Source: an uncultured Alphaproteobacteria bacterium | Lineage (GTDB): Bacteria > Pseudomonadota > Alphaproteobacteria > Sphingomonadales > Sphingomonadaceae | DNA: 64,000 bases | Direction of reading: 5' to 3' | Assembly (NCBI GenBank): GCA_903934325.1 | Contig: CAIZNH010000010.1 | Coordinates: 124,001 to 188,000, forward strand | Shown: positions 1-64,000 of the stretch, in pieces | Layout of the letters: every line of letters begins with the position of its first letter | Numbering within the stretch: position 1 is the stretch's first letter | The notes under the pieces: model-generated | Told to the model about the DNA's origin: nothing | Seen by the model: only the letters and a program-made list of their open reading frames with translations | The model's database searches: none | Position numbers and translations under genes: made by a program

Positions 1-493
1 AAGGCGTGTCCTTGGGAACGAACAGCGAGAAGAAGTGAAGCCCGTGCTTCCAGAAACCGACCACGAGCACGATCGAGAAACTCAGGATCGCGAGCACGCC
101 GGTAACGGTGAAGTGGCTGGTGAAGGTGAAGGCATGCACCCCGGGGATCACGCCGACCGGCACGAGGCCGAGGAGGTTCCCGAACAGGATGAACATGAAC
201 AGCGTGAAGATATAGGGGACGTACTTGCGCCCGGCCTTGCCGATATTGGCTTCGAGCATGTCGTCAATGAAGCCGGTCATGGTCTCGACCGCCATCTGCC
301 AGCGGCCCGGCACCAGCTGGCGCTTCAGCCCGCCCGCGACGAACACCCATACAAACACGGCCGTCAGCGCCATCCACAGCGCGGAATTGGTGAATGCGAT
401 GTTGAACCCGTCCGCAAGTTGCCAATCCGAGCCCAGCACGGGCTCGATGGTGAACTGCTTCATCGGATCGACCTTGCCTTCTTCGGCTGCCAC
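1..493 (-). CDS. atpB: ATP synthase F0 subunit a, 5' part only
   Basis: Subunit a forms the proton half-channels of the membrane F0 sector next to the c-ring. The visible 164 codons read GTG-start, then MKQFTIEPVLGSDWQLADG-like sequence, a first membrane helix (ALWMALTAVFVWVFVAGG), the segment LVPGRWQMAVETM typical of subunit a, and the helix YIFTLFMFILFGNLLGLVP. The gene runs off the left edge, so the conserved arginine region is not seen. I chose GTG at 493 because an in-frame stop lies five codons upstream; the ATG at 463 is a possible shorter start. It follows the atpI-like gene on the same strand with 76 bases between them, as expected for an alphaproteobacterial F0 operon. Confidence 0.95.
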   Translation of the reverse strand, partial: MAAEEGKVDPMKQFTIEPVLGSDWQLADGFNIAFTNSALWMALTAVFVWVFVAGGLKRQLVPGRWQMAVETMTGFIDDMLEANIGKAGRKYVPYIFTLFMFILFGNLLGLVPVGVIPGVHAFTFTSHFTVTGVLAILSFSIVLVVGFWKHGLHFFSLFVPKDTP

Positions 494-510
494 GACCTTG
501 GGTCCTCAAA

Positions 511-526
511 TGTTTCACGTGAAACA
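511..526. other. parS: parS centromere site (ParB binding palindrome)
   Basis: TGTTTCACGTGAAACA is a perfect 16-base palindrome and matches the bacterial parS consensus (TGTTNCACGTGAAACA). ParB binds such sites, which usually cluster near the replication origin and direct chromosome segregation. This copy lies in the gap between the atpI-like gene and atpB, just upstream of the atpB start. Identification rests on the exact palindrome; no parA or parB gene lies in this window. Confidence 0.85.
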
Positions 527-536
527 CGCCCCATGA

Positions 537-557
537 GGGGGTCAAAGGGGAGTCAAA
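537..557. repeat. Two tandem G-rich units beside parS
   Basis: GGGGGTCAAA (537-546) is followed directly by GGGGAGTCAAA (547-557), a 10-base period starting 11 bases after the parS palindrome. Similar units recur six times at 61374-61469, also next to parS-like half-sites. No function is known to me; the resemblance between the two loci is the reason for listing it. Confidence 0.4.
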
Positions 558-569
558 CCGGGCCTAGCC

Positions 570-911
570 CTACTTGTCCTCACCATCGGCCTGCCCCTCG
601 GGACGTGTGTTCGCCGCAAGGATGATGCTTCTGAAGGCCGACGCAGTTCCGAGGAACAGGCCGGTCAACAGACCCCAGGGCGCGATCCCGGCCAGCGAAT
701 CCACCGCAAAGCCGATAACCATGCCGCCGATGATCCCACCCAGAAGATTGGCCAGAGCGCGGTTGCCGCTGCGGTAATTCGCATCGGTGCCCTGCACTTT
801 CGGCCGGTTGCGCTGCTCTTCACGCTCGCGTGCGGCCTTGAGCCGCGCTTCGAGCGCGTCGATCCGCGCATCCTCGACAATGGGATCTCGGGCGGGTGTC
901 TCGTCGCTCAT
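570..911 (-). CDS. atpI: AtpI/AtpZ-family ATP synthase assembly protein
   Basis: A 113-residue protein with a charged, helix-forming N-terminus (about residues 15-45) and two membrane helices (about 50-70 and 77-95), the second containing the turn GIAPWGLLTG. This is the layout of the F0F1 ATP synthase 'gene 1' family (AtpI/AtpZ), which assists assembly of the c-ring and has been linked to cation uptake. It is the first gene of the minus-strand ATP synthase operon and is followed by atpB. The family has little conserved sequence, so the call rests on length, topology and position. Confidence 0.85.
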   Translation of the reverse strand: MSDETPARDPIVEDARIDALEARLKAAREREEQRNRPKVQGTDANYRSGNRALANLLGGIIGGMVIGFAVDSLAGIAPWGLLTGLFLGTASAFRSIILAANTRPEGQADGEDK

Positions 912-972
912 GCCGGTCTCCGTAGACAGAGGAATTCAAGGCACGCGCAACCAGGTGCCCGCCGAGGGCGCC

Positions 973-991
973 GCCCCCTTAGAAGGGGGGC
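973..991. other. GC-rich inverted repeat upstream of the ATP synthase operon
   Basis: GCCCCC (973-978) and GGGGGC (986-991) flank TTAGAA's core and can form a hairpin in either strand. It sits in the 129-base gap between ydbL (ends 1041) and atpI (starts 911). There is no T run on either side, so it is not a convincing intrinsic terminator; it may be a leader hairpin of the ATP synthase operon. Confidence 0.35.
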
Positions 992-1040
992 AGATACGTG
1001 TCAACATCAGGAGCGGGGACTTTTGTGCAAGTGCGAGATA

Positions 1041-1421
1041 TCAAGGACAACGCGGATCCCGGATGGGGGCACCGGCGCCCCGCGTTTGCCAGGTTCCGTC
1101 GGGGGCCTGATACTTCTCGCCGGGCGTCGTGCGGGCAATCGCCTGACACCCGGCGGTCAACGCATAGGCCTCCAGCGTCGCGCTGTTTTCCTTGGCCTTT
1201 TCGGCGTAGACCGCGCGGCGCTTGATATTGATGTCGTCCACCAGTCGCTGGAGCGCAGGGTCCGCGGCACCAACAATGCCGAGATAGCCGTCGGGCTGCT
1301 CGCCGACCTTGCCGGCCTCGCGCGCAGCGGCATAGGCCGGATCGCGCTGGGCCAGCGCCGGAGCCGTCACAAGACCCATCAGCGCCAGAGCCGAGATCAG
1401 CCCAAAGCTTGCATTGCGCAT
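1041..1421 (-). CDS. ydbL: YdbL-family (DUF1318) periplasmic protein
   Basis: A 126-residue secreted protein: signal peptide at residues 1-22 (hydrophobic core then TAPALA-Q cleavage-like site), followed by the DUF1318 region with the typical GKVGEQPDGYLGIV and ...INIKRRAVYAEKA segments. In Escherichia coli YdbL works with YdbH and the lipoprotein YnbE, which form an intermembrane phospholipid-transport bridge, and this gene lies just downstream of homologues of both. Three consecutive ATGs occur; the third (1421) stands 7 bases from a strong AAGGAGG, so it is preferred over 1427 or 1424. The final Cys-Pro is part of the protein, not a lipobox. Confidence 0.85.
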   Translation of the reverse strand: MRNASFGLISALALMGLVTAPALAQRDPAYAAAREAGKVGEQPDGYLGIVGAADPALQRLVDDINIKRRAVYAEKAKENSATLEAYALTAGCQAIARTTPGEKYQAPDGTWQTRGAGAPIRDPRCP

Positions 1422-1464
1422 CATCATTCCTCCTTGTCGCCGCATCATCGAACGGGCTTCCCAC

Positions 1465-1668
1465 TCAAAAAATATCAGCGTTCTGGTCAATCGTGTTCTT
1501 GGCGTCTTCCGCCAACCGGTAAATCACTTCCTGCCGGATGTTGATGTTGAGCTCGATCACGATCGGCTTGTCGGGTGCTGCGATGTTCACGCAGCCGCCC
1601 AGGCTTGCCGAAAGGATCGCGGCCCCTGCCATCATGGCCCGGCGCTTTCCATTGCCCTGCCCCGTCAT
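1465..1668 (-). CDS. ynbE: YnbE-family outer-membrane lipoprotein
   Basis: A 67-residue protein with a short basic N-terminus, a hydrophobic stretch and a lipobox (SLGGC, Cys near residue 26), then NIAAPDKPIVIELNINIRQE, the signature of the YnbE family. YnbE is thought to pair by beta-strand augmentation with the C-terminus of YdbH and anchor it at the outer membrane. The reading frame is open back to an ATG at 1743 that overlaps the ydbH stop (ATGA); I prefer ATG 1668 because the signal peptide starts there and GAGG lies about 9 bases upstream. Stop lies 43 bases before ydbL. Confidence 0.8.
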   Translation of the reverse strand: MTGQGNGKRRAMMAGAAILSASLGGCVNIAAPDKPIVIELNINIRQEVIYRLAEDAKNTIDQNADIF

Positions 1669-1739
1669 CCGCCATTGCCTCGTGCCTGTCCTGCGCGGGG
1701 ATGTGGCAGCGTGGCGGGGCGCGGTCAATTTCATGAGGA

Positions 1740-3563
1740 TCATGGCTGGCTTTCGCTTTCGGGAGGTTGAACGGATTTGAGGGGCGGATTGGCGGGCACG
1801 AAGCGGCCGTTCTCGGTCTTGAGCAGCCCGCGATCGAGCGGACTGCCGAGATAGTCGGTGTCCCAGAACGAGCGCACCATCGTCGCTAGCTCGTAGAAAT
1901 TCTCCGAGCGGACATTGACCTTGAAGCGGATCGGCAGCTTGGCGAGGCGGCGGGTGATGAAGTTCTGACTAGTGCCCGCGCCCTGTCGCACTCCGTCGAA
2001 ATCGAAATTGGTAACGATCTCGCCGCCCAGATCGCCGCCGAGGCCGATGCTCATCTGCCGGTAATCGAGCGAGCGCAGCGCCGAGAAGGCGTAATTGCCC
2101 ATCGTGCCGAGATCCTCGTAGGTCAGCTCGCCGATATAGGCGACATTGCCCCCGCCTGCGCGGCTGAGCAGCACTCCGCCCTCGATCCGCCCATTCCCGT
2201 CGGCATCGAAGACAATCGGCACGGTGCCATCGAACGTGCCGGTGGCGCCGAGATTGGTCAGCTCCATCTGGGCCACGAAGGTCGCCGCATCGAGGCCGAT
2301 GATCTCGAACACATAGCGGCGCTCCTCGACCTTGCCGAAATCCATGTCGAGCGGGCGCAGCACCAGCTCCCCGCCCATGAAGGGGAAGCGCGCATCATTG
2401 AGCGTCACCCTTGTATTGTCGCGCAAGGCGAAGCGCAGCGTGCCGCCGGTCACCTCGATGCCCGGGTTGATCGCGGCGATGGCAAGCCTCTGGTCGGGCG
2501 CGGTAGTGAGGTTGATGAGATCGGTGAAGCGCACCTTGCCCGAAAGCCCGCGCACCGGCCCGAAGGCGGCGGCGAAATCCAGTCCCTCGCTGGCGAAGGT
2601 GCCGCCGCTGGTGATGTCCTCCCCGCGCCAGTCGATCCAGCCCTCGCCCGCGATACTTCCCTTGGCGAAGGCGATCACACCTTTGGCAAGGGTCGAGAGA
2701 TCTTCGGGCTGAAGCCGGTCATCGAAGGCAAGTCCGGGAACGGACAGGCGAGCAATGCCCGCTGCGCTATCGAGATCATGGCGGATCGCCACCCCGGCCA
2801 CGACGCGGTCCGATTCGCGGTGACGAAGGCTGGCATCGGCGGTGATCGCCCCTTCCGCAAAGGTGAGCGACGCGCCGCGGGCGACGAGCGGGTTGAACCT
2901 TGCAGTCGCGCCTGCTTCCGGCCGGTCGGACAGAGTAAAGCCGCCCTCGGCAATCCGCAGCATCCCGTCCGCAAAGGACCAGCGCCCGGCCATTGCGGAC
3001 AAATCCATCGGCACGGCGTCAAGCGCGGCCGAGCCGCCCGCGAACTCTCCGCCGATTTCCCCTGCAAGACTCCCGGTGAGGCTGACCGCAGACAGGCGCA
3101 CCTCACTTCCGGATGCACCGATGCGGGCGGTAATGCCCTGAACCGCAAAGAGCGCGGGATAGCGCAGTGCAATGCTCTCTGCGGCGAAGCGGGCGGGGTT
3201 CTCGCCCAGCTTGCCAGCGAGCACCAGCGGCCCGGCGCGCGCGCCGATCACCAGGCTTTGGTCATAGGCGAGGAGCGGAGCTGCCCCTTCGGGGCACAGG
3301 GTCAGGCTCTGGCTGGGCAAGGCGAGGCCCGACACCTCGAGCGCGCGGAAGGTGATCGGGGTGCAGCGCGTACCCAAGGCCAGCCCGCGCGCCGGTGACC
3401 AGCTGCCCTGAAGCGGCACGGCCAGCCCGCTTACGCTGCCCTCCCCCGGCAGATCGCCGCTGGCGCTCGCCAACCCGTCGAAGGCGAAATCGCCGTTCGC
3501 GGTCTGACGCAGGGCAAGGCGGGGGATGGCGAGCCGGTTCGCGCCCGCGGCATATTCGGCCAT
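1740..3563 (-). CDS. ydbH: YdbH-like intermembrane transport protein, C-terminal part
   Basis: This 607-residue frame is the downstream part of a YdbH homologue, separated from the N-terminal part by one in-frame TAG. It has the long beta-rich, Gly/Ala-rich build of AsmA-like bridge proteins and ends with the conserved block around GTFDGTVPIVFD, the region usually placed at the outer-membrane end. The ATG at 3563 is in the same frame as the upstream half and lies six codons after the TAG, so it is probably an internal methionine rather than a real start; restart here would give a protein without a membrane anchor. The stop overlaps a possible ynbE start. Confidence 0.75.
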   Translation of the reverse strand: MAEYAAGANRLAIPRLALRQTANGDFAFDGLASASGDLPGEGSVSGLAVPLQGSWSPARGLALGTRCTPITFRALEVSGLALPSQSLTLCPEGAAPLLAYDQSLVIGARAGPLVLAGKLGENPARFAAESIALRYPALFAVQGITARIGASGSEVRLSAVSLTGSLAGEIGGEFAGGSAALDAVPMDLSAMAGRWSFADGMLRIAEGGFTLSDRPEAGATARFNPLVARGASLTFAEGAITADASLRHRESDRVVAGVAIRHDLDSAAGIARLSVPGLAFDDRLQPEDLSTLAKGVIAFAKGSIAGEGWIDWRGEDITSGGTFASEGLDFAAAFGPVRGLSGKVRFTDLINLTTAPDQRLAIAAINPGIEVTGGTLRFALRDNTRVTLNDARFPFMGGELVLRPLDMDFGKVEERRYVFEIIGLDAATFVAQMELTNLGATGTFDGTVPIVFDADGNGRIEGGVLLSRAGGGNVAYIGELTYEDLGTMGNYAFSALRSLDYRQMSIGLGGDLGGEIVTNFDFDGVRQGAGTSQNFITRRLAKLPIRFKVNVRSENFYELATMVRSFWDTDYLGSPLDRGLLKTENGRFVPANPPLKSVQPPESESQP

Positions 3564-3578
3564 GGCAAGGCGCAGCGA

Positions 3579-4934
3579 CTACAGGCCGTCGGCGCCCTGC
3601 TCCATCCGGCCGTTGATACTGGGCAGCCCCGCCCCGCCCGCCAGCAGATTGCCGCGCAAGCCAGTGATCCCCTGCCCGCCGATCCCCGCGCTGATCTGCG
3701 AGAGCGCCAGCACCCGTTCGCCCTTGGCATTGACGAGCTGTGCATAGGGAAGCACCAGCGAGGCGCGCTCGGGGCTGTGGCGGATGATCGCCTCGACATC
3801 GAAGTCGGCGCCTGCCAGCGCCGCCGCCAGCCCCCCACGCGCTTTGGCGATCAGCGGTGCGGCCAGCGTGCCGGCGGCTGCCTGCTGCGCCGAAGCGAGC
3901 GAAGCCGTAACGCCGCTATCCGCGCGCAGACCCGTGCCGCGCAATTCTCCCTGCCATTGGCCTTGAGAAAGATCGCCAGGACCTCGCCATGTCCCTTCCA
4001 GTGCGAGGCGGTCCAACTGGCCTTGCGGCGCGGCAAGGCCGGTCACCGCCAGATCATGCGCCAGCACGGCCCCTTCCCCCGACCAAGTCACCCGCGCAGA
4101 GCCACCAAGCGCCTCTCCGCTCACCCCGCCCAGCGAAAGCCCCTCGCCGCCAAGTGCGAAATCACCCTCGGCACGGGAGAAATCGCGCTTGAGGACGAGC
4201 TTGGTGCCGATATCCGCACGCGCCAGACCTGCGCCCTTGCACGCAAGCCCAGCCAGCCTCAGCGGACCGGCAAGCGCGGGGGGCCCATCCTTGGTGGTAA
4301 GCTTGCCATAGAGGGTCGCGGATCGAGCGCGGCAGCCCTCGATCCCCAGTCCCGGCGCAGTGGCCGCGAGGGTTCCGGTAAAGCCGTCATCCAGCCGCCC
4401 TGCACCTTCGAGCTTCACCCCGACAGCGCCGTAATCACTCAGCAGCAGAGCGCGGGCATCGCGCAGCACCAGATTGATCGCCGGGAGCGCGGGCGGTTGA
4501 TTGCTGTCGGCGAACACCAGCGGATCAAGCGCACCGAGGCTGAACTTCCCGCCGACAAAGGTCGCATAGGCACGCGCGCCGTCGACCGTGATGCGCTGCA
4601 CCTCGGGTCCGCTCCAGCTGACGCCCAGTTCGATCACCATCCGCCTTGCCGTAAAATCGGGCCGCGCCGGAATGCCGATCACGAGGTTTTCGATCACCTG
4701 TCGGTTCGGATCGATGCTGGCGATGTCATAGGTCGCTGCGACGCCGTTTTTGGTCAGGTAATCGTCGACGAGAAAACCGGCGATCCGCTCGCGGTCGATC
4801 CACGAGGCGCTGCCGCCGACCAGTGCAACCGCACCGATGCCCGCCGCGATACGTGTGCGCCAGCGGCGCGGCCAGAGCCGCCGCCCGCCGCTCGCCTGCG
4901 GCTCCTCCATCTGCTGCTCGTCAGCCACCGGCAT
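3579..4934 (-). CDS. ydbH: YdbH-like protein, N-terminal part ending at an in-frame amber codon
   Basis: The frame encodes 451 residues: a short cytoplasmic tail, one membrane anchor (about residues 27-43), then the beta-rich periplasmic region. YdbH homologues span the periplasm from an inner-membrane anchor and are believed to carry phospholipids to the outer membrane. TAG at 3581-3579 ends the frame, but without it translation would continue in the same frame (S-L-R-L-A-M) to 1740, giving about 1064 residues. A CAG, TGG, GAG or AAG changed by one base would explain it. ATG 4934 was chosen over 5072, which would run into the divergent radC gene. Whether the break is real or a sequencing error cannot be told from this sequence. 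Confidence 0.7.
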   Translation of the reverse strand: MPVADEQQMEEPQASGGRRLWPRRWRTRIAAGIGAVALVGGSASWIDRERIAGFLVDDYLTKNGVAATYDIASIDPNRQVIENLVIGIPARPDFTARRMVIELGVSWSGPEVQRITVDGARAYATFVGGKFSLGALDPLVFADSNQPPALPAINLVLRDARALLLSDYGAVGVKLEGAGRLDDGFTGTLAATAPGLGIEGCRARSATLYGKLTTKDGPPALAGPLRLAGLACKGAGLARADIGTKLVLKRDFSRAEGDFALGGEGLSLGGVSGEALGGSARVTWSGEGAVLAHDLAVTGLAAPQGQLDRLALEGTWRGPGDLSQGQWQGELRGTGLRADSGVTASLASAQQAAAGTLAAPLIAKARGGLAAALAGADFDVEAIIRHSPERASLVLPYAQLVNAKGERVLALSQISAGIGGQGITGLRGNLLAGGAGLPSINGRMEQGADGL

Positions 4935-4971
4935 CGCTTGCAACCCTTGCGCGTATCGTCGCCCAAAGGCA

Positions 4972-5742
4972 ATGTGGGCGCGAGGGGTTTTCCTGCCGGG
5001 GGTCGCATTGCCGGAAGCTGAAGATGCATTCGATTTTGGTGAGGAGCCAAAGCCCGGCGCTTCCGGCGGCAAGTCTGCGGGTGAAGGCCACCGCGCACGG
5101 CTACGCGAGCGGCTGCTGACTGGCGGGGCCGAAGCTCTGGCGGATTACGAAGTGCTCGAATATCTCCTCTTCGCCGCAATCAAGCAGGGCGACACCAAGC
5201 CGATCGCCAAGGCGCTGATCGCACAGTTCGGCAGCCTCGCGGGCGTGCTCAATGCCGATCCCAAGGCCCTGCAGCGGGTCAAGGGCGTGGGCGAGACCAG
5301 CGCTGCCGCCTTGAAGGCCGTCGCCACTGCGACCCGGCGCATGACCCGCGGCGAGATCATCAAGAAGCCGGTCCTTTCCAGTTGGCAGGCGTTGATCGAC
5401 TACCTCACCACCGACATGGCGCATCTGACGGTCGAGCGGGTCCGGATTCTCTATCTCGACACCAAGAACCGCCTGATCGAGGACCATCACCTGAACGACG
5501 GCTCGATTGACGAGGCCGCCATCCACCCGCGCGAAGTGATCCGCCGGGCAATGGATGTGGGCGCATCCGCGATGATCCTCGTCCACAACCATCCCTCGGG
5601 CAGCCCCGAGCCGAGCCGCGCCGATATCCAGATCACCCAGCGCATCGCCGAGGCCGGACGGCTGCTGGGCGTCGCGGTGCATGATCACGTGATCATCGGG
5701 CGCGAAGGCCACACCAGCCTCAGGGCGCAGGGCCTGATCTGA
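4972..5742 (+). CDS. radC: RadC-family JAMM/MPN protein
   Basis: The 256-residue protein has a helix-hairpin-helix segment near residues 85-115 (LQRVKGVGETSAAALKA) and the metal-binding JAMM motif HNHPSGSPEPSRAD with His205, His207 and Asp218. RadC proteins occur in nearly all bacteria; the name dates from a misassigned repair mutant and the biochemical role is unsettled. The start is uncertain: ATG 4972 leaves 37 bases to the divergent ydbH start, while a TTG 24 codes later (LPEAEDAFDF) would fit a shorter N-terminus. The next gene begins 2 bases after the stop, which suggests one transcript. Confidence 0.9.
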   Translation: MWARGVFLPGVALPEAEDAFDFGEEPKPGASGGKSAGEGHRARLRERLLTGGAEALADYEVLEYLLFAAIKQGDTKPIAKALIAQFGSLAGVLNADPKALQRVKGVGETSAAALKAVATATRRMTRGEIIKKPVLSSWQALIDYLTTDMAHLTVERVRILYLDTKNRLIEDHHLNDGSIDEAAIHPREVIRRAMDVGASAMILVHNHPSGSPEPSRADIQITQRIAEAGRLLGVAVHDHVIIGREGHTSLRAQGLI

Positions 5743-5744
5743 CT

Positions 5745-7672
5745 GTGAACCAAACCGTGCCAGCAGCGCACGCGGCAGCGGGCGGGCTTGCCTATCGCGG
5801 CGAGATCGACGGGCTGCGCGCCATCGCGATTGCCGCGGTGGTCATCCACCACGCCTTTCCGGAAGCACTGGCCGGCGGTTTTGCCGGGGTCGATCTGTTT
5901 TTCGTCATCAGCGGCTATCTGATCACCGGTATCATCGCGGGCGAACTTGCGGTGGGGCGCTTCCGCCTGAGCCGGTTCTACGAACGGCGGGTGCGGCGGA
6001 TCGTGCCTGCGCTAGCGGCAATGCTGGCGGGCGTGAGCCTTGCCGGATGGGCGATCCTCACGCCAACGGACTTCTACGAATTCGCCAAGGCGCTCACTGC
6101 TTCCGCCGTGTTCGGATCGAACCTGCTGTTTGCGCGCGGGGTCGATTATTTCGGCTCGGCAGATGGCAGCGCTGCCTTGCTGCACACCTGGACACTGGGG
6201 TGGAGGAGCAGTTCTACCTCTTGTTCCCGCTCGCGATGATGCTCGCTTCTCGCTGGCGAACAAGGGCGCTGCTGCCATTTGCCTGCATCATTACGCTCGC
6301 AAGCCTCGCGCTCGCCCTGTGGCTGGCGGGACGCTGGCCGCTGGGTGCCTTCTACCTCCTGCCGACGAGGATGTGGGAGTTGGGGCTTGGCGCGATTGCC
6401 GCGCTGCTGCCTGCACCGCGGCGACCCTCGGGCGCGCTCGCATGGTCAGGCCTCGCGATGATTGCGGCAGGCTTCGCACTGATCGGGCCGCAGACCCCGG
6501 CGCTGGGCGCATTGTTCCTGCTGCCCACCCTTGGCGCGGCGCTGGTCATCCGCTTTGCCAGCGATGATGCGCTGGCAGCACGAATGCTGCGCTGGCGGGG
6601 GCTGACAGAGCTCGGGCTTGTCTCCTTCGGCACCTATCTTTGGCACCAGCCGCTCCTGTTCTTAGGTGATCATCTCTGGTTCGGCGGACTCCCGACGGCA
6701 GCCAAGCTCGCACTGATCGCGCTCGCGGTGCTGCTCGGCGCGGCTTCGTGGCGCTGGATCGAACAGCCGGTACGCGAACGGCGCGTGCTGGCGGGCAGGG
6801 CTGCGCTGATGCTGGCCTGCGGGGCGGCGCTGGTGCTGGCAGCAGGTATTGGCGCAGCGGGCTACAAGCGGGTGCTCGTTCCCCGTTCCGGGGCGGAGGC
6901 GGAGGCGCTCGGCGGGTTGATGCCCGATGGCGTGTGGACACCCATCGTCGTCCCCAAGACCGGTCCCCTGCCCTATGTTCTCTACGGCGATAGTCATGCG
7001 GGCCAGTATTTCGCGGCCATCAATGCCCGCTTCGGCCCAGGCGCGTTGCTCACCGAAACCGGCTGCCTTGCCCCCGATGGCCTGTCCAACTGGCAGCCGG
7101 GCAGCGCCGAGGGCGATATCTGCATCGCCATGTCCGATGCGCTGGTAGAGCTGGCGACCGAGCGCGAGGTCCCCGTGGTGATCTGGGCGCAGCGCTGGGA
7201 TCGCCCGCTATTCGACAGCGCCAGCGGCGCGGCGCTCGGCGAATCGGGCAAGCGTGCCGCACCGCTCCTGATCGCCGCGATGGAACGCACCATCGCCCGC
7301 CTGCCACGCGAAACGCAGGTGGTGATCATGGGCAATTCGCCCACCGCATGGGCTGCCGGCCCGCTGATGCAGCAAGGCTGGGGCCGCTGCCGCGCCTATG
7401 CCAATGTTGATTGTCCGTCCGACTACCCCGCCCAAAAAGCCGAGGGCCGCGCCATCAGCGCTGCGCTCGCAGCGCTTGCCGCGCGCCATCCCAGGATCAC
7501 CTATGTCGATGCGCAAGGCCCGCTATGCCGCGCAGGCCGCTGCCTGCTGCTGCAGGATGGCACGCTCAATTACTGGGACGGCAGCCACATGAGCCTTGCC
7601 GCTGCCACCCGCGTCGTCAGGACAATGCCCGCGTTACCCCCGCCCCCTTCATCGCCCGCCCCCTTGCCTTGA
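5745..7672 (+). pseudogene. OafA/YrhL-like acyltransferase with SGNH domain, frameshifted
   Basis: The two frames together encode a full integral-membrane O-acyltransferase of about 642 residues. The first frame (GTG 5745) has the acyltransferase-3 start EIDGLRAIAIAAVVIHHAFP and FFVISGYLITGII, and ends in the conserved LLHTWTLG. The family then needs VEEQFYLLFPL, which is present but in the next frame. One extra G in the G run at 6197-6200 would join them. The rest holds about ten membrane helices and a C-terminal SGNH esterase-like domain with GDSHA and DGSHMS motifs. Such enzymes acetylate surface polysaccharides or peptidoglycan. The gap to radC is 2 bases. As written the product would stop at 6239; the lesion may be a sequencing error. 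Confidence 0.8.
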
Positions 7673-7724
7673 GCGGTGCGCTTGCCTACCGCGCGGCCAC
7701 ACACCTGCCCAACCGGAGTTACCG

Positions 7725-9035
<1,311 letters not shown>

Positions 9036-9111
9036 GCCGGGCGATGCTGGACTCATGCGCCAAATCCCCTAGGCTTGGGCTCCAAGCCGGCCAACGGGAG
9101 GGGCGCGCCTC

Positions 9112-9489
9112 GTGAAGATCCTTCGCACCATCATCTGGGTTCTGGCAGCCGCCGCCTTTCTGATCTTCGCGATCTACAACTGGCAGGCGGTCGAGCTGAC
9201 CCTGTGGCAGAACCTTGTGCTTGAAACCAAGGTGCCGGTACTGGTGCTGCTGGCCTTCGCGCTCGGCTTCGTGCCGCTCTATGCCTATCACCTGAGCGTG
9301 AAGTGGGCGCTGAGCCGGCGGGTGCGCACGCTCGAGAATTCGCTGAAGCACAGCGCCGCGGTGCGCCAGCACGAGGCCGAGAAGACCGCCCAGGCGGAAC
9401 CGGCACCGGCTCTCGCGGCAGATTCTGACAGCGGCAGCGATGATCCGCTCGCCCCCGATAGTGGCGGCATTGATGGAGGCGACAGTTGA
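9112..9489 (+). CDS. LapA-domain (DUF1049) inner-membrane protein
   Basis: A 125-residue protein with two membrane helices (about residues 5-23 and 42-62) and a short loop NWQAVELTLW between them, the form of the lipopolysaccharide-assembly protein A (LapA/YciS) domain. After a coiled-coil-like basic stretch (RRVRTLENSLKHS) the tail is acidic and low in complexity. In gamma-proteobacteria LapA helps control LpxC turnover; that role is not shown for this type. GTG 9112 is preceded by GGGAGGGG. The stop overlaps the TTG start of pyrF, a link often seen in sphingomonads. Confidence 0.85.
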   Translation: MKILRTIIWVLAAAAFLIFAIYNWQAVELTLWQNLVLETKVPVLVLLAFALGFVPLYAYHLSVKWALSRRVRTLENSLKHSAAVRQHEAEKTAQAEPAPALAADSDSGSDDPLAPDSGGIDGGDS

Positions 9490-10160
9490 GCAACCCGGTC
9501 TATCTCGCGCTAGATGTGCCGCAGCTCGAGCCGGCCAAGGCGCTGGTGAGCAAGGTCAAGGCGCATATCGGCGGGGTGAAGCTCGGCCTTGAATTCTTCT
9601 GCGCCCATGGCGCGCACGGAGTGCACGAGATTGCGCATCTGGGCCTGCCGATCTTCCTCGATCTGAAGTTCCACGACATCCCCAACACCGTCGCCTCGGC
9701 GATGCAGGCGATCCATGTCTACCAGCCCGCGATCGTCACCGTCCATGCGAGCGGGGGCCGCGCGATGATGGAGGACGCCAAGGCCGCCGCCGCAGAGAGC
9801 TGCAAGGTTGTAGCAGTGACCATGCTCACCAGCATGGACGCGAACGATCTCACCGCCACGGGTGTCTATGGCAGCGCCGAGACGCAGGTGATGCGTCTCG
9901 CTGAACTGGCCCATGCAGCCGGGCTCGACGGGATCGTGTGCTCGGGGCAGGAAGTCGGCGCGGTCAAGAAGGCGTGGAAGGACGGCTTCTTCGTCGTCCC
10001 AGGCCTGCGCCCCGCCGGGAACGGCACGGGCGACCAGAAGCGCGTGGTCACCCCCCGTCAGGCACGCGACAATGGCGCGAGTGTCCTCGTCATCGGCCGC
10101 CCGATCAGCCGCGCCGAGGATCCAGCGGCGGCGGCACGGGCGATCGAGGCGACGCTTTAA
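9486..10160 (+). CDS. pyrF: Orotidine 5'-phosphate decarboxylase
   Basis: Converts OMP to UMP, the last step of pyrimidine synthesis. The 224-residue TIM-barrel enzyme shows the catalytic DLKFHD motif (Asp59-x-Lys61-x-x-Asp64) and the phosphate-binding end GRPISRAEDP near the C-terminus. The start is TTG at 9486, which overlaps the upstream TGA stop and so suggests translational coupling; the next ATG would remove the first strand. Length fits the bacterial group I enzyme. Confidence 0.97.
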   Translation: MSNPVYLALDVPQLEPAKALVSKVKAHIGGVKLGLEFFCAHGAHGVHEIAHLGLPIFLDLKFHDIPNTVASAMQAIHVYQPAIVTVHASGGRAMMEDAKAAAAESCKVVAVTMLTSMDANDLTATGVYGSAETQVMRLAELAHAAGLDGIVCSGQEVGAVKKAWKDGFFVVPGLRPAGNGTGDQKRVVTPRQARDNGASVLVIGRPISRAEDPAAAARAIEATL

Positions 10161-10169
10161 AGGCGCTCC

Positions 10170-10532
10170 GTGCCCGACCACGCCACTCCCAACCTCCCCG
10201 CACGCGACTTTGAAGAGACGGCGGCGTTTTTTGCCCGGCTGGGCTTCGAGGAAGACTACCGCTCGGAAGGATGGATGATCCTCTCGCGCGGGAACGCGAC
10301 GCTTGAGTTCTTCCCCTACCCCGATCTCGATCCCTACAAGTCGTCTTTTTCGTGCTGCCTCAGGCTCGATGATCTCGGTGCAATCATGGCGCAGGTCGAA
10401 GCCAGCGGCGTGCCCGATGCGCGGGCCGGCATCCCACGCTATCACCCCGCCGCTACCGATCCGAGCGGACTTACCATCGCCTACCTGATCGACCCGGACG
10501 GCACGCTCATCCGCCTCATCCAGAACGACTGA
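10170..10532 (+). CDS. VOC-family (glyoxalase/bleomycin-resistance-like) protein
   Basis: A 120-residue single-domain protein with the paired beta-alpha-beta modules of the vicinal oxygen chelate fold: DFEETAAFFARLGF near residue 10 and LRLDDLGAIMAQVEASGV near residue 65, ending in the usual FxDPDG-like IDPDGTLIRLIQ. It resembles small bleomycin-resistance-type proteins that bind or sequester a ligand; the substrate cannot be inferred. The start is GTG 10170. It is packed between pyrF (9-base gap) and a GNAT gene (5-base gap). Confidence 0.85.
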   Translation: MPDHATPNLPARDFEETAAFFARLGFEEDYRSEGWMILSRGNATLEFFPYPDLDPYKSSFSCCLRLDDLGAIMAQVEASGVPDARAGIPRYHPAATDPSGLTIAYLIDPDGTLIRLIQND

Positions 10533-10537
10533 ACCCC

Positions 10538-11050
10538 ATGCCAGAAATCACGATCACCCCCGCGTCGGCAGCGGATGCCCCCGCATTGAAGACCCTGCTC
10601 GAGGCCGCCTATCGCGGCGATTCGGCGCGTCAGGGGTGGAACCACGAGGCGGATATTCTCGATGACGAACGCGTCGCCTCGGGCGAGGTCGAGGCGCTGC
10701 TGGCCGATCCCTCGGTGACGATCCTCACCGCGCGGGACGGCGAGGCGCTGATCGGCTGCGTCGCGGTCACCCGCAAGGATGAGGCGCTAGGCTATCTCGG
10801 GATGCTCTGCGTGCTGCCGACCCTGCAATCGGGAGGCCTCGGCCGGCGGCTGCTCGATGCGGCGGAAGATCACGCGCGCGCCCTTGGTCTCACCGCGATG
10901 GAGATGACCGTGATCGACAGCCGTGCAAGCTTGATCGCGTGGTACGAGCGGCGCGGATATGGCTTCACCGGCGAGCGCCGCCCCTTCCCCGTGCTGCGCG
11001 ATCCGCCGGTCAATTTCGTGGTGCTGGAAAAGCCGCTCGGGGCCGCCTAG
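10538..11050 (+). CDS. GNAT-family N-acetyltransferase
   Basis: A 170-residue GNAT protein. The acetyl-CoA binding motif A is visible as LGMLCVLPTLQSGGLGRRLL, where QSGGLG fits Q/RxxGxG/A, and the C-terminal motif B is IAWYERRGYGFTGERRPF. The acceptor substrate is unknown. It lies in a run of closely spaced plus-strand genes between the VOC protein and trpF, so it is probably cotranscribed with them. Confidence 0.9.
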   Translation: MPEITITPASAADAPALKTLLEAAYRGDSARQGWNHEADILDDERVASGEVEALLADPSVTILTARDGEALIGCVAVTRKDEALGYLGMLCVLPTLQSGGLGRRLLDAAEDHARALGLTAMEMTVIDSRASLIAWYERRGYGFTGERRPFPVLRDPPVNFVVLEKPLGAA

Positions 11051-11059
11051 GGACGGGTC

Positions 11060-11685
11060 ATGTCGACCCTCGTAAAGATCTGCGGGCTGAAGACCCCCGA
11101 CACCCTCGCTGCAGCGGTGCAGGCAGGCGCGAGCCATGTCGGCCTTGTCCATTTCGCCAAGAGCCCGCGCCATCTCGACTTTGCCGAGGCGGCAGCTTTG
11201 CGGCGGCAAGTGCCAGCCCACGCCAAGGCGGTGCTGCTGCTGGTGAACCCCTCGCCCGCCCTGCTGGCCGAGGCGGTGCGCTCCATAGCGCCCGATGTCG
11301 TCCAGTTTCACGGGGCCGAGACCCCCGAAATGCTCGCCCGCTTCCGCACCGAAACCGGGATCGAGGCATGGCGCGCGCTCGGCGTCAAAGACCCGTCTGA
11401 CCTCGATCAGGCCGCTGCCTTTCGCGGCGCGGCAGACCGCCTGCTGCTCGATGCGCCAGCCTCGGGCCTGCCGGGCGGCAATGGCACGAGCTTTGACTGG
11501 AGCATCCTCACCCACTGGCAGGCGCCGGTGGCCTGGGGGCTTGCGGGCGGGCTCACCCCCGCCAATGTCGGCGAAGCCATCCGGCTCACCAATGCGCCGC
11601 TCGTGGATACATCCTCGGGGGTCGAGCGTTCTGCGGGAATCAAGGACGTGGACAAGATCACGGCCTTCTGCAAAGCGGCACACCT

Positions 11686-11689
<4 letters not shown>
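11060..11689 (+). CDS. trpF: Phosphoribosylanthranilate isomerase
   Basis: Catalyses the Amadori rearrangement of phosphoribosylanthranilate in tryptophan synthesis. The 209-residue TIM barrel begins [15 protein letters not shown], with the general base Cys8, and has the phosphate-binding loop [11 protein letters not shown] and the acid VDTSSGVE near the end. The ATG start overlaps nothing; the stop overlaps trpB (ATGA at 11686-11689). The trpF-trpB-trpA order, separate from the anthranilate genes, is usual in alphaproteobacteria. Confidence 0.97.
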
Positions 11690-12896
<1,207 letters not shown>

Positions 12897-12900
<4 letters not shown>

Positions 12901-13079
12901 ACGGTCGTCAGGTCGTCACGCTGATCGCACTCGCTGTAACCATTGGGCTCTTGGGGATATTCTGGCTCATCGGCGGTGTCATTCCATGGTTTCGTTCTGA
13001 AGCCGCGCTCGCTGTCGGACTGCCAGTCATCATCGCAATAGCTATTCTCGCCCCGGCGTTTCGGAGCCGACTGAAATGA
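12897..13079 (+). CDS. Small two-helix membrane protein between trpB and trpA
   Basis: A 60-residue protein starting at TTG 12897, which overlaps the trpB TGA stop, and ending in a TGA that overlaps the trpA ATG (ATGA). It is nearly all membrane: helices at about residues 6-26 and 31-52, with the link WFRSEAA and a basic end SRLK. Both overlaps suggest translational coupling inside the trp cluster. I do not recognise a family. The frame stays open upstream inside trpB, but that portion is a shadow. Confidence 0.65.
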
Positions 13080-13861
13080 CCCGCCTCTCCACCACCTTCG
13101 CCGCCCCTCGCCCCGCGCTCGTCTGCTTCATCACAGCAGGCGATGGCGACACCGCGGCCAATCTCGATGCGCTGGTGGAAGCCGGCGCGGATGTGATCGA
13201 ACTGGGCATGCCCTTCACCGATCCGATGGCCGATGGCCCCGCGATCCAGAGCGCCAATCTGCGCTCGCTGGGTGCGGGCACGACCACAGCCGATGTGCTG
13301 CGCTACGCCGCCGAATTCCGCGCCCGCCACCCCAACGTGCCGCTGGTGCTGATGGGCTATGCCAACCCGATGGTGCGGCGTGGTCCCGAGTGGTTTGCCG
13401 AGGCCGCAGCCGCTGCCGGCGTTGACGGCGTCATCTGCGTCGACATTCCGCCTGAGGAAGACGACGCACTCGGCCCGGCCCTGCGTGCCAATGGCATCGC
13501 CCCGATCCGCCTCGCCACGCCGACGACCGACGCCGCGCGGCTGCCGCAGGTGCTCGAAGGCAGCGAGGGCTTTCTCTACTACGTCTCGGTCGCCGGGATC
13601 ACCGGCAAGCAACAGGCCCAGATCGCAAGCATCGAAGAGAATGTTTCGCGCATCAAGGAATCGGCCACCATTCCCGTCGCGGTCGGCTTTGGCGTGCGGA
13701 CGCCCGAGCAGGCGGCGGAAATCGCCAAGGTCGCTGACGGCGTGGTGGTCGGCTCGGCGCTCGTCGAAATCTGCGGCGCATATGGCGCTGAGGCTCCGGC
13801 CAAGCTAAGGGAGCTGACGTCTGCTCTCGCCCACGCGGTCCACACCGCCCGACAGGACTAA
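13076..13861 (+). CDS. trpA: Tryptophan synthase alpha chain
   Basis: Splits indole-3-glycerol phosphate to indole, which is channelled to TrpB. The 261-residue TIM barrel has the catalytic motif ELGMPFTDPMADGP with Glu42 and Asp53 in the places of the two catalytic acids of the Escherichia coli enzyme, and YYVSVAGITGK near residue 165. ATG overlaps the preceding small gene by 4 bases. accD follows after 6 bases, as in many alphaproteobacteria. Confidence 0.98.
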   Translation: MTRLSTTFAAPRPALVCFITAGDGDTAANLDALVEAGADVIELGMPFTDPMADGPAIQSANLRSLGAGTTTADVLRYAAEFRARHPNVPLVLMGYANPMVRRGPEWFAEAAAAAGVDGVICVDIPPEEDDALGPALRANGIAPIRLATPTTDAARLPQVLEGSEGFLYYVSVAGITGKQQAQIASIEENVSRIKESATIPVAVGFGVRTPEQAAEIAKVADGVVVGSALVEICGAYGAEAPAKLRELTSALAHAVHTARQD

Positions 13862-13867
13862 CGCAAC

Positions 13868-14719
13868 ATGAACTGGTTCACCCGCGTCCGCAATTCCCTT
13901 GGCTTCTCTCAGGAGAAGAAGACCACCGAGAAGGATCTGTGGATCAAGTGCCCGTCGTGCCAGGAAATGCTGTTCGTGGCCGATTACGAAGCGAACCAGT
14001 CGGTCTGCCCGAAATGCGAGCACCACGGGCGGATCGGCGCGGATGCGCGGCTCGATCTGCTGCTTGATCCGGGCTACGAAATTCTCCCCCTGCCCAAGGT
14101 GACCGAGGACCCGCTGGGCTTCAAGGACACCAAGAAATATACCGACCGCCTGAAGGCCGCGCGCGCCGCGAACCCGCATGAGGACGCCTTCGTCACCGGC
14201 TCGGGCACCATTGCCACGCGGCCTGCGGTTGTCGGCGTGCAGGACTTCAGCTTCATGGGTGGCTCGATGGGCATGGCCGTGGGTCAGGCCTTCTGCGAAG
14301 GCGCGCAAAAGGCGCTGGATCGCCGCTGCGCCTATATCGTGGTGACGGCGGCGGGCGGTGCGCGAATGCAGGAGGGGATACTCAGCCTCATGCAGATGCC
14401 GCGCGCCACGGTGATGACGCGCCGCCTCAAGACCGCAGGCCTGCCCTACATCGTGGTGCTGACCGATCCGACCACCGGCGGGGTCACCGCGAGCTATGCC
14501 ATGCTCGGTGACATCCACATTGCCGAGCCCGGCGCGCTCATCGGTTTTGCCGGCCAGCGCGTGATCCAGGACACGATCCGCGAGCAGCTGCCCGAGGGCT
14601 TCCAGCGCGCTGAATATCTCCACAAGCACGGCATGGTCGACATGGTGGTGCACCGCCGCGATCTGAAGGAGACGCTGGCGCAGGTGCTCGACTATCTCCA
14701 GCCGGTGAAGGCGGCGTAA
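13868..14719 (+). CDS. accD: Acetyl-CoA carboxylase carboxyltransferase subunit beta
   Basis: With AccA forms the carboxyltransferase that makes malonyl-CoA for fatty acid synthesis. The 283-residue protein has an N-terminal zinc ribbon (Cys28, Cys31, Cys47, Cys50 in CPSC...CPKC), then the crotonase-like carboxyltransferase domain with [15 protein letters not shown] and [16 protein letters not shown]. Size is typical. It is placed between trpA (6 bases) and folC (7 bases) in one probable operon. Confidence 0.98.
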
Positions 14720-14726
14720 CGCACCC

Positions 14727-16043
14727 ATGCGCGACTTTGGTCGCTCGGACGACCCGCGCGTTCAGGCACAGCTTGATCGCCTTGGCGCACTGAGCCTTCC
14801 CCAAGGGCGTTTGGGGCTGGAGACGATCCGCGCGCTTATGGAGCGGCTCGGCAATCCGCATCGCAGGTTGCCGCCAGTGTTCCATGTCGCTGGGACCAAT
14901 GGCAAGGGATCGACCTGCGCCTTCCTTCGCGCTTGCCTTGAGGCAGAGGGCTACAAGGTCCACGTCACCACCTCGCCGCATCTGGTGCGCTACAACGAGC
15001 GTATCCGGCTGGCGGGCGAGTTGATCTCCGACGCCATGCTCGCCGATGTTCTGGCCGAGGTGCTGGATGCCGGCGAAGACTTGGGCCCCAGCTTCTTCGA
15101 AGTCACCATCGCCGCCGCCTTCCTCGCCTTCAGCCGCACCCCCGCTGACGTATGCGTCGTCGAAGTCGGCATGGGCGGGCGCTTCGATGCGACCAATGTG
15201 CTGGAGCCCGATGTGCTGGCTGCCTGCGGGATCGCGGCGCTCGGCCTCGATCACGAACGCTTCCTGCTCGCGCCGGAAGAGGGCGTGCCGACCGAACCGA
15301 TGGCGCGGATCGCCTTCGAGAAGGCAGGGATCGCCAAGCGTGGCGTTCCGCTGGTGACGCTCGGCACCTGGCACCTGCCCGAATCCCGGACGGCAATCGA
15401 GAAGGTCGCGGCCAAGGTCGACGCGCCGATATACCCGGCAGGCCTTTATGGCGCATGGGCCGCCAAGACCGGCGGGGGTAACGGGCGGCTGATCTATGGC
15501 GAGGGCCAGGCCTGCTATTTCCATACGCCCCCGATCGGGCTTCCCGGCCATCACCAGATCCAGAACGCGGGTCTCGCGGTCGCCATGTTGCGCTTTCAGG
15601 ACAAGGTGCAGGTGAGCGAGGCCGCGATGAAGGCTGGCATAGCCGGCGCCCGCTGGCCCGCGCGGATGCAGCGCCTCAATGCGGGTCCGCTGACAGGCGC
15701 ACGCGAGGTCTGGCTCGACGGCGGGCACAACCCGCAGGCAGGCGCGATGATCGGCGCGCACTTCGAAGGGCAGCGCCTCCACCTTGTGATCGGCATGATC
15801 GGGGGGAAGGATCCGGCCTCGCTGATTGGCCCGCTCGGACCATCGCTCGCCAGTATTACCGCTGTCCCGGTGCCGGGGCACGACTGGCACCCGGCCTCTG
15901 CCTTTGGCCCCAATGCCCGCGCTGCCCCTAACGTGTCATCCGCGCTGGCCATGATCCCCGACGACGGGTTGCCGGTGCTGATCGCAGGCTCGCTCTACCT
16001 CGCGGGCGAAGTGTTGCGGCTGAACGACGAAATCCCCACCTAG
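14727..16043 (+). CDS. folC: Folylpolyglutamate synthase / dihydrofolate synthase
   Basis: Adds glutamate to folates and, in the bifunctional form, to dihydropteroate. The 438-residue Mur-ligase-family protein has the ATP loop GTNGKGST (residues 56-63), the conserved TSPHLVRYNERIR, EVGMGGRFDATN and the C-terminal WLDGGHNPQA. The stop codon TAG shares bases with the oppositely directed AmpG-like gene, so the two genes end on each other at CTAG (16040-16043). Confidence 0.96.
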   Translation: MRDFGRSDDPRVQAQLDRLGALSLPQGRLGLETIRALMERLGNPHRRLPPVFHVAGTNGKGSTCAFLRACLEAEGYKVHVTTSPHLVRYNERIRLAGELISDAMLADVLAEVLDAGEDLGPSFFEVTIAAAFLAFSRTPADVCVVEVGMGGRFDATNVLEPDVLAACGIAALGLDHERFLLAPEEGVPTEPMARIAFEKAGIAKRGVPLVTLGTWHLPESRTAIEKVAAKVDAPIYPAGLYGAWAAKTGGGNGRLIYGEGQACYFHTPPIGLPGHHQIQNAGLAVAMLRFQDKVQVSEAAMKAGIAGARWPARMQRLNAGPLTGAREVWLDGGHNPQAGAMIGAHFEGQRLHLVIGMIGGKDPASLIGPLGPSLASITAVPVPGHDWHPASAFGPNARAAPNVSSALAMIPDDGLPVLIAGSLYLAGEVLRLNDEIPT

Positions 16044-17752
16044 AGCTCCGGCTCAGGCGGCGGAGCGTTCTCCGCCCGCCCCGAACGCGCCTGCCGTCCC
16101 CATTCGATCACGCACAGCACCACGGCAAAGCCGCCGATCCCGGTCGTCAGCAGGAACACGTCGTAATAGCCGCGCTCCTCGATCATCTGGCCCAAGGCAG
16201 GGCGGCCCAGCGTCCCCACCAGCATCGTCAGCGAGGACAGCAGCGCATATTGCACCGCGCTGTAGCCCTTGGCGACGACGCTCGAAAGATAGGCGACAAA
16301 GGCCGCGCCCGCGATGCCGACCGCGATGTTCTCGGCTCCGATCGTCAGCATCAGCCGCGCCATACGATCATCCGCGCCGAACTGGCCAGCCAGCCAGGTG
16401 AAGCCTGTGAGGTCGCTCGCGGCTTGCATCCGCGCGCCGCCCAGCGCGAGATCGGCGTAAAGCAGGTTGGTCAGCGCCGCGATCACCGCGCCCAGCGTCA
16501 GCGTGGTCATGCGGCCGATGACGCTGAGCAGGGTGCCGCCCAGCGCCAGCCCGACGATCAGAGCGCCGACACCGAAGAACTTGGATGCAATCGCCACCTC
16601 GTCCTTCGTGTATTGCAGCTCGCCCAGATAGAACGGGTAGGCAAAGCTGCCCCAGATCGCATCGGTGATGCGGTAGGACAGCACCAGCGCGATCACCAGC
16701 ACCGCCGCCCATTTCAATCGCCCGATGATCTCTGCCAGCGGCAGGATCAGCGCGCGATAGCCATGATCGAGCGCGGTATCGAGCGGGCCGTTCGCTGGCG
16801 CAGCGGTGGCCAGCACATGGCGGCCCTGCTTGCGCATCGCTTCGAGCCAGCCCGCGATCAGCCCCGGGATCACCACCGTCGCGATCACGATCAGCGGGCC
16901 CATCTGGCTGACGAACTCGGTCGAATTCGGGCGTGCTTCAGGCGTTGCGGTCAATGAGCGGATCATGAAATCGAGCACCACCACCAGCGCCCAGCCCCAT
17001 AGCAGCGCGACCGCTGCGAGCGCAAAGCCGCGCACCCGGGGCACGATCTGGCCGGCGCTGCGCAGCGTGCCCAGATTGGCGCGCTCGCTCTCCAGCGCGG
17101 CGGCCGAGCGTTCCGCATCGGGCGCGAAGAGGCCGAGGAAGCCGACGAACAGCAGAATGCCGCCCATGCTGGCAAAGACAGTGGGCCAGCCCATACGCTC
17201 GGCCATGAACAGCGCCAGAGCGCCGCCCACCAGTGCCGCGATGCGATAGCCCATCTGGTGCACGGTCGAGAGGATGTCGATGGTCGCCACCTCGTCCGCC
17301 ACATCGACCCGCCAGGCATCGATCACCACGTCCTGCGTCGCGCTCGCGAAGGCGCCGATCCCGGCCAGCAGCGAAAACACGCCAAGCGCGGACAGGGGAT
17401 CGAACAGGGACAAGGTCACCAGAATGGCACCGAGCAGCAATTGCGCGGTGACGATCCACTGCTTGCGCTTGCCCAGCCGGCGCAGCCCCGGAAGGTCGAC
17501 CCGATCGAGCGCGGGCGACCACAGGAACTTGAAGGCATAGGCAAGGCCCACCAGCGAAAACACGCCCATGGTCTCGACATCGACCTTGGCATCGGTCAGC
17601 CACGCGTAGAGCGTGCCGAGAAGCAACGCGTAGGGCAGCCCGCTGGCAAAGCCGAACAGCAGGACATAGCCGGTCTTGGGATGGCGCAGCGAAGCCGCCA
17701 GCATCAGCCAGCGCGACAGGCGCGAGGGGGTTTCAAGAGCGGCGTCGGCCAT
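16040..17752 (-). CDS. ampG: AmpG-like muropeptide MFS permease
   Basis: An integral membrane transporter of about 570 residues with at least 12 predicted helices and the AmpG start [20 protein letters not shown], plus the loop [26 protein letters not shown] seen in parts (SPALDR, GKRKQW). AmpG imports anhydro-muropeptides for wall recycling and can influence beta-lactamase induction. It is longer than the Escherichia coli protein because of extra central sequence near residue 280-330. The start could be ATG 17764 or ATG 17752; neither has a strong ribosome site, and I prefer 17752. Confidence 0.85.
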
Positions 17753-17838
17753 GGCAGATCCCATCTGTTCGGGCAGCGGTTTGCGCCGGCCCGGTTTCGT
17801 GGCACACTAGGCCGGGAGACGAGGATGAGAAAAGAGCG

Positions 17839-18999
17839 ATGAACGCCGCAGCAACAGATATGCCCACATTGCGCCCCACGCCGGGCCAATTGGCCCTGGC
17901 CGAGGCGATCCGCGGCGGGGTAGGACGACAGGCGGGCGGGATCCAGACCGTTCCGGCCAGCAATTACACCTGCCCCGATCACTTCGCGCGCGAGAAGGCC
18001 GCGCTGTTCGATCGCTTGCCGCAGGTGATCGCGCCGTCCGCTCTGCTGCCCGAGCCCGGCATGGCGGTGCCGCATGATGCCACCGGCCGGCCGCTGCTCA
18101 TCACTCGCGACAATGACGGCCGCGCGCACGTATTCCTCAACGTCTGCCGCCACCGCGGCACGCGGCTGGTAGAAGGCAGCGAGGTGCAATGCGCCAAGCG
18201 GCTCATCTGCCCCTATCACGCCTGGACCTACAGGCTCGATGGCGGCCTGATGGCCCTGCCCCGGCCCGAGACCTTCCCGGGGCTCGACAAGGCGGATTTC
18301 GGGCTGGTCGAACTGCCTAGCCTTGAAGCGGGCGGACTGATCTGGTTCGCCCCTGACGCGGGCGCGGACTTTACCGATGCCGCGCGGCTGGGCGAGGATC
18401 TCGATGCCTTTGCAGTCGGCAAGGCGCACCTGTTCCGGCGCAAGCTTCACACGGTAAATGGCAACTGGAAGCTCATCATGGATGCCTTTCTCGAAAGCTA
18501 CCATGTCACGCGCCTCCACGCGGCCACCATCGGCCCTTTCTTCAAGGACGGGATCACCGCAGGCGACCAGATCGGCCCGCACCAGCGCTCCGCTGTCGGC
18601 CGGCTGGAGGAGATGGAGCGCGTCGATCTCACCGACATGGCGGCCCTGCGCCGCGTGGTGACCTTCGCCTACCAACTGCTCCCCGCAACCATCATTGTCC
18701 CCAGCCCCGATTACGTGAACGTGATGGTGCTGATGCCGCAGTCGGCAGACCTCACGCTGGTCGAGGATTTCATGCTCATCCCCGAGGCGCCCGCGACCGA
18801 AAAGGCGCTGGCCCATTGGGAAAAGAGCTGGAATCTGCTGGATGGCGGGGTGTTTGCGAGCGAGGATTTCCGCGCCGCCGAACTCGGCCAACAGGGGCTT
18901 TCATCGGGCGCGGTGGATCACATTACCCTCGGCACGCTCGAAGGCGGGATCGCGCGGTTCGACCAGATCGTCAGCGAAGCCTTGCGGGCGGCCCCCTGA
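17839..18999 (+). CDS. Rieske non-haem iron oxygenase, alpha subunit
   Basis: A 386-residue protein of the aromatic-ring-hydroxylating oxygenase family. The Rieske cluster ligands are Cys103-x-His105 (CRHRG) and Cys124-x2-His127 (CPYHAW); the mononuclear iron site includes His222 and His227 in ESYHVTRLH. No reductase, ferredoxin or beta subunit gene is nearby, and the substrate is not evident; related genes act on aromatic rings or on quaternary amines. It is divergent from the AmpG-like gene, with 86 bases between them. Confidence 0.92.
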
Positions 19000-19018
19000 G
19001 CGCCTAGTCGCCGCCCCC

Positions 19019-19810
19019 ATGCCCACCCATCCCCCCCGCTCCGAAAATCGCCCCGAGGGCGAACGCATTGCCAAGCTGCTCGCCCGTGCAGGGATCGCCA
19101 GCCGCCGCGAGGTCGAGCGGATGATCGCCGACGGGCGCGTCGCGCTTGACGGCCAGGTGCTCGAAACCCCGGCGACGATCCTTCCCGGCCTCAGGGGCGT
19201 GACAGTGGACGGCAAGCCCGTGACCGCTGCCGAGCCGACCCGCCTGTTCGCCTTCCACAAGCCGACCGGCCTCATCACGGCCGAGCGCGATCCGGCCGGT
19301 CGCCCGACGATCTACACCGCCTTGCGCAACGCCCTGCCCAAGGGCGCGGGCCGGGTGATGCCGGTCGGGCGGCTCGATCTCAACACCGAAGGCCTGCTGC
19401 TTTTGACCAATGACGGCGAAGTGAAGCGCCGCCTTGAACTGCCAGCCTCGGGCGTGCCGCGCACGTACCGCGCCCGTGCCTTTGGCGCAGTCAGTCAGGA
19501 ACAGCTCGAAGACCTGATCGAAGGGGTCGAGATCGACGGCGTGCGCTACGGCTCGATCGACGCCAATCTGGAGCGGTCATCGGGCCGCAACCTGTGGATC
19601 GAAATGACCATCACCGAGGGCAAGAACCGCGAAGTGCGGCGCGTGCTCGAACATCTCGGCCTTCAGGTGAACCGCCTGATCCGTGTGGGTTATGGTCCTT
19701 TCCACCTCGGCGATTTGCCCCGCGGCCAGGCGGTGGAGCTCACCGGCAAGCCGGTCGACCGCTTCCTCGCCGACCTCGCCCGGGGCGGCGCCAAGGGCGC
19801 GGCCAAGTGA
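19019..19810 (+). CDS. Pseudouridine synthase, RluB/RsuA family
   Basis: A 263-residue protein with an N-terminal S4 RNA-binding domain (RIAKLLARAGIASRREVERMI in part) and the RsuA-type catalytic domain with GRLDLNTEGLLLLTNDG, where Asp120 is the nucleophile. It probably modifies 23S rRNA, as RluB does, though 16S action cannot be excluded. ATG 19019 matches the family N-terminus. The TGA stop overlaps the GTG start of rsmD, an arrangement often seen in alphaproteobacteria. Confidence 0.93.
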   Translation: MPTHPPRSENRPEGERIAKLLARAGIASRREVERMIADGRVALDGQVLETPATILPGLRGVTVDGKPVTAAEPTRLFAFHKPTGLITAERDPAGRPTIYTALRNALPKGAGRVMPVGRLDLNTEGLLLLTNDGEVKRRLELPASGVPRTYRARAFGAVSQEQLEDLIEGVEIDGVRYGSIDANLERSSGRNLWIEMTITEGKNREVRRVLEHLGLQVNRLIRVGYGPFHLGDLPRGQAVELTGKPVDRFLADLARGGAKGAAK

Positions 19811-20361
19811 GGATCATCGCCGGCCAGTGGCGCGGTCGCAAGCTGGTTGCCCTAAAGGGTGAGGCCACCCGCCCCACAGCCGACCGGACCCGCGAGACGC
19901 TGTTCTCGATGCTGACAAGCCGCCTCGGCGATTTCGAAGGATTGCAGGTCGCCGATCTGTTTGCAGGCTCGGGCGCGCTAGGGCTCGAGGCGCTTTCGCG
20001 CGGGGCGGCAACCTGCCTCTTCGTCGAACAGGACCGCGCAGCGCTCGATGCGATCCGCGCCAATATCACCGCGCTTGGCGTGCGCGATCAGGCCCGTGTC
20101 GAGGCAGGCTCGGCCACGCAATTGCGCGCTATGCCCCAGCCGCTCGATCTGATCTTCGCCGATCCGCCCTATCGTTCGGGCGCGGGCGACGTCGCGCTCG
20201 ACCGGCTGCTGCGATTGGGCTGGATCGGGCCGCAGACCTGGATCAGCCTCGAGACCGCGTTCAACGAGGATCCTGAGATCAAGGGCCTTGCGCTTGATAC
20301 GACGCGCAAGGTCGGGAAGGCCAAACTCAGCCTGCTGCGGCTCGACGTGTCCGGGGCCTAA
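19807..20361 (+). CDS. rsmD: 16S rRNA (guanine966-N2)-methyltransferase
   Basis: A 184-residue SAM-dependent methylase beginning MRIIAGQWRGRKL with GTG at 19807, overlapping the upstream stop (GTGA). It has the SAM loop DLFAGSGALGLEALSRG and the N2-guanine motif DPPY at residues 119-122. The length matches RsmD. It follows the pseudouridine synthase directly, so both rRNA-modifying enzymes are probably made from one message. Confidence 0.95.
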   Translation: MRIIAGQWRGRKLVALKGEATRPTADRTRETLFSMLTSRLGDFEGLQVADLFAGSGALGLEALSRGAATCLFVEQDRAALDAIRANITALGVRDQARVEAGSATQLRAMPQPLDLIFADPPYRSGAGDVALDRLLRLGWIGPQTWISLETAFNEDPEIKGLALDTTRKVGKAKLSLLRLDVSGA

Positions 20362-20409
20362 GCTACGCGGTCGATAAGCCGTCCGGGAACGCTTGCCCGC
20401 GCCCGGATT

Positions 20410-20424
20410 GTTCCCTACCTGTTC
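20410..20424 (+). promoter_or_regulatory. LexA (SOS) operator before uvrD
   Basis: GTTCCCTACCTGTTC fits the alphaproteobacterial SOS box GTTC-N7-GTTC exactly and ends 10 bases before the uvrD ATG. It differs by one base from the box before recA in this window (38900-38914, read on the minus strand). LexA binding here would control uvrD by DNA damage. Confidence 0.8.
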
Positions 20425-20434
20425 GCATGAGATC

Positions 20435-22744
20435 ATGAGCACTCACCTGCCCTCCCCCGCCGCTGCGGCGCCCGACGCTGTGCCTGCCTATGCCGCACGG
20501 CTGAACCCGCCCCAGCGCGCAGCCGTGCTGGCGACCGAAGGCCCGGTGCTGATGCTCGCGGGCGCAGGCACGGGCAAGACCGCCGCGCTCACCGCGCGCC
20601 TTGCCCATCTGGTGGCGGCCCGCCGCGCCTACCCCTCGCAGATCCTGTGCGTCACCTTCACCAACAAGGCCGCCAAGGAAATGCGTGAGCGTGTCGCCCA
20701 CCACCTCGGGCCGGGGGCTGAAGGCCTGCCGTGGCTCGGCACCTTCCACTCGATCTGCGCCAAGATGCTGCGCCGCCATGCCGAGCTGGTGGGCCTGCAG
20801 CACAATTACACCATCATCGACACCGACGATCAGATCCGCTTGCTCAAGCAGCTGATTGCCGAAGCCGAGTTGGACGAGAAGCGCTGGCCTGCCCGCCAGC
20901 TCGCCGGCCTGATCGATCGCTGGAAGAACCGCGGCCTCAACCCCGCCGATCTCGATGCGGTAGGAAACGAGGCCTATGCCAATGGCCGCGGCGCGGCGCT
21001 CTACGGGCGCTATCAGGAACGGCTCAAGCAGTTGAACGCCTGCGATTTCGGCGATCTGATGCTGCACATGCTGAACATCCTGCGCGGCCATCACGATATC
21101 CTCGCCGATTACCAGCGCCGCTTCCGCTACATCATGGTGGACGAATATCAGGACACCAACGCAGTCCAGTATCTGTGGCTGCGGCTGCTAGCGCAGGAGC
21201 ACAAGAACATCTGCGTCGTCGGCGATGACGACCAGTCGATCTATTCCTGGCGCGGGGCGGAAGTCGCCAACATCCTGCGCTTCGAGAAGGACTTTCCGGG
21301 CGCGCAGGTGATCCGGCTCGAACAGAACTACCGCTCCACCCCGCATATTCTCGGCGCGGCCTCGGGCCTCATCCGCGCCAATTCGCAGCGCCACGACAAA
21401 ACCTTGTGGACCGAGGTCAATGGCGGCGACAAGGTCAAGGTCATCGGCGTGTGGGACGCGCCCGAGGAAGCGCGCCGGGTGGGTGAGGTGATCGAACGGC
21501 TCGAACGCGAAGGCGCCCCGCTCGACCGGATCGCAATTCTTGTGCGCGCGCAATACCAGACCCGTGAATTCGAAGACCGCTTCATCCAGATCGGCATCAA
21601 TTACCGCATCATCGGCGGCTTTCGCTTCTACGAGCGGGCCGAGATCCGCGATGCGCTGGCCTACCTGCGCCTGATCGCCCAGCCTCAGGATGATCTGGCG
21701 TTTGAACGCATCCACAATGTCCCCAAGCGCGGGCTCGGTGCCAAGGCGCTGGAGCAGATGCACAGCCACGCCCGCCGCACCGGCCTGCCGCTGGCGGCGG
21801 CCGCGCTGCAACTGGCCGACAGCGACGAATTGCCCAAGCGCACTGCGATCACCATCGGCGGAATGATGCGCCAGTTCCTGTACTGGCGCGAACAGGCCGA
21901 GGTGCTCTCGCCGTCCGATCTGCTGCGGCTGGTGCTGGAGGAATCGAGTTACAACGCCATGCTCGCTGCTGATCGCACGCCAGAGAGTGCAGGCCGCGCC
22001 GAAAACCTCTCCGAACTCGCCCGCGCGATGGAGGAATACGCCACCCTCGGCGAGTTTCTGGAGCATGTCAGCCTCGTCATGGACAATGACCGTTCGGACG
22101 CGGGCGAGACGGTGACGATCATGACGATCCACGCCGCCAAGGGTCTCGAATTCGACAATGTCTTCTGCGTCGGCTGGGAAGAAGGCGTGTTCCCCTCGCA
22201 GCGCGCAATCGACGAAGGCGGGCTGGCAAGCCTCGAAGAGGAGCGCCGCCTCGCCTATGTCGCGATCACCCGCGCGCGGCGCACCTGCACCATCCTCCAC
22301 GCCGCCAACCGCCGCATCTACGGCCAGTGGGTAAGCTCTATCCCAAGCCGCTTCATCGAGGAGTTGCCGGGCGAGCATATCGATCAGGAAACCACCCTCA
22401 CTGGCGGTGCATCGCTGTGGCGCGCGAACTGGAGTGAGCAGGAAGACCCCTTCGCCCATGTTGCGCGCGATCATCCGGCCAAAGCGCAGCAACGCGGCCC
22501 AGGCTGGCAGCGCGCGCTGACCTCTGGCTACGAGACCAAGCCTGCGCGGGTGCGCGAAAGCACGCGGTCTGTGGCCAGTTTTGCCGCACCAGCTCGCAGC
22601 GATATCGCGATCGGCGCGATGGTCTCCCACGACAAGTTCGGCACCGGCTGCGTGATCGATCAGGAGGGCAACAAGCTCACCATCCTGTTCGAGGACGCGG
22701 GCGAGAAGCGGGTGCTCGACAGCTTCGTTAAGGTGGTCGGTTAG
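20435..22744 (+). CDS. uvrD: UvrD/PcrA-type DNA helicase
   Basis: A 769-residue superfamily 1A helicase used in nucleotide excision and mismatch repair. Seen motifs: Walker A AGAGTGKT (residues 42-49), TFTNKAAKEMR, DEYQDTN, GDDDQSIYSWRGA, LEQNYRS, TIHAAKGLEFD and VAITRARRTC. ATG 20435 gives the usual N-terminus; a longer frame to 20393 crosses the LexA box. The SOS box immediately upstream indicates damage-inducible expression. A 53-residue membrane protein follows 3 bases after the stop. Confidence 0.96.
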   Translation: MSTHLPSPAAAAPDAVPAYAARLNPPQRAAVLATEGPVLMLAGAGTGKTAALTARLAHLVAARRAYPSQILCVTFTNKAAKEMRERVAHHLGPGAEGLPWLGTFHSICAKMLRRHAELVGLQHNYTIIDTDDQIRLLKQLIAEAELDEKRWPARQLAGLIDRWKNRGLNPADLDAVGNEAYANGRGAALYGRYQERLKQLNACDFGDLMLHMLNILRGHHDILADYQRRFRYIMVDEYQDTNAVQYLWLRLLAQEHKNICVVGDDDQSIYSWRGAEVANILRFEKDFPGAQVIRLEQNYRSTPHILGAASGLIRANSQRHDKTLWTEVNGGDKVKVIGVWDAPEEARRVGEVIERLEREGAPLDRIAILVRAQYQTREFEDRFIQIGINYRIIGGFRFYERAEIRDALAYLRLIAQPQDDLAFERIHNVPKRGLGAKALEQMHSHARRTGLPLAAAALQLADSDELPKRTAITIGGMMRQFLYWREQAEVLSPSDLLRLVLEESSYNAMLAADRTPESAGRAENLSELARAMEEYATLGEFLEHVSLVMDNDRSDAGETVTIMTIHAAKGLEFDNVFCVGWEEGVFPSQRAIDEGGLASLEEERRLAYVAITRARRTCTILHAANRRIYGQWVSSIPSRFIEELPGEHIDQETTLTGGASLWRANWSEQEDPFAHVARDHPAKAQQRGPGWQRALTSGYETKPARVRESTRSVASFAAPARSDIAIGAMVSHDKFGTGCVIDQEGNKLTILFEDAGEKRVLDSFVKVVG

Positions 22745-22747
22745 GCG

Positions 22748-22909
22748 ATGGGCCTGCCCGATTTTCTCCGGTTCTTCAGCATACCGGGGCTGAAGCCGCC
22801 CTTCGGCCAGCATTGGAGCTGGTGGTTGCTGTGGTCGCTGTGGGCCGGATTCTGGCTGGGAATCGTGGTGCTGGCCGGCGTGATGGTCGCCGGAATGATC
22901 ACCGGCTGA
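22748..22909 (+). CDS. Small tryptophan-rich membrane protein downstream of uvrD
   Basis: An open frame of 53 codons begins with ATG 3 bases after the uvrD stop and ends at TGA 22907-22909. It reads MGLPDFLRFFSIPGL, then a Trp-rich stretch (QHWSWWLLWSLW) leading into one membrane helix (about residues 25-50). Position and hydrophobic character suggest a real small membrane gene cotranscribed with SOS-controlled uvrD. I know no family for it; a chance frame is possible. Confidence 0.5.
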   Translation: MGLPDFLRFFSIPGLKPPFGQHWSWWLLWSLWAGFWLGIVVLAGVMVAGMITG

Positions 22910-22912
22910 GGC

Positions 22913-23737
22913 TTACTCGGCCGGTTCAGCCGCCAGATCGGTATTGCTCCGCCGCCTATAGCGCGCCTCGAACGGCCGCCACAATTCGCCTGCGACATCG
23001 CGGGTGTCTTCGGCAATGCCGGTCTCGCAATCGACATAGGGCGCGGGATCGACATAGGTGCCGAACAGCTTGTCCCAGAGCGTGATGGTGTTGCCGAAAT
23101 TGGCGCCCATCAACTGCTCGTCACGAATGTGATGCAGGCGGTGCGCAGCGGGCGAGATCAGCACCTTGCCGAGCAGGCCAAGGGTCCAGGGAACATCGGC
23201 GTGGATCAGATAGCCCCACGAGGACCGGATCATCACGGCACCGACGATAGCCCAGGCCGGCAGGCCCAGAAGAATCACCAGCGCGAGATCGACAAACAGG
23301 CTCAGCACCTCGCCAAAGGGGTGCTTGCGGTGGAGCGTCAGCCAGTTCATCGCCTCGTCGGCATGGTGGGTCGCATGGATGCGCCACAGCTCGGGGCTGT
23401 GCTCCAGCCGGTGCCGCGAATAGGCGGTGAAATCGATGATAACGATTGCCGCCACCAGCGTCGCGCCCTTGGGCAAGCTTTCCCAGAACGCGGCCAGCAC
23501 GGCAAAGTGGTTGATCGTATCGCGCACCATCCCCACGGGCAGCGCCACAAGCGGGATCGCCACCAGCGTATTGAACAACAGAAGGCCGAGATTGGTGCCG
23601 ATCTCGCGCCGCGCAGCCTTCAAGCCGAGCAGTACCTTGTCACGCTTGATGATGATTGCGAGCACGATGAAGAATGCCGCGGTCGGCACCAGCTCGAAGA
23701 TGGTCGAGCTGACGGTCTCGAAGAAAGTCTCGAACAT
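22913..23737 (-). CDS. Sterol desaturase / fatty acid hydroxylase family protein
   Basis: A 274-residue membrane protein with about four to five helices and the histidine clusters that hold a di-iron centre: HRLEH, HATHH and HRLHH near residues 107-200. The family includes sterol desaturases, carotenoid and fatty acid hydroxylases; the substrate here is not evident. It converges with the uvrD-linked small gene, its stop lying 3 bases from that gene's end. The start MFETFFETVSS is the first ATG of the frame. Confidence 0.9.
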   Translation of the reverse strand: MFETFFETVSSTIFELVPTAAFFIVLAIIIKRDKVLLGLKAARREIGTNLGLLLFNTLVAIPLVALPVGMVRDTINHFAVLAAFWESLPKGATLVAAIVIIDFTAYSRHRLEHSPELWRIHATHHADEAMNWLTLHRKHPFGEVLSLFVDLALVILLGLPAWAIVGAVMIRSSWGYLIHADVPWTLGLLGKVLISPAAHRLHHIRDEQLMGANFGNTITLWDKLFGTYVDPAPYVDCETGIAEDTRDVAGELWRPFEARYRRRSNTDLAAEPAE

Positions 23738-23795
23738 GGGCGCGGTGCTAACGCCCCAGTCGCCAAGAAAGCGTTAACCCTTCACCGGAACGGGG

Positions 23796-24341
23796 TCAGA
23801 GCCACACCAGAGAAAGCGGATAGAGGCCGATCAGCCAGCAGATGCAGCCGAGCACGATGCGCCGGTCCTTCGCGAAGATCGCCAACCCGATCGCGGGATA
23901 GAGCGACCAGCTAATGACGAACTGGCGCAGGCTGAACAGGTTCTCGGCGCCGACTATGCTCACTGTCCAGATAAACAGCGCCGTGTTGCAAACCAGCATG
24001 CCGGCCAGCACCAGCCGGTAATTGGCAGCGAAATGGGCTTCGTGATCCTGATCCGCCGTCTCGGGGAAGATCAGCGAGGCAGAGACATAGTAGACGGCGG
24101 TCACCAGAAACCCGGCAAACATCATCGGCCAGGCCGGCACGATCTCGGTTCGCAGCGCCCAGCCGAACACCCAAAAGGTAACGACATCGCAGGCCACAAG
24201 GATTCCGAGCAAGGCGGTCGACCAGCCGATCCGCACATGCTGGCGCGCCTTCAGCGCACGGGCAAGGCCGGCGAGCGCCTCGGTCAGGGCCAATCCCAGC
24301 AGCAGACCGAAAAGCGTAACCGCGTAATCGAACTCCTGCAT
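23796..24341 (-). CDS. Multi-helix membrane protein of unknown function
   Basis: A 181-residue protein beginning MQEFDYAVTLFGLLLGLALTE, with about six predicted helices spread over the whole length and few charged residues. The start at 24341 was chosen because the sequence before it is low-complexity and overlaps rhlE. It sits 10 bases downstream of the rhlE stop on the same strand and may be cotranscribed. I do not recognise the family; similar short integral proteins are common in sphingomonads. Confidence 0.75.
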   Translation of the reverse strand: MQEFDYAVTLFGLLLGLALTEALAGLARALKARQHVRIGWSTALLGILVACDVVTFWVFGWALRTEIVPAWPMMFAGFLVTAVYYVSASLIFPETADQDHEAHFAANYRLVLAGMLVCNTALFIWTVSIVGAENLFSLRQFVISWSLYPAIGLAIFAKDRRIVLGCICWLIGLYPLSLVWL

Positions 24342-24351
24342 CGCGCCGCGC

Positions 24352-25767
24352 TCAGCCGAAGCCGATATCGAGGAAGGACGGGCGCGGGCCGTTCCATTCG
24401 CCTGCCGGAACGGGAGCGTCGTCCTCGTGATAGCGGCGGGGACGGGCCTTGCGATCATCGCCGCCGGCACGCTCGGGGCGGCGCTCGGCGCGTTCGCGCT
24501 GCGGCCTTTCGGCAGGCTCCTCGCGCGGCTCACGCTCCTCGCGGGCGCGGCGCGGCTTACGCTCGGCGCGCTCCTCGCGCGGTTCCTCGCGCTGCTCAGC
24601 TGCCTTGGCCGCTTCGGCCTTGGCGATCACTTCGGAAAGATCGACGCGCACATCTTCCTTGCCGAACACCTTGATCGGGCTGCCGGTCAGCTTCTCGACA
24701 TTAGCGATCGCCTCGGCATCTTCCTCCGAGACGAACGTGAAGGCACGCCCCTTGGCTCCCGCGCGGCCAGTGCGGCCGATGCGGTGGACGTAATCGTCCG
24801 GGTGCCAGGGCGTGTCAAAATTGAAGACGTGGGAAACGCCCTTGATGTCGAGCCCGCGCGCCGCAACGTCCGAGGCCACGAGGATATTGACCTCGCCCGC
24901 CTTGAAGCGTTCGAGCTCCTTGATGCGCCTTGCCTGATCCATGTCCCCGTGAATCTCGCTCGAGCGGAAACCGTGACGGCCAAGGCTCTGGTTCAGTTCG
25001 CGCACCGTCGTCTTGCGGTTCGCGAAGATGATCGCATTCTCGACCAGATCGTTTTCGAGGAACCAGCGCAGCGTCTCGCGCTTGCTGCGCGACTTCACCG
25101 GCACCTTGAAGGCGGTGATATCGGCATTGGTCGTCGCCGCGCGCGCGGTTTCGATCCGCTTGGGGTTGTTAAGGAACTTCTTGGCCAGCTTCTCGATCGG
25201 CGCAGGCATGGTGGCCGAGAACAACATCGTCTGGCGGGTTTCGGGAAGCTTGGAGCAGATGAATTCGATGTCCGGAATGAAGCCCATGTCGAGCATCCGG
25301 TCGGCCTCGTCGATCACCAGCAGCTCGCAGCCGTTCAACATGATCTTGCCGCGCTCGAACAGGTCCATCAACCGGCCCGGCGTCGCGATCAGCACGTCAA
25401 CCCCGTCAGACAGGGCCTTCAGCTGGTCACCCATCTGCACGCCGCCGATCAGCAGCGCCATCTTGAGATCGTGATTCTTGCCGTATTTCTCGAAATTCTC
25501 GGCCACCTGTGCGGCGAGTTCGCGGGTCGGTTCGAGGATCAGCGAGCGCGGCATCAGGGCGCGGCGGCGGCCGGCGGCCATCACATCGATCATCGGCAGG
25601 ACGAAGCTTGCCGTCTTCCCCGTACCCGTCTGGGCGATACCGATGAGATCCTTCATCATCAGCACGGTCGGGATTGCCTGCGCCTGGATCGCGGTCGGCG
25701 TGGTATAGCCCGCGTCCTCCACGGCTTTGAGCAATTCGGGCGAAAGGCCGAGATCGGCGAAAGTCAT
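24352..25767 (-). CDS. rhlE: DEAD-box RNA helicase, RhlE-like
   Basis: A 471-residue ATP-dependent RNA helicase. Motifs in order: Q motif near TPTAIQAQAIP, AQTGTGKT, PTRELAAQV, TPGRLMDL, IDEADRMLDMGF, SAT, then the second RecA-like domain with SDVAARGLDIKGV and HRIGRTGRAG. The tail from about residue 375 is highly charged, with many Arg-Glu and Glu-Arg repeats, typical of RhlE proteins and probably RNA-binding. ATG 25767 gives MTFADLGLSPELL; the extra upstream frame lacks the family signature. Confidence 0.95.
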   Translation of the reverse strand: MTFADLGLSPELLKAVEDAGYTTPTAIQAQAIPTVLMMKDLIGIAQTGTGKTASFVLPMIDVMAAGRRRALMPRSLILEPTRELAAQVAENFEKYGKNHDLKMALLIGGVQMGDQLKALSDGVDVLIATPGRLMDLFERGKIMLNGCELLVIDEADRMLDMGFIPDIEFICSKLPETRQTMLFSATMPAPIEKLAKKFLNNPKRIETARAATTNADITAFKVPVKSRSKRETLRWFLENDLVENAIIFANRKTTVRELNQSLGRHGFRSSEIHGDMDQARRIKELERFKAGEVNILVASDVAARGLDIKGVSHVFNFDTPWHPDDYVHRIGRTGRAGAKGRAFTFVSEEDAEAIANVEKLTGSPIKVFGKEDVRVDLSEVIAKAEAAKAAEQREEPREERAERKPRRAREEREPREEPAERPQRERAERRPERAGGDDRKARPRRYHEDDAPVPAGEWNGPRPSFLDIGFG

Positions 25768-25915
25768 GCGGTGTGTGGTGTCCGAAAATGGCGGGCAGAC
25801 GGGCTGCCGGGATTGCTGGCTCTCGCTGCAATCATACACGGCAGCGGGCCGCCGCGCCTTTCCCGCAAACGGGCGCAAAAGTCAAGGAAACGCGCGCATC
25901 CGGCGCGGGCAGCCG

Positions 25916-26467
25916 CTAGTCCCGAACCTCGACCAGACGGCGCATCGATTCCACCTCGCACTTAGCGCCGGTGCGCGACTGCAGCTTGTCGCGATCAACG
26001 CAGAGCCGCCCGTCCTTGCTGCGCTCGACATAGAAGCCCGAATAGAAATCGCGGGCCCGGCAGGACTTGTCGAGGTTGACTGAGATCATCCGGCGATCGC
26101 GAAGGAACAGCACCAGCCGGTTGCCGCTCCCCGTCTGAACGCCAGCAATCCCTTCTAGCGGAACACATTTTTCCTTGCCCGCCTCCTCGAAGCGCGAGGT
26201 CGCGCGCTGGGGGAGATCGGCAAGCATGTTCTGCCGCACGCCCGGCACGGCAGGCGAGATCCGCACCACCACGCGCTGTTCTATCCGAACCTGCCGCGCG
26301 CTTTGCTGGGCATGGAACGCCACTAGCGGATTGGTTTGCGGCGCGCGCGATTGCTGGGCCGCATCGCTTTGCGGCGCGGACGGTTCCTGCCTGCCTGACA
26401 GGCCCGTGCCCGCTGCCAAGGGCAGCATCAGCGCAAGCGGCGCTGCAAGGGCAAACAGGCTGTTCAT
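25916..26467 (-). CDS. Exported protein of unknown function
   Basis: A 183-residue protein with a signal peptide (residues 1-22, MNSLFALAAPLALMLPLAAG), a short Gln/Ala/Pro-rich linker and a C-terminal part with three to four cysteines (KEKCVPLE, KSCRARDF, RLCVDRD, GAKCEVE) that could form disulfides. GGAGAAG lies about 15 bases before ATG 26467. No enzymatic motif is visible. It is divergent from the FAD-linked oxidase gene. Confidence 0.75.
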   Translation of the reverse strand: MNSLFALAAPLALMLPLAAGTGLSGRQEPSAPQSDAAQQSRAPQTNPLVAFHAQQSARQVRIEQRVVVRISPAVPGVRQNMLADLPQRATSRFEEAGKEKCVPLEGIAGVQTGSGNRLVLFLRDRRMISVNLDKSCRARDFYSGFYVERSKDGRLCVDRDKLQSRTGAKCEVESMRRLVEVRD

Positions 26468-26617
26468 GGCTGGAAAGGACTTCTCCGTTAAATGGTTGTG
26501 TGCTGCGGCGGACACGAGGCTCAGGCAGCATCCCGCCTAACGTTCGCAATTGAACCCCGGCTTAACTGGCGTGCGGGCCAGCGCAAAACCACTGGCACAT
26601 TTGCCGCAGACTGTGGC

Positions 26618-28096
26618 ATGGCCGCAACAATGACTGCGACTGCCCCCGCCCCCGTCTCCTCCGCAGCTTTTCTGGACGAAGCCGAGCGCCTGCTGGGCCA
26701 GCGCGGGCTGACCCGCGACCCCGATCGGATGGACGCGTGGCTGACCGACTGGCGCGGCCGCTACACCGGACGCGCGCTCGCACTCGCCTCGCCGGCTTCG
26801 ACCGCCGAGGTCTCCGCGCTGGTGAAGCTTTGCGCACGGCACCGCGTGCCAATCGTTCCACAGGGCGGCAATAGCGGCATGGCAGGCGGAGCGACCCCGG
26901 ATGCAAGCGGCAACGCGATCATCCTCAGCCTGCGCCGGATGGACGCGGTGCGGCAGATGGATGCCGCTGCCGGACAGATCACATGCGAGGCGGGCGTCAT
27001 CCTCCAGCACCTCCACGATCTTGCCGGAGATGCGGGCCTTCGCTTCCCGCTGACGCTCGGCGGCAAGGGATCAGCGACCATCGGCGGGCTGGTATCGACC
27101 AATGCCGGCGGCACCCAGGTGCTGCGCCACGGCACGATGCGCGCGCAGGTGCTGGGGCTGGAGGCAGTGTGGGCCGACGGATCGGTGTTCGATGCGCTCA
27201 CCCCGCTCAAGAAGGACAATCGCGGGTTTGACCTGAAGCAGCTGCTGATCGGCTCGGAAGGGACGTTGGGCATCGTCACGGCGGCTTGCCTGAAGCTGCT
27301 TCCCGCGCCCACCGGCAGGGTGACCGCGTGGACCGGGCTCGCTTCGATCACCGACGCGCGCACCTTGCTGCGACGGGTGGAACGCGACCTAGGCGAGGCG
27401 CTCGAAGGTTTCGAGGTGGTGCCCGCGCATTGCCTCGATTCCGTGCTCGGCCACCTGCCTGCCGCCCGCGCACCGCTGAGCGAACGCCATGCATGGAACG
27501 CCCTGATCGAATGTGTCTCGGCGAGCGATGATAGCGAGACCTTGCGCGAAAAGCTGGAGGCAAGCCTTGCTGCGGCGATGGAAGACGGTCTGCTGGCCGA
27601 TGCGGTGATCGCCGCCAATGATCGCCAGGCCGAGGATTTCTGGCAGCTTCGCGATTCCATCTCGGCCGCCGAGCGCGCGCTGGGGCCGGCGATGCAGCAC
27701 GATATCTCGGTACCGGTCGAGAAGATGCCGGAATTCATCCTCGCTGCGAGCCCGGCTGTGGAGCAGGCCTTCCCTGGGACACGGGCGGTTGCCTTCGGGC
27801 ATCTGGGCGACGGCAATGTCCATTTCCACGTTCTCGCGCCCACCGGTGCCTTACGCGGGGAATGGGAAGAGGCCGAGGGCAAGGCCGTGAGCGCGCGCGT
27901 CTATGATCTGGTCACGCAATGGGGCGGATCGATCAGTGCCGAACACGGGATCGGGCAGATGAAAGTCGCCGAACTTGCCCGCCTGCACGACCCGGTTGCG
28001 CTCGCCATGATGCGAAACGTCAAGCAGGCGCTCGACCCGCTCGGCCTGCTTAACCCCGGCAAGCTGGTGATCACGCCCCCTGCGGCTTGCACCTAG
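26618..28096 (+). CDS. FAD-linked oxidase, D-2-hydroxyacid/D-2-hydroxyglutarate dehydrogenase type
   Basis: A 492-residue flavoprotein of the GlcD/LdhD group. The N-terminal FAD-binding region has the PP-loop VPQGGNSGMAGGA and GGLVSTNAGGTQVLRHGT; the C-terminal substrate domain has the metal-site segment GHLGDGNVHFHV and the closing AEHGIGQMK. Such enzymes oxidise D-lactate, glycolate or D-2-hydroxyglutarate; which one acts here cannot be decided. ATG 26618 was chosen; ATG 26630 is equally placed. No electron-transfer subunit gene is adjacent. Confidence 0.9.
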   Translation: MAATMTATAPAPVSSAAFLDEAERLLGQRGLTRDPDRMDAWLTDWRGRYTGRALALASPASTAEVSALVKLCARHRVPIVPQGGNSGMAGGATPDASGNAIILSLRRMDAVRQMDAAAGQITCEAGVILQHLHDLAGDAGLRFPLTLGGKGSATIGGLVSTNAGGTQVLRHGTMRAQVLGLEAVWADGSVFDALTPLKKDNRGFDLKQLLIGSEGTLGIVTAACLKLLPAPTGRVTAWTGLASITDARTLLRRVERDLGEALEGFEVVPAHCLDSVLGHLPAARAPLSERHAWNALIECVSASDDSETLREKLEASLAAAMEDGLLADAVIAANDRQAEDFWQLRDSISAAERALGPAMQHDISVPVEKMPEFILAASPAVEQAFPGTRAVAFGHLGDGNVHFHVLAPTGALRGEWEEAEGKAVSARVYDLVTQWGGSISAEHGIGQMKVAELARLHDPVALAMMRNVKQALDPLGLLNPGKLVITPPAACT

Positions 28097-28183
28097 GCGC
28101 GCAAACGCCTATTGGCGCCGCGTCCGGCGGGCGTGCCCTGCCACAGGGATCGCCCACCACTGACTTTTCTCGGAGACGAATTC

Positions 28184-28963
28184 ATGGCCAGCGCGCCGCA
28201 ACCGAACCTTCCGCTGTTCTACAAGGACCTCATGCCGCTCAACAGCCGCGACCATGCCGACTGGAAGGTCGGCACGCTTGAAGACGCGGCATTCATGGCC
28301 GACACGCATGCGGTGCCGCTGACCACCGACGAATTCATCGATGCCCAGCGCGATTTCCCGATCGTGTTCACGATCGGCGAGAGCCCGCTGCCGATCGCGC
28401 TGTTCGGCCTCAACGAAGGCGTCAACACCTTCATGGGCGAAGACAACAAGCTCAACGAAGTCGTTTACGTGCCGGCCTATGTGCGCCGCTACCCCTACAT
28501 GCTGGCGCGCCTGCACCCGGAAGCCGAAGAGCTCTCGTTGTGCTTCGATCCAAGCGCCGGTGTGGTCGGCAAGAAGGATGAGGGCCTGGCCCTGTTCCAG
28601 GACGGTAACCAGCCGACCGAATACACCCAGGGCGTGCTGGAGTTCTGCCGCCGCTTCGAGGAAGCCGGCCAGCGCACCAAGTCGTTCATGGACGAGCTCA
28701 AGAAGCTCGACATCCTGATGGACGGCGAAATCGCCATCACCCGTGCCGACCAGCCGGACAAGCCTTTCGTCTATCGTGGCTTCCAGATGGTCAACGAGGA
28801 CAAGCTGCGCGAACTGCCGGCAGCAACCCTCGAAGAGCTCAACAAGAACGGCATGCTGATCGTCATCCACGCTCACCTGTTCTCGCTGAACCTGATGCGC
28901 ACGATCTTCGAACGCCAGATGGCGCAGGGCAAGATGCCGGCGCTCGAAGGCGCCGCGAACTAA
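28184..28963 (+). CDS. SapC-family protein
   Basis: A 259-residue protein of the SapC family (PF07277 type), seen from the start PLFYKDLMPLNSRDHADWK and the segments VYVPAYVRRYPYML and DEGLALFQDGNQPT. Despite the name it has no membrane helices and is not the SapC permease; the cellular role is unknown. In marine alphaproteobacteria and sphingomonads it is often near tonB-dependent receptors or tryptophan halogenase genes, none of which is here. GGAG lies before ATG 28184. A terminator-like hairpin follows. Confidence 0.85.
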   Translation: MASAPQPNLPLFYKDLMPLNSRDHADWKVGTLEDAAFMADTHAVPLTTDEFIDAQRDFPIVFTIGESPLPIALFGLNEGVNTFMGEDNKLNEVVYVPAYVRRYPYMLARLHPEAEELSLCFDPSAGVVGKKDEGLALFQDGNQPTEYTQGVLEFCRRFEEAGQRTKSFMDELKKLDILMDGEIAITRADQPDKPFVYRGFQMVNEDKLRELPAATLEELNKNGMLIVIHAHLFSLNLMRTIFERQMAQGKMPALEGAAN

Positions 28964-29010
28964 GACCTCGCCGCCTGCGCCTCCGGGCCGGGCAGCGAAA
29001 CGAAAAGATG

Positions 29011-29045
29011 ACGGGCGGCTCCGGTAGGCGGGGCCGCCCGTTTCG
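29011..29045 (+). terminator. Intrinsic terminator after the sapC-like gene
   Basis: ACGGGCGGC (29011-29019) and GCCGCCCGT (29033-29041) form a perfect 9-pair stem with a 13-base loop, followed by TTTC. The short T run makes it a moderate terminator. It lies between the convergent sapC-like gene and the N-formylglutamate amidohydrolase gene and may serve both. Confidence 0.6.
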
Positions 29046-29067
29046 CGTCTGGATCCGGGTAAATGCC

Positions 29068-30063
29068 TTACTCGGCAGCCTGCAGCAGGCTGTCCCCCCC
29101 GCCGAGCCGCGCGGTCTCTGCCCCAAGCGTGCGGACCAGCGACGCCAGTGCTGTGGCCATCGCCCCCATCCCCTCGCCCGGCTCGGCCAGCCGGTGATCG
29201 AGATAGGTGCTGCGGCACACCTCGATCTGCACCGCATGAATGCCGCGCTGGGGCTGACCGTGGCGATCGAGCACATAGCCGCCCGAATAGGGCCGGTTCT
29301 GCGCGGCGGACACACCGCAGGACGCCAGATGGTGCAGCGCCCTGCCCATCAATGCGTGATCGCAGCTCACCCCGAACCGGTCACCCAGCACGATCTGCGG
29401 GGCCAGCGCCTCGCCTTCAACAGCACGTAGCGGCGGCATGGAGTGGAGATCGATCAGCAAGGCCGCACCCCAGACCTTGCGGATGCGGGCCAGCTCCTCG
29501 CCGAGAAATCCGTGATAGGCGCGGTGAACCCCGGCGATGCGCGCGGCAAGTTCGGCGCGGGGCAGGCGTCCGCGCCAGATCTCGCCCGTGCCCGGCAGGC
29601 GACGCGGCACCAGCCCCAATCCGCTGCGAGCACGGCGATTGCCGCTGTGTTCGGCCTTGGGGGCATGGGGCGCGACATGATCGGGCCGTCCGCCTTCGAT
29701 CATGTCCCAGTCGATATCGTCTTCGGCGCGGTTCAAATCGAGCAGCGCGCGCGGCGCATGGGCGACCAGCAGGCCCGCTCCGGTCTCCTGCGCCACCATC
29801 CGCCCCAGCCGGTCGACCATACGATCCTCGAGCCGGAGCTGCGATGCCAGCGGATCGCGCATCCGCGCCGTCACGCTGGCCGGATAGGCCCGGCCCGCAT
29901 GGGGCACGGCAACCAACACCGGCAGGCCCGCATGATGCGGCGCGGCAAAGGTGAAGGCGGCCCTGCCCTCCAGCCCCGGCACCCGCCCGCCGCTGACGCG
30001 CAGCAGATCGCCGTCTGGCGTTGCGGCGTGAGGTTCGGAATGGCCGGAAGAGGTGCGCGACAT
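29068..30063 (-). CDS. N-formylglutamate amidohydrolase family protein
   Basis: A 331-residue protein of the FGase family. It has the segments VLVAVPHAGRAYP, RLEDRMVDRL, LLDLNRAEDD and LIDLHSMPP, which in characterised members provide the metal and substrate site. N-formylglutamate deformylases serve histidine breakdown; no hut gene is nearby and many family members are of unknown substrate. ATG 30063 gives the likely N-terminus, with GGCAGGCG ahead. It is divergent from cpdR with 128 bases between. Confidence 0.88.
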   Translation of the reverse strand: MSRTSSGHSEPHAATPDGDLLRVSGGRVPGLEGRAAFTFAAPHHAGLPVLVAVPHAGRAYPASVTARMRDPLASQLRLEDRMVDRLGRMVAQETGAGLLVAHAPRALLDLNRAEDDIDWDMIEGGRPDHVAPHAPKAEHSGNRRARSGLGLVPRRLPGTGEIWRGRLPRAELAARIAGVHRAYHGFLGEELARIRKVWGAALLIDLHSMPPLRAVEGEALAPQIVLGDRFGVSCDHALMGRALHHLASCGVSAAQNRPYSGGYVLDRHGQPQRGIHAVQIEVCRSTYLDHRLAEPGEGMGAMATALASLVRTLGAETARLGGGDSLLQAAE

Positions 30064-30191
30064 CACGCCTGCCTTGCTGCCGCCTTTGGGCAAGGCTGTC
30101 AAAGCCTGATCGTTAGTCGCGGCTTGCTGACAACGGCAATTTCGCAGCCACGGGGAAAGATTTCTTAAGTCCGTCGTGCTACGCCCCACGC

Positions 30192-30581
30192 ATGACATCG
30201 ACAACTGCCCCCCGCATCCTGCTCGCCGAAGACGAAGAGGCGATGCGCACCTATCTGGAGCGCGCGCTGACCAATGCCGGTTACCGGGTGGACGCGGTCG
30301 ATCGCGGGACGGAGGCGATCCCGCTTCTCGAATCCGGCGACTTCGACCTGCTGCTCTCGGACATTGTCATGCCCGAGATGGACGGGATCGAGCTGGCCCA
30401 ACGCTGCGCGGAAATCTCGCCGCACACCAAGGTGATGTTCATCACCGGTTTTGCCGCCGTCAGCTTGCGCGCCAGCCGCGAACAGCCGGCGGCCAAGGTG
30501 TTGTCCAAGCCCTTCCACCTGCGCGATCTGGTGCTTGAGGTCGAACGCATGTTCGAGGACGCAGGCGAAGCGCGGGTCTAG
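30192..30581 (+). CDS. cpdR: Single-domain response regulator CpdR
   Basis: A 129-residue stand-alone receiver domain: acidic pocket DEE (residues 14-16), phosphoacceptor Asp57 in LLLSDIVMPEMDG, Thr in FITGFAA, and Lys in VLSKPF. In Caulobacter, unphosphorylated CpdR is an adaptor that sends substrates to ClpXP, and its phosphate comes from CckA through ChpT. CckA is encoded about 8 kb downstream here; ChpT is not in the window. The identification as CpdR rests on length and close match of the receiver sequence. Confidence 0.88.
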   Translation: MTSTTAPRILLAEDEEAMRTYLERALTNAGYRVDAVDRGTEAIPLLESGDFDLLLSDIVMPEMDGIELAQRCAEISPHTKVMFITGFAAVSLRASREQPAAKVLSKPFHLRDLVLEVERMFEDAGEARV

Positions 30582-30671
30582 TTTTCCGGGCTGTCCCGAA
30601 TCGCTTGCACCTTCGAAAGGGCTGCGATAAAGGGCCGCTCCGCGCTCGAAAGGGCGCTGATCCGATGGTGC

Positions 30672-30746
30672 GGGCGTATAGCTCAGTGGTAGAGCACTAT
30701 GTTGACATCGTAGGGGTCGCAAGTTCAATCCTTGCTACGCCCACCA
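30672..30746 (+). tRNA. tRNA-Val(GAC)
   Basis: A full cloverleaf is visible: acceptor GGGCGTA/TACGCCC, D arm GCTC-GAGC, anticodon stem CTATG/CGTAG with loop TTGACAT (anticodon GAC, valine), and T arm GCAAG-TTCAATC-CTTGC. The CCA end is encoded. It stands alone between cpdR and icd and is followed 15 bases later by a strong terminator. Confidence 0.97.
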
Positions 30747-30760
30747 TCGGCTTCCAAAGC

Positions 30761-30790
30761 AAAAAGCCCGCCACTCCGGCGGGCTTTTTT
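30761..30790 (+). terminator. Intrinsic terminator of tRNA-Val
   Basis: AAAAAGCCCGCC (30761-30772) pairs with GGCGGGCTTTTTT (30778-30790) around a short loop, giving a GC stem ending in six T. It is placed just after the tRNA. The flanking A run makes it bidirectional in principle, but no minus-strand gene lies to its right. Confidence 0.85.
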
Positions 30791-30993
30791 GTGCCCGCGA
30801 TCGGCGCGTCCGCAAAGTGCAACGGCTGTTGCGTTTCATTTGCAACCCGCGCGCTTGCAAGCCCGCCCTCCTCTGCTAAAGCCCGCGCGGGATCTTTGGG
30901 CCTTTGGACGGGCTCAGAACAGCTTCCTGTCGGACAATCATAGCCCTTCGCAGGCAACTGCGACGAGGGGGCAAGAAGGATAGGGCAACACGA

Positions 30994-32217
30994 ATGCAGA
31001 AAATCAAAGTCGCCAACCCGGTGGTCGAGCTCGATGGGGACGAGATGACCCGGATCATCTGGCAGTGGATCCGCGAAAGGCTGATCCTGCCCTACCTCGA
31101 CATTGATCTGCGCTATTACGATCTGTCGATCGAGAACCGCGATGCAACCGACGATCAGGTGACGATCGATTCCGCCAACGCCATCAAGGAACACGGCGTC
31201 GGCGTGAAGTGCGCCACGATCACCCCCGACGAACAGCGCGTCGAGGAATTCGGCCTCAAGAAGATGTGGAAGTCGCCCAACGGCACCATCCGCAACATCC
31301 TCGGCGGCGTGGTGTTTCGCGAACCGATCGTGATCGAAAACGTCCCCCGCCTCGTGCCGGGCTGGACCGACCCCATCGTCGTCGGCCGTCACGCCTTTGG
31401 TGACCAGTACAAGGCGACCGACACCTTGATCCCCGGCCCCGGCAAGCTGCGGCTGGTGTGGGACGGTGCCAACGGCGAGAAGATCGACCTCGACGTGTTC
31501 GACTTCCCAAGCGCCGGCGTCGCGATGGCGATGTACAACCTCGACGATTCGATCCGCGATTTCGCCCGCGCCAGCTTCAACTACGGCCTCAACCTTGGCT
31601 GGCCGGTCTATCTCAGCACCAAGAACACGATCATGAAGGCCTATGACGGGCGCTTCAAGGACCTGTTCCAGGAAGTCTTCGACAACGAAGGCTTTGCCGA
31701 GCAGTTCAAGGCCAAGGGCATGGTCTACGAGCACCGCCTGATCGACGACATGGTCGCCTCAGCGCTCAAGTGGTCGGGCAAGTTCGTCTGGGCGTGCAAG
31801 AACTACGACGGCGACGTGCAGTCGGACACCGTGGCGCAGGGCTTCGGCTCGCTCGGCCTGATGACCTCGGTGCTGCTCAGCCCCGACGGCAAGACCGTGG
31901 AGGCCGAAGCCGCCCACGGCACCGTCACCCGCCACTACCGCCAGCACCAGCAGGGCAAGGCGACTTCGACCAACCCGATCGCCTCGATCTTCGCCTGGAC
32001 CCGCGGCCTGATGTATCGCGGCAAGTTCGACAACACCCCCGAGGTGGTGAAGTTTGCCGAAACGCTCGAGCGCGTCTGCATCCAGACCGTCGAGAAGGGT
32101 TACATGACCAAGGACCTCGCGCTCCTGATCGGCCCGGGTCAGGCGTGGCAGACCACCGAGCAGTTCTTCGAGACCATCGTCGAAAACCTCGAGAAGGAAA
32201 TGTCGGCTGCGGCCTGA
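30994..32217 (+). CDS. icd: Isocitrate dehydrogenase (NADP)
   Basis: Oxidative decarboxylation of isocitrate to 2-oxoglutarate in the TCA cycle. The 407-residue protein begins [20 protein letters not shown] and matches the homodimeric, eukaryote-like NADP enzyme common in alphaproteobacteria, with the [18 protein letters not shown] substrate region and [11 protein letters not shown] near the end. ATG 30994 follows AAGAAGGA. The 247 bases before it hold only the tRNA terminator and short inverted repeats such as GCAACGGCTGTTGC; the promoter is presumably there. Confidence 0.97.
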
Positions 32218-32241
32218 TCGGCCCTTCCGCACAACTCTACG

Positions 32242-32275
32242 AAGCCGGGCGGTCAGTGGATCGCCCGGCTTTTTT
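32242..32275 (+). terminator. Intrinsic terminator of icd
   Basis: AAGCCGGGCG (32242-32251) pairs with CGCCCGGCTT (32262-32271) around a 10-base loop and is followed by TTTTATT. It lies 24 bases after the icd stop. Confidence 0.85.
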
Positions 32276-32320
32276 ATTGCGCTGCCCATGGGTGACAGCC
32301 CTGCCCGCCCGCGTTAAGCC

Positions 32321-34084
32321 TTGGCCGTGGCCGGCGAACTCACCCTCTCTCCCATCCTGTCCGATGCCCTGGTGATCCTTGGTGCGGCCGGGATCGTCAT
32401 CCCGGTCTTTGCGCGCTTCCGCATCACCCCGATCATCGGTTTCATCCTGATTGGCGTGGCTGTCGGGCCCTATGGCCTGGGCTCGCTGGTGAGGCGAATC
32501 CCATGGCTCGAACATATCACCATCACCAACCCCCAGGCGCTCACGCCTTTTGCCGATTTCGGCATTGTGCTGCTACTGTTCGCGATTGGACTGGAGCTGT
32601 CGTTCAACCGCCTGTGGGCGATGCGCAGACTGGTGTTCGGGCTCGGCGCGCTGGAACTCATCATCATCGGCTCCTCGATCGCCGCGGTCCTCGGGCTGAG
32701 CGGCATGCTCGGCTGGACCGCTGCGCTGGCGCTGGGCTTTGCGCTGGCCTTTTCCTCGACCGCGATCGTTCTGCCGATTTCAGGCACCCGCACGCCGGTT
32801 GGCCGTGCGGCGCTGTCGATGCTGCTGTTCGAGGACATCATGATCGTGCCGATCATCTTCATCCTCGGCGCGCTTGCCCCCAACGCGCAGAGTGAAGGCT
32901 GGGAAGGCCTGATCGACACCCTGTGGCAGGGCGGGCTGGTGATCGCGGTGCTGCTGGTAGTGGGTCGCTTTGCCCTGCCCCGCCTGTTCGCGCAGGCCGC
33001 GCGCACCAAGAACCCGGAGCTGTTCCTCGCCGCATCGCTGCTGGTGGTGATCGGCGCCAGCCTTGCAACATCGCTCGTCGGCCTCTCGCCCATCGTTGGC
33101 GCGCTGATCGCCGGACTGCTGATTGCCGAGACCGAATATCACACCGAGGTCGAGTTGATCATGGAACCCTTCAAGGGCCTCGCCCTCGGCGTGTTCCTGA
33201 TCACCGTGGGCATGAGCATCAATCTCGTCGAAATCGGCAGCCAGATCGGGGCGCTGGCCCTGGCGGTTGTCGGCGTGATCGTGTTCAAGGCGGTGGTGAC
33301 GAGCATCCTGCTCCGCCTCATGGGCGCGCGGCGCGGCACCGCGGCCGAGACCGGCGTGATGATGGCGAGCCCCTCGGAGACCACGCTGATCGTGCTCTCC
33401 GCTGCAACCGCGGCGCTGGTGATCGACACTGAGACCGCGCAGTTCTGGCAGACCGTCACCGCGATTGGCCTCACCATCACGCCATTGCTGGCGCGCCTGG
33501 GCCAGGTAATCGCGCGCAGGGTCGAACATGGCAGCACCCTCCCGCCCGAAGACGACAGCAGCGAGGCGCGCACCATCATCGTCGGCGGCGGTCGTGTCGG
33601 CCGGCTGGTGGCCGACATGATGCAGGCCCATGGCAAGCCCTATGTGATGATCGATTCGAACCCCGATCTGGTCACCACCGCCCGGCAGGACGGATACCGC
33701 GCGACCTTCGGCGATGCGGCGCGGCGCGACACGCTGACCCGCCTCGGGGTCGAGACCGCACCGGCCGTGGTGCTGACCATGGACGAGCCGGTGCTGGCCC
33801 AGCGGCTGGTCGGCAAGCTGCGCCGCGACTACTCTGATCTCCTGATCGTCGCCCGTGCGCGCGATACCGATCACGCCGCCGCACTCTACCGCGCGGGCGC
33901 AAGCCATGCCGTGCCCGAAACGCTCGAAAGCTCGCTGCAACTGTCCGAAGCAGTGCTGGTCGATATCGGGGTGGCGATGGGCCCGGTGATCGCCTCGATC
34001 CATGCCAAGCGCGACGAATATCGCGAGCAACTGGAACGTGAAGGGGGGCTTAGCGAGAAGCCGAAACTGCGGACGTCCAACTAG
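32321..34084 (+). CDS. CPA2-family cation:proton antiporter with RCK domain
   Basis: A 587-residue protein with an N-terminal Na/H-exchanger domain of about 12 helices (residues 15-385; conserved LLLFAIGLELSF, FSSTAIVLPI, LFEDIMIVP) and a cytoplasmic TrkA-N/RCK nucleotide-binding domain starting near residue 410 (TIIVGGGRVGRLVADMM). This is the KefB/KefC/YbaL layout, generally K+/H+ exchange. There is no KefF/G partner gene. The start is uncertain between TTG 32321 and GTG 32327, because neither has a clear ribosome site. Confidence 0.92.
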   Translation: MAVAGELTLSPILSDALVILGAAGIVIPVFARFRITPIIGFILIGVAVGPYGLGSLVRRIPWLEHITITNPQALTPFADFGIVLLLFAIGLELSFNRLWAMRRLVFGLGALELIIIGSSIAAVLGLSGMLGWTAALALGFALAFSSTAIVLPISGTRTPVGRAALSMLLFEDIMIVPIIFILGALAPNAQSEGWEGLIDTLWQGGLVIAVLLVVGRFALPRLFAQAARTKNPELFLAASLLVVIGASLATSLVGLSPIVGALIAGLLIAETEYHTEVELIMEPFKGLALGVFLITVGMSINLVEIGSQIGALALAVVGVIVFKAVVTSILLRLMGARRGTAAETGVMMASPSETTLIVLSAATAALVIDTETAQFWQTVTAIGLTITPLLARLGQVIARRVEHGSTLPPEDDSSEARTIIVGGGRVGRLVADMMQAHGKPYVMIDSNPDLVTTARQDGYRATFGDAARRDTLTRLGVETAPAVVLTMDEPVLAQRLVGKLRRDYSDLLIVARARDTDHAAALYRAGASHAVPETLESSLQLSEAVLVDIGVAMGPVIASIHAKRDEYREQLEREGGLSEKPKLRTSN

Positions 34085-34089
34085 GCGGA

Positions 34090-34845
34090 TCAGTCCGACA
34101 GTTTCCAGGTGTTGATCCAATAAAACGGGCGCGCGTCGGGCGGATTGGCCAAACGGAATGCAGAAAGGGCCGCAAGACATGTTTCGTAAGCCATCCGCGG
34201 CGTATTCGATGAATAGACCGGGCGGCAGGTTCCCACGCGGCCATCCGCATCGAAGGTCACCGAGACCACCACCCGTGCCTCGATTTCGTTGCGTAGCGCA
34301 TCACGGGGATATTCCATCGGCGTTGCGACAAGATCGGCCAGCTTGAGCCGCTGCTCCTCGGGCGGAACCGGATCGCTGCCAAAGCGGATGGCGATCATGT
34401 TCAGCGGAAAGCCGCGCTCGATGCGGAATGGCGATACCCCGGGCGGGGACTTCTGGCTGACGGAGCGGATCGCAAACTCATAGGTCGCCTGAGTGTAATC
34501 CAGCGCCAGCTGCGGGAATTGCCGGAAACGCCCTTCCTTTAGCGCGAGGGCACACAAGGCATTGCCCGCCTCGGTGACATTCGGCGATGCCTTAATCCGG
34601 CACGCGATCACACGTCCGGCACGATCGACCGTTACTTCGACCCCGAGCAGTTCGCGCCCCTTCTGGAAGTCTTTGAAGAAGGGCTGCAACACCGTGTCGA
34701 TGTTGCCAAGCTCAAGCGTCCCCGCTCCGGTCACGTCGAACAACGTCCCACCGAAGGTGAGGCCCGGCGGTTGTTGTGATGCAGCCGGTGCGCCGGCCAG
34801 CAGCGCCAGCGCCGCGAGGGCCGCACTGTCGCCACCAAGCCTCAC
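34090..34845 (-). CDS. Periplasmic protein with tandem TonB-C-like domains
   Basis: A 251-residue exported protein. After a signal peptide (about residues 1-23, AGAPAAS) two repeats of a TonB C-terminal-like fold are visible: [20 protein letters not shown]...[15 protein letters not shown] and [22 protein letters not shown]...[15 protein letters not shown]. Each has the beta-sheet/helix pattern with paired cysteines. TonB_C proteins of this kind, lacking the membrane helix and Pro-rich linker, do not energise receptors; the role is unknown. Its GTG start overlaps the alaS stop (GTGA), so it is translated from the alaS message. Confidence 0.75.
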
Positions 34846-37499
34846 GCGGAGAGCAACGCCTTCGCTGCCGCCAATGCGTCTGCCGCCTTGTCGCCATCGG
34901 GGCCGCCGCCCTGCGCCATGTCGGCCCGGCCGCCGCCGCCCTTGCCGCCCAGCGCCTCGACACCCGCGCGCACGAGATCGACCGCGCTGAAGCGCGCGGT
35001 GAGATCGTCGGTCACCGCAGCCGCGATGCTCGCCTTGCCGTCATTGACCGCAATCAGCACCGCCACGCCCGATCCCATCCGCTGTTTGGCGGCATCGAGC
35101 AGCGGGCGCAGTTCCTTGGGGTCGAGCCCGTCGACCACCTGGCCGGAAAAGGTCACGCCAGCGACATTTTCGTCCGCCGTGGCCGCAGCTCCGGCCGAAC
35201 CCCCGCCGCCCAGCGCCAGCGCCTTCTTGGCTTCAGCCAGCTCCTTTTCGAGCCGCTTGCGTTCTTCCATCAGCGCGGCGAGGCGCGCGGGCACTTCATC
35301 CGGCGTCGCGCGGATCACGCCCGCAGCAGCCTTGAGCGCGTCCTCGCGTGCGACCAGCCACTGGCGCGCGCCCTCGCCCGTCAGCGCTTCGATCCGGCGC
35401 ACGCCCGAGGAGACGGCGCTTTCCGAGACGATGCGGAACAGGCCGATATCGCCGGTGGCGCGCACATGGGTGCCGCCGCACAGTTCGACCGAATAGTTGC
35501 GCCCTTCGCGCCCTGCACGGCCCATCGAGAGCACGCGGACTTCATCGCCATACTTCTCGCCGAAGAGCGCCAGCGCGCCTGCCGCGACGGCATCGTCCGG
35601 GGTCATCAAGCGGGTGCCGACCGCTTCGTTGGCGCGAATTTCCGCGTTCACTTCGACCTCGATCGCCGCGACGTCATCGGGCGTCAAAGCGACCGGGTGC
35701 GAGAAGTCGAAGCGCAGCTTGTCTTCGGCGACGAGACTTCCCTTCTGCGTGACGTGGCCGCCGAGTCTATTGCGCAGCGCGGCGTGGACGAGGTGGGTGG
35801 CCGAGTGGTTGGCCCGGATGCGGTCGCGCCGCTCGACATCGACCTTGAGCTCGACCGTGTCGCCCACCGCGATTTCGCCCGCCTCGATCCGCACCTGATG
35901 GGCGTGAAGACGGCCAAGCGGCTTGGCGGTTTCGGTGACACTGGCCTTGAAGCCGGCAAGGCTGGCCATGTGGCCGGCATCGCCGGTCTGGCCGCCGCTT
36001 TCGCCGTAGAAGGGGGTCTGGTTGGTGAGAATCACCACGAGGTCGCCGACTGCGGCGTTCTGGACTTCGGCCCCGCCCTTGACGATCGCGACCACCCGGC
36101 CCTCGCCGCTGGTGGAGGCATAGCCGGTGAACTCGGTCGCCCCTTCGCGCTCGGCAATGTCGAACCAGACTTCGCCCGATGCTGCCTCGCCCGAGCCCTT
36201 CCACGCGGCGCGCGCGGCGGCCTTCTGGCGGGCCATGGCGGCGTCGAACCCGGGCTTGTCCACTCCGATTCCGCGGGCGCGCAGCGCGTCCTCGGTCAGG
36301 TCATAGGGGAAGCCGTAAGTGTCGTAGAGGCGGAAGGCGATCTCGCCGTCGAGCTCGCCGCCGCTGGCCATGTCGCCGGTGGCTTCGTCGAGAAGCTTCA
36401 GGCCCTTGTCGAGCGTGCGGCGGAACTGGGTTTCCTCGCGCTCGAGCACCTCCTCGATCAGCGCCTGACCGCGGGTGAGCTCGGGATAGGCGGCGCCCAT
36501 TTCGGTGACGAGCGCGGGCACGAGGCGGTGCATCAGCGGCTCGGCTGCGCCCAAAAGGTGGGCGTGGCGCATCGCGCGGCGCATGATCCGGCGCAGCACG
36601 TAGCCCCGGCCTTCGTTGGAGGGCAGCACCCCGTCGGCCATGAGGAAGCTGGTGGAGCGCAGGTGGTCGACAATCACCCGGTGGCTCGCCGCGTTTTCGC
36701 CCTGGGCGGCAACGCTGGTGAGGCCTTCCGAGGCCGCGATCAGCGCCTTGAAGGTGTCCGTGTCGTAGTTGTCATGCACGCCCTGAAGCACTGCAGCGAC
36801 ACGCTCGATCCCCATGCCGGTATCAATCGACGGCTTGGGCAAGTCGATGCGCGCGCCACCGGCCTGCTGCTCGTATTGCATGAACACGAGGTTCCATATC
36901 TCGACGAAGCGGTCACCATCCTCGTCCGGACTGCCCGGAGGGCCTCCGAAGATGTGATCGCCGTGATCGTAGAAGATTTCCGAACACGGTCCACAAGGCC
37001 CGGTGTCGCCCATCGACCAGAAGTTGTCATTGGTGCTGATGCGGATGATGCGCTCTTCGGGCAGGCCGGCAATGCGCTTCCACAGGGAGGCTGCTTCATC
37101 GTCGGTGTGGTACACCGTGACCGTGAGGCGATCCTTGGGCAGACCCCATTCGCCGGTCAGCAAGGTCCAGGCATGCTCGATCGCCTGCTCCTTGAAGTAA
37201 TCCCCGAAAGAGAAGTTGCCGAGCATCTCGAAAAAGGTGTGGTGCCGGGCGGTGTAGCCGACATTGTCGAGATCATTGTGCTTGCCCCCGGCGCGCACGC
37301 ATTTCTGCGAGGACGCAGCACGCGGCGCAGGCGGGGTCTCCAGCCCGGTAAAGACGTTCTTGAACGGCACCATGCCCGCATTGACGAACATCAGCGTCGG
37401 ATCGTTATAGGGAACGAGCGGCGCGCTGGGCGTGACGGCGTGACCGGCCTTGCCGAAATAGTCGAGGAAGGACCGGCGGATTTCGTTGGTTGAGCTCAT
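34842..37499 (-). CDS. alaS: Alanyl-tRNA synthetase
   Basis: Charges tRNA-Ala. The 885-residue class II enzyme starts [15 protein letters not shown] and has the N-terminal catalytic part (motif around [12 protein letters not shown] and [12 protein letters not shown]), the tRNA-recognition region, the editing domain with zinc ligands [12 protein letters not shown] and [10 protein letters not shown], a coiled coil near residue 730 and the C-terminal DHHA1-like domain. The in-frame ATG at 37517 gives six extra residues without family support. It overlaps the tandem TonB-C-like gene by 4 bases. Confidence 0.98.
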
Positions 37500-37641
37500 G
37501 GCGGTGCAGTTAGGCAATGCACGGCTCTAAGGCAATGGACCGCGCAATCGCCACGCTTCACCGCAGCTCTGAAGTGTGGCCTGCGATCCACAATTCCGCC
37601 CCTCGCTCAGTACCCGCTTCCCCCCGGAAGCCCCGCAAACG

Positions 37642-37686
37642 AAAAGCCGGCACGAGCCCTGAGGAAAGGTCTCGCACCGGCTTTCC
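37642..37686 (-). terminator. Intrinsic terminator of recA
   Basis: Read on the minus strand the arms AAAGCCGGTGCGAG and CTCGTGCCGGCTTT pair fully if two G.U wobbles are allowed; on the plus strand these would be mismatches, which fixes the orientation. A TTTT-C-GTTT run follows. It lies 65 bases after the recA stop, between recA and alaS. Confidence 0.85.
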
Positions 37687-37750
37687 GGTTTTCCGGGCGC
37701 CCTTGGACAGGCGGAGAGCTGGACAGTCCCCGCGCACGCCCGCTTGGGGA

Positions 37751-38815
<1,065 letters not shown>

Positions 38816-38899
38816 CGCACGCGCTCCTTCGCTTGCCTAGTGGCGATCACCAGTTTTCGACGACCGCCTTGAGCAGCTTGTATCGCATTTGTTCTCATG

Positions 38900-38914
38900 G
38901 AACAAGTAGGGAAC
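38900..38914 (-). promoter_or_regulatory. LexA (SOS) operator of recA
   Basis: On the minus strand GTTCCCTACTTGTTC, an exact GTTC-N7-GTTC alphaproteobacterial SOS box, ends 85 bases before the recA start. Directly beside it GTTCTCATGGAAC (38891-38903) forms an overlapping inverted half-site arrangement. The match to the uvrD box in this window (14 of 15 bases) supports both. Confidence 0.85.
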
Positions 38915-38976
38915 GAAAAACATTTCCTACCGCGCCAGCGCCGGTGCCGGGTGGCCTATTTCGCGCCCGATTCCGC

Positions 38977-41484
38977 CTAACCCGCCTCGGCACGCGCCTG
39001 GCGCAGCACCGCGCCCACCTTGTCGCCGATCGCTGCCACGCTGAACGGCTTGGGGATGAAGTGCATGTCGGGGATGTCGATGTCGCGGCGCAGCTGTTCC
39101 TCGGCATAGCCCGACATGAACAGAACCGGCATCTTCGGCAGCTTGGCTCTGATCGCGCGCACCATGGCGGGGCCGTCCATGCCCGGCATCACCACATCGC
39201 TCACCACGATATCGAAGGCAGCACCGGGCTCGGCAATTGCAGCCAGTCCCTCTTCCCCGCCCGAGCAGGCCTTCACCTCATAGCCCGCCCGTGCGAGCGC
39301 GCGCTCCGCAACCGCGCGCACCATGTCCTCGTCCTCAACCAGCAGCACCTTGCCGCCTGCCGACCATTCGGAGGATACCAGCGGCGCCTTCGTCTCGCGC
39401 TTCTTGGGCACTTCGCCGCGGTGCACCGGCAGGTAGACCGTGAAACGCGCGCCGGTCGGATGGCCCTGCTTGTCCAGAACATTGTCGGCAAAGATGAAGC
39501 CGCCCGATTGCTTCACGATCCCGTAGGCGGTGGACAGGCCGAGACCGGTGCCCTTGCCCTGCTCCTTGGTGGTGAAGAACGGCTCGAACAGCTTGGGCAG
39601 CACATGGGGCGGGATGCCGCCGCCCGTATCCTGCACGATCAACACGGTATAGTCGGCGGCCGGCAGCACCTCCGAGCCGAGCTGCACCACTTCGGTCGCG
39701 TGCAAATGGCGGGTGTAGAGCGAGATCCGCCCCGTCCCCGGCCCGCGCGACTGGATCGCGTCGCGGGCGTTGACCGCAAGGTTCATGATCACCTGTTCCA
39801 ACTGCTGCGGATCGGCGCGCACCGGGCCCAGATTGCGATCATGCTGGACGTAAAAGGTGATCTTCTCGCCGAGCAGCCGCTTGATCAGCGGGCTCACCTC
39901 GCTCACCACATCGGGCAGCTGGATCACCTCAGGCCGCAAGGTCTGCTGGCGCGAGAAGGCGAGCAGCTGGCGGGTGAGCGCGGCGGCGCGGTTGGAATTG
40001 GCGCGGATCTGCTGGATATCGTCATAGTCGCTGTCGCCCGGAATATGGCGCAGCAGCATCAGATCGCATGTGCCGATGATCGCGGTCAGCACATTGTTGA
40101 AGTCATGCGCGACCCCGCCTGCAAGCTGGCCCACGGCCTGCATCTTGGTCGCCTGGGCAACCTGACGGCGCAGCTGGTTCTCCTGGCTCGAATCGGCCAG
40201 ACTGAGCAGCACCGCTGCCTCACCTAGCCCGCGCACCCCGGCAAGGCCGAGCGAGACCGGCTCTTCCGGACTGTTCACCAGCCGCACCGCGACATCGCCG
40301 CTGGTCGAAGGCCCGCGCCCGTGGCGGCGCACCGCGTCGGACAGCGCGGCCTTGTCCTCGCGCGTAACCAGATCGGTCGGGAAGGCCGGCAGCCCCCGCC
40401 CCTCGCGGTCCACGGCTCTGAGGAAGGCCTCGTTGCCGAACAGGAAGCGCCCGTCGCGATCGGTCATGGCAAGGCCCAATGGCAATTGCCCGAGCAGCGC
40501 ATCGAGCTGCGCCACACCGGCCTGCGAGGTGCCGTCCCAGCCCGAACCAATGCCCACGCCGCTGTCGATCAGCAGCATCAGCGAAGTCGCCTCGTCCGGC
40601 CCGGCGGGCTGAGCCTGCGTCGCGGGATCAGTGAGTGGAATATCGACGAGGGTCTGCGGCGTTCCGCCCCGCCCTTCGCGGGCGAAGAATATCCGGTCGC
40701 GCTCGTCTGTGCGCAGGAAGCTGACGAAATCCTGCCCGACCAGCGTTGCCCGCTCGTCTCCCGAGGCGCGCTCGGCAAATCCGGCGCTGACTGCACGGAT
40801 CACGCCGTCTGCCGTGGTGATCGCGGTCTCGATCCCGGCGCGGCTCAGCATCTTGCCGAAGGGCCCCGACAGATCGAGCGCACCGAGGCTCACGCCGCTG
40901 GCCCGCGTGATCGGTCGCAGGCGCCAGACCAGATGATCATCCCCTCGCCCTGCGCGGCGGGCAGAGACCTGCCATTCCGTCTCGCCCTCGCCATCCGACA
41001 GGCTGTCGATCGCTGCCGCTCCGTCGCGCCACGCGTCACGGGCAAGCCGCGTCAGCGCTTCGAGCGCCCCGCGCGCGAAGGGCAGCGCTGGTGGCGCAGC
41101 GGTGGTGCCGAAGGTCTCGATGAAGGCACTATTGGCGCAGACAAGGCGGTTGGCGCGGTCGGTGATCGCCACCGCCTCGCCCGCCTGCTCGATCGCGGCA
41201 ACAGTGACGGTCCAGTCGGGAGAAGTCTGCTGGTCCTGCGCGGGCGCAGTGCGCATCCGGTCGATCATCAACCCCGCGAGGAACAGCAGACCGACACCCA
41301 GAAGAAAAACCAGTGCAACAAGCCAGCTCGATGTCGCCAAAAACAGCACCAGCGCGCTCGCCAGCAGAGCGCCCGCAAGGCCGCCCGCCAGCGAAACCGG
41401 AGGGAGCGACACCCCGGCACCCGTCGGCGACGGCGTACCGGCATCACTCTCGCGTTTGGCAATAGGGCGTTTGAGCTCGGACAA
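38977..41484 (-). CDS. cckA: Hybrid histidine kinase CckA
   Basis: An 835-residue membrane sensor. Two membrane helices occur near residues 30-75, then PAS-like domains, the kinase core with phospho-His460 in GGVAHDFNNVLTAI, the N box NLAVNARDAI, G boxes DTGGGIPP and GTGLGLST, and a C-terminal receiver with Asp763 in VVSDVVMPGMDG. In Caulobacter CckA passes phosphate through ChpT to CtrA and CpdR, and it controls cell-cycle and flagellar genes. A cpdR gene is in this window. The start is TTG 41484, as there is no in-frame ATG before the first helix. Confidence 0.93.
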   Translation of the reverse strand: MSELKRPIAKRESDAGTPSPTGAGVSLPPVSLAGGLAGALLASALVLFLATSSWLVALVFLLGVGLLFLAGLMIDRMRTAPAQDQQTSPDWTVTVAAIEQAGEAVAITDRANRLVCANSAFIETFGTTAAPPALPFARGALEALTRLARDAWRDGAAAIDSLSDGEGETEWQVSARRAGRGDDHLVWRLRPITRASGVSLGALDLSGPFGKMLSRAGIETAITTADGVIRAVSAGFAERASGDERATLVGQDFVSFLRTDERDRIFFAREGRGGTPQTLVDIPLTDPATQAQPAGPDEATSLMLLIDSGVGIGSGWDGTSQAGVAQLDALLGQLPLGLAMTDRDGRFLFGNEAFLRAVDREGRGLPAFPTDLVTREDKAALSDAVRRHGRGPSTSGDVAVRLVNSPEEPVSLGLAGVRGLGEAAVLLSLADSSQENQLRRQVAQATKMQAVGQLAGGVAHDFNNVLTAIIGTCDLMLLRHIPGDSDYDDIQQIRANSNRAAALTRQLLAFSRQQTLRPEVIQLPDVVSEVSPLIKRLLGEKITFYVQHDRNLGPVRADPQQLEQVIMNLAVNARDAIQSRGPGTGRISLYTRHLHATEVVQLGSEVLPAADYTVLIVQDTGGGIPPHVLPKLFEPFFTTKEQGKGTGLGLSTAYGIVKQSGGFIFADNVLDKQGHPTGARFTVYLPVHRGEVPKKRETKAPLVSSEWSAGGKVLLVEDEDMVRAVAERALARAGYEVKACSGGEEGLAAIAEPGAAFDIVVSDVVMPGMDGPAMVRAIRAKLPKMPVLFMSGYAEEQLRRDIDIPDMHFIPKPFSVAAIGDKVGAVLRQARAEAG

Positions 41485-41546
41485 GCGCTAATGTTCCCGT
41501 GGCTGGATCGGGGCCGGATTCAATCACGCTCCGGCCGGCAGCGTTC

Positions 41547-42158
41547 CTAACGCGAGCCGAGCCTGCGGTCGAGCCGCGCTTCCATCACCTTCAACCGTCT
41601 GGCGCGTTTGCGGGCCACCACGGCGCGCCACACCCAGCCGGAGATGAAATAGCCGATCACCGGCGCAACGAAAGACAGCACCAGATAGCCGACCAGCGTC
41701 GCCCCGGCGACGGCATAGGCCTCGGACATATAGGCCCAGGCCCCGCTTCCGGCCTTGGCGCTGACCACGGCGGGAGCCGCCGCACCGAACTGCAGCACGA
41801 ATTCGCCGGTGCGGTTGGCGATCACGAGCCAGAATGGCAGCGTGAATGGATTGGTGACGAAAGTGACCAGCGCAGCCAGCGGCACATTGGCGCGCACCGG
41901 CAGGGCGAGAAAGGTCGAGATCAGGATCTGTCCCAAAGGGAAGATGAAAGCCGCAAACAGCCCCAGCGCAACCCCGCGCGGGACCGAGCGACGCGTGAAG
42001 CGCCACAGCTCGGGCGAAAGCACGCGGTGGGCGACCGGCGCGAGAAAGCGGTTTTCCGCCATTTCCTCGCGCGTGGGCGTGTTCTTGCGGATGATGTCCA
42101 TCGCCCAGGTCTTGGAGCGAAAGCCCAGCCCCTTCTTTGCGCCACGCTCGCCAGTCAT
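41547..42158 (-). CDS. DUF2062 membrane protein
   Basis: A 203-residue protein with three membrane helices (about residues 58-80, 93-115 and 138-160) and the DUF2062 core FIFPLGQILISTFLALPVR, FVTNPFTLPFW. Members are small inner-membrane proteins of unknown role. The N-terminal 45 residues are basic and cytoplasmic. ATG 42158 was chosen over 42239, which is preceded by a low-complexity arginine-rich stretch, while MDII at 42101 is a later option. Confidence 0.85.
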   Translation of the reverse strand: MTGERGAKKGLGFRSKTWAMDIIRKNTPTREEMAENRFLAPVAHRVLSPELWRFTRRSVPRGVALGLFAAFIFPLGQILISTFLALPVRANVPLAALVTFVTNPFTLPFWLVIANRTGEFVLQFGAAAPAVVSAKAGSGAWAYMSEAYAVAGATLVGYLVLSFVAPVIGYFISGWVWRAVVARKRARRLKVMEARLDRRLGSR

Positions 42159-42293
42159 GGATGCACCTTGCCCGCGCGCACGGAGCCAACGCGCCGAAGC
42201 GCGGCCTTCAGCCTTTCGGGAAGAGCGGGGATCATGCAAGCCACCATGTCAGGCAATATGGGTAGCATCGGTTTTCTGACCAGTAGGTGAATC

Positions 42294-42314
42294 CGCCGGA
42301 AACGGCGTTTTTTT
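42294..42314 (+). terminator. Orphan plus-strand terminator between DUF2062 gene and smpB
   Basis: CGCCG (42294-42298), loop GAAA, CGGCG (42303-42307) and a run of seven T (42308-42314). This is a textbook intrinsic terminator on the plus strand, but the genes on both sides are on the minus strand, so it implies transcription of a small plus-strand RNA from the gap at about 42160-42293. Its last bases coincide with the smpB stop. Confidence 0.6.
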
Positions 42315-42795
42315 AGCCGCGCTCGCGCATCAGGCGCGCCTTGTCGCGTTTCCAGTCGCGTTCCTTGATGCTGGCGCGCTTGTCATGGGTCTGCTTGCCC
42401 TTGGCGAGCGCCAGTTCCACCTTCGCGCGGCCCGTGCGGTTGAAGTATATCGACAGCGGCACCAGCGTCATGCCCTTGCGCTCCACCGCGCCGAACAGCT
42501 TTTCGATCTCGCGTTCATGCAGCAGCAGCTTGCGCGGGCGGCGCGGCTCGTGATTGAGGCGGTTGCCATGGCTGTATTCCGGGATGTTGGCGTTGACGAG
42601 CCAGACCTGCGAACCCTTCACCTCGGCAAAGCTCTCGGCAATGCTCGCCTCGCCGGCCCGCAGCGCCTTCACTTCGGTGCCCTGCAGCGCAAGCCCCGCT
42701 TCGAAAGTGTCCTCGATATGATAATCGAAACGCGCGCGACGGTTCTCGGCGACGGTTTTGAGCTTGTCGAAGGTTACGGGTTTGGGACGTGCCAT
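42313..42795 (-). CDS. smpB: SsrA-binding protein SmpB
   Basis: The tmRNA partner in trans-translation. The 160-residue protein starts [19 protein letters not shown] and has the OB-fold signature [18 protein letters not shown], the tRNA-like contact IPEYSHGN and the basic tail [20 protein letters not shown] 42795 is the family start; the ATG at 42876 is too far upstream. No tmRNA gene is recognised in the window. Confidence 0.97.
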
Positions 42796-42909
42796 AAGAC
42801 CGCGCGATTTAGGGATGCGCGCATCAAAAAGCGAGGGGCTTTGCGCTTTTGCCCTGTGCGCGGTAACCTTGGCCACTTGCGGGGTAAGTCAGGGGGGACG
42901 ACGCGCATC

Positions 42910-43974
42910 ATGGAGACGGTTCAGCCATTCAGCATTGCAGGCGAAGAGATTGCGCCGGGCACGATGCGCGATCTCGCCTTTCCGATCACCACCATGGCGA
43001 CCGGAAACACCTCGTCGCTGGGCGTCCGGGTGCTGCACGGAGCAAGACCCGGTCCCGCGATCTTCGTGAGCGCGGCGATCCACGGGGACGAGATCGTCGG
43101 GACCGCGGTGGTCCAGCGGCTCGCCCAGACGCTTGATCCGCAGGCGCTGGCGGGCACGGTGCTGCTGGTTCCGGTCGCCAACATCTTCGGTTTCATGACC
43201 CATTCGCGCTATCTGCCCGACAGGCGCGACCTCAACCGCTCCTTCCCGGGCAGCGCGGGCGGTTCGCTTGCGGGGCAGCTGGCGCATATCTTCTACCGCG
43301 AGATCGTGGGCCGCTGCGAACTTGGCATCGACATCCACACCGCCGCGATCCACCGCTACAACCTGCCGCAAATCCGCATCGCCTCGGGCAACAAGCGGCT
43401 GGTGGAGCTGGCCATGGCCTTCGGCGCGCCGGTGATCATCGAAAGCCCCTTGCGCGATGGCTCGCTGCGCGACCTTGCGCAGAAAAAGGGCGTCGACATG
43501 CTGCTGATGGAAGCGGGCGAGGCACTGCGGTTCGACCGGCTCTCGATCGAGACGGGCGTTTCGGGCGTGAACCGGGTGCTGGCCCATCTCGGCATGATCG
43601 AGGCTGACGACGGCCTCACCGAAGTCGGCATCCCGGCGCGCGCTAACAAGTCGAGCTGGGTGAGAGCGCCGCGCGGGGGCGTGACCCACCGTGTGCGCAA
43701 GAGCGGCGATCCGGTACGCAAGGGTGATGTGCTGGCCCGCGTCACCGGCCTGTTCGGCGATGATCCGCTCGAACTGGTCAGCCCGATCGACGGGATCATC
43801 ATCGGCCACGCGACCCTGCCCGTGGTGCATCAGGGCGACGCGCTGTTCCACATCGCTGCCATCCCCAACCCCGAACGCGTCGGCGCGCGGATCGACACCA
43901 TCACCGATGCAATCCTCGCCAGTGAGCCCGAAGGCTCGGCCGAACGACTGCTCGACGAGGACGAAGTGGTCTAA
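42910..43974 (+). CDS. Succinylglutamate desuccinylase/aspartoacylase family deacylase
   Basis: A 354-residue zinc deacylase. Likely metal ligands are His58 and Glu61 (HGDE) and His143 (IDIHTA); the C-terminal half has the beta-barrel region of AstE/AspA proteins, with GVTHRVRKSGDPVRKGDVLARVT. Members remove acyl groups from amino acids or ectoine precursors; the natural substrate is not shown. It is divergent from smpB and its stop overlaps the stop of dapA on the opposite strand by 4 bases. Confidence 0.9.
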   Translation: METVQPFSIAGEEIAPGTMRDLAFPITTMATGNTSSLGVRVLHGARPGPAIFVSAAIHGDEIVGTAVVQRLAQTLDPQALAGTVLLVPVANIFGFMTHSRYLPDRRDLNRSFPGSAGGSLAGQLAHIFYREIVGRCELGIDIHTAAIHRYNLPQIRIASGNKRLVELAMAFGAPVIIESPLRDGSLRDLAQKKGVDMLLMEAGEALRFDRLSIETGVSGVNRVLAHLGMIEADDGLTEVGIPARANKSSWVRAPRGGVTHRVRKSGDPVRKGDVLARVTGLFGDDPLELVSPIDGIIIGHATLPVVHQGDALFHIAAIPNPERVGARIDTITDAILASEPEGSAERLLDEDEVV

Positions 43975-44858
43975 GTCGGCAGCACGCCCGCCAGCACCAA
44001 AGCTTCGTCCACCGCGCGCTTGGCTTCGTCCGAGCACTCCACCAGCGGCAGGCGCACTTCGGGCGCGATCCAGTCGTGGACGCGGGAGAGCGCATATTTC
44101 ACCGGCGCAGGGCTTGCGTCCGAGAACATCGCGTAGTGGAGCGGGAACAGGCGATCATTCAGCTGCCGGGCCTTCTTCAGCTCGTTGGCGGCGATCGCTT
44201 CATGGAATTCCGCGCACAGCGCCGGAGCGACATTGGCCGTCACCGAAATGCACCCGCGCCCGCCCGCCGCCGCGTGGGGCAGCCACAGCTCGTCATTGCC
44301 CGAAAGCTGGCAAAACTCGCGCCCGATGCCCATGCGGTGATCGGCCACGCGCGAAAGGTCTCCCGAGGCATCCTTGATGGCGATGATCCGGTCGGGATAC
44401 TTGCGCACCAGCTCGACCACAGTGTCGTCGAGCAGATCGGTCACCGTGCGAGCGGGCACGTTGTAGAGCACGATCGGCAGCTCGCAGTTTTCCGCCAGAT
44501 AGCTGAAATGGGCGATCAGTCCGCGCTGGCTCGGGCGGTTGTAATAGGGCGCAACGCACAGTCCGGCCGCCGCGCCCGCTTTCTTGGCGAAGTTCATGTG
44601 CAGCTGGGCGTTGCGGGTATCGTTCGAGCCGCAGCCCGCGATCACCGGAACACGGCCCGCGGCCTGCTCGATGCACACCTCGATCACGCGGTGATGCTCG
44701 GCATTGGAGAGGGTCGAGGCCTCGCCCGTCGTCCCGCAGGGCACCAGCGCTGCGCTGCCGTTCTCGATCTGCCAGTCGACCAGCCGCCGGAAGGCCGCCT
44801 CGTCAAACGACCCGCCGCGAAAAGGAGTCACCAGAGCGGGTATCGATCCGCTGAACAT
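43971..44858 (-). CDS. dapA: 4-hydroxy-tetrahydrodipicolinate synthase
   Basis: Condenses pyruvate with aspartate semialdehyde in lysine and meso-diaminopimelate synthesis. The 295-residue TIM barrel has the GTTGEAST loop, the tyrosine region APYYNRPSQ, and the Schiff-base lysine in IAIKDASGD. ATG 44858 was chosen; the frame continues far upstream only because it is antisense to the transglycosylase gene. It is divergent from slt with 96 bases of shared promoter. Confidence 0.97.
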   Translation of the reverse strand: MFSGSIPALVTPFRGGSFDEAAFRRLVDWQIENGSAALVPCGTTGEASTLSNAEHHRVIEVCIEQAAGRVPVIAGCGSNDTRNAQLHMNFAKKAGAAAGLCVAPYYNRPSQRGLIAHFSYLAENCELPIVLYNVPARTVTDLLDDTVVELVRKYPDRIIAIKDASGDLSRVADHRMGIGREFCQLSGNDELWLPHAAAGGRGCISVTANVAPALCAEFHEAIAANELKKARQLNDRLFPLHYAMFSDASPAPVKYALSRVHDWIAPEVRLPLVECSDEAKRAVDEALVLAGVLPT

Positions 44859-44888
44859 TGCTTTTGTCCTGTCTTCATCATTAGGTTG

Positions 44889-44914
44889 GAACATCGCGAA
44901 GCACTGCTCCGTTA
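44889..44914 (+). promoter_or_regulatory. Sigma-EcfG-like promoter before the lytic transglycosylase
   Basis: GGAAC (44889-44893) and CGTT (44911-44914) are 17 bases apart, the form of general-stress (EcfG) promoters in alphaproteobacteria (GGAAC-N16/17-CGTT). It ends 40 bases before the slt ATG and points toward it. Confidence 0.6.
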
Positions 44915-44954
44915 CGTTCCACGTTAAGCGCCTACTAAGGAGCCGATCGGCACA

Positions 44955-46925
44955 ATGTCCAGCATGGTCGAACCTCGCGTCACGCAGACCCGGCATTTCG
45001 CGCTGCTTGCCGCGTCGCTGGCGCTGGGCTGCGCAGCCGCTCCGCTGATGGCCCAGAGCTGGGGGCAGCCGGTGGACGGCGGCAATCTGGTGGCGCGCAC
45101 AAGCGGGGAGATGGACACCGCGCTTGCCCGCTGGGAGATGCTCCAGGCCAGCCGCGAGATGCGCTTTGTCGACTATGCCAGCTTCGTGCTCGCCTATCCC
45201 AATTTCCCCCGCAACGAGATCCTGCGCCTCAGGGCCGAGGCAGCGCTCGACCGCGACGCGCCGTCGCAGGCGGAAATCTTGCGCTATTTCGACGCCTTCC
45301 CGCCGCTGACCAATCCGGCCCGGGCGCGCTATGCGCTGGCGCTGGCCGCAGCCCAGCGGCCCGAAGCGCCCGCCGAGGCGCGCAAGGCATGGCGCGGCGG
45401 GGCGATGGCCGATCCGGTCGAGCTCTATCTCGCCGGGCTTTATGGCGCGCAATTCACGAGCGAGGATCATGCCGCGCGGGTCGATGCGCTGCTGTGGCAG
45501 GGCAAGGCCGATGCGGCATCGCGCCAAATCGTCAACCTTGCGGAAGGCGACCGCCCGATGGCCCTCGCCCGGCTCGCCCTGCTGCGCCGCACCCGCCCGG
45601 ACGAGGCAGGGATCACCGCGCCGGCATCGGCCATGTCGGACCCGGGGTTTGTCTATAACCTCGTCAATTTCTTGCGCGCCAGCGGACAGAATGCCGAAGC
45701 CGTGCGGGTGTTGGCGACCGGGCCGAATTTCACCCGCCCGGCGCTCGATCCCGAGGATTTCGTCGCCGACATGCTGGCGCTCGCCAAGTCCGGTACCGCG
45801 CGCGAAGCGGCGTTGATCGCGGCGCGGGTCGATGATCTGTTTGCGCCGGGAGAGGATGTCTCCAAGACGAGCTTCACCTTGCGCGATCGCTACACCGATC
45901 TCGTCTGGCTCGGCGGCACCAAGGCGCTGTGGAGCCTTGGCGACGGCGCGGCCGCTGCCCCGCTGTTCCGCCGCTATGGCGATGCCGCGCGCACGCCGCT
46001 GACCAAGGCCAAGGGCTATTACTGGGCCGGACGCGCAGCGCGTCAGGCCGGGAACGAGGCGGCTGCACGCGGGCTGTTCGAGACCGCCGCCCAGTGGCCG
46101 CATTACTATTACGGCCAGCTGGCGATTGCTGCCCTCGGCCGCGAGATGCCGCGTTTCGAGCCCCTGCCCGAGGTTGCGATCACAGCCGCCGACCGCTCCG
46201 CTTTCGAGAACAACGCGCTGGTGCAGGCGATCCGCGCCATGGCCCGCACGCGGCGCGACTGGCGCACCGAGCGGCGCTTCTTCGAGGCGCTGGGCGATGA
46301 GGCCGATACCCCGCAGGAACTCACCATGGCCGCGCAACTGGCCGCCGAAGTCCGGCTCGACGAGATGGCGGTGGTGATTGGCATGAAGGCAGGCGAGAAC
46401 GGCCTGACCGGCTATGAACGCATCGGCTTTCCGGTGATCGCCACGCCGGTGGTCAATGACTGGACCATGGTCCACGCGATCAGCCGCCAGGAAAGCGAGT
46501 TCGACCGCACGCGCGTCTCCCACGCCGGCGCGCGCGGGGTGATGCAGCTGATGCCCGGCACCGCGCGCGAGCAAGCGGGCAAGCTTGGCATGAACTATCT
46601 CGCCGCCGATCTCACCGGCTCGCCCTCTTACAACATCCAGCTGGGCGATGCCTATTTCGCGCGGATGCTGAGCTATTACGGCGGTGCCTATCCGCTTGCG
46701 GTGGGGGCCTATAATGCTGGGCCGGGCCGCGTGAACGAATGGCTGCGCCTCAATGGCGATCCGCGCACCGGAGCGATCGACTGGGTGACCTGGGTCGAGA
46801 AGATTCCCGCCAATTTCGAGACGCGCTATTACATCATGCGCGTCATCGGCAACGCGGTGACCTATTCGCACATGTATCCGCGCGAGGCCGGTCTGCCGCG
46901 CCCGATCAACACCTTCCTGCGCTGA
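44955..46925 (+). CDS. slt: Soluble lytic murein transglycosylase
   Basis: A 656-residue periplasmic enzyme that cuts peptidoglycan glycan strands. A signal peptide covers about residues 1-34, a long helical superhelix of repeats follows (to about residue 480), and the SLT domain has catalytic Glu513 in AISRQESEFDR, GARGVMQLMPGTA and NIQLGDAYFARML. Overall plan is that of Slt70 proteins. An EcfG-like promoter lies just upstream. greB starts 10 bases after the stop. Confidence 0.95.
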   Translation: MSSMVEPRVTQTRHFALLAASLALGCAAAPLMAQSWGQPVDGGNLVARTSGEMDTALARWEMLQASREMRFVDYASFVLAYPNFPRNEILRLRAEAALDRDAPSQAEILRYFDAFPPLTNPARARYALALAAAQRPEAPAEARKAWRGGAMADPVELYLAGLYGAQFTSEDHAARVDALLWQGKADAASRQIVNLAEGDRPMALARLALLRRTRPDEAGITAPASAMSDPGFVYNLVNFLRASGQNAEAVRVLATGPNFTRPALDPEDFVADMLALAKSGTAREAALIAARVDDLFAPGEDVSKTSFTLRDRYTDLVWLGGTKALWSLGDGAAAAPLFRRYGDAARTPLTKAKGYYWAGRAARQAGNEAAARGLFETAAQWPHYYYGQLAIAALGREMPRFEPLPEVAITAADRSAFENNALVQAIRAMARTRRDWRTERRFFEALGDEADTPQELTMAAQLAAEVRLDEMAVVIGMKAGENGLTGYERIGFPVIATPVVNDWTMVHAISRQESEFDRTRVSHAGARGVMQLMPGTAREQAGKLGMNYLAADLTGSPSYNIQLGDAYFARMLSYYGGAYPLAVGAYNAGPGRVNEWLRLNGDPRTGAIDWVTWVEKIPANFETRYYIMRVIGNAVTYSHMYPREAGLPRPINTFLR

Positions 46926-46935
46926 CGGCAAAGCC

Positions 46936-47415
46936 ATGAAACCGGCGGGTCCACCCATCACGCCAGCGGGAATGGCGGCCTTGAAGGCACGCTATGACCA
47001 TCTGCTGGGCACCGAGCGTCCGGCGATTGTCGAGATCGTCAGCTGGGCGGCTGGCAATGGCGACCGCTCGGAGAACGGCGACTATCTCTATGGCCGCAAG
47101 AAGATGCGCGAGATCGACCGCGAGCTCGCTCACCTCGCCCGGCGGATGAAGGTGCTGCGGGTGGTCGATCCGGCGACAGCAGTCGACCGGAGCCGCGTGT
47201 TCTTCGGCGCGCGGGTCACCATCGCGGACGAGGATGACAACCATCAGACCGTTCAACTGGTCGGCGATGACGAGGCCGATGCGGGCAGCGGAAGGATCGG
47301 CTGGAACGCACCGCTGGCACGCGCGCTCAGGGGCGCTGGCGTGGGCGATCTGCGCATTGTCACCCTGCCCTCGGGCAGCCGCGAATGGGAAGTCATGGAC
47401 ATCGCCTATGACTAG
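46936..47415 (+). CDS. greB: Transcription elongation factor GreB
   Basis: A 159-residue GreA/GreB protein: N-terminal coiled coil with the acidic tip near SWAAGNGDRSENGDY, and the FKBP-like C-terminal domain. RNA polymerase binding leads to cleavage of the transcript in stalled complexes. The lineage-typical ENGDYLYGRKKMREIDREL segment favours GreB over GreA. It follows the transglycosylase gene and its stop overlaps the next gene by 8 bases. Confidence 0.92.
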   Translation: MKPAGPPITPAGMAALKARYDHLLGTERPAIVEIVSWAAGNGDRSENGDYLYGRKKMREIDRELAHLARRMKVLRVVDPATAVDRSRVFFGARVTIADEDDNHQTVQLVGDDEADAGSGRIGWNAPLARALRGAGVGDLRIVTLPSGSREWEVMDIAYD

Positions 47416-47875
47416 GCTGGCCGTCCTACCCCTTGCTGTGCTCGCCCTTGCCGCGACACCCCTTGCAGCGCGCGACAGTCTGGGCGTTTACGATGGCTGG
47501 GCCGCGTTCCGCGATGCGAGCCCTGCGCGTTGCTATGCCATTGCCAAGCCGCAAGGCCGCCCCGCCGCTCCCGCCTATGCAACAGTGTCGAACTGGCCGG
47601 AGCGCAAGGTGCGCGGCGCGGTGCATTTCGTGCTCTCGCGAGAGGTCGCCGCAAACGCCGCCGTGCGCCTCAGCCTCGGCAGCAAGCGCTTCACACTGGT
47701 TGCCAAGGGCCGCAACGCCTGGGCTGCCGATCCGCAGGGCGATGCCGCGATTATCGCCGCCATGCGCTCCGCCACCAGCATGAGCGTCTCGGGGCCCGGC
47801 TTCACCGATCGCTACACGCTGGCAGGCGCCGCCACCGCCATCGACGCGGCCATTGTCGGGTGTGCCAAGCGCTGA
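47408..47875 (+). CDS. Exported protein, possibly IalB-like
   Basis: A 155-residue protein with a signal peptide (residues 1-21, [10 protein letters not shown]). The mature part has two cysteines ([16 protein letters not shown]), and the middle [23 protein letters not shown] and [15 protein letters not shown] resemble the invasion-associated locus B (IalB) family of alphaproteobacteria. IalB proteins are periplasmic and of unclear role. ATG 47408 overlaps greB, so it is probably made from the same message. Confidence 0.65.
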
Positions 47876-47915
47876 CTCGCCAAACGGCGCTTCTCGCACT
47901 ATAGGGCCGCCACCC

Positions 47916-49187
47916 ATGGCCGATACTGCACTCATGACCATTCCGGGCCTCGTTGACCCGGTTCCCGCCTCGCGCGACATCACGCCGCGTGCCGATGGCC
48001 GTATTGACCTCATCGGCCTGCCCCGCCCGCGCATCCGCGAGCTGTTCGAGGAAGCGGGCCTTGATGCCAAGGCCGCAAAGCTGCGCGCCAAGCAGGTGTT
48101 CCACTGGCTCTACCACCGCGGCGTCACAGATTTCGAGGCGATGACCGATATCGCCAAGCCGATGCGCCCGTGGCTCGCCGAACGCTTCGTGATCGGCCGG
48201 CCCGATGTGGTCGAGGCCCAGCATTCGGTCGACGGCACCCGCAAGTGGCTCCTGCGCACCGCCGACGGCCATGATTTCGAGATGGTTTTCATCCCCGACG
48301 AGACGCGCGGCACCCTGTGCGTCTCCAGCCAGGTCGGCTGCACGCTCACCTGTTCGTTCTGCCACACCGGCACGATGAAGCTGGTGAGGAACCTCACCCC
48401 TGGCGAGATTGTCGGCCAGGTGATGCTCGCCCGCGACGCGCTGGGTGAATGGCCGCGCGGAACGATGATCAGCGATGCCGACGTGATCGACGAGGATGAC
48501 GAGGCGGGCCACTACACCGCCGATGGCCGTCTGCTCACCAACATCGTGATGATGGGCATGGGCGAGCCGCTCTACAATTTCGATCACGTGCGCGATGCAT
48601 TGAAGCTGGTGATGGATGGCGACGGGCTTGCCCTCTCCAAGCGCCGCATCACGCTTTCGACCAGCGGCGTCATCCCGATGATGGAACGCTGCGGCGAGGA
48701 AATCGGGGTGAACCTTGCCGTGTCCCTTCACGGCGTGCGCAAGGAAGTGCGCGACGAGCTGGTGCCATTGAACAAGAAATACGGCATCGACGATCTCTTG
48801 CAGGCCTGCGCCGACTATCCCGGTGCCTCGAACGCGCGGCGCATCACGTTTGAATATGTGATGATCAAGGACAAGAACGACAGCGACGATGACGCGCGCG
48901 AGCTGGTCCGGCTGCTCAAGGAATACAAGCTGCCCGCCAAGGTCAATCTCATCCCCTTCAACCCCTGGCCGGGTGCGGGCTACGAGACCTCGGCCCCCGA
49001 ACGCATCCGCCGCTTTTCCGAAATCGTCTTCGAAGGCGGTTTTTCCGCCCCGGTGCGCACGCCGCGCGGTCGCGATATCGATGCGGCTTGCGGGCAATTG
49101 AAGACGGCGGCCGAGAAGAAGTCCCGCGCCCAGCGTGACCGCGAGGCGGCTGAAGCAGCTGCTGGTGCTGCCGCCGCGCTTGATTGA
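47916..49187 (+). CDS. rlmN: 23S rRNA/tRNA adenine-C2 methyltransferase RlmN
   Basis: A 423-residue radical-SAM enzyme that methylates A2503 of 23S rRNA and some tRNAs. Iron-sulfur ligands are Cys142, Cys146 and Cys149 (CTLTCSFC). Conserved segments include [26 protein letters not shown] and [10 protein letters not shown] low-complexity Ala-rich C-terminus follows residue 400. The frame extends upstream to 47853; ATG 47916 gives the usual length. Confidence 0.96.
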
Positions 49188-49240
49188 CGCTATGGCCCAC
49201 GCGGCGTAGTCTTGCAGACACCTCGACGAGGGAGGACCGC

Positions 49241-49807
49241 ATGACGCCCACCGGCCCAAAAATCACCATGCTGCTCGGCGCTTTTGCGCTCGCGGTGACG
49301 TCCGTTCCCGCCACCGCGCAGTTCGGCAGCCTGCTCAATTCCTCCAAGCGCGGCGCGGACAAGGCCGATAATTGCGGCAAGGGCAAGAAGGGGGATCGCG
49401 GACGCGGGGCGCTCGGCGGATTGCTCGGCGGGGCGGTTGACGAACTTGCCCGCAGCGCAGGGATTTCATCCTGGGTTCCGGTGCCCGAATTCTCCGACCA
49501 GCTCTCCGAAAGCATCGCCTGCCGGCTCGATCCCGAGGAGCAGAAACAGGCCGCCGAAGCCACGCTGGAAGCCACCCGCGCCGAGGGCGAGGACGCTGTG
49601 CCCGAAGTCGGCGCGAGCGCATCATGGACCTCGGCCACACGCGAGAATGTCAGCGGCACATCCACCGTCACCTCGCGCGATGCCTCGCAAGGCAGCCTTG
49701 ACTGCATCACCGTCACCGATGTGGCGATCATCGAGGGCGAAGAAGCCCGCGCCGAAAAGCGCATGTGCCGTGCGCCGGGCTCGGCCCGCTATTCGATCGT
49801 CGCGTGA
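49241..49807 (+). CDS. Exported protein of unknown function
   Basis: A 188-residue protein: signal peptide to about residue 27 (VTSVPATAQ), a Gly-rich stretch GRGALGGLLGGAVDELA near residue 62, and a C-terminal part with three to four cysteines (IACRLDP, LDCITVTD, KRMCRAP). GAGGGAGGA stands about 8 bases before ATG 49241. The N-terminal part recalls glycine-zipper surface antigens but the match is not clear. Its stop overlaps the GTG start of the next reading frame. Confidence 0.75.
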   Translation: MTPTGPKITMLLGAFALAVTSVPATAQFGSLLNSSKRGADKADNCGKGKKGDRGRGALGGLLGGAVDELARSAGISSWVPVPEFSDQLSESIACRLDPEEQKQAAEATLEATRAEGEDAVPEVGASASWTSATRENVSGTSTVTSRDASQGSLDCITVTDVAIIEGEEARAEKRMCRAPGSARYSIVA

Positions 49808-49929
49808 TCGCCTTCGCCCGCCCCCTTGCAGCGCTCGCCGCACTGGCCTTGCTGACGGGGGCAACCGCCATGGACAAGGACAACCCCACCTGCCCGGCCG
49901 AACCCGATTTTGGCCCCGGACCGCGATGA
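49804..49929 (+). CDS. Signal-peptide fragment of the following periplasmic protein
   Basis: GTG 49804 opens a 41-residue frame with a clear signal peptide ([15 protein letters not shown]) and MDKDNPTCPAEPDFGPGPR-like mature start. It ends at TGA 49927-49929, overlapping the ATG 49926 of the next frame (ATGA). The following protein lacks a signal peptide, so these two are likely one gene broken by a one-base loss: with an extra A the sequence would read on as ...G-P-R-M-T-L-T-P. Translational coupling of two separate products is the other reading. Confidence 0.5.
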   Translation: MIAFARPLAALAALALLTGATAMDKDNPTCPAEPDFGPGPR

Positions 49930-50513
49930 CGCTGACGCCGGCCGACAAGGGCGGCAAGCGCGTGCTGCTGGCCGAAGGGACGATCGATGCCACCCTGCCC
50001 GACCGGCTCAAGGCGGCGATCGAGGCGGACGAGCGGATCGAGGAAGTGTGGCTGCGATCGCGCGGGGGCGACGCGCGGGCGGGCAATGCCGCGGGCAAGA
50101 TCATCCGCTCCTATCGCGGAATGCTGACCCGCGTGCCTGCCGGCTGGGCGTGCTTTTCCTCGTGCAACTTCGTGTTCATGGGCGGGGACCGCCGGGTGGT
50201 CGATGAGGGCGGGGTATTCATGGTCCACATGTTCACCCACACGCAGGATCGCGCGATGATCGACGAGGCGGTGATCGAAGGCAGCAAGGCCACCACCGAG
50301 CTGATCGGCAGCATCGAGCAGTCCTCGGCGATGCTGGCGAGCGAGGATAATGACTTCCTCATCCGCATGGGGATCAGCCGCAAGCTGCTGACCGATGTGA
50401 TGTACAAACAGCAGGCGGTGAAGAGCGCGGAGAATCCCTCGACCCGCTATTGCCTGAGCCAGGCCGAGGTGCGGCAATACAACGTCATGCCGCTTGAAAA
50501 GCCCGCTTCCTGA
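49926..50513 (+). CDS. ClpP-like fold periplasmic protein (COG3904-like), body frame
   Basis: A 195-residue frame starting MTLTPADKGGKRVLLAEGTI, with the crotonase/ClpP-like elements LRSRGGDARAGNAAGKIIRS and FSSCNFVFMGGDRRVVDEGG and the tail TRYCLSQAEVRQYNV. This matches periplasmic proteins of COG3904 type, with no known function. Such proteins normally carry a signal peptide, which here is in another frame just upstream (49804-49929), pointing to a frameshift. The methyltransferase gene follows after 6 bases. Confidence 0.65.
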   Translation: MTLTPADKGGKRVLLAEGTIDATLPDRLKAAIEADERIEEVWLRSRGGDARAGNAAGKIIRSYRGMLTRVPAGWACFSSCNFVFMGGDRRVVDEGGVFMVHMFTHTQDRAMIDEAVIEGSKATTELIGSIEQSSAMLASEDNDFLIRMGISRKLLTDVMYKQQAVKSAENPSTRYCLSQAEVRQYNVMPLEKPAS

Positions 50514-50519
50514 TCGCAC

Positions 50520-51113
50520 GTGAGCACCGATCCCGTAACCATCGCCTTCTATCAGGCGCGCGCCCCGCACTGGGTATTCCATTCGGGCGAGCGCCACAGC
50601 CACCAGCTTGACGCCTTCCTCGATTGTCTGCCGACCGGTGCCGCAGTGCTGGAACTGGGCTGCGGCGGCGGGCGCGACGCGGCGGAGATGCGTGCGCGCG
50701 GCTTTGCCGTCGATGCGACCGATGCCACCCCCGCCCTCGTCACGCGCGCCAATCAGGCCTTCGATCTGGGCGCGCGGGTGATGGCCTTCCACGAACTGGA
50801 CGCAAGCGCTGCTTATGGCGGGGTCTGGGCGCAGGCCTGCCTGCTGCACTGCCCGCGCGAAGCGCTGCCCGATGTGCTCGCCCGCATCCACCGCGCTCTG
50901 GTGCCGGGGGGATGGCACTTTGCGAGCTTCAAGCTGGGCATGGCAGAGGGCCGCGATCTGCTCGGGCGGCTACACAATTTCCCGCCCTCCGACTGGCTGA
51001 TCGCCGCCTATGAGACAGCCGGCTTTGTCATCGCCGCGCAGGAGATCTATGCCGGCAAGGCCTCCGACGGCACCATGCGCGACTGGATCGATCTCACTGT
51101 GAGAAAGCCATGA
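50520..51113 (+). CDS. Class I SAM-dependent methyltransferase
   Basis: A 197-residue protein with the SAM motif AAVLELGCGGGRDAAEMRARG (motif I LELGCGGG), VDATDATPALV for motif II and GGWHFASFKLG as the later strand. The N-terminus AFYQARAPHWVFHSGERH is typical of small methyltransferases of unknown target. Start is GTG 50520, 7 bases after the previous stop. It overlaps the MOSC gene by 4 bases (ATGA), so they are probably expressed together. Confidence 0.88.
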   Translation: MSTDPVTIAFYQARAPHWVFHSGERHSHQLDAFLDCLPTGAAVLELGCGGGRDAAEMRARGFAVDATDATPALVTRANQAFDLGARVMAFHELDASAAYGGVWAQACLLHCPREALPDVLARIHRALVPGGWHFASFKLGMAEGRDLLGRLHNFPPSDWLIAAYETAGFVIAAQEIYAGKASDGTMRDWIDLTVRKP

Positions 51114-51763
51114 CTATCTGGACCATCACCGCCATCTGCACCGGAACCGCGCGCCCCTTCAACGGCGCGGAGACCAGCGCGATTGCCAAGCGCCCGCGTG
51201 AGGGCGCGGTGCAGGTGCTGGCCGAGGGGCTCGCGCCTGACGAGCAGGCCGACCGGAGTGTGCATGGCGGGCCGGAAATGGCGCTCCACCTCTATCCGCT
51301 CGATCACCATGCGTGGTGGCGCGGGATCATCGGCGATCATCCCGCGCTGGACGAGCCGGGCGGCTTCGGATCGAACCTTGCGGTCACCGGCCTTACCGAA
51401 GAGATGGTCCATATCGGCGAGCGCTTCCGGCTGGGGACCGCGCTGATCGAAGTCAGCCAGCCGCGCCAGCCGTGCTGGAAGATCGAGCACCGCTTCGGCC
51501 ACAAGGGCATGGTCGCCCGGATCATCACCAGCGAGAGGAGCGGCTGGTATTTCCGCGTGATCGAGCATGGCGAAGTGAGCGCGGGCGATTCGCTCGAACG
51601 TGTCAGCATCGGCGCCAGCGACTGGAGCGTCGCCCGCACTTTCCGCGCGCTGGTGGCCGGAAAAGCGAGCGCGGCAGAGCTCGAGGAACTCGCCGCTCTT
51701 GCCCCATTGAGCCCGAAATTGCGCGAAAAAGCGGCCATTCGTCGCGCATCGGCAACGCCCTGA
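51110..51763 (+). CDS. MOSC-domain protein, YiiM-like
   Basis: A 217-residue protein with the MOSC fold. The segments DRSVHGGPEMALHLYPLDHH, FGSNLAVTGLTEE and the cysteine-bearing SQPRQPCWKIEHRFG are those of YiiM proteins, where the cysteine binds molybdopterin or 6-N-hydroxylaminopurine-reducing cofactor. Likely a molybdenum-cofactor-dependent reductase. The C-terminal helices AAELEELAALAPLS close the domain. Start ATG overlaps the methyltransferase stop. Confidence 0.9.
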   Translation: MTIWTITAICTGTARPFNGAETSAIAKRPREGAVQVLAEGLAPDEQADRSVHGGPEMALHLYPLDHHAWWRGIIGDHPALDEPGGFGSNLAVTGLTEEMVHIGERFRLGTALIEVSQPRQPCWKIEHRFGHKGMVARIITSERSGWYFRVIEHGEVSAGDSLERVSIGASDWSVARTFRALVAGKASAAELEELAALAPLSPKLREKAAIRRASATP

Positions 51764-51772
51764 CCGGCAGTG

Positions 51773-51798
51773 GGAATAATCGCCCAACCTTAACCGTT
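51773..51798 (+). promoter_or_regulatory. Weak EcfG-like promoter before the glycine-zipper gene
   Basis: GGAAT (51773-51777) and CGTT (51795-51798) are 17 bases apart, one mismatch from GGAAC-N17-CGTT. It lies 87 bases before the ATG at 51886. The single mismatch and the frequent occurrence of short motifs keep confidence low. Confidence 0.3.
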
Positions 51799-51809
51799 TC
51801 CCCTGTGTC

Positions 51810-51841
51810 TCGTTCATCTTCCATTCGACTGAGATGAACGA
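51810..51841. other. Perfect inverted repeat in the leader of the glycine-zipper gene
   Basis: TCGTTCATCT (51810-51819) and AGATGAACGA (51832-51841) form a 10-pair stem with a 12-base loop. A second hairpin, GGCTCC (51851-51856) with GGAGCC (51862-51867), follows, and the ribosome site region AAGGAAA comes next. There is no T run, so this is more likely a leader structure or binding site than a terminator. Confidence 0.5.
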
Positions 51842-51885
51842 AAACAGTCTGGCTCCATCGGGGAGCCGCCACAAGGAAACGCACC

Positions 51886-52353
51886 ATGAAACACCTTGCC
51901 CTGATCGCCGCCGCCGGGTCGCTGGCGGTTTTCGCCGCCCCCGCGCAGGCTGCCGAACTGCCCGCCGCGCCCGCTGCACTGCCGGTCTTCGCCGGCTTCC
52001 ATGACACCGCCCTGCCCTTCGCGCCGGTGGCCGCCTATGGCCGCGACGACTGGGACGATGACGACGACGACTGGCGCGATCGCCGCGAGAGCCGCCGCTG
52101 GCGCGAGCGCAACCGCGGCTGGGACAATGGCCGCCGCGTGCGGGGCCGCGATTACTGGCAGGGCGATGACGGCCGCTGGCGCTGCCGCCGCGACGACGGC
52201 ACCACCGGTCTGCTGATCGGTGCCGGGGTCGGCGCGCTGATCGGCCGCGCGATCGACACCCGCGGTGACCGCACGCTCGGCACCCTGCTCGGTGCCGTCG
52301 GCGGCGGCCTGCTGGGCCGGGAAGTCGACCGCAGCGAGGTGCGCTGCCGCTGA
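51886..52353 (+). CDS. Exported glycine-zipper protein
   Basis: A 155-residue protein. A signal peptide ends near residue 23 (FAAPAQAAE), then a low-complexity Asp-rich run (WDDDDDDWRD) and Arg-rich part, and a C-terminal glycine zipper GLLIGAGVGALIGRAID...GTLLGAVGGGLLGRE (17-kDa surface-antigen type). Such domains insert in or bind membranes. Its leader has two stem-loops. Function is unknown, and the acidic/basic linker is unlike common family members. Confidence 0.8.
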   Translation: MKHLALIAAAGSLAVFAAPAQAAELPAAPAALPVFAGFHDTALPFAPVAAYGRDDWDDDDDDWRDRRESRRWRERNRGWDNGRRVRGRDYWQGDDGRWRCRRDDGTTGLLIGAGVGALIGRAIDTRGDRTLGTLLGAVGGGLLGREVDRSEVRCR

Positions 52354-52447
52354 TCCGCCGCTACCGGGGCGTGCAGTATCCGCAATTGATGCTGCCCCCC
52401 GCCGCTGGTAGCTTTCGCTCCATGCGCATCTTGATCATCACCCCCGC

Positions 52448-53206
52448 ATGAACCGCCCCGCCGTGCTTGTCACCGGCGGGGCGACCCGTATCGGCGCTGC
52501 CATCGTGCGCGGCTTCGCCAAGGCGGGCTGGCATGTGGTGATCCATTACCGCGCCTCGGCCACGCTCGCTGACGACCTTGCCGCCACCCTGCCCTCGGCC
52601 GAAAGCATCGGCTTTGATCTCAACGACGATGATGCGGCGGTGGCAGCGATCACCGCGCTCGCAGGCCGACTTCCCGATTGGCGCTGCCTCGTCAATTCGG
52701 CTTCGGTATTCGATTACGACCCTGTCATGGCGCTCGATCCGGCGACCTGCCGCGAGGCGATGCAGGTCAACGCCCTAGCGCCCGCGCGCATCGCCCAGGC
52801 CTATCTCGCCCATGCGACGAGCGAGGCGACGCGCACGGTGATCCAGATCACCGACATGAAGATCGCCAACACCAATCCCGATTTCTTCAGCTACACCATG
52901 TCGAAGCACGCGCTGGCCGCCACCATCGGAATGCTGGCGAAGGGCGCATCCTCGCCGCAGGACCGGATCTACGGCATTGCGCCGGGCGCGATCCTTGCCA
53001 GCCACGACCAGAGCGAGGAAGAAACCGACCTCTCGCACCGCCTCAACCTGCTCGGCCGCAAGACCGGGCCGGAGGAAATCGCCGATGCAGCAGTGTTCCT
53101 CGCCGGCGGGATGCTGGCCAGCGGGCAGAGCCTGTTCATCGACAGCGGCCAGCACCTGCTGGATCAACCGCGCGACGTGATCTGGCTGGCACGCGAACAG
53201 GCCTAG
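52448..53206 (+). CDS. Short-chain dehydrogenase, pteridine-reductase (FolM)-like
   Basis: A 252-residue SDR. It has the NADPH loop TGGATRIG (residues 9-16), LVNSASVFDYD in place of the usual NNAG motif, and YTMSKHAL with catalytic Tyr/Lys. The basic arrangement after the glycine motif (HYRASA) and the sequence SGQSLFIDSGQHL match FolM/pteridine reductase 1 enzymes, which reduce dihydropterins. It is cotranscribed with nothing obvious; a cytochrome gene follows after 10 bases. Confidence 0.85.
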   Translation: MNRPAVLVTGGATRIGAAIVRGFAKAGWHVVIHYRASATLADDLAATLPSAESIGFDLNDDDAAVAAITALAGRLPDWRCLVNSASVFDYDPVMALDPATCREAMQVNALAPARIAQAYLAHATSEATRTVIQITDMKIANTNPDFFSYTMSKHALAATIGMLAKGASSPQDRIYGIAPGAILASHDQSEEETDLSHRLNLLGRKTGPEEIADAAVFLAGGMLASGQSLFIDSGQHLLDQPRDVIWLAREQA

Positions 53207-53216
53207 GAGGGGCGGC

Positions 53217-53927
53217 ATGGCGAAGAAGCACGCATTCTCGACAAGGCTGTGGCACTGGGTGAATGCGGGCGCGATTATCGTGCTGTTCATGTCGGGGCTG
53301 AACATCTCCAACGCCCATCGCTACCTCTACTGGGGCGATTACGGCTTTGACCCGAAGGACGCGTGGCTTGCGGTGATCCGCTTCCCCGGCTGGGCGACAA
53401 TCCCGGGGCATTACAACCTTGCTCTGGCGCGCGACTGGCACACGCTGGCGGCCTGGCCTTTCGGGCTGGGGGTGCTGTTCATCTGGGTCGCGATGCTCGC
53501 GAACGGACATTTCCGCCGCGATCTCGTGACGCGCCGCGCCGACTGGACCCCGGCCGCCGTGATCATCTCGCTCAAGGCCCATTCAGGCGGAGGGGCGGCG
53601 CATGGCTACAGCCCGGTGCAGCGCATTCTCTATGGCCTCGTCTTCGGGGTGCTGCTGCCGCTGATGCTGTTCACCGGCCTTGCCATCAGCCCCGGCTTTC
53701 AGGCGGCGGCGCCGTGGCTGATCGAGCTGCTGGGCGGACGGCAAAGCGCACGCTCGCTGCACTTCATCGCCGCCTTTGCGCTGCTGGGCTTCTTTCTCGT
53801 CCACATCGTGCTGGCGCTGGCCGACTGGCGGCTGATCCTCGAAATGGTCACCGGCGGCGAGCGCGCAAGCATTCCCGCGCCCGCAGCCGATGACGAAGCC
53901 GCAGAAGGAGCGCCCGCCCATGGTTGA
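53217..53927 (+). CDS. Cytochrome b, thiosulfate-reductase/formate-dehydrogenase type
   Basis: A 236-residue membrane protein with four to five helices and candidate haem histidines at FSTRLWHWVNAG, RDWHTLAAW, ARSLHFIAAF and FFLVHIVLAL. It is of the cytochrome b561/NapC-partner type (prokaryotic cyt b with DHR). AGGAGGGG precedes ATG 53217. The gene overlaps the molybdopterin oxidoreductase gene that follows, so it is probably its membrane electron partner. Confidence 0.88.
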   Translation: MAKKHAFSTRLWHWVNAGAIIVLFMSGLNISNAHRYLYWGDYGFDPKDAWLAVIRFPGWATIPGHYNLALARDWHTLAAWPFGLGVLFIWVAMLANGHFRRDLVTRRADWTPAAVIISLKAHSGGGAAHGYSPVQRILYGLVFGVLLPLMLFTGLAISPGFQAAAPWLIELLGGRQSARSLHFIAAFALLGFFLVHIVLALADWRLILEMVTGGERASIPAPAADDEAAEGAPAHG

Positions 53928-54669
53928 TCTGCCGCGTCGTTCGCTACTCGCCGGGATCGCCGCCTTGGGCGCCACCGCCTGTTCCAAGATCAACGAGAGC
54001 GAGACCACCCGCAGCCTGCTCAAGGCGGCCGAGGACGGGCACCGCGCCATCCACCGCGCGCTGGCGGGCAAGCAGGGGCTGGCCCCCGAATACAGCCGTG
54101 CCGAGCGCTCGCCCACCTTCAAGGGCAATGGTTCGGTAACGGTGGCCGATCCGTTCTATCAGGACCAGCTCGCCAAGGGCTTTCCCGACTGGAAGCTGGA
54201 GGTCCGCGGGGCGGTCGATCAGCCGCTCGCTCTCACCCTCGCCGATATCCGCGCCCTGCCTCAGCGCACCCAGATCACCCGCCACGATTGCGTCGAGGGC
54301 TGGAGCGCGATCGGCGAATGGACCGGGGTGCAGCTGTCAGCGCTGCTCGATGCCGCCAAGGTGCGCAAGCAAGCGAAGTTCATCGTCTTCCGCTGCGCCG
54401 ATACGCTCTACAACAACCCCTATTACGAGAGCATCGATATGGTCGATGCCTATCACCCGCAGACGATCATCGCCCATGCGCTCAACGGCGAGCCTCTGCC
54501 CGAAAAGAACGGCGCACCGCTGCGCATGCGGATCGAGCGGCAGCTGGGATACAAGCACGCCAAATATGTGCAGGCAATCGAGGCGGTCGAGAACTTCGCC
54601 GATATCGGCAAGGGCGGCGGCGGGTTCTGGGAGGATTATGCCGGCTACCAGTGGTATGCGGGAATCTAG
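53920..54669 (+). CDS. Molybdopterin-dependent oxidoreductase, sulfite-oxidase (SUOX) fold
   Basis: A 249-residue periplasmic enzyme. A Tat signal starts at residue 5 (PRRSLLAGIAALGAT). The molybdopterin-binding SUOX domain has Cys124 in TRHDCVEGWSAIGEW, the usual metal ligand, and LPEKNGAPLRMRIERQLGYK. Related proteins include MsrP/YedY and plant-type sulfite oxidases. AAGGAG lies 10 bases before ATG 53920; the longer frame to 53890 spoils the Tat start. The stop/start overlap with the cytochrome b gene suggests a two-component electron-transfer pair. Confidence 0.9.
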   Translation: MVDLPRRSLLAGIAALGATACSKINESETTRSLLKAAEDGHRAIHRALAGKQGLAPEYSRAERSPTFKGNGSVTVADPFYQDQLAKGFPDWKLEVRGAVDQPLALTLADIRALPQRTQITRHDCVEGWSAIGEWTGVQLSALLDAAKVRKQAKFIVFRCADTLYNNPYYESIDMVDAYHPQTIIAHALNGEPLPEKNGAPLRMRIERQLGYKHAKYVQAIEAVENFADIGKGGGGFWEDYAGYQWYAGI

Positions 54670-54677
54670 CGCGCAGC

Positions 54678-55118
54678 CTAGCTTTCGGGAAACAGCCTGA
54701 GCATGGTTTCCCAGTCGGCCGCGACGATCTCTTCCAACACGCCGAGGTCCACGTCAGCCAGCTTGTTGATGTAGAGACAGCTCTTGCCGGTCGAATACTT
54801 GCCCAGCCGCGCAAGCATCTGCGCACGCCCCGCAGCGGCGATATCGTCGCAATAGCCACCCATCAGATAAAGCGAGTGCTTCGCCTTCCTCGGGCTGAAC
54901 CCGCTGCGCATCCAGTGGACATCGCGCCCGCTCTCATAGGTCGTGCGGTACTCGCCGTAACCGATGATCGTCGGCCCCCACATCTTCGGCGCCTGCCCCG
55001 TCACCCGGCGGAACATAGCGTCAAGCACAAGCGCATCGGCGCGCTTGGCCTCGGGTTCGACAGCGGCAATGAAGTCTCCCACCGCCTGATCGGTGATCGT
55101 GGTCTTGGCCTCGCTCAT
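54678..55118 (-). CDS. DUF1801 domain protein
   Basis: A 146-residue protein with the DUF1801 (YdhG-like) core: AVEPEAKRADALVLDAMF, KMWGPTIIGYGEY and a closing SCLYINKLADVDLGVLEEIV. These small cytoplasmic proteins have no established activity. ATG 55118 gives the normal length, with GAGC ahead; the frame to 55238 is low-complexity and is discarded. It converges with the SUOX gene and diverges from argG with 131 bases between. Confidence 0.88.
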   Translation of the reverse strand: MSEAKTTITDQAVGDFIAAVEPEAKRADALVLDAMFRRVTGQAPKMWGPTIIGYGEYRTTYESGRDVHWMRSGFSPRKAKHSLYLMGGYCDDIAAAGRAQMLARLGKYSTGKSCLYINKLADVDLGVLEEIVAADWETMLRLFPES

Positions 55119-55249
55119 GAGCTGCTCCTGACGTAGCCTCATCCGCATATGCCACAGGTTTGCGCGAGGCGATATGCCCGCCCTCGCGGATTGCCTCTTG
55201 CGGTGCGCCCTGATACGGGCCCGCGCAATCATTCCCAAGGAAGCGTGCC

Positions 55250-56470
55250 ATGGCCCAGCCCCAGAAAGTCGTCCTCGCCTATTCGGGCGGTCTCGATACC
55301 AGCGTCATCGCCAAGTGGCTGAGCGTCGAGCGTGGCCTCGAAGTGGTGACCTTCACCGCCGATCTCGGCCAGGGAGAGGAAATCGAGCCCGCGCGCGCCA
55401 AGGCCAAGGCGATGGGCATCCCCGATGATCACATCTTCATCGAGGACCTGCGAGAGGAATTCGTGCGCGATTTCGTCTTCCCGATGATGCGCGCCAATGC
55501 CCGCTATGAAGGCGACTACCTGCTCGGCACCTCGATTGCCCGCCCGCTGATCTCCAAGCGCCTGGTCGAGATCGCGCACCAGACCGGCGCGGACTTCATC
55601 GCTCACGGCGCGACCGGCAAGGGCAATGATCAGGTGCGCTTCGAACTCAGCGCCTATGCGCTCGATCCGGACATCAAGGTGATCGCCCCGTGGCGCGAAT
55701 GGGATCTGACCAGCCGCACCGCGCTGATCGCATGGGCCGAGGCGCACCAGATCCAGGTGCCCAAGGACAAGCGCGGCGAAAGCCCCTTCTCGACCGACGC
55801 GAACCTCCTGCACACCTCGTCGGAAGGCAAGGTGCTGGAAGACCCGTGGCAGGAGACGCCCGACTACGTCTATTCGCGCACGGTCAATCCGGAAGACGCG
55901 CCGGATGTGCCCGAATACATCACCATCGATTTCGAGAAGGGTGACGGCGTTGCCCTGAACGGCGAGGCGATGAGCCCCGCCACCCTGCTTGCTGCGCTCA
56001 ACGATCTGGGGCGCAAGCACGGCATCGGCCGGCTCGATCTGGTCGAGAACCGCTTTGTCGGCATGAAGAGCCGCGGGATGTACGAGACCCCGGGCGGCGA
56101 GATCTATGCCCGCGCGCACCGCGGGATCGAGCAGATCACGCTGGATCGCGGCGCAGCGCATCTCAAGGACGAGCTGATGCCGCGCTATGCCGAGCTGATC
56201 TATAACGGCTTCTGGTTCTCGCCCGAGCGCGAGATGCTGCAGGCGGCGATCGACCACAGCCAGGACAAGGTCACCGGCACGGTGCGCCTGAAGCTCTACA
56301 AGGGGCTAGCGAGTGTGGTCGGCCGCAAGTCGCCCTATTCGCTCTATTCCGAGGCCCATGTGACATTCGAGGATGATGCCGGGGCCTACGACCAGAAGGA
56401 CGCGGAAGGCTTCATCAAGCTCAACGGCCTGCGCCTGCGCCTGCTGGCCCGCCGCAACCGGGACGCCTGA
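55250..56470 (+). CDS. argG: Argininosuccinate synthase
   Basis: Joins citrulline and aspartate in arginine synthesis, using ATP. The 406-residue protein starts [18 protein letters not shown], with the ATP pyrophosphatase loop SGGLDTS, and has [14 protein letters not shown] and RHGIERI-like [12 protein letters not shown] in the C-terminal half. Length is normal. It stands alone, followed by a long stretch without any convincing gene. Confidence 0.98.
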
Positions 56471-56534
56471 TCGGCCTCAGCAAGCGTGGAAAAGCGAGTC
56501 GCGCCGCTCGGCTTGGGAGCACGGGCACGATAAT

Positions 56535-56622
56535 CTGACGTCAGCCGGGCGGTTTCGTTCCCGGCGCATCAGGCATTTTCGCAAAATGCGACGAGCGGTT
56601 GACTTATCCACTCGTGTCCACA
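56535..56622. other. Cluster of palindromes and DnaA-box-like repeats
   Basis: Within 90 bases lie a perfect palindrome CTGACGTCAG (56535-56544), a perfect hairpin GCATTTT-CGC-AAAATGC (56573-56589), and two direct DnaA-box-like 9-mers, TTATCCACT (56604-56612, 8 of 9) and GTGTCCACA (56614-56622, 7 of 9). TTGACT at 56599-56604 could be a -35 element. The function is open: a promoter with regulators for the RNA that follows, or a DnaA-binding spot. Confidence 0.4.
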
Positions 56623-56639
56623 GGCCAAATCGCCCGGAG

Positions 56640-57246
56640 TGGAAAACTAAGGCTTCGGAATGTTGCCAGAACGCCGGTTGAGGCGCACTTTGAACCTGTC
56701 TTCGGGACACCAACCAGCCGGAACAGAAAGCCGCAAGGCCTTGAAGTTCCCAGGGGAAAATCCCAAGGATGGCGGTGGCAATTGTCCACGCGCCCGCCGA
56801 GAGAGGGCATGCAGGAGGCTTCGGCCAAAGGCAAGCCGGCTCGTTTGAAGCGGGAGCGACGCTAAAGCCACCGGACAGGCCGCGAACCTGGCCGGAACGG
56901 GTGATGGAGAGGAACGCAAGTTCCAAACCGCCGCAAGCCCGGATCGGAGGAAGGGCAAGGCCTCGGCCAAGCGACTGCGCAAGGCAGCGAGAATTCGGCA
57001 GGCTTTCGGGCCGATCGAAGGACGCTAGCGGGCAGGAGCGAAAGCCGGATGCCGGCGCGAGCGCCGGTGAGCAATCCCGGTGCGAAAGGTGGCAAGACCG
57101 GACGCGCAGGGGCCAGACATCGGGCGCCAAGCACGCCCCGCAAAAGCAGGGAAGACGGAAGGTTCGCCGGAAGTCAGCCAAGCCAAACGGGGGGTCCACA
57201 CGCCGGTGAGAGTGGGGTCGGCAGCAATGCCGGCCCCATTTGCTTT
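56640..57246 (+). ncRNA. Candidate long structured non-coding RNA
   Basis: The stretch between argG and rlpA is 976 bases without a credible gene. From about 56640 the plus strand is purine-rich and poor in T, unlike the coding strands around it, and holds many short hairpins: TGTC-TTCGG-GACA (56697-56709), GCC-GCAA-GGC (56730-56739), GGAAC-GCAA-GTTCC (56911-56924), CCGGCG-CGAG-CGCCGG (57052-57067) and the closing TGGGGTCGGC/GCCGGCCCCA. Open frames here have odd composition (Cys/Arg-rich). It lacks the core motifs of RNase P RNA, tmRNA and SRP RNA. Ends are approximate and the RNA nature is inferred. Confidence 0.45.
57213..57246 (+). terminator. Terminator-like hairpin at the end of the candidate RNA
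   Basis: TGGGGTCGGC (57213-57222) pairs with GCCGGCCCCA (57229-57238), including one G.U, around AGCAAT, and is followed by TTTGCTTT. It is the last strong hairpin before rlpA and the most likely 3' end of the candidate RNA. Confidence 0.5.
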
Positions 57247-57446
57247 GGGCCGCATCCTGCCCCTTCCTGGTGCCGCCAGCCTCCGCATTTCCCGAGTCGC
57301 AACGCGCAAAACGCTCGTGTGCGCAGCGCACCGGATCTGCGCTTCACCGCAAAAGCCGTGCAACTGAGCGGCAGGTCGAGCCGATCCGGCGACGAGCCGT
57401 TGCCGCGATTTGATTTCGGTAAGAACCGCCTCCTAAGGCCAAACTC

Positions 57447-57983
57447 ATGTGGACGGGAATCCCCATGACCAGCCTGACGGCTCGGACCCTGCGCAACGCG
57501 CTGATCGCGGGCGGGCTTGTCCTTGCCCCGCTCGCCGCATCGACTGCTGCGACCCCGTCCGATGGCACGCTCACGCTCGAAGCGAGCGCCGAGATTGCTG
57601 CCGCCACCGAAATGATGCCGCTCGTCGCCGCGCCTGTTGCTGCTCCGGCGGAAAGCCAGCCTGTCGAAATGGAAGCCGAAACCGGCACCGCGATCGGCAG
57701 CGGCAGCGCGTCCTATTACGCCAGCAAGTTCCACGGTCGCCGCACCGCCAGCGGCGAAGCCTTCGACAACGGCGCGATGACCGCAGCACACCGTTCCCTG
57801 CCCTTCGGCAGCCTCGTACGCGTCACCAACCCCGCCAATGGCCGCAGCGTCGTGGTGCGCATCAATGACCGCGGCCCCTTCAGCCGCGGCCGGTTGATCG
57901 ACGTCAGCCGCGCAGCCGCCGAGGAACTCGGCATCGTCGCGCGCGGTCACGGCACGGTCGAGCTCGAACTGCTCGAAAGCTAG
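57447..57983 (+). CDS. rlpA: RlpA-like double-psi beta-barrel lipoprotein/exported protein
   Basis: A 178-residue protein with a signal peptide (about residues 1-35, LVLAPLAASTAA) and the RlpA domain: SASYYASKFHGRRTASGEAFD, AHRSLPFGSLVRVTN and VRINDRGPFSRGRLIDVS, where the DRGPF aspartate is essential in lytic RlpA. RlpA proteins cut naked glycan strands at the septum. There is no lipobox and no SPOR domain, so this is a short soluble version. ATG 57447 has AAGG 9 bases upstream; ATG 57465 is an alternative. Confidence 0.88.
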   Translation: MWTGIPMTSLTARTLRNALIAGGLVLAPLAASTAATPSDGTLTLEASAEIAAATEMMPLVAAPVAAPAESQPVEMEAETGTAIGSGSASYYASKFHGRRTASGEAFDNGAMTAAHRSLPFGSLVRVTNPANGRSVVVRINDRGPFSRGRLIDVSRAAAEELGIVARGHGTVELELLES

Positions 57984-58003
57984 AGCCCGTCTGGCGCCCC
58001 GTG

Positions 58004-58411
58004 TCAGGGGTTGTCGGAATAGGTCATCCCCAGCGCCGATGTATCTCCGCTGACCTTCAGCTTGAGCCGCGCCATGCGCGTGGCCGAGGTGTTGCGCAGC
58101 AGCGCCATCTCGCCCGCGGCCAACTTCGCATTGACCTCGCCGCCCGGTGCCACGGTGCCGCGCACCTGCGCCGCGCTGCTGCCTTCGGCCCGCCCGAGCA
58201 CCTCGACCGCAACCGGCCCGGTATTGCGACCGGTGACAGCAAAAGCGCCTTCCTGTCCGCCGCCGAGTTCAAAGGTCTTGCCCGCCTCGATCTGCAAGTC
58301 GGAGTTGATCGTCCCACCCATGACAGGCGCGGCGAAGCCGAGGGCTAGCGCGCCCAACCCTGCCAGCAGCGGCAAGCCCGAACGGCGCGAAAGTGTGAGA
58401 GCTCGGTGCAT
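58004..58411 (-). CDS. Exported protein of unknown function
   Basis: A 135-residue secreted protein: basic N-terminus and hydrophobic signal segment (residues 12-32, LPLLAGLGALALGFAAPVMGG), then a small all-beta region (LQIEAGKTFELGGGQEG, VNAKLAAGEMALLRNTS). No known domain. It converges with rlpA (20 bases apart) and is divergent from the symporter gene. Confidence 0.75.
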   Translation of the reverse strand: MHRALTLSRRSGLPLLAGLGALALGFAAPVMGGTINSDLQIEAGKTFELGGGQEGAFAVTGRNTGPVAVEVLGRAEGSSAAQVRGTVAPGGEVNAKLAAGEMALLRNTSATRMARLKLKVSGDTSALGMTYSDNP

Positions 58412-58609
58412 GGGGAAGCGTCCTTGTGTCTGTCCCGTCGCTTTGAGCTACGCCCCGACGGAATGGAAGGATGCATCCCCTCTTGCACCCTGCCACGCCG
58501 TAGCTAGGACAACCACGCTGGCAGCGCGGGGGCGCACAAGGGCCAGGCCGGCGCACAGGGGACCATCGCCATCACACTCGCACTGATCCTGCTCTATGTC
58601 TTCGGTCAG

Positions 58610-59962
58610 GTGCTGCTTGCCGCCTGGGCCGGACGCGGGGCGAAATCCGATGCCGACTATCTTGTCGCGGGCCGCTCGCTCGGGCCCTTTGCCGTCGGGA
58701 TGAGCCTGTTTGCGACATGGTTCGCCTCCGAAAGCCTGATCGCCACCTCCTCCGAAGTGGCCAGCAGCGGCCTTGCCGGCGCGCGCACCGAGCCCTTTGC
58801 CTATGCCCTCGGCATCCTCGCCATCGCACTGTTCTTTGCCTATCGGCTGCGCAGCGGCGGCTACATCACAATCGCCGATTTCCTGCGCTCCCGCTTCGGC
58901 GAGGGGACCGAGGTGCTCGCTGCGGGTGTGATCGCAATCAGCGCCACCACATGGTCGGCCGCCCAGCTCTTTGCCTTTGCCACGATCATCGACACCGCCT
59001 CGGCGCTCGATTTCAATACCGCGCTGGTGGGCGCAACCTTGCTGGTGATGACCTACACCATGTTCGGCGGCCTGGCGGGCGATGTGGTGACCGACATGAT
59101 TCAGGGCCTGATGATCGTCGCCGCCATGGCGATCCTCGGCTGGCTGATGATCGACGCCCATGGCGGGATCAGCGCAGCCGTGGCGAGTGTCCCGCGCGAG
59201 GCCTGGACCTTCTCCCTGCCGGGTGAAAGCTGGGTTGCCTGGGCCGAGCTGTGGCTGGTGCCGATCGCCGGGACGATGGTGAGCCAGGAGGCGCTGTCGC
59301 GCACGCTGGCCGCTCGCTCGCCCGAGATCGCGCGCAGGGGCGCCCTGACAGGGGCGGCGATCTATCTGGTGGTCGGCCTCGTGCCAGTGAGCTTCGGGCT
59401 ATTCGGCCCCTCGCTCGCGCCGATGCTCGGGGTCGATCTGCCCACCGACGAGACCTTCCTGCCCACTCTGGCCGAGGCGCTGTTTCCGGCGTGGCTGCAC
59501 ATCGTCTTCACCGGCGCGCTGCTCTCTGCGATCCTGTCCTCGGTCGATTCCGCCCTGCTCGCGGTCTCCGCCGTGGCGACCGAGAGCGGGTATCGCCGCT
59601 TCAACCCCGCCGCCTCCCCGCGCACCATGCTCCACGCCGCCCGCGGGGCGACACTGGTGGCGGGCGTGATCGCCGCGCTGGTGGCTGCTTCGGGCGAGTC
59701 CTTGCGCGATCTGGTGCTCGATGCCGGCGCCGTCGCGGCGGTGCTCGCGGTGCCGATCATCATGGGGCTGGCCGGGCGCGGAGCGGGAACGCGCGCAGGC
59801 ATGGCCGCGATCATCGTCCAGGCGACACTGCTGGTGGTGCTCGACTGGTGGCTCGGGATCGAGGGCGCCTTCCTGTGGATGATCGCCGCCGGGTTCGCGA
59901 GCTTCACCGCCGTCACCCTCGCCGCCCGCCGCAAACCCGAAGCCCCCGCCACCCCCGCCTGA
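58610..59962 (+). CDS. Sodium:solute symporter family (SSS) transporter
   Basis: The 450-residue part shown has about 12 helices and the SSF signature region SATTWSAAQLFAFATIID and LAGDVVTDMIQGLM, with ADYLVAGRSLGPFAVGMS near the start. The family includes proline, pantothenate and sugar symporters; the solute is not known. The coordinate start is GTG 58610, but codons just before it (from 58565, ITLALILLYVFGQ) complete a first membrane helix and the frame is open back to 58508. No ATG, GTG or TTG occurs in that part; AGGGGA at 58557-58562 stands before ATC codons at 58565 and 58571, so an unusual start is possible. Confidence 0.85.
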   Translation: MLLAAWAGRGAKSDADYLVAGRSLGPFAVGMSLFATWFASESLIATSSEVASSGLAGARTEPFAYALGILAIALFFAYRLRSGGYITIADFLRSRFGEGTEVLAAGVIAISATTWSAAQLFAFATIIDTASALDFNTALVGATLLVMTYTMFGGLAGDVVTDMIQGLMIVAAMAILGWLMIDAHGGISAAVASVPREAWTFSLPGESWVAWAELWLVPIAGTMVSQEALSRTLAARSPEIARRGALTGAAIYLVVGLVPVSFGLFGPSLAPMLGVDLPTDETFLPTLAEALFPAWLHIVFTGALLSAILSSVDSALLAVSAVATESGYRRFNPAASPRTMLHAARGATLVAGVIAALVAASGESLRDLVLDAGAVAAVLAVPIIMGLAGRGAGTRAGMAAIIVQATLLVVLDWWLGIEGAFLWMIAAGFASFTAVTLAARRKPEAPATPA

Positions 59963-60124
59963 ATTTTTTCGCATTTCCCGCAAAGGGTTGCCCCACCTTG
60001 GCCGGTTAAGAAATCGGCGCGGCCGCCTCCGGACTGCTCCGGATCGGAGACAATCCGGATTGCGGCACACGCATGCGAGGCACACAACCTTGCTGCGCAC
60101 ACATGGTGCTGCGGGGGAGAGACA

Positions 60125-61372
60125 ATGTTCTATCTGCACATTCCCAAGACCGGCGGGCAGACCCTTGCGCGCCGGATCGCCTCGGCCTTCCCGCCCGGCC
60201 GCGCGCATCTGCAGGCCGGACAATTCACCTACCCCGATGATTGCGAGCGCCTTGCCGTGTGCCTTTCGGGCCATGATTTCGTCGAGGCCCATGTCACCGG
60301 AGAGCTGCTCGCGGCACGTCCCTTGCGCGATCTGCTGGTGACGGTGCGCGAGCCGGTGGCGCAGATCATCTCCAATTTCCGCCACATCCGGCGCGAGCCC
60401 GAGCGCCGCCTCAGCCGCGCCGCGCGCGAGCTCGATCCGGGCACATTCCTCGATCATTTCGGCGACTTCTTCACCGATTTCCAGAGCCGCTACCTGCTCT
60501 CCGCCTTCATCCCGCTGGGCCTGGCGGAGGAGCGTGCCGGCTTCTGGCCGCTCGCCGCAAAGCACCTGCCCAAGGTGCTGGAACAGGTGCGCTGGCTCGT
60601 CCCGACGGACCGGATCGACGCCTTCGTCCCGCTGTGGGAGGCGGAGACCGGACGGCAGGCGGCTGAGCGCAGCTATGCCACCAATCAGGCCCCCGATGAC
60701 GGGGTGGATCTGCCCGCGCTGGAGGCCGCGATCCGCGCGCGCCCGGCGCTGTTTGCGCTCGACAATGTGCTCTACCAATATGCGCAAAGCCGCTTTGCCG
60801 CTTGGGCCGCACAGGTGCAGCAGCAGACCGCCCCATGGGACTATCCCGCCAATGCCGCGCGGGTGTTCCATGCAGGCGGCGGCGGAGTGTGGCTGCGGCG
60901 CGGGTGGTATCCGTCCGAGGCAACCTGCCACGGCGCGGGCAACTGGGCCGGGCCGGCACGGCGCAGCGACATCTCCCTGCGGCGCGGCGCGGGGCAGGAG
61001 GTGCTGGTCTTCGATGTCACCGTCATCAACGGCATCACCCATGACGGCATCACCGCCCATGATGCGCGCAGCTTTGCCCCCCTCCCCTTGCGGCACGAGG
61101 AAATCGCCCCCGATCTGCGGCGCTACCGGATCGACATTTCCGCCCTGCCCGAGGTGTGCGAGATCGCGCTGATGGTCCCCGATTGCTATGCCGCGATCAA
61201 TGTCTTCTCTGCTGGCGAGAGCGGTGATCTGGAGCGGCGCAGCTTCCTTGCCACGGGCTGGCAACTGGCCCCGGCCGAGAGCGCGAAAGCGCGCAAGACC
61301 ATCCCTGCCGAAGCGGCGAGCGAAGCCCCTCCCGCGAGCGAACCCGCAGCCGAAGCGATCCCCGCCGAATAG
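60125..61372 (+). CDS. Sulfotransferase-like two-domain protein
   Basis: A 415-residue protein starting MFYLHIPKTGGQTLARRI, the PAPS-binding loop of sulfotransferase-type proteins (HIPKTGG), followed by LLVTVREPVAQIISNF, where REP fits the 3'-phosphate motif. The first 230 residues form that domain. Residues 250-390 form a separate beta-rich part with a histidine/aspartate-rich region (NGITHDGITAHDARSF), and the end is low-complexity Ala/Pro/Glu. GGGGGAGAG precedes ATG 60125. Target molecule unknown; surface glycans are typical. Confidence 0.75.
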   Translation: MFYLHIPKTGGQTLARRIASAFPPGRAHLQAGQFTYPDDCERLAVCLSGHDFVEAHVTGELLAARPLRDLLVTVREPVAQIISNFRHIRREPERRLSRAARELDPGTFLDHFGDFFTDFQSRYLLSAFIPLGLAEERAGFWPLAAKHLPKVLEQVRWLVPTDRIDAFVPLWEAETGRQAAERSYATNQAPDDGVDLPALEAAIRARPALFALDNVLYQYAQSRFAAWAAQVQQQTAPWDYPANAARVFHAGGGGVWLRRGWYPSEATCHGAGNWAGPARRSDISLRRGAGQEVLVFDVTVINGITHDGITAHDARSFAPLPLRHEEIAPDLRRYRIDISALPEVCEIALMVPDCYAAINVFSAGESGDLERRSFLATGWQLAPAESAKARKTIPAEAASEAPPASEPAAEAIPAE

Positions 61373-61373
61373 A

Positions 61374-61469
61374 GGGTCAAGGCAGGCTCAAGCGGGGGTC
61401 AAGTGCGTGCCAACTCGGGGTCAACCGGGGGTCAAATCGGGGCTAGAGGGGGTCTAACGGGGGTCTGAA
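61374..61469. repeat. Six G-rich units in helical phase
   Basis: GGG(GG)TC(A/T)AA-type units start at about 61374, 61394, 61417, 61427, 61448 and 61459, so successive starts are 20, 23, 10, 21 and 11 bases apart, close to whole or double helical turns. They fill the gap after the sulfotransferase-like gene. Two units of the same type lie at 537-557 beside parS. Confidence 0.55.
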
Positions 61470-61486
61470 ACGGGCTCTGGCGGGGA

Positions 61487-61534
61487 TGTTTCACGCCTAG
61501 AGCCCTGTTTTCGCGTGATTTTCAATGTTTCACG
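61487..61534. other. Two half-parS sequences
   Basis: TGTTTCACG occurs at 61487-61495 and again at 61526-61534. Each is the left half of the parS palindrome found at 511-526, followed by unrelated bases. GCGTGA (61513-61518) can also pair with TCACGC (61530-61535). They may be remnants of parS or weak ParB contacts; chance occurrence of a 9-mer twice within 50 bases is unlikely but not excluded. Confidence 0.4.
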
Positions 61535-61628
61535 CTGGCGAGACAAGGCCGGAAACGCGCTCCGGAGCGTTTTTCGCGGGCCGCAGGCCTATCACGCAGC
61601 CACACGCGTAGGAAACCGCCGCGCGGGG

Positions 61629-62096
61629 CTATCCCACCCAGTCTCGCACCTGCGCCGCCAGCCATTCCACCGCCTGAACCTCCCACATCCCGCCATAAAC
61701 CTCATACGCCGCAAGCAGCCCCGTCAGCCCCAGCGCGGTGAGGAGTGCCTTGCGCTTGTCAGGCCCCGAGAGCGCCGCCTGGCCGGGCAGCCGCAGCTCA
61801 CCTCCCTTGCGCAGCCGCGCGAGGAGCGGCGCGGCAAGGATCGCGAGGACATAGAAGAACGGCAGCAGCCCGATAACGCGCCACACGACATCGCCAAAGG
61901 CGAGCGAGAGCGCGAAGAGCACCAGCACCACCGGCACAACAGCCAAGGGCGCGAGCCGCAGGGTTTCGATCAGCGCATCGACATTGGTGCGGTGGTGCAC
62001 TTCTTCCAGCGGGAGTTCGCCCGAGGGCTCGAGGTAGGGGTCGGGCTGTTCCCACAGGGGAGCGTCGGGGGGTGGATCTTCGCTATGGGTGCTCAC
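61629..62096 (-). CDS. Membrane protein of unknown function
   Basis: A 155-residue protein from GTG 62096 (MSTHSEDPPPDAPLWEQ), with an acidic, Pro-rich start, two or three helices (about residues 48-72, 75-92 and 118-135) and a short C-terminus. The frame continues upstream to 62228 through low-complexity Pro/Ser-rich sequence that I discard. The segment LLTALGLTGLLAAYEVYGGMWEVQ is unremarkable. I know no family. It reads toward the G-rich repeat region. Confidence 0.65.
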   Translation of the reverse strand: MSTHSEDPPPDAPLWEQPDPYLEPSGELPLEEVHHRTNVDALIETLRLAPLAVVPVVLVLFALSLAFGDVVWRVIGLLPFFYVLAILAAPLLARLRKGGELRLPGQAALSGPDKRKALLTALGLTGLLAAYEVYGGMWEVQAVEWLAAQVRDWVG

Positions 62097-62232
62097 GCGG
62101 CGATCCTTGCGGTGTGGTAATGGGGCCTGTGCACCGCGGGTTGGCTGCGGGAGAGCGATACCGCGCGAGCTGGGGTGTAGGGAACATGGGGAGTAGAGAG
62201 GTGGGGAAGGGGGCCATGGCAGTTTCACGATT

Positions 62233-63776
62233 CTAGCGGATCATCCCTCTTGACCGTCGTAGTTTCGCAGCTTGCTTTCTTCGTTCCGCCCTATTGCCTA
62301 CGGGAGATAATTTGACCTGCCGTGATGGGTTCTCGAAAAATTGGTACGGGATTGGGCTATAATCCCCATGAAGGCCAAGATCGCTCTTTGGATACTCCTC
62401 AGTAGTATACCGTCTTTCGGATTCCTTCTTAAAAACGTCAAACGCCTCAGCCAATTGTCGCGCCTGCTCAATCGCCTCATCATCCCATTCAATTTGCTCT
62501 TGATAAATAAGGTCCTCAGAGCGGCCACCTCGAATTTCGCCCTCAGTCGCAATTCCCACTACTCGCCTTAAGTCACGATTACGCTGCAAAAGATTTTCGG
62601 AATATGCATGTGCCATCATGGCTCGATATCGGCGATATTCTTCGTACGACAAGTCACCGAGTGGACCTCTCCGATTTACCAAAAGAACAAAGAAGCCAGT
62701 CGTATCTGGAGCGTTCAGCGGGGGAAGCATCGCGCGAAAAAAGCGATCCCCGCGAGCTTTTGAAAGCGAATCAAAAGCGCCTAGGATTGCATCTGAATGC
62801 GCTCTACGCATTATGCGCGGTTCAAGCGCCATATATCGCAGGCCGATTTCCGCCGAACCATCGCTGCCGTCAGCCCCTGCGAGCTCCTTGGGGACTGGGA
62901 CGAGAGTTCCGCCGCTCAGGTTTTTGGCGAACGACTCGATGAGATTGTCCCAAAAGTATGACTTTTTATCCGCTTTCTTTTTTCTCTTATACTCTGGTCT
63001 TTTTCGATACTCTAAATAAAAACCCTCTTGAATTATATAAAATTTATCAATATCTTCGGATGAATCATCGCTGAATATAAAGTCATGCCCCCCTCTTCGT
63101 TGACATCTTTTAGATAAAATGCAAGTAAATCCTCATCGCTGTGAGAACTTACAAATTTTTTATTTGAAAAAAGATGCTGTCTTGCGCGGAGATAGTTCAA
63201 TAAATCAGCGACCGTATCTAATTCTTTTAATATAACGTTCAGATTTGCTTCATCGAATACGTCAACAAAAGCCCGTTCACCTCCAGGATTTCCTACGCAA
63301 AACGGCTCAGGATGAACCGGATCCTCTTCCGGGCATACCACTAGCGAACCGCTGCCGCCGGAGAAGAAATTCAGACATGCTCGTGATGCGCCGTTAGCGA
63401 CAGCAACCAAATGAATTTCGAGAGGTTTGTCTACTCGATCAAAGAGCTTCGCTGGCATCGAAGCTTTCGCATCAAAGAAAATTCTATCTCGATGCCTCAA
63501 AACCCAGCCGTGCGCACGCAATAATTGTTTAGCAGAATGCACAACAGCCTTTTTGTACCATCGTTTCCAAGCGGTTTTTACTTCAATGCCATTGTCAAAA
63601 CGAATGTGCTTGTCGCTAAAAATAATTACATGGTGGCCACAAACCACTGTCAGGTCGGCCAGTTCCTTCGCTGGACCTCGATAGAGGTTCGGGTGTGACC
63701 AAAGGGACAGAAAACTTCTTCGCCCCAGCTTGGCTAGGTACTCTTCGGTCGGTGTTATACCTTCAGACTTATTCAC
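62233..63776 (-). pseudogene. Low-GC gene of unknown function, frameshifted in a G run
   Basis: The region is clearly AT-richer than the rest of the window. GTG 63776 opens MNKSEGITPTEEYLAKLG, 247 codons to 63033. Another frame, open from 63132 to 62233, gives a long continuation. Joining them at NEEGG, where the minus strand has six G (plus-strand C run 63088-63093), yields ...NEEGG-HDFIFSDDSSEDIDKF... and a protein of about 514 residues. One missing G explains it. The N-terminal part has hydrophobic strands next to polar residues (DLTVVCGHHVIIFSDK, IEVKTAWKRW) that recall nucleases of the PD-(D/E)XK type, but this is not secure; the end NRAERRKQAAKLRR is basic. I do not recognise the family. 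Confidence 0.65.
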
Positions 63777-63822
63777 CTTTCCCCCAAAAGCTTACCAGAA
63801 ACAGACGCCATATGCCCCTCCA

Positions 63823-63869
63823 CCATCCCGGATCAAGTCCGGGATGGCTCCCCTCCCCTGAAGGGGAGG
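63823..63869. repeat. Intergenic palindromic repeat (REP-like)
   Basis: CCATCCCGGA (63823-63832) and TCCGGGATGG (63838-63847) form a perfect 10-pair hairpin around TCAAG, followed by CCTCCCC (63852-63858) and GGGGAGG (63863-63869) around TGAA. Such palindromes are frequent between genes in this bacterial group and can act as transcription terminators; here they lie just after uvrA. There is no T run. Confidence 0.6.
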
Positions 63870-63870
63870 A

Positions 63871-64000
63871 TTACTTCGCCAGCAAAGGCGCGAGGTATTG
63901 TCCGGTAAACGAGCGTGGCTCTTTGACGACCTGTTCGGGTGTACCAACGGCAACCACCTCCCCGCCCCGCACACCGCCCTCCGGCCCGAGATCGATGATC
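63871..64000 (-). CDS. uvrA: Excinuclease ABC subunit A, C-terminal end
   Basis: The last 42 codons of UvrA, the DNA-damage sensor of nucleotide excision repair. The visible end reads [25 protein letters not shown], the conserved end of the second ATPase domain, and closes with a short tail [12 protein letters not shown]. The gene runs off the right edge. TAA stop lies at 63871-63873. Confidence 0.95.

Follow-up and report, generated by a model that had tools for sequence, protein, structure and literature searches.

A conserved unit between argG and an rlpA-like gene in Sphingomonadaceae with the marks of a large structured non-coding RNA gene

The argG-rlpA gap and its features

The window (the whole stretch of 64,000 nucleotides analysed in our study) carries a conserved unit at positions 56604-57245, inside the gap between argG and an rlpA-like gene. 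As far as the sequence can tell, and with no transcript evidence, this unit bears the marks of an autonomous, rightward-read gene for a large structured non-coding RNA: covarying helices, a three-box array, a TTG-17-CAnnnT pair that resembles a promoter and keeps a fixed distance, and a conserved end hairpin. The inferred RNA is about 550 nt long (approximately 56697-57245), poor in T, and closes with a near-invariant GNRA hairpin. The features are the following:

55250-56470, plus strand: argG, named from its translation
56604-56611, plus strand: box 1, TTATCCAC, DnaA-box-like; TTnTCCA in 129 of 129 aligned copies, final C in 127
56614-56621, plus strand: box 2, GTGTCCAC, 10 bp from box 1 and followed by A; TCCAC in 129 of 129 copies, next base A in 111 of 129
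56639-56646, minus strand: box 3, inverted, GTGGAAAA here and GTGGATAA in many relatives; GTGGAWAA in 127 of 129 copies
56663-56668, plus strand: putative -35 element TTGCCA; TTG-N20-CAnnn(T/C) at offset 59 from box 1 in 126 of 129 copies
56669-56685, plus strand: 17-bp spacer, with GANTC in most relatives and not in the window copy
56686-56691, plus strand: putative -10 element CACTTT, from the promoter alignment of 129 copies
56697-57245, plus strand: large structured non-coding RNA, supported by conservation and covariation; inferred ends set by the promoter (5') and the hairpin (3')
56773-56873, plus strand: long arm with helices 56773-76/56870-73, 56793-98/56849-54, 56801-03/56840-42 and 56806-08/56835-37 and hairpin 56817-26 (covariation and slid control)
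56911-56924, plus strand: GGAAC-GCAA-GTTCC hairpin; stack 56912-15/56920-23 above all 60 nulls
57001-57012, plus strand: covarying hairpin (mixed-genus covariation and slid control)
57119-57207, plus strand: 3' domain with closing helix 57119-27/57200-07, helix 57134-39/57189-94, inner helix 57153-56/57173-76 and UUCG hairpin 57161-68 (covariation and slid control)
57211-57240, plus strand: near-invariant 3' hairpin, loop GCAA, read as the terminator by inference; not called in a consensus terminator scan
57447-57983, plus strand: rlpA-like gene, named from its translation

The first-pass annotation, made from the letters of the window, had described 56640-57246 as T-poor and purine-rich, and both descriptions hold. 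T makes up 11.4% of this segment, which falls in the lowest 0.95% of sampled 607-nt segments (64 kb, both strands; median 17.0%), and its 60.5% of purines exceeds every sampled segment (maximum 60.1%). Its start at 56640 does not stand, as 56604-56691 is read as promoter DNA, the RNA start is inferred near 56697, and the feature is larger than was annotated. Neither the upstream DnaA-like/GANTC promoter block nor the spread across many genera had been part of that annotation.

Conservation and covariation of the fold

Minimum-energy folding of the region is unremarkable (z = -1.55 for the plus strand and -0.98 for the minus strand, with 20 shuffles each); since folding energy alone is not special, the evidence for an RNA rests on conservation and covariation. 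Covariation was assessed on stacks of four adjacent column pairs, compared with alignments simulated along the tree, in which each column evolved independently. From 113 loci of the genus we took 101 extracts (97 distinct) of 625-740 bases with short flanks, leaving out 11 repeat loci and L113, and the 97 distinct copies were aligned by sequence only. Four stacks exceeded all 60 nulls: 57135-38/57190-93, 56793-96/56851-54, 56912-15/56920-23 and 57153-56/57173-76. The third of these belongs to the GGAAC-GCAA-GTTCC stem that had been singled out before; it is present where described, and it covaries. When other genera were added (125 sequences kept, 124 distinct, after leaving out four without the 3' motif; 40 nulls), stacks with E=0 were found in 57133-40/57188-95, 56793-96/56851-54, 57001-04/57009-12 and 56773-76/56870-73. 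The helices of the long arm at 56801 and 56806 are weaker in this mixed-genus set (E of 0.075 and 0.275). Of 27 pairs predicted in the 3' domain, 10 show one or more changes on each side in an alignment of 45 sequences.

It is important to note that three more stacks with E=0 contained numerous non-standard pairs and were not counted, namely 56797-800/56847-50, whose beginning extends the 56793 helix, and two others from 56701-04; such stacks imply that the null leaves some signal of shared ancestry or alignment. No single column pair reached E<0.05 against the tree null, and among the best-scoring single pairs many are non-standard. In the supported stacks, G-U cells outnumber A-C cells by about 5:1 (500 versus 97, with cells of overlapping stacks counted repeatedly), an excess by which the plus strand fits as the RNA strand. 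In the sequences of other genera alone, the listed helices pair in 0.61-1.00 of cells versus means of 0.29-0.51 for slid controls, with one helix offering only 4 cells, and two helices have no clear G-U excess there (G-U to A-C of 5 to 13 and 8 to 7). This comparison is not fully independent, because the mixed-genus covariation set contained the same sequences.

The 3' hairpin pairs in all cells of the other-genus sequences yet barely varies, so covariation says little about it. The description of a terminator-like hairpin with a T-rich tail was right about the hairpin and only in part about the tail, TTTGCTTTGGG, which is moderately T-rich. The loop is of TTCG type rather than GCAA in two other-genus loci (L142 and L148), and elsewhere in the genome the core of the hairpin occurs once in 400 kb sampled from G105. 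Short motifs recur in the RNA bodies of three sets of related sequences: CGGA reaches 1.9-2.3 times and CCGGA about 2.6-4 times the shuffled expectation, and CCGGA/CGGAA and CTTCGG motifs exceed the dinucleotide-shuffled expectation (in distant copies, 5 of 15 loci, where the end-hairpin expression did not match, were left out of the counts). From their sequence, the recurring CGGA/CCGGA motifs may serve as binding sites or belong to the fold.

The region has no match at gathering score in Rfam 15, a collection that includes RNase P, tmRNA, SRP, 6S, OLE, GOLLD and ROOL. With relaxed filters, a single match appeared in the region at E=3.4, far under its gathering score, and tRNA/tmRNA calling returned none there. 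A literature search limited to titles and the beginnings of abstracts, with structured-RNA surveys checked for a few words and without their supplements, gave no recognisable report of this RNA. Taken with helix stacks that covary beyond tree-simulated nulls and pair in other genera, the empty Rfam result upholds the first-pass reading of a long structured RNA of unknown class.

Spread among genomes and neighbouring genes

The DNA of the gap matches 20 of the 41 genomes searched (its own included, with a single match there), all of its own genus, and argG and rlpA flank the homologue in all 20. A 70-base 3' piece is present in 100 of 114 genus genomes, with a weak part match only in G083, and is absent from 14 of the 114; of the 93 high-quality genomes seven lack it, the one-contig G003 being an example. 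Three near-complete genus genomes without this piece (G003, G114 and G078) may reflect loss, divergence or an assembly gap; G003 also lacks the three-box pattern. By record name, the 3' motif was found, among the matches listed, in Erythrobacter, Porphyrobacter, Qipengyuania, Altererythrobacter, Croceibacterium, Pelagerythrobacter, Aurantiacibacter, Pontixanthobacter and Parerythrobacter.

At the level of the family, a covariance model built on the 3' domain matched 184 of 397 genomes at E<=0.01, a tally that overstates the spread because its weak-E matches include hairpin-only false positives. We examined 40 of these loci, nearly all from different genera. In the better ones (L124-L155; 32 loci, one per genus), argG lies just upstream in 31 and an rlpA-like gene downstream in 31, in opposite orientation in L148. 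Two weak loci (L156, L162) also have argG; six of the 40 (L157-L161 and L163) were rejected as hairpin-only false positives, with no argG, rlpA or 5' array. A sequence-only model of the block matched 165 of 397 family genomes in 41 of 96 genera, the weakest matches being unverified, and only 3 of 318 genomes in a class-wide sample, all three from the family of the window. In the searches run, the RNA is found only in this GTDB family. Plasmid and phage collections gave no match to the region. Some genomes have second, weaker matches, mostly to the end hairpin, and the sequence-only model gives two matches in some.

We also studied 15 distant loci, some of which the covariance model scores weakly. 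Ten have a recognisable end hairpin, with bodies of 343-703 bases and about 15% T. Eight have argG (L365, L366, L368-L372 and L375), four of them with rlpA too (L369-L372), and the remaining seven (L363, L364, L367, L373, L374, L376 and L377; genera g82, g103 and g58) have neither gene within 5 kb. The RNA gene thus lies elsewhere in three distant genera and is not a leader of its neighbours. In four of the seven distant loci read (L363, L364, L373 and L376; g82 and g103), a short-chain dehydrogenase, identified by translation, lies up to 2.4 kb upstream, on the side that argG occupies in other genomes, and is not always adjacent. Rfam on 12 distant loci returned only suhB, in one flank; this small RNA (suhB, also mmgR) lies at 341-417 of L376 on the minus strand.

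Promoter block, rival explanations and possible role

The three boxes form an array of 43 bp (56604-56646), and the 129 copies compared were picked by an expression allowing three changes in boxes 1 and 2. Across the order, 104 of 396 genomes and 16 of 84 genera have the three-box pattern, and those genomes all belong to the family of the window; among the matches listed, each genome has one match, spanning 43 bases, and the reversed control was empty. The spacing is not absolute: L150 and L155 have a one-base length change and the most distant copies differ more. The ninth-base A of the DnaA box TTATCCACA follows box 2 in 111 of 129 copies and box 1 in only 2 of 129; since it is so rare at box 1, a factor other than DnaA is possible. 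Exact TGTGGATAA stands as box 3 in 11 of the 15 distant copies, counted by eye. Pairing of boxes 1 and 3 as an RNA stem was rejected, as one flanking C/G position per arm varies independently (by eye) and the spacing is nearly rigid; for these reasons we read them as DNA sites.

Downstream of the array, 56663-56691 resembles a sigma70-type promoter. Its three exceptions among 129 copies have offset 60, offset 48 and no strict match. L137 and L154 lacked the 5' motif under the first expression, and L154 was left out of the promoter, box and mixed-genus covariation sets. A consensus scan called no promoter here, the -10 being CAnnnT, and did not call the end terminator either. Of 31 other-genus promoters, 28 carry GANTC between -35 and -10 (L136 was left out of the count), as do 66 of 97 same-genus copies, mostly at two positions (46 and 45 copies). 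Within the T-poor RNA body, GANTC occurs 35 times in 68,770 bases; the 28 of 31 compares with an expectation of 0.013 at this rate, or about 0.08 from a composition of 65% G+C by our own arithmetic. The site is absent from 31 of the 97 same-genus copies, including that of the window, while most relatives have one, so methylation control may differ inside the genus. In the window spacer, GAACG and GGTTG stand near the usual GANTC places. GcrA is encoded in the same genome (PF07750 over cut-off).

Comparable promoters are known from Caulobacter. According to the part of the source available (PMC4287350), transcription start sites that carry GANTC in the interval from -35 to -10 become active at 40-60 min, and podJ P2 has GANTC at -24 plus a DnaA motif at -82. 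The accessible text of that source likewise makes ctrA P1 and podJ P2 similar to the present block, with GANTC in the core promoter and, for podJ P2, the upstream DnaA motif; they differ in driving protein genes, and the window's own copy lacks GANTC. By analogy, the box array, its spacing and the GANTC site point to DnaA and GcrA/CcrM as regulators, a link that remains unproven. DnaA would bind the three-box array and, in species with GANTC in the spacer, GcrA would act on the CcrM-methylated site, from which we infer as likely, on sequence alone, that the RNA is made in a replication-linked part of the cell cycle. The RNA itself may be trans-acting, its fold offering a scaffold or a platform to which a protein or mRNAs bind. 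This is a weak inference with two grounds: promoter block and end hairpin stay with the unit although the neighbouring genes differ from genus to genus, and the short motifs CCGGA/CGGAA recur in it.

The most serious alternative, which we regard as unlikely without dismissing it, is that the unit serves chiefly as DNA to which DnaA binds, a regulatory locus like DARS or datA, with the transcript secondary. The three boxes have nearly fixed spacing, as would suit such a site, and the E. coli DARS core likewise consists of three DnaA boxes (PMC4245941, as far as the consulted part goes); in all 10 one-contig genus genomes compared, the unit also lies at a comparable distance from parB (0.345-0.397 of the genome), which argG synteny alone could explain. 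Against this reading stand about 550 bases downstream of the promoter that are kept as RNA helices, with G-U pairs favouring the plus strand, and the constant distance that ties the array to the promoter. The same DnaA-like boxes are all that speaks for a replication origin or terminus, to which we give practically no credence: the main GC-skew sign changes in G105 lie near 0.5-0.64 and 1.92-2.08 Mb and the RNA at 0.869 Mb (20 sampled 20-kb stretches, a noisy sample that also shows minor reversals at 0.16 and 2.40-2.64 Mb), and the chromosomal parB is 1.09-1.37 Mb away, at the fraction given above, in all 10 genomes (three genome lengths were rounded). With neither a skew switch nor parB close to the RNA, identity with oriC was rejected. 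In Sphingomonadales, dnaA is reportedly not conserved near the origin (PMC8116508, seen in excerpt).

The position between argG and rlpA in nearly all 32 genera sampled would fit a cis-acting leader or attenuator of rlpA, or an argG trailer. We find this improbable, for the unit carries a promoter and an end hairpin of its own, about 200 nt separate that hairpin from rlpA, and, besides the seven distant loci without either gene within 5 kb, four more have argG without rlpA. A Csr/Rsm-type sponge similar to CsrB could draw on the 17-20 GGA that each RNA holds on average and on AnGGA at 4.17 versus 3.73 when shuffled (genus set); it appears very improbable, as AGGA is not enriched and AnGGA hardly so, and CsrA was not found in the window's own genome by a search that, as a control, finds CsrA in 3 of 14 known genomes. 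As for an old protein-gene remnant, the main rival in the first-pass annotation, or a small-protein gene, scarcely anything is left in its favour. The longest of the six frames is open for a median of 158 codons, as G+C-rich sequence allows. In homologues, however, the frame of the 146-aa ORF at 56769 runs into a stop at a median of about 50 codons, in line with the earlier statement that no credible protein frame exists; gap lengths are mostly not multiples of three, and no frame is common to the homologues. Compensatory base pairs, together with a promoter and an end hairpin conserved where no frame is, also weigh against a decayed or small coding sequence.

We therefore favour a stand-alone gene for a large structured non-coding RNA, likely timed by DnaA/GcrA and, on weaker grounds, trans-acting. 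We hold this overall reading to be probable rather than secure, with expression, binding and function all inferred. In kind, to judge by its sequence, the RNA resembles the large ornate RNAs, and it matches no tested family. OLE, GOLLD, ROOL and the 'Soda Lake' smtA motif are also structured, several hundred nt long and mostly of unknown role (PMC12286853 and PMC11109978, both partly available), the smtA motif being reported only from Thioalkalivibrio in the portion of PMC11109978 at hand; they occur in other taxa, whereas the present RNA has no Rfam match and has a promoter block with an inferred link to replication. CcnA of Caulobacter is likewise an alphaproteobacterial non-coding RNA tied to cell-cycle regulators, but it lies in the replication origin and is presumed to be CtrA-activated (PMC8959179, consulted in part). 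The present RNA is about 0.37 of the genome from parB; identity with CcnA was rejected since the RNA is not located at the origin, and the sequences were not compared. The idea of DnaA/CcrM-linked non-coding RNAs is not new, as promoters of Caulobacter cell-cycle non-coding RNAs have been scanned for DnaA and GANTC sites, with control predicted for DnaA, CcrM, GcrA or CtrA (PMC5988900, from the sections available). Those are single-genome predictions in another order, while the present sites are kept over many genera; again, sequences were not compared. EcpR1 of Sinorhizobium, a trans-sRNA that modulates alpha-rhizobial cell-cycle control, is akin in its theme and differs in being a small RNA of another order (PMC4414408, in extract; sequence relation not compared).

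Few large structured bacterial RNAs are known and the function of most is not, and this one is kept across dozens of genera as a stand-alone unit whose promoter block points to a testable, replication-linked timing. A more far-reaching proposal, which we advance only as a tentative possibility, is that this family-wide RNA has its synthesis tied to replication through DnaA and GANTC methylation and serves as a trans scaffold or regulator, forming an RNA arm of the alphaproteobacterial DnaA-GcrA-CcrM circuit. The RNA provides a concrete entry into the roles of RNA in the alphaproteobacterial cell cycle.
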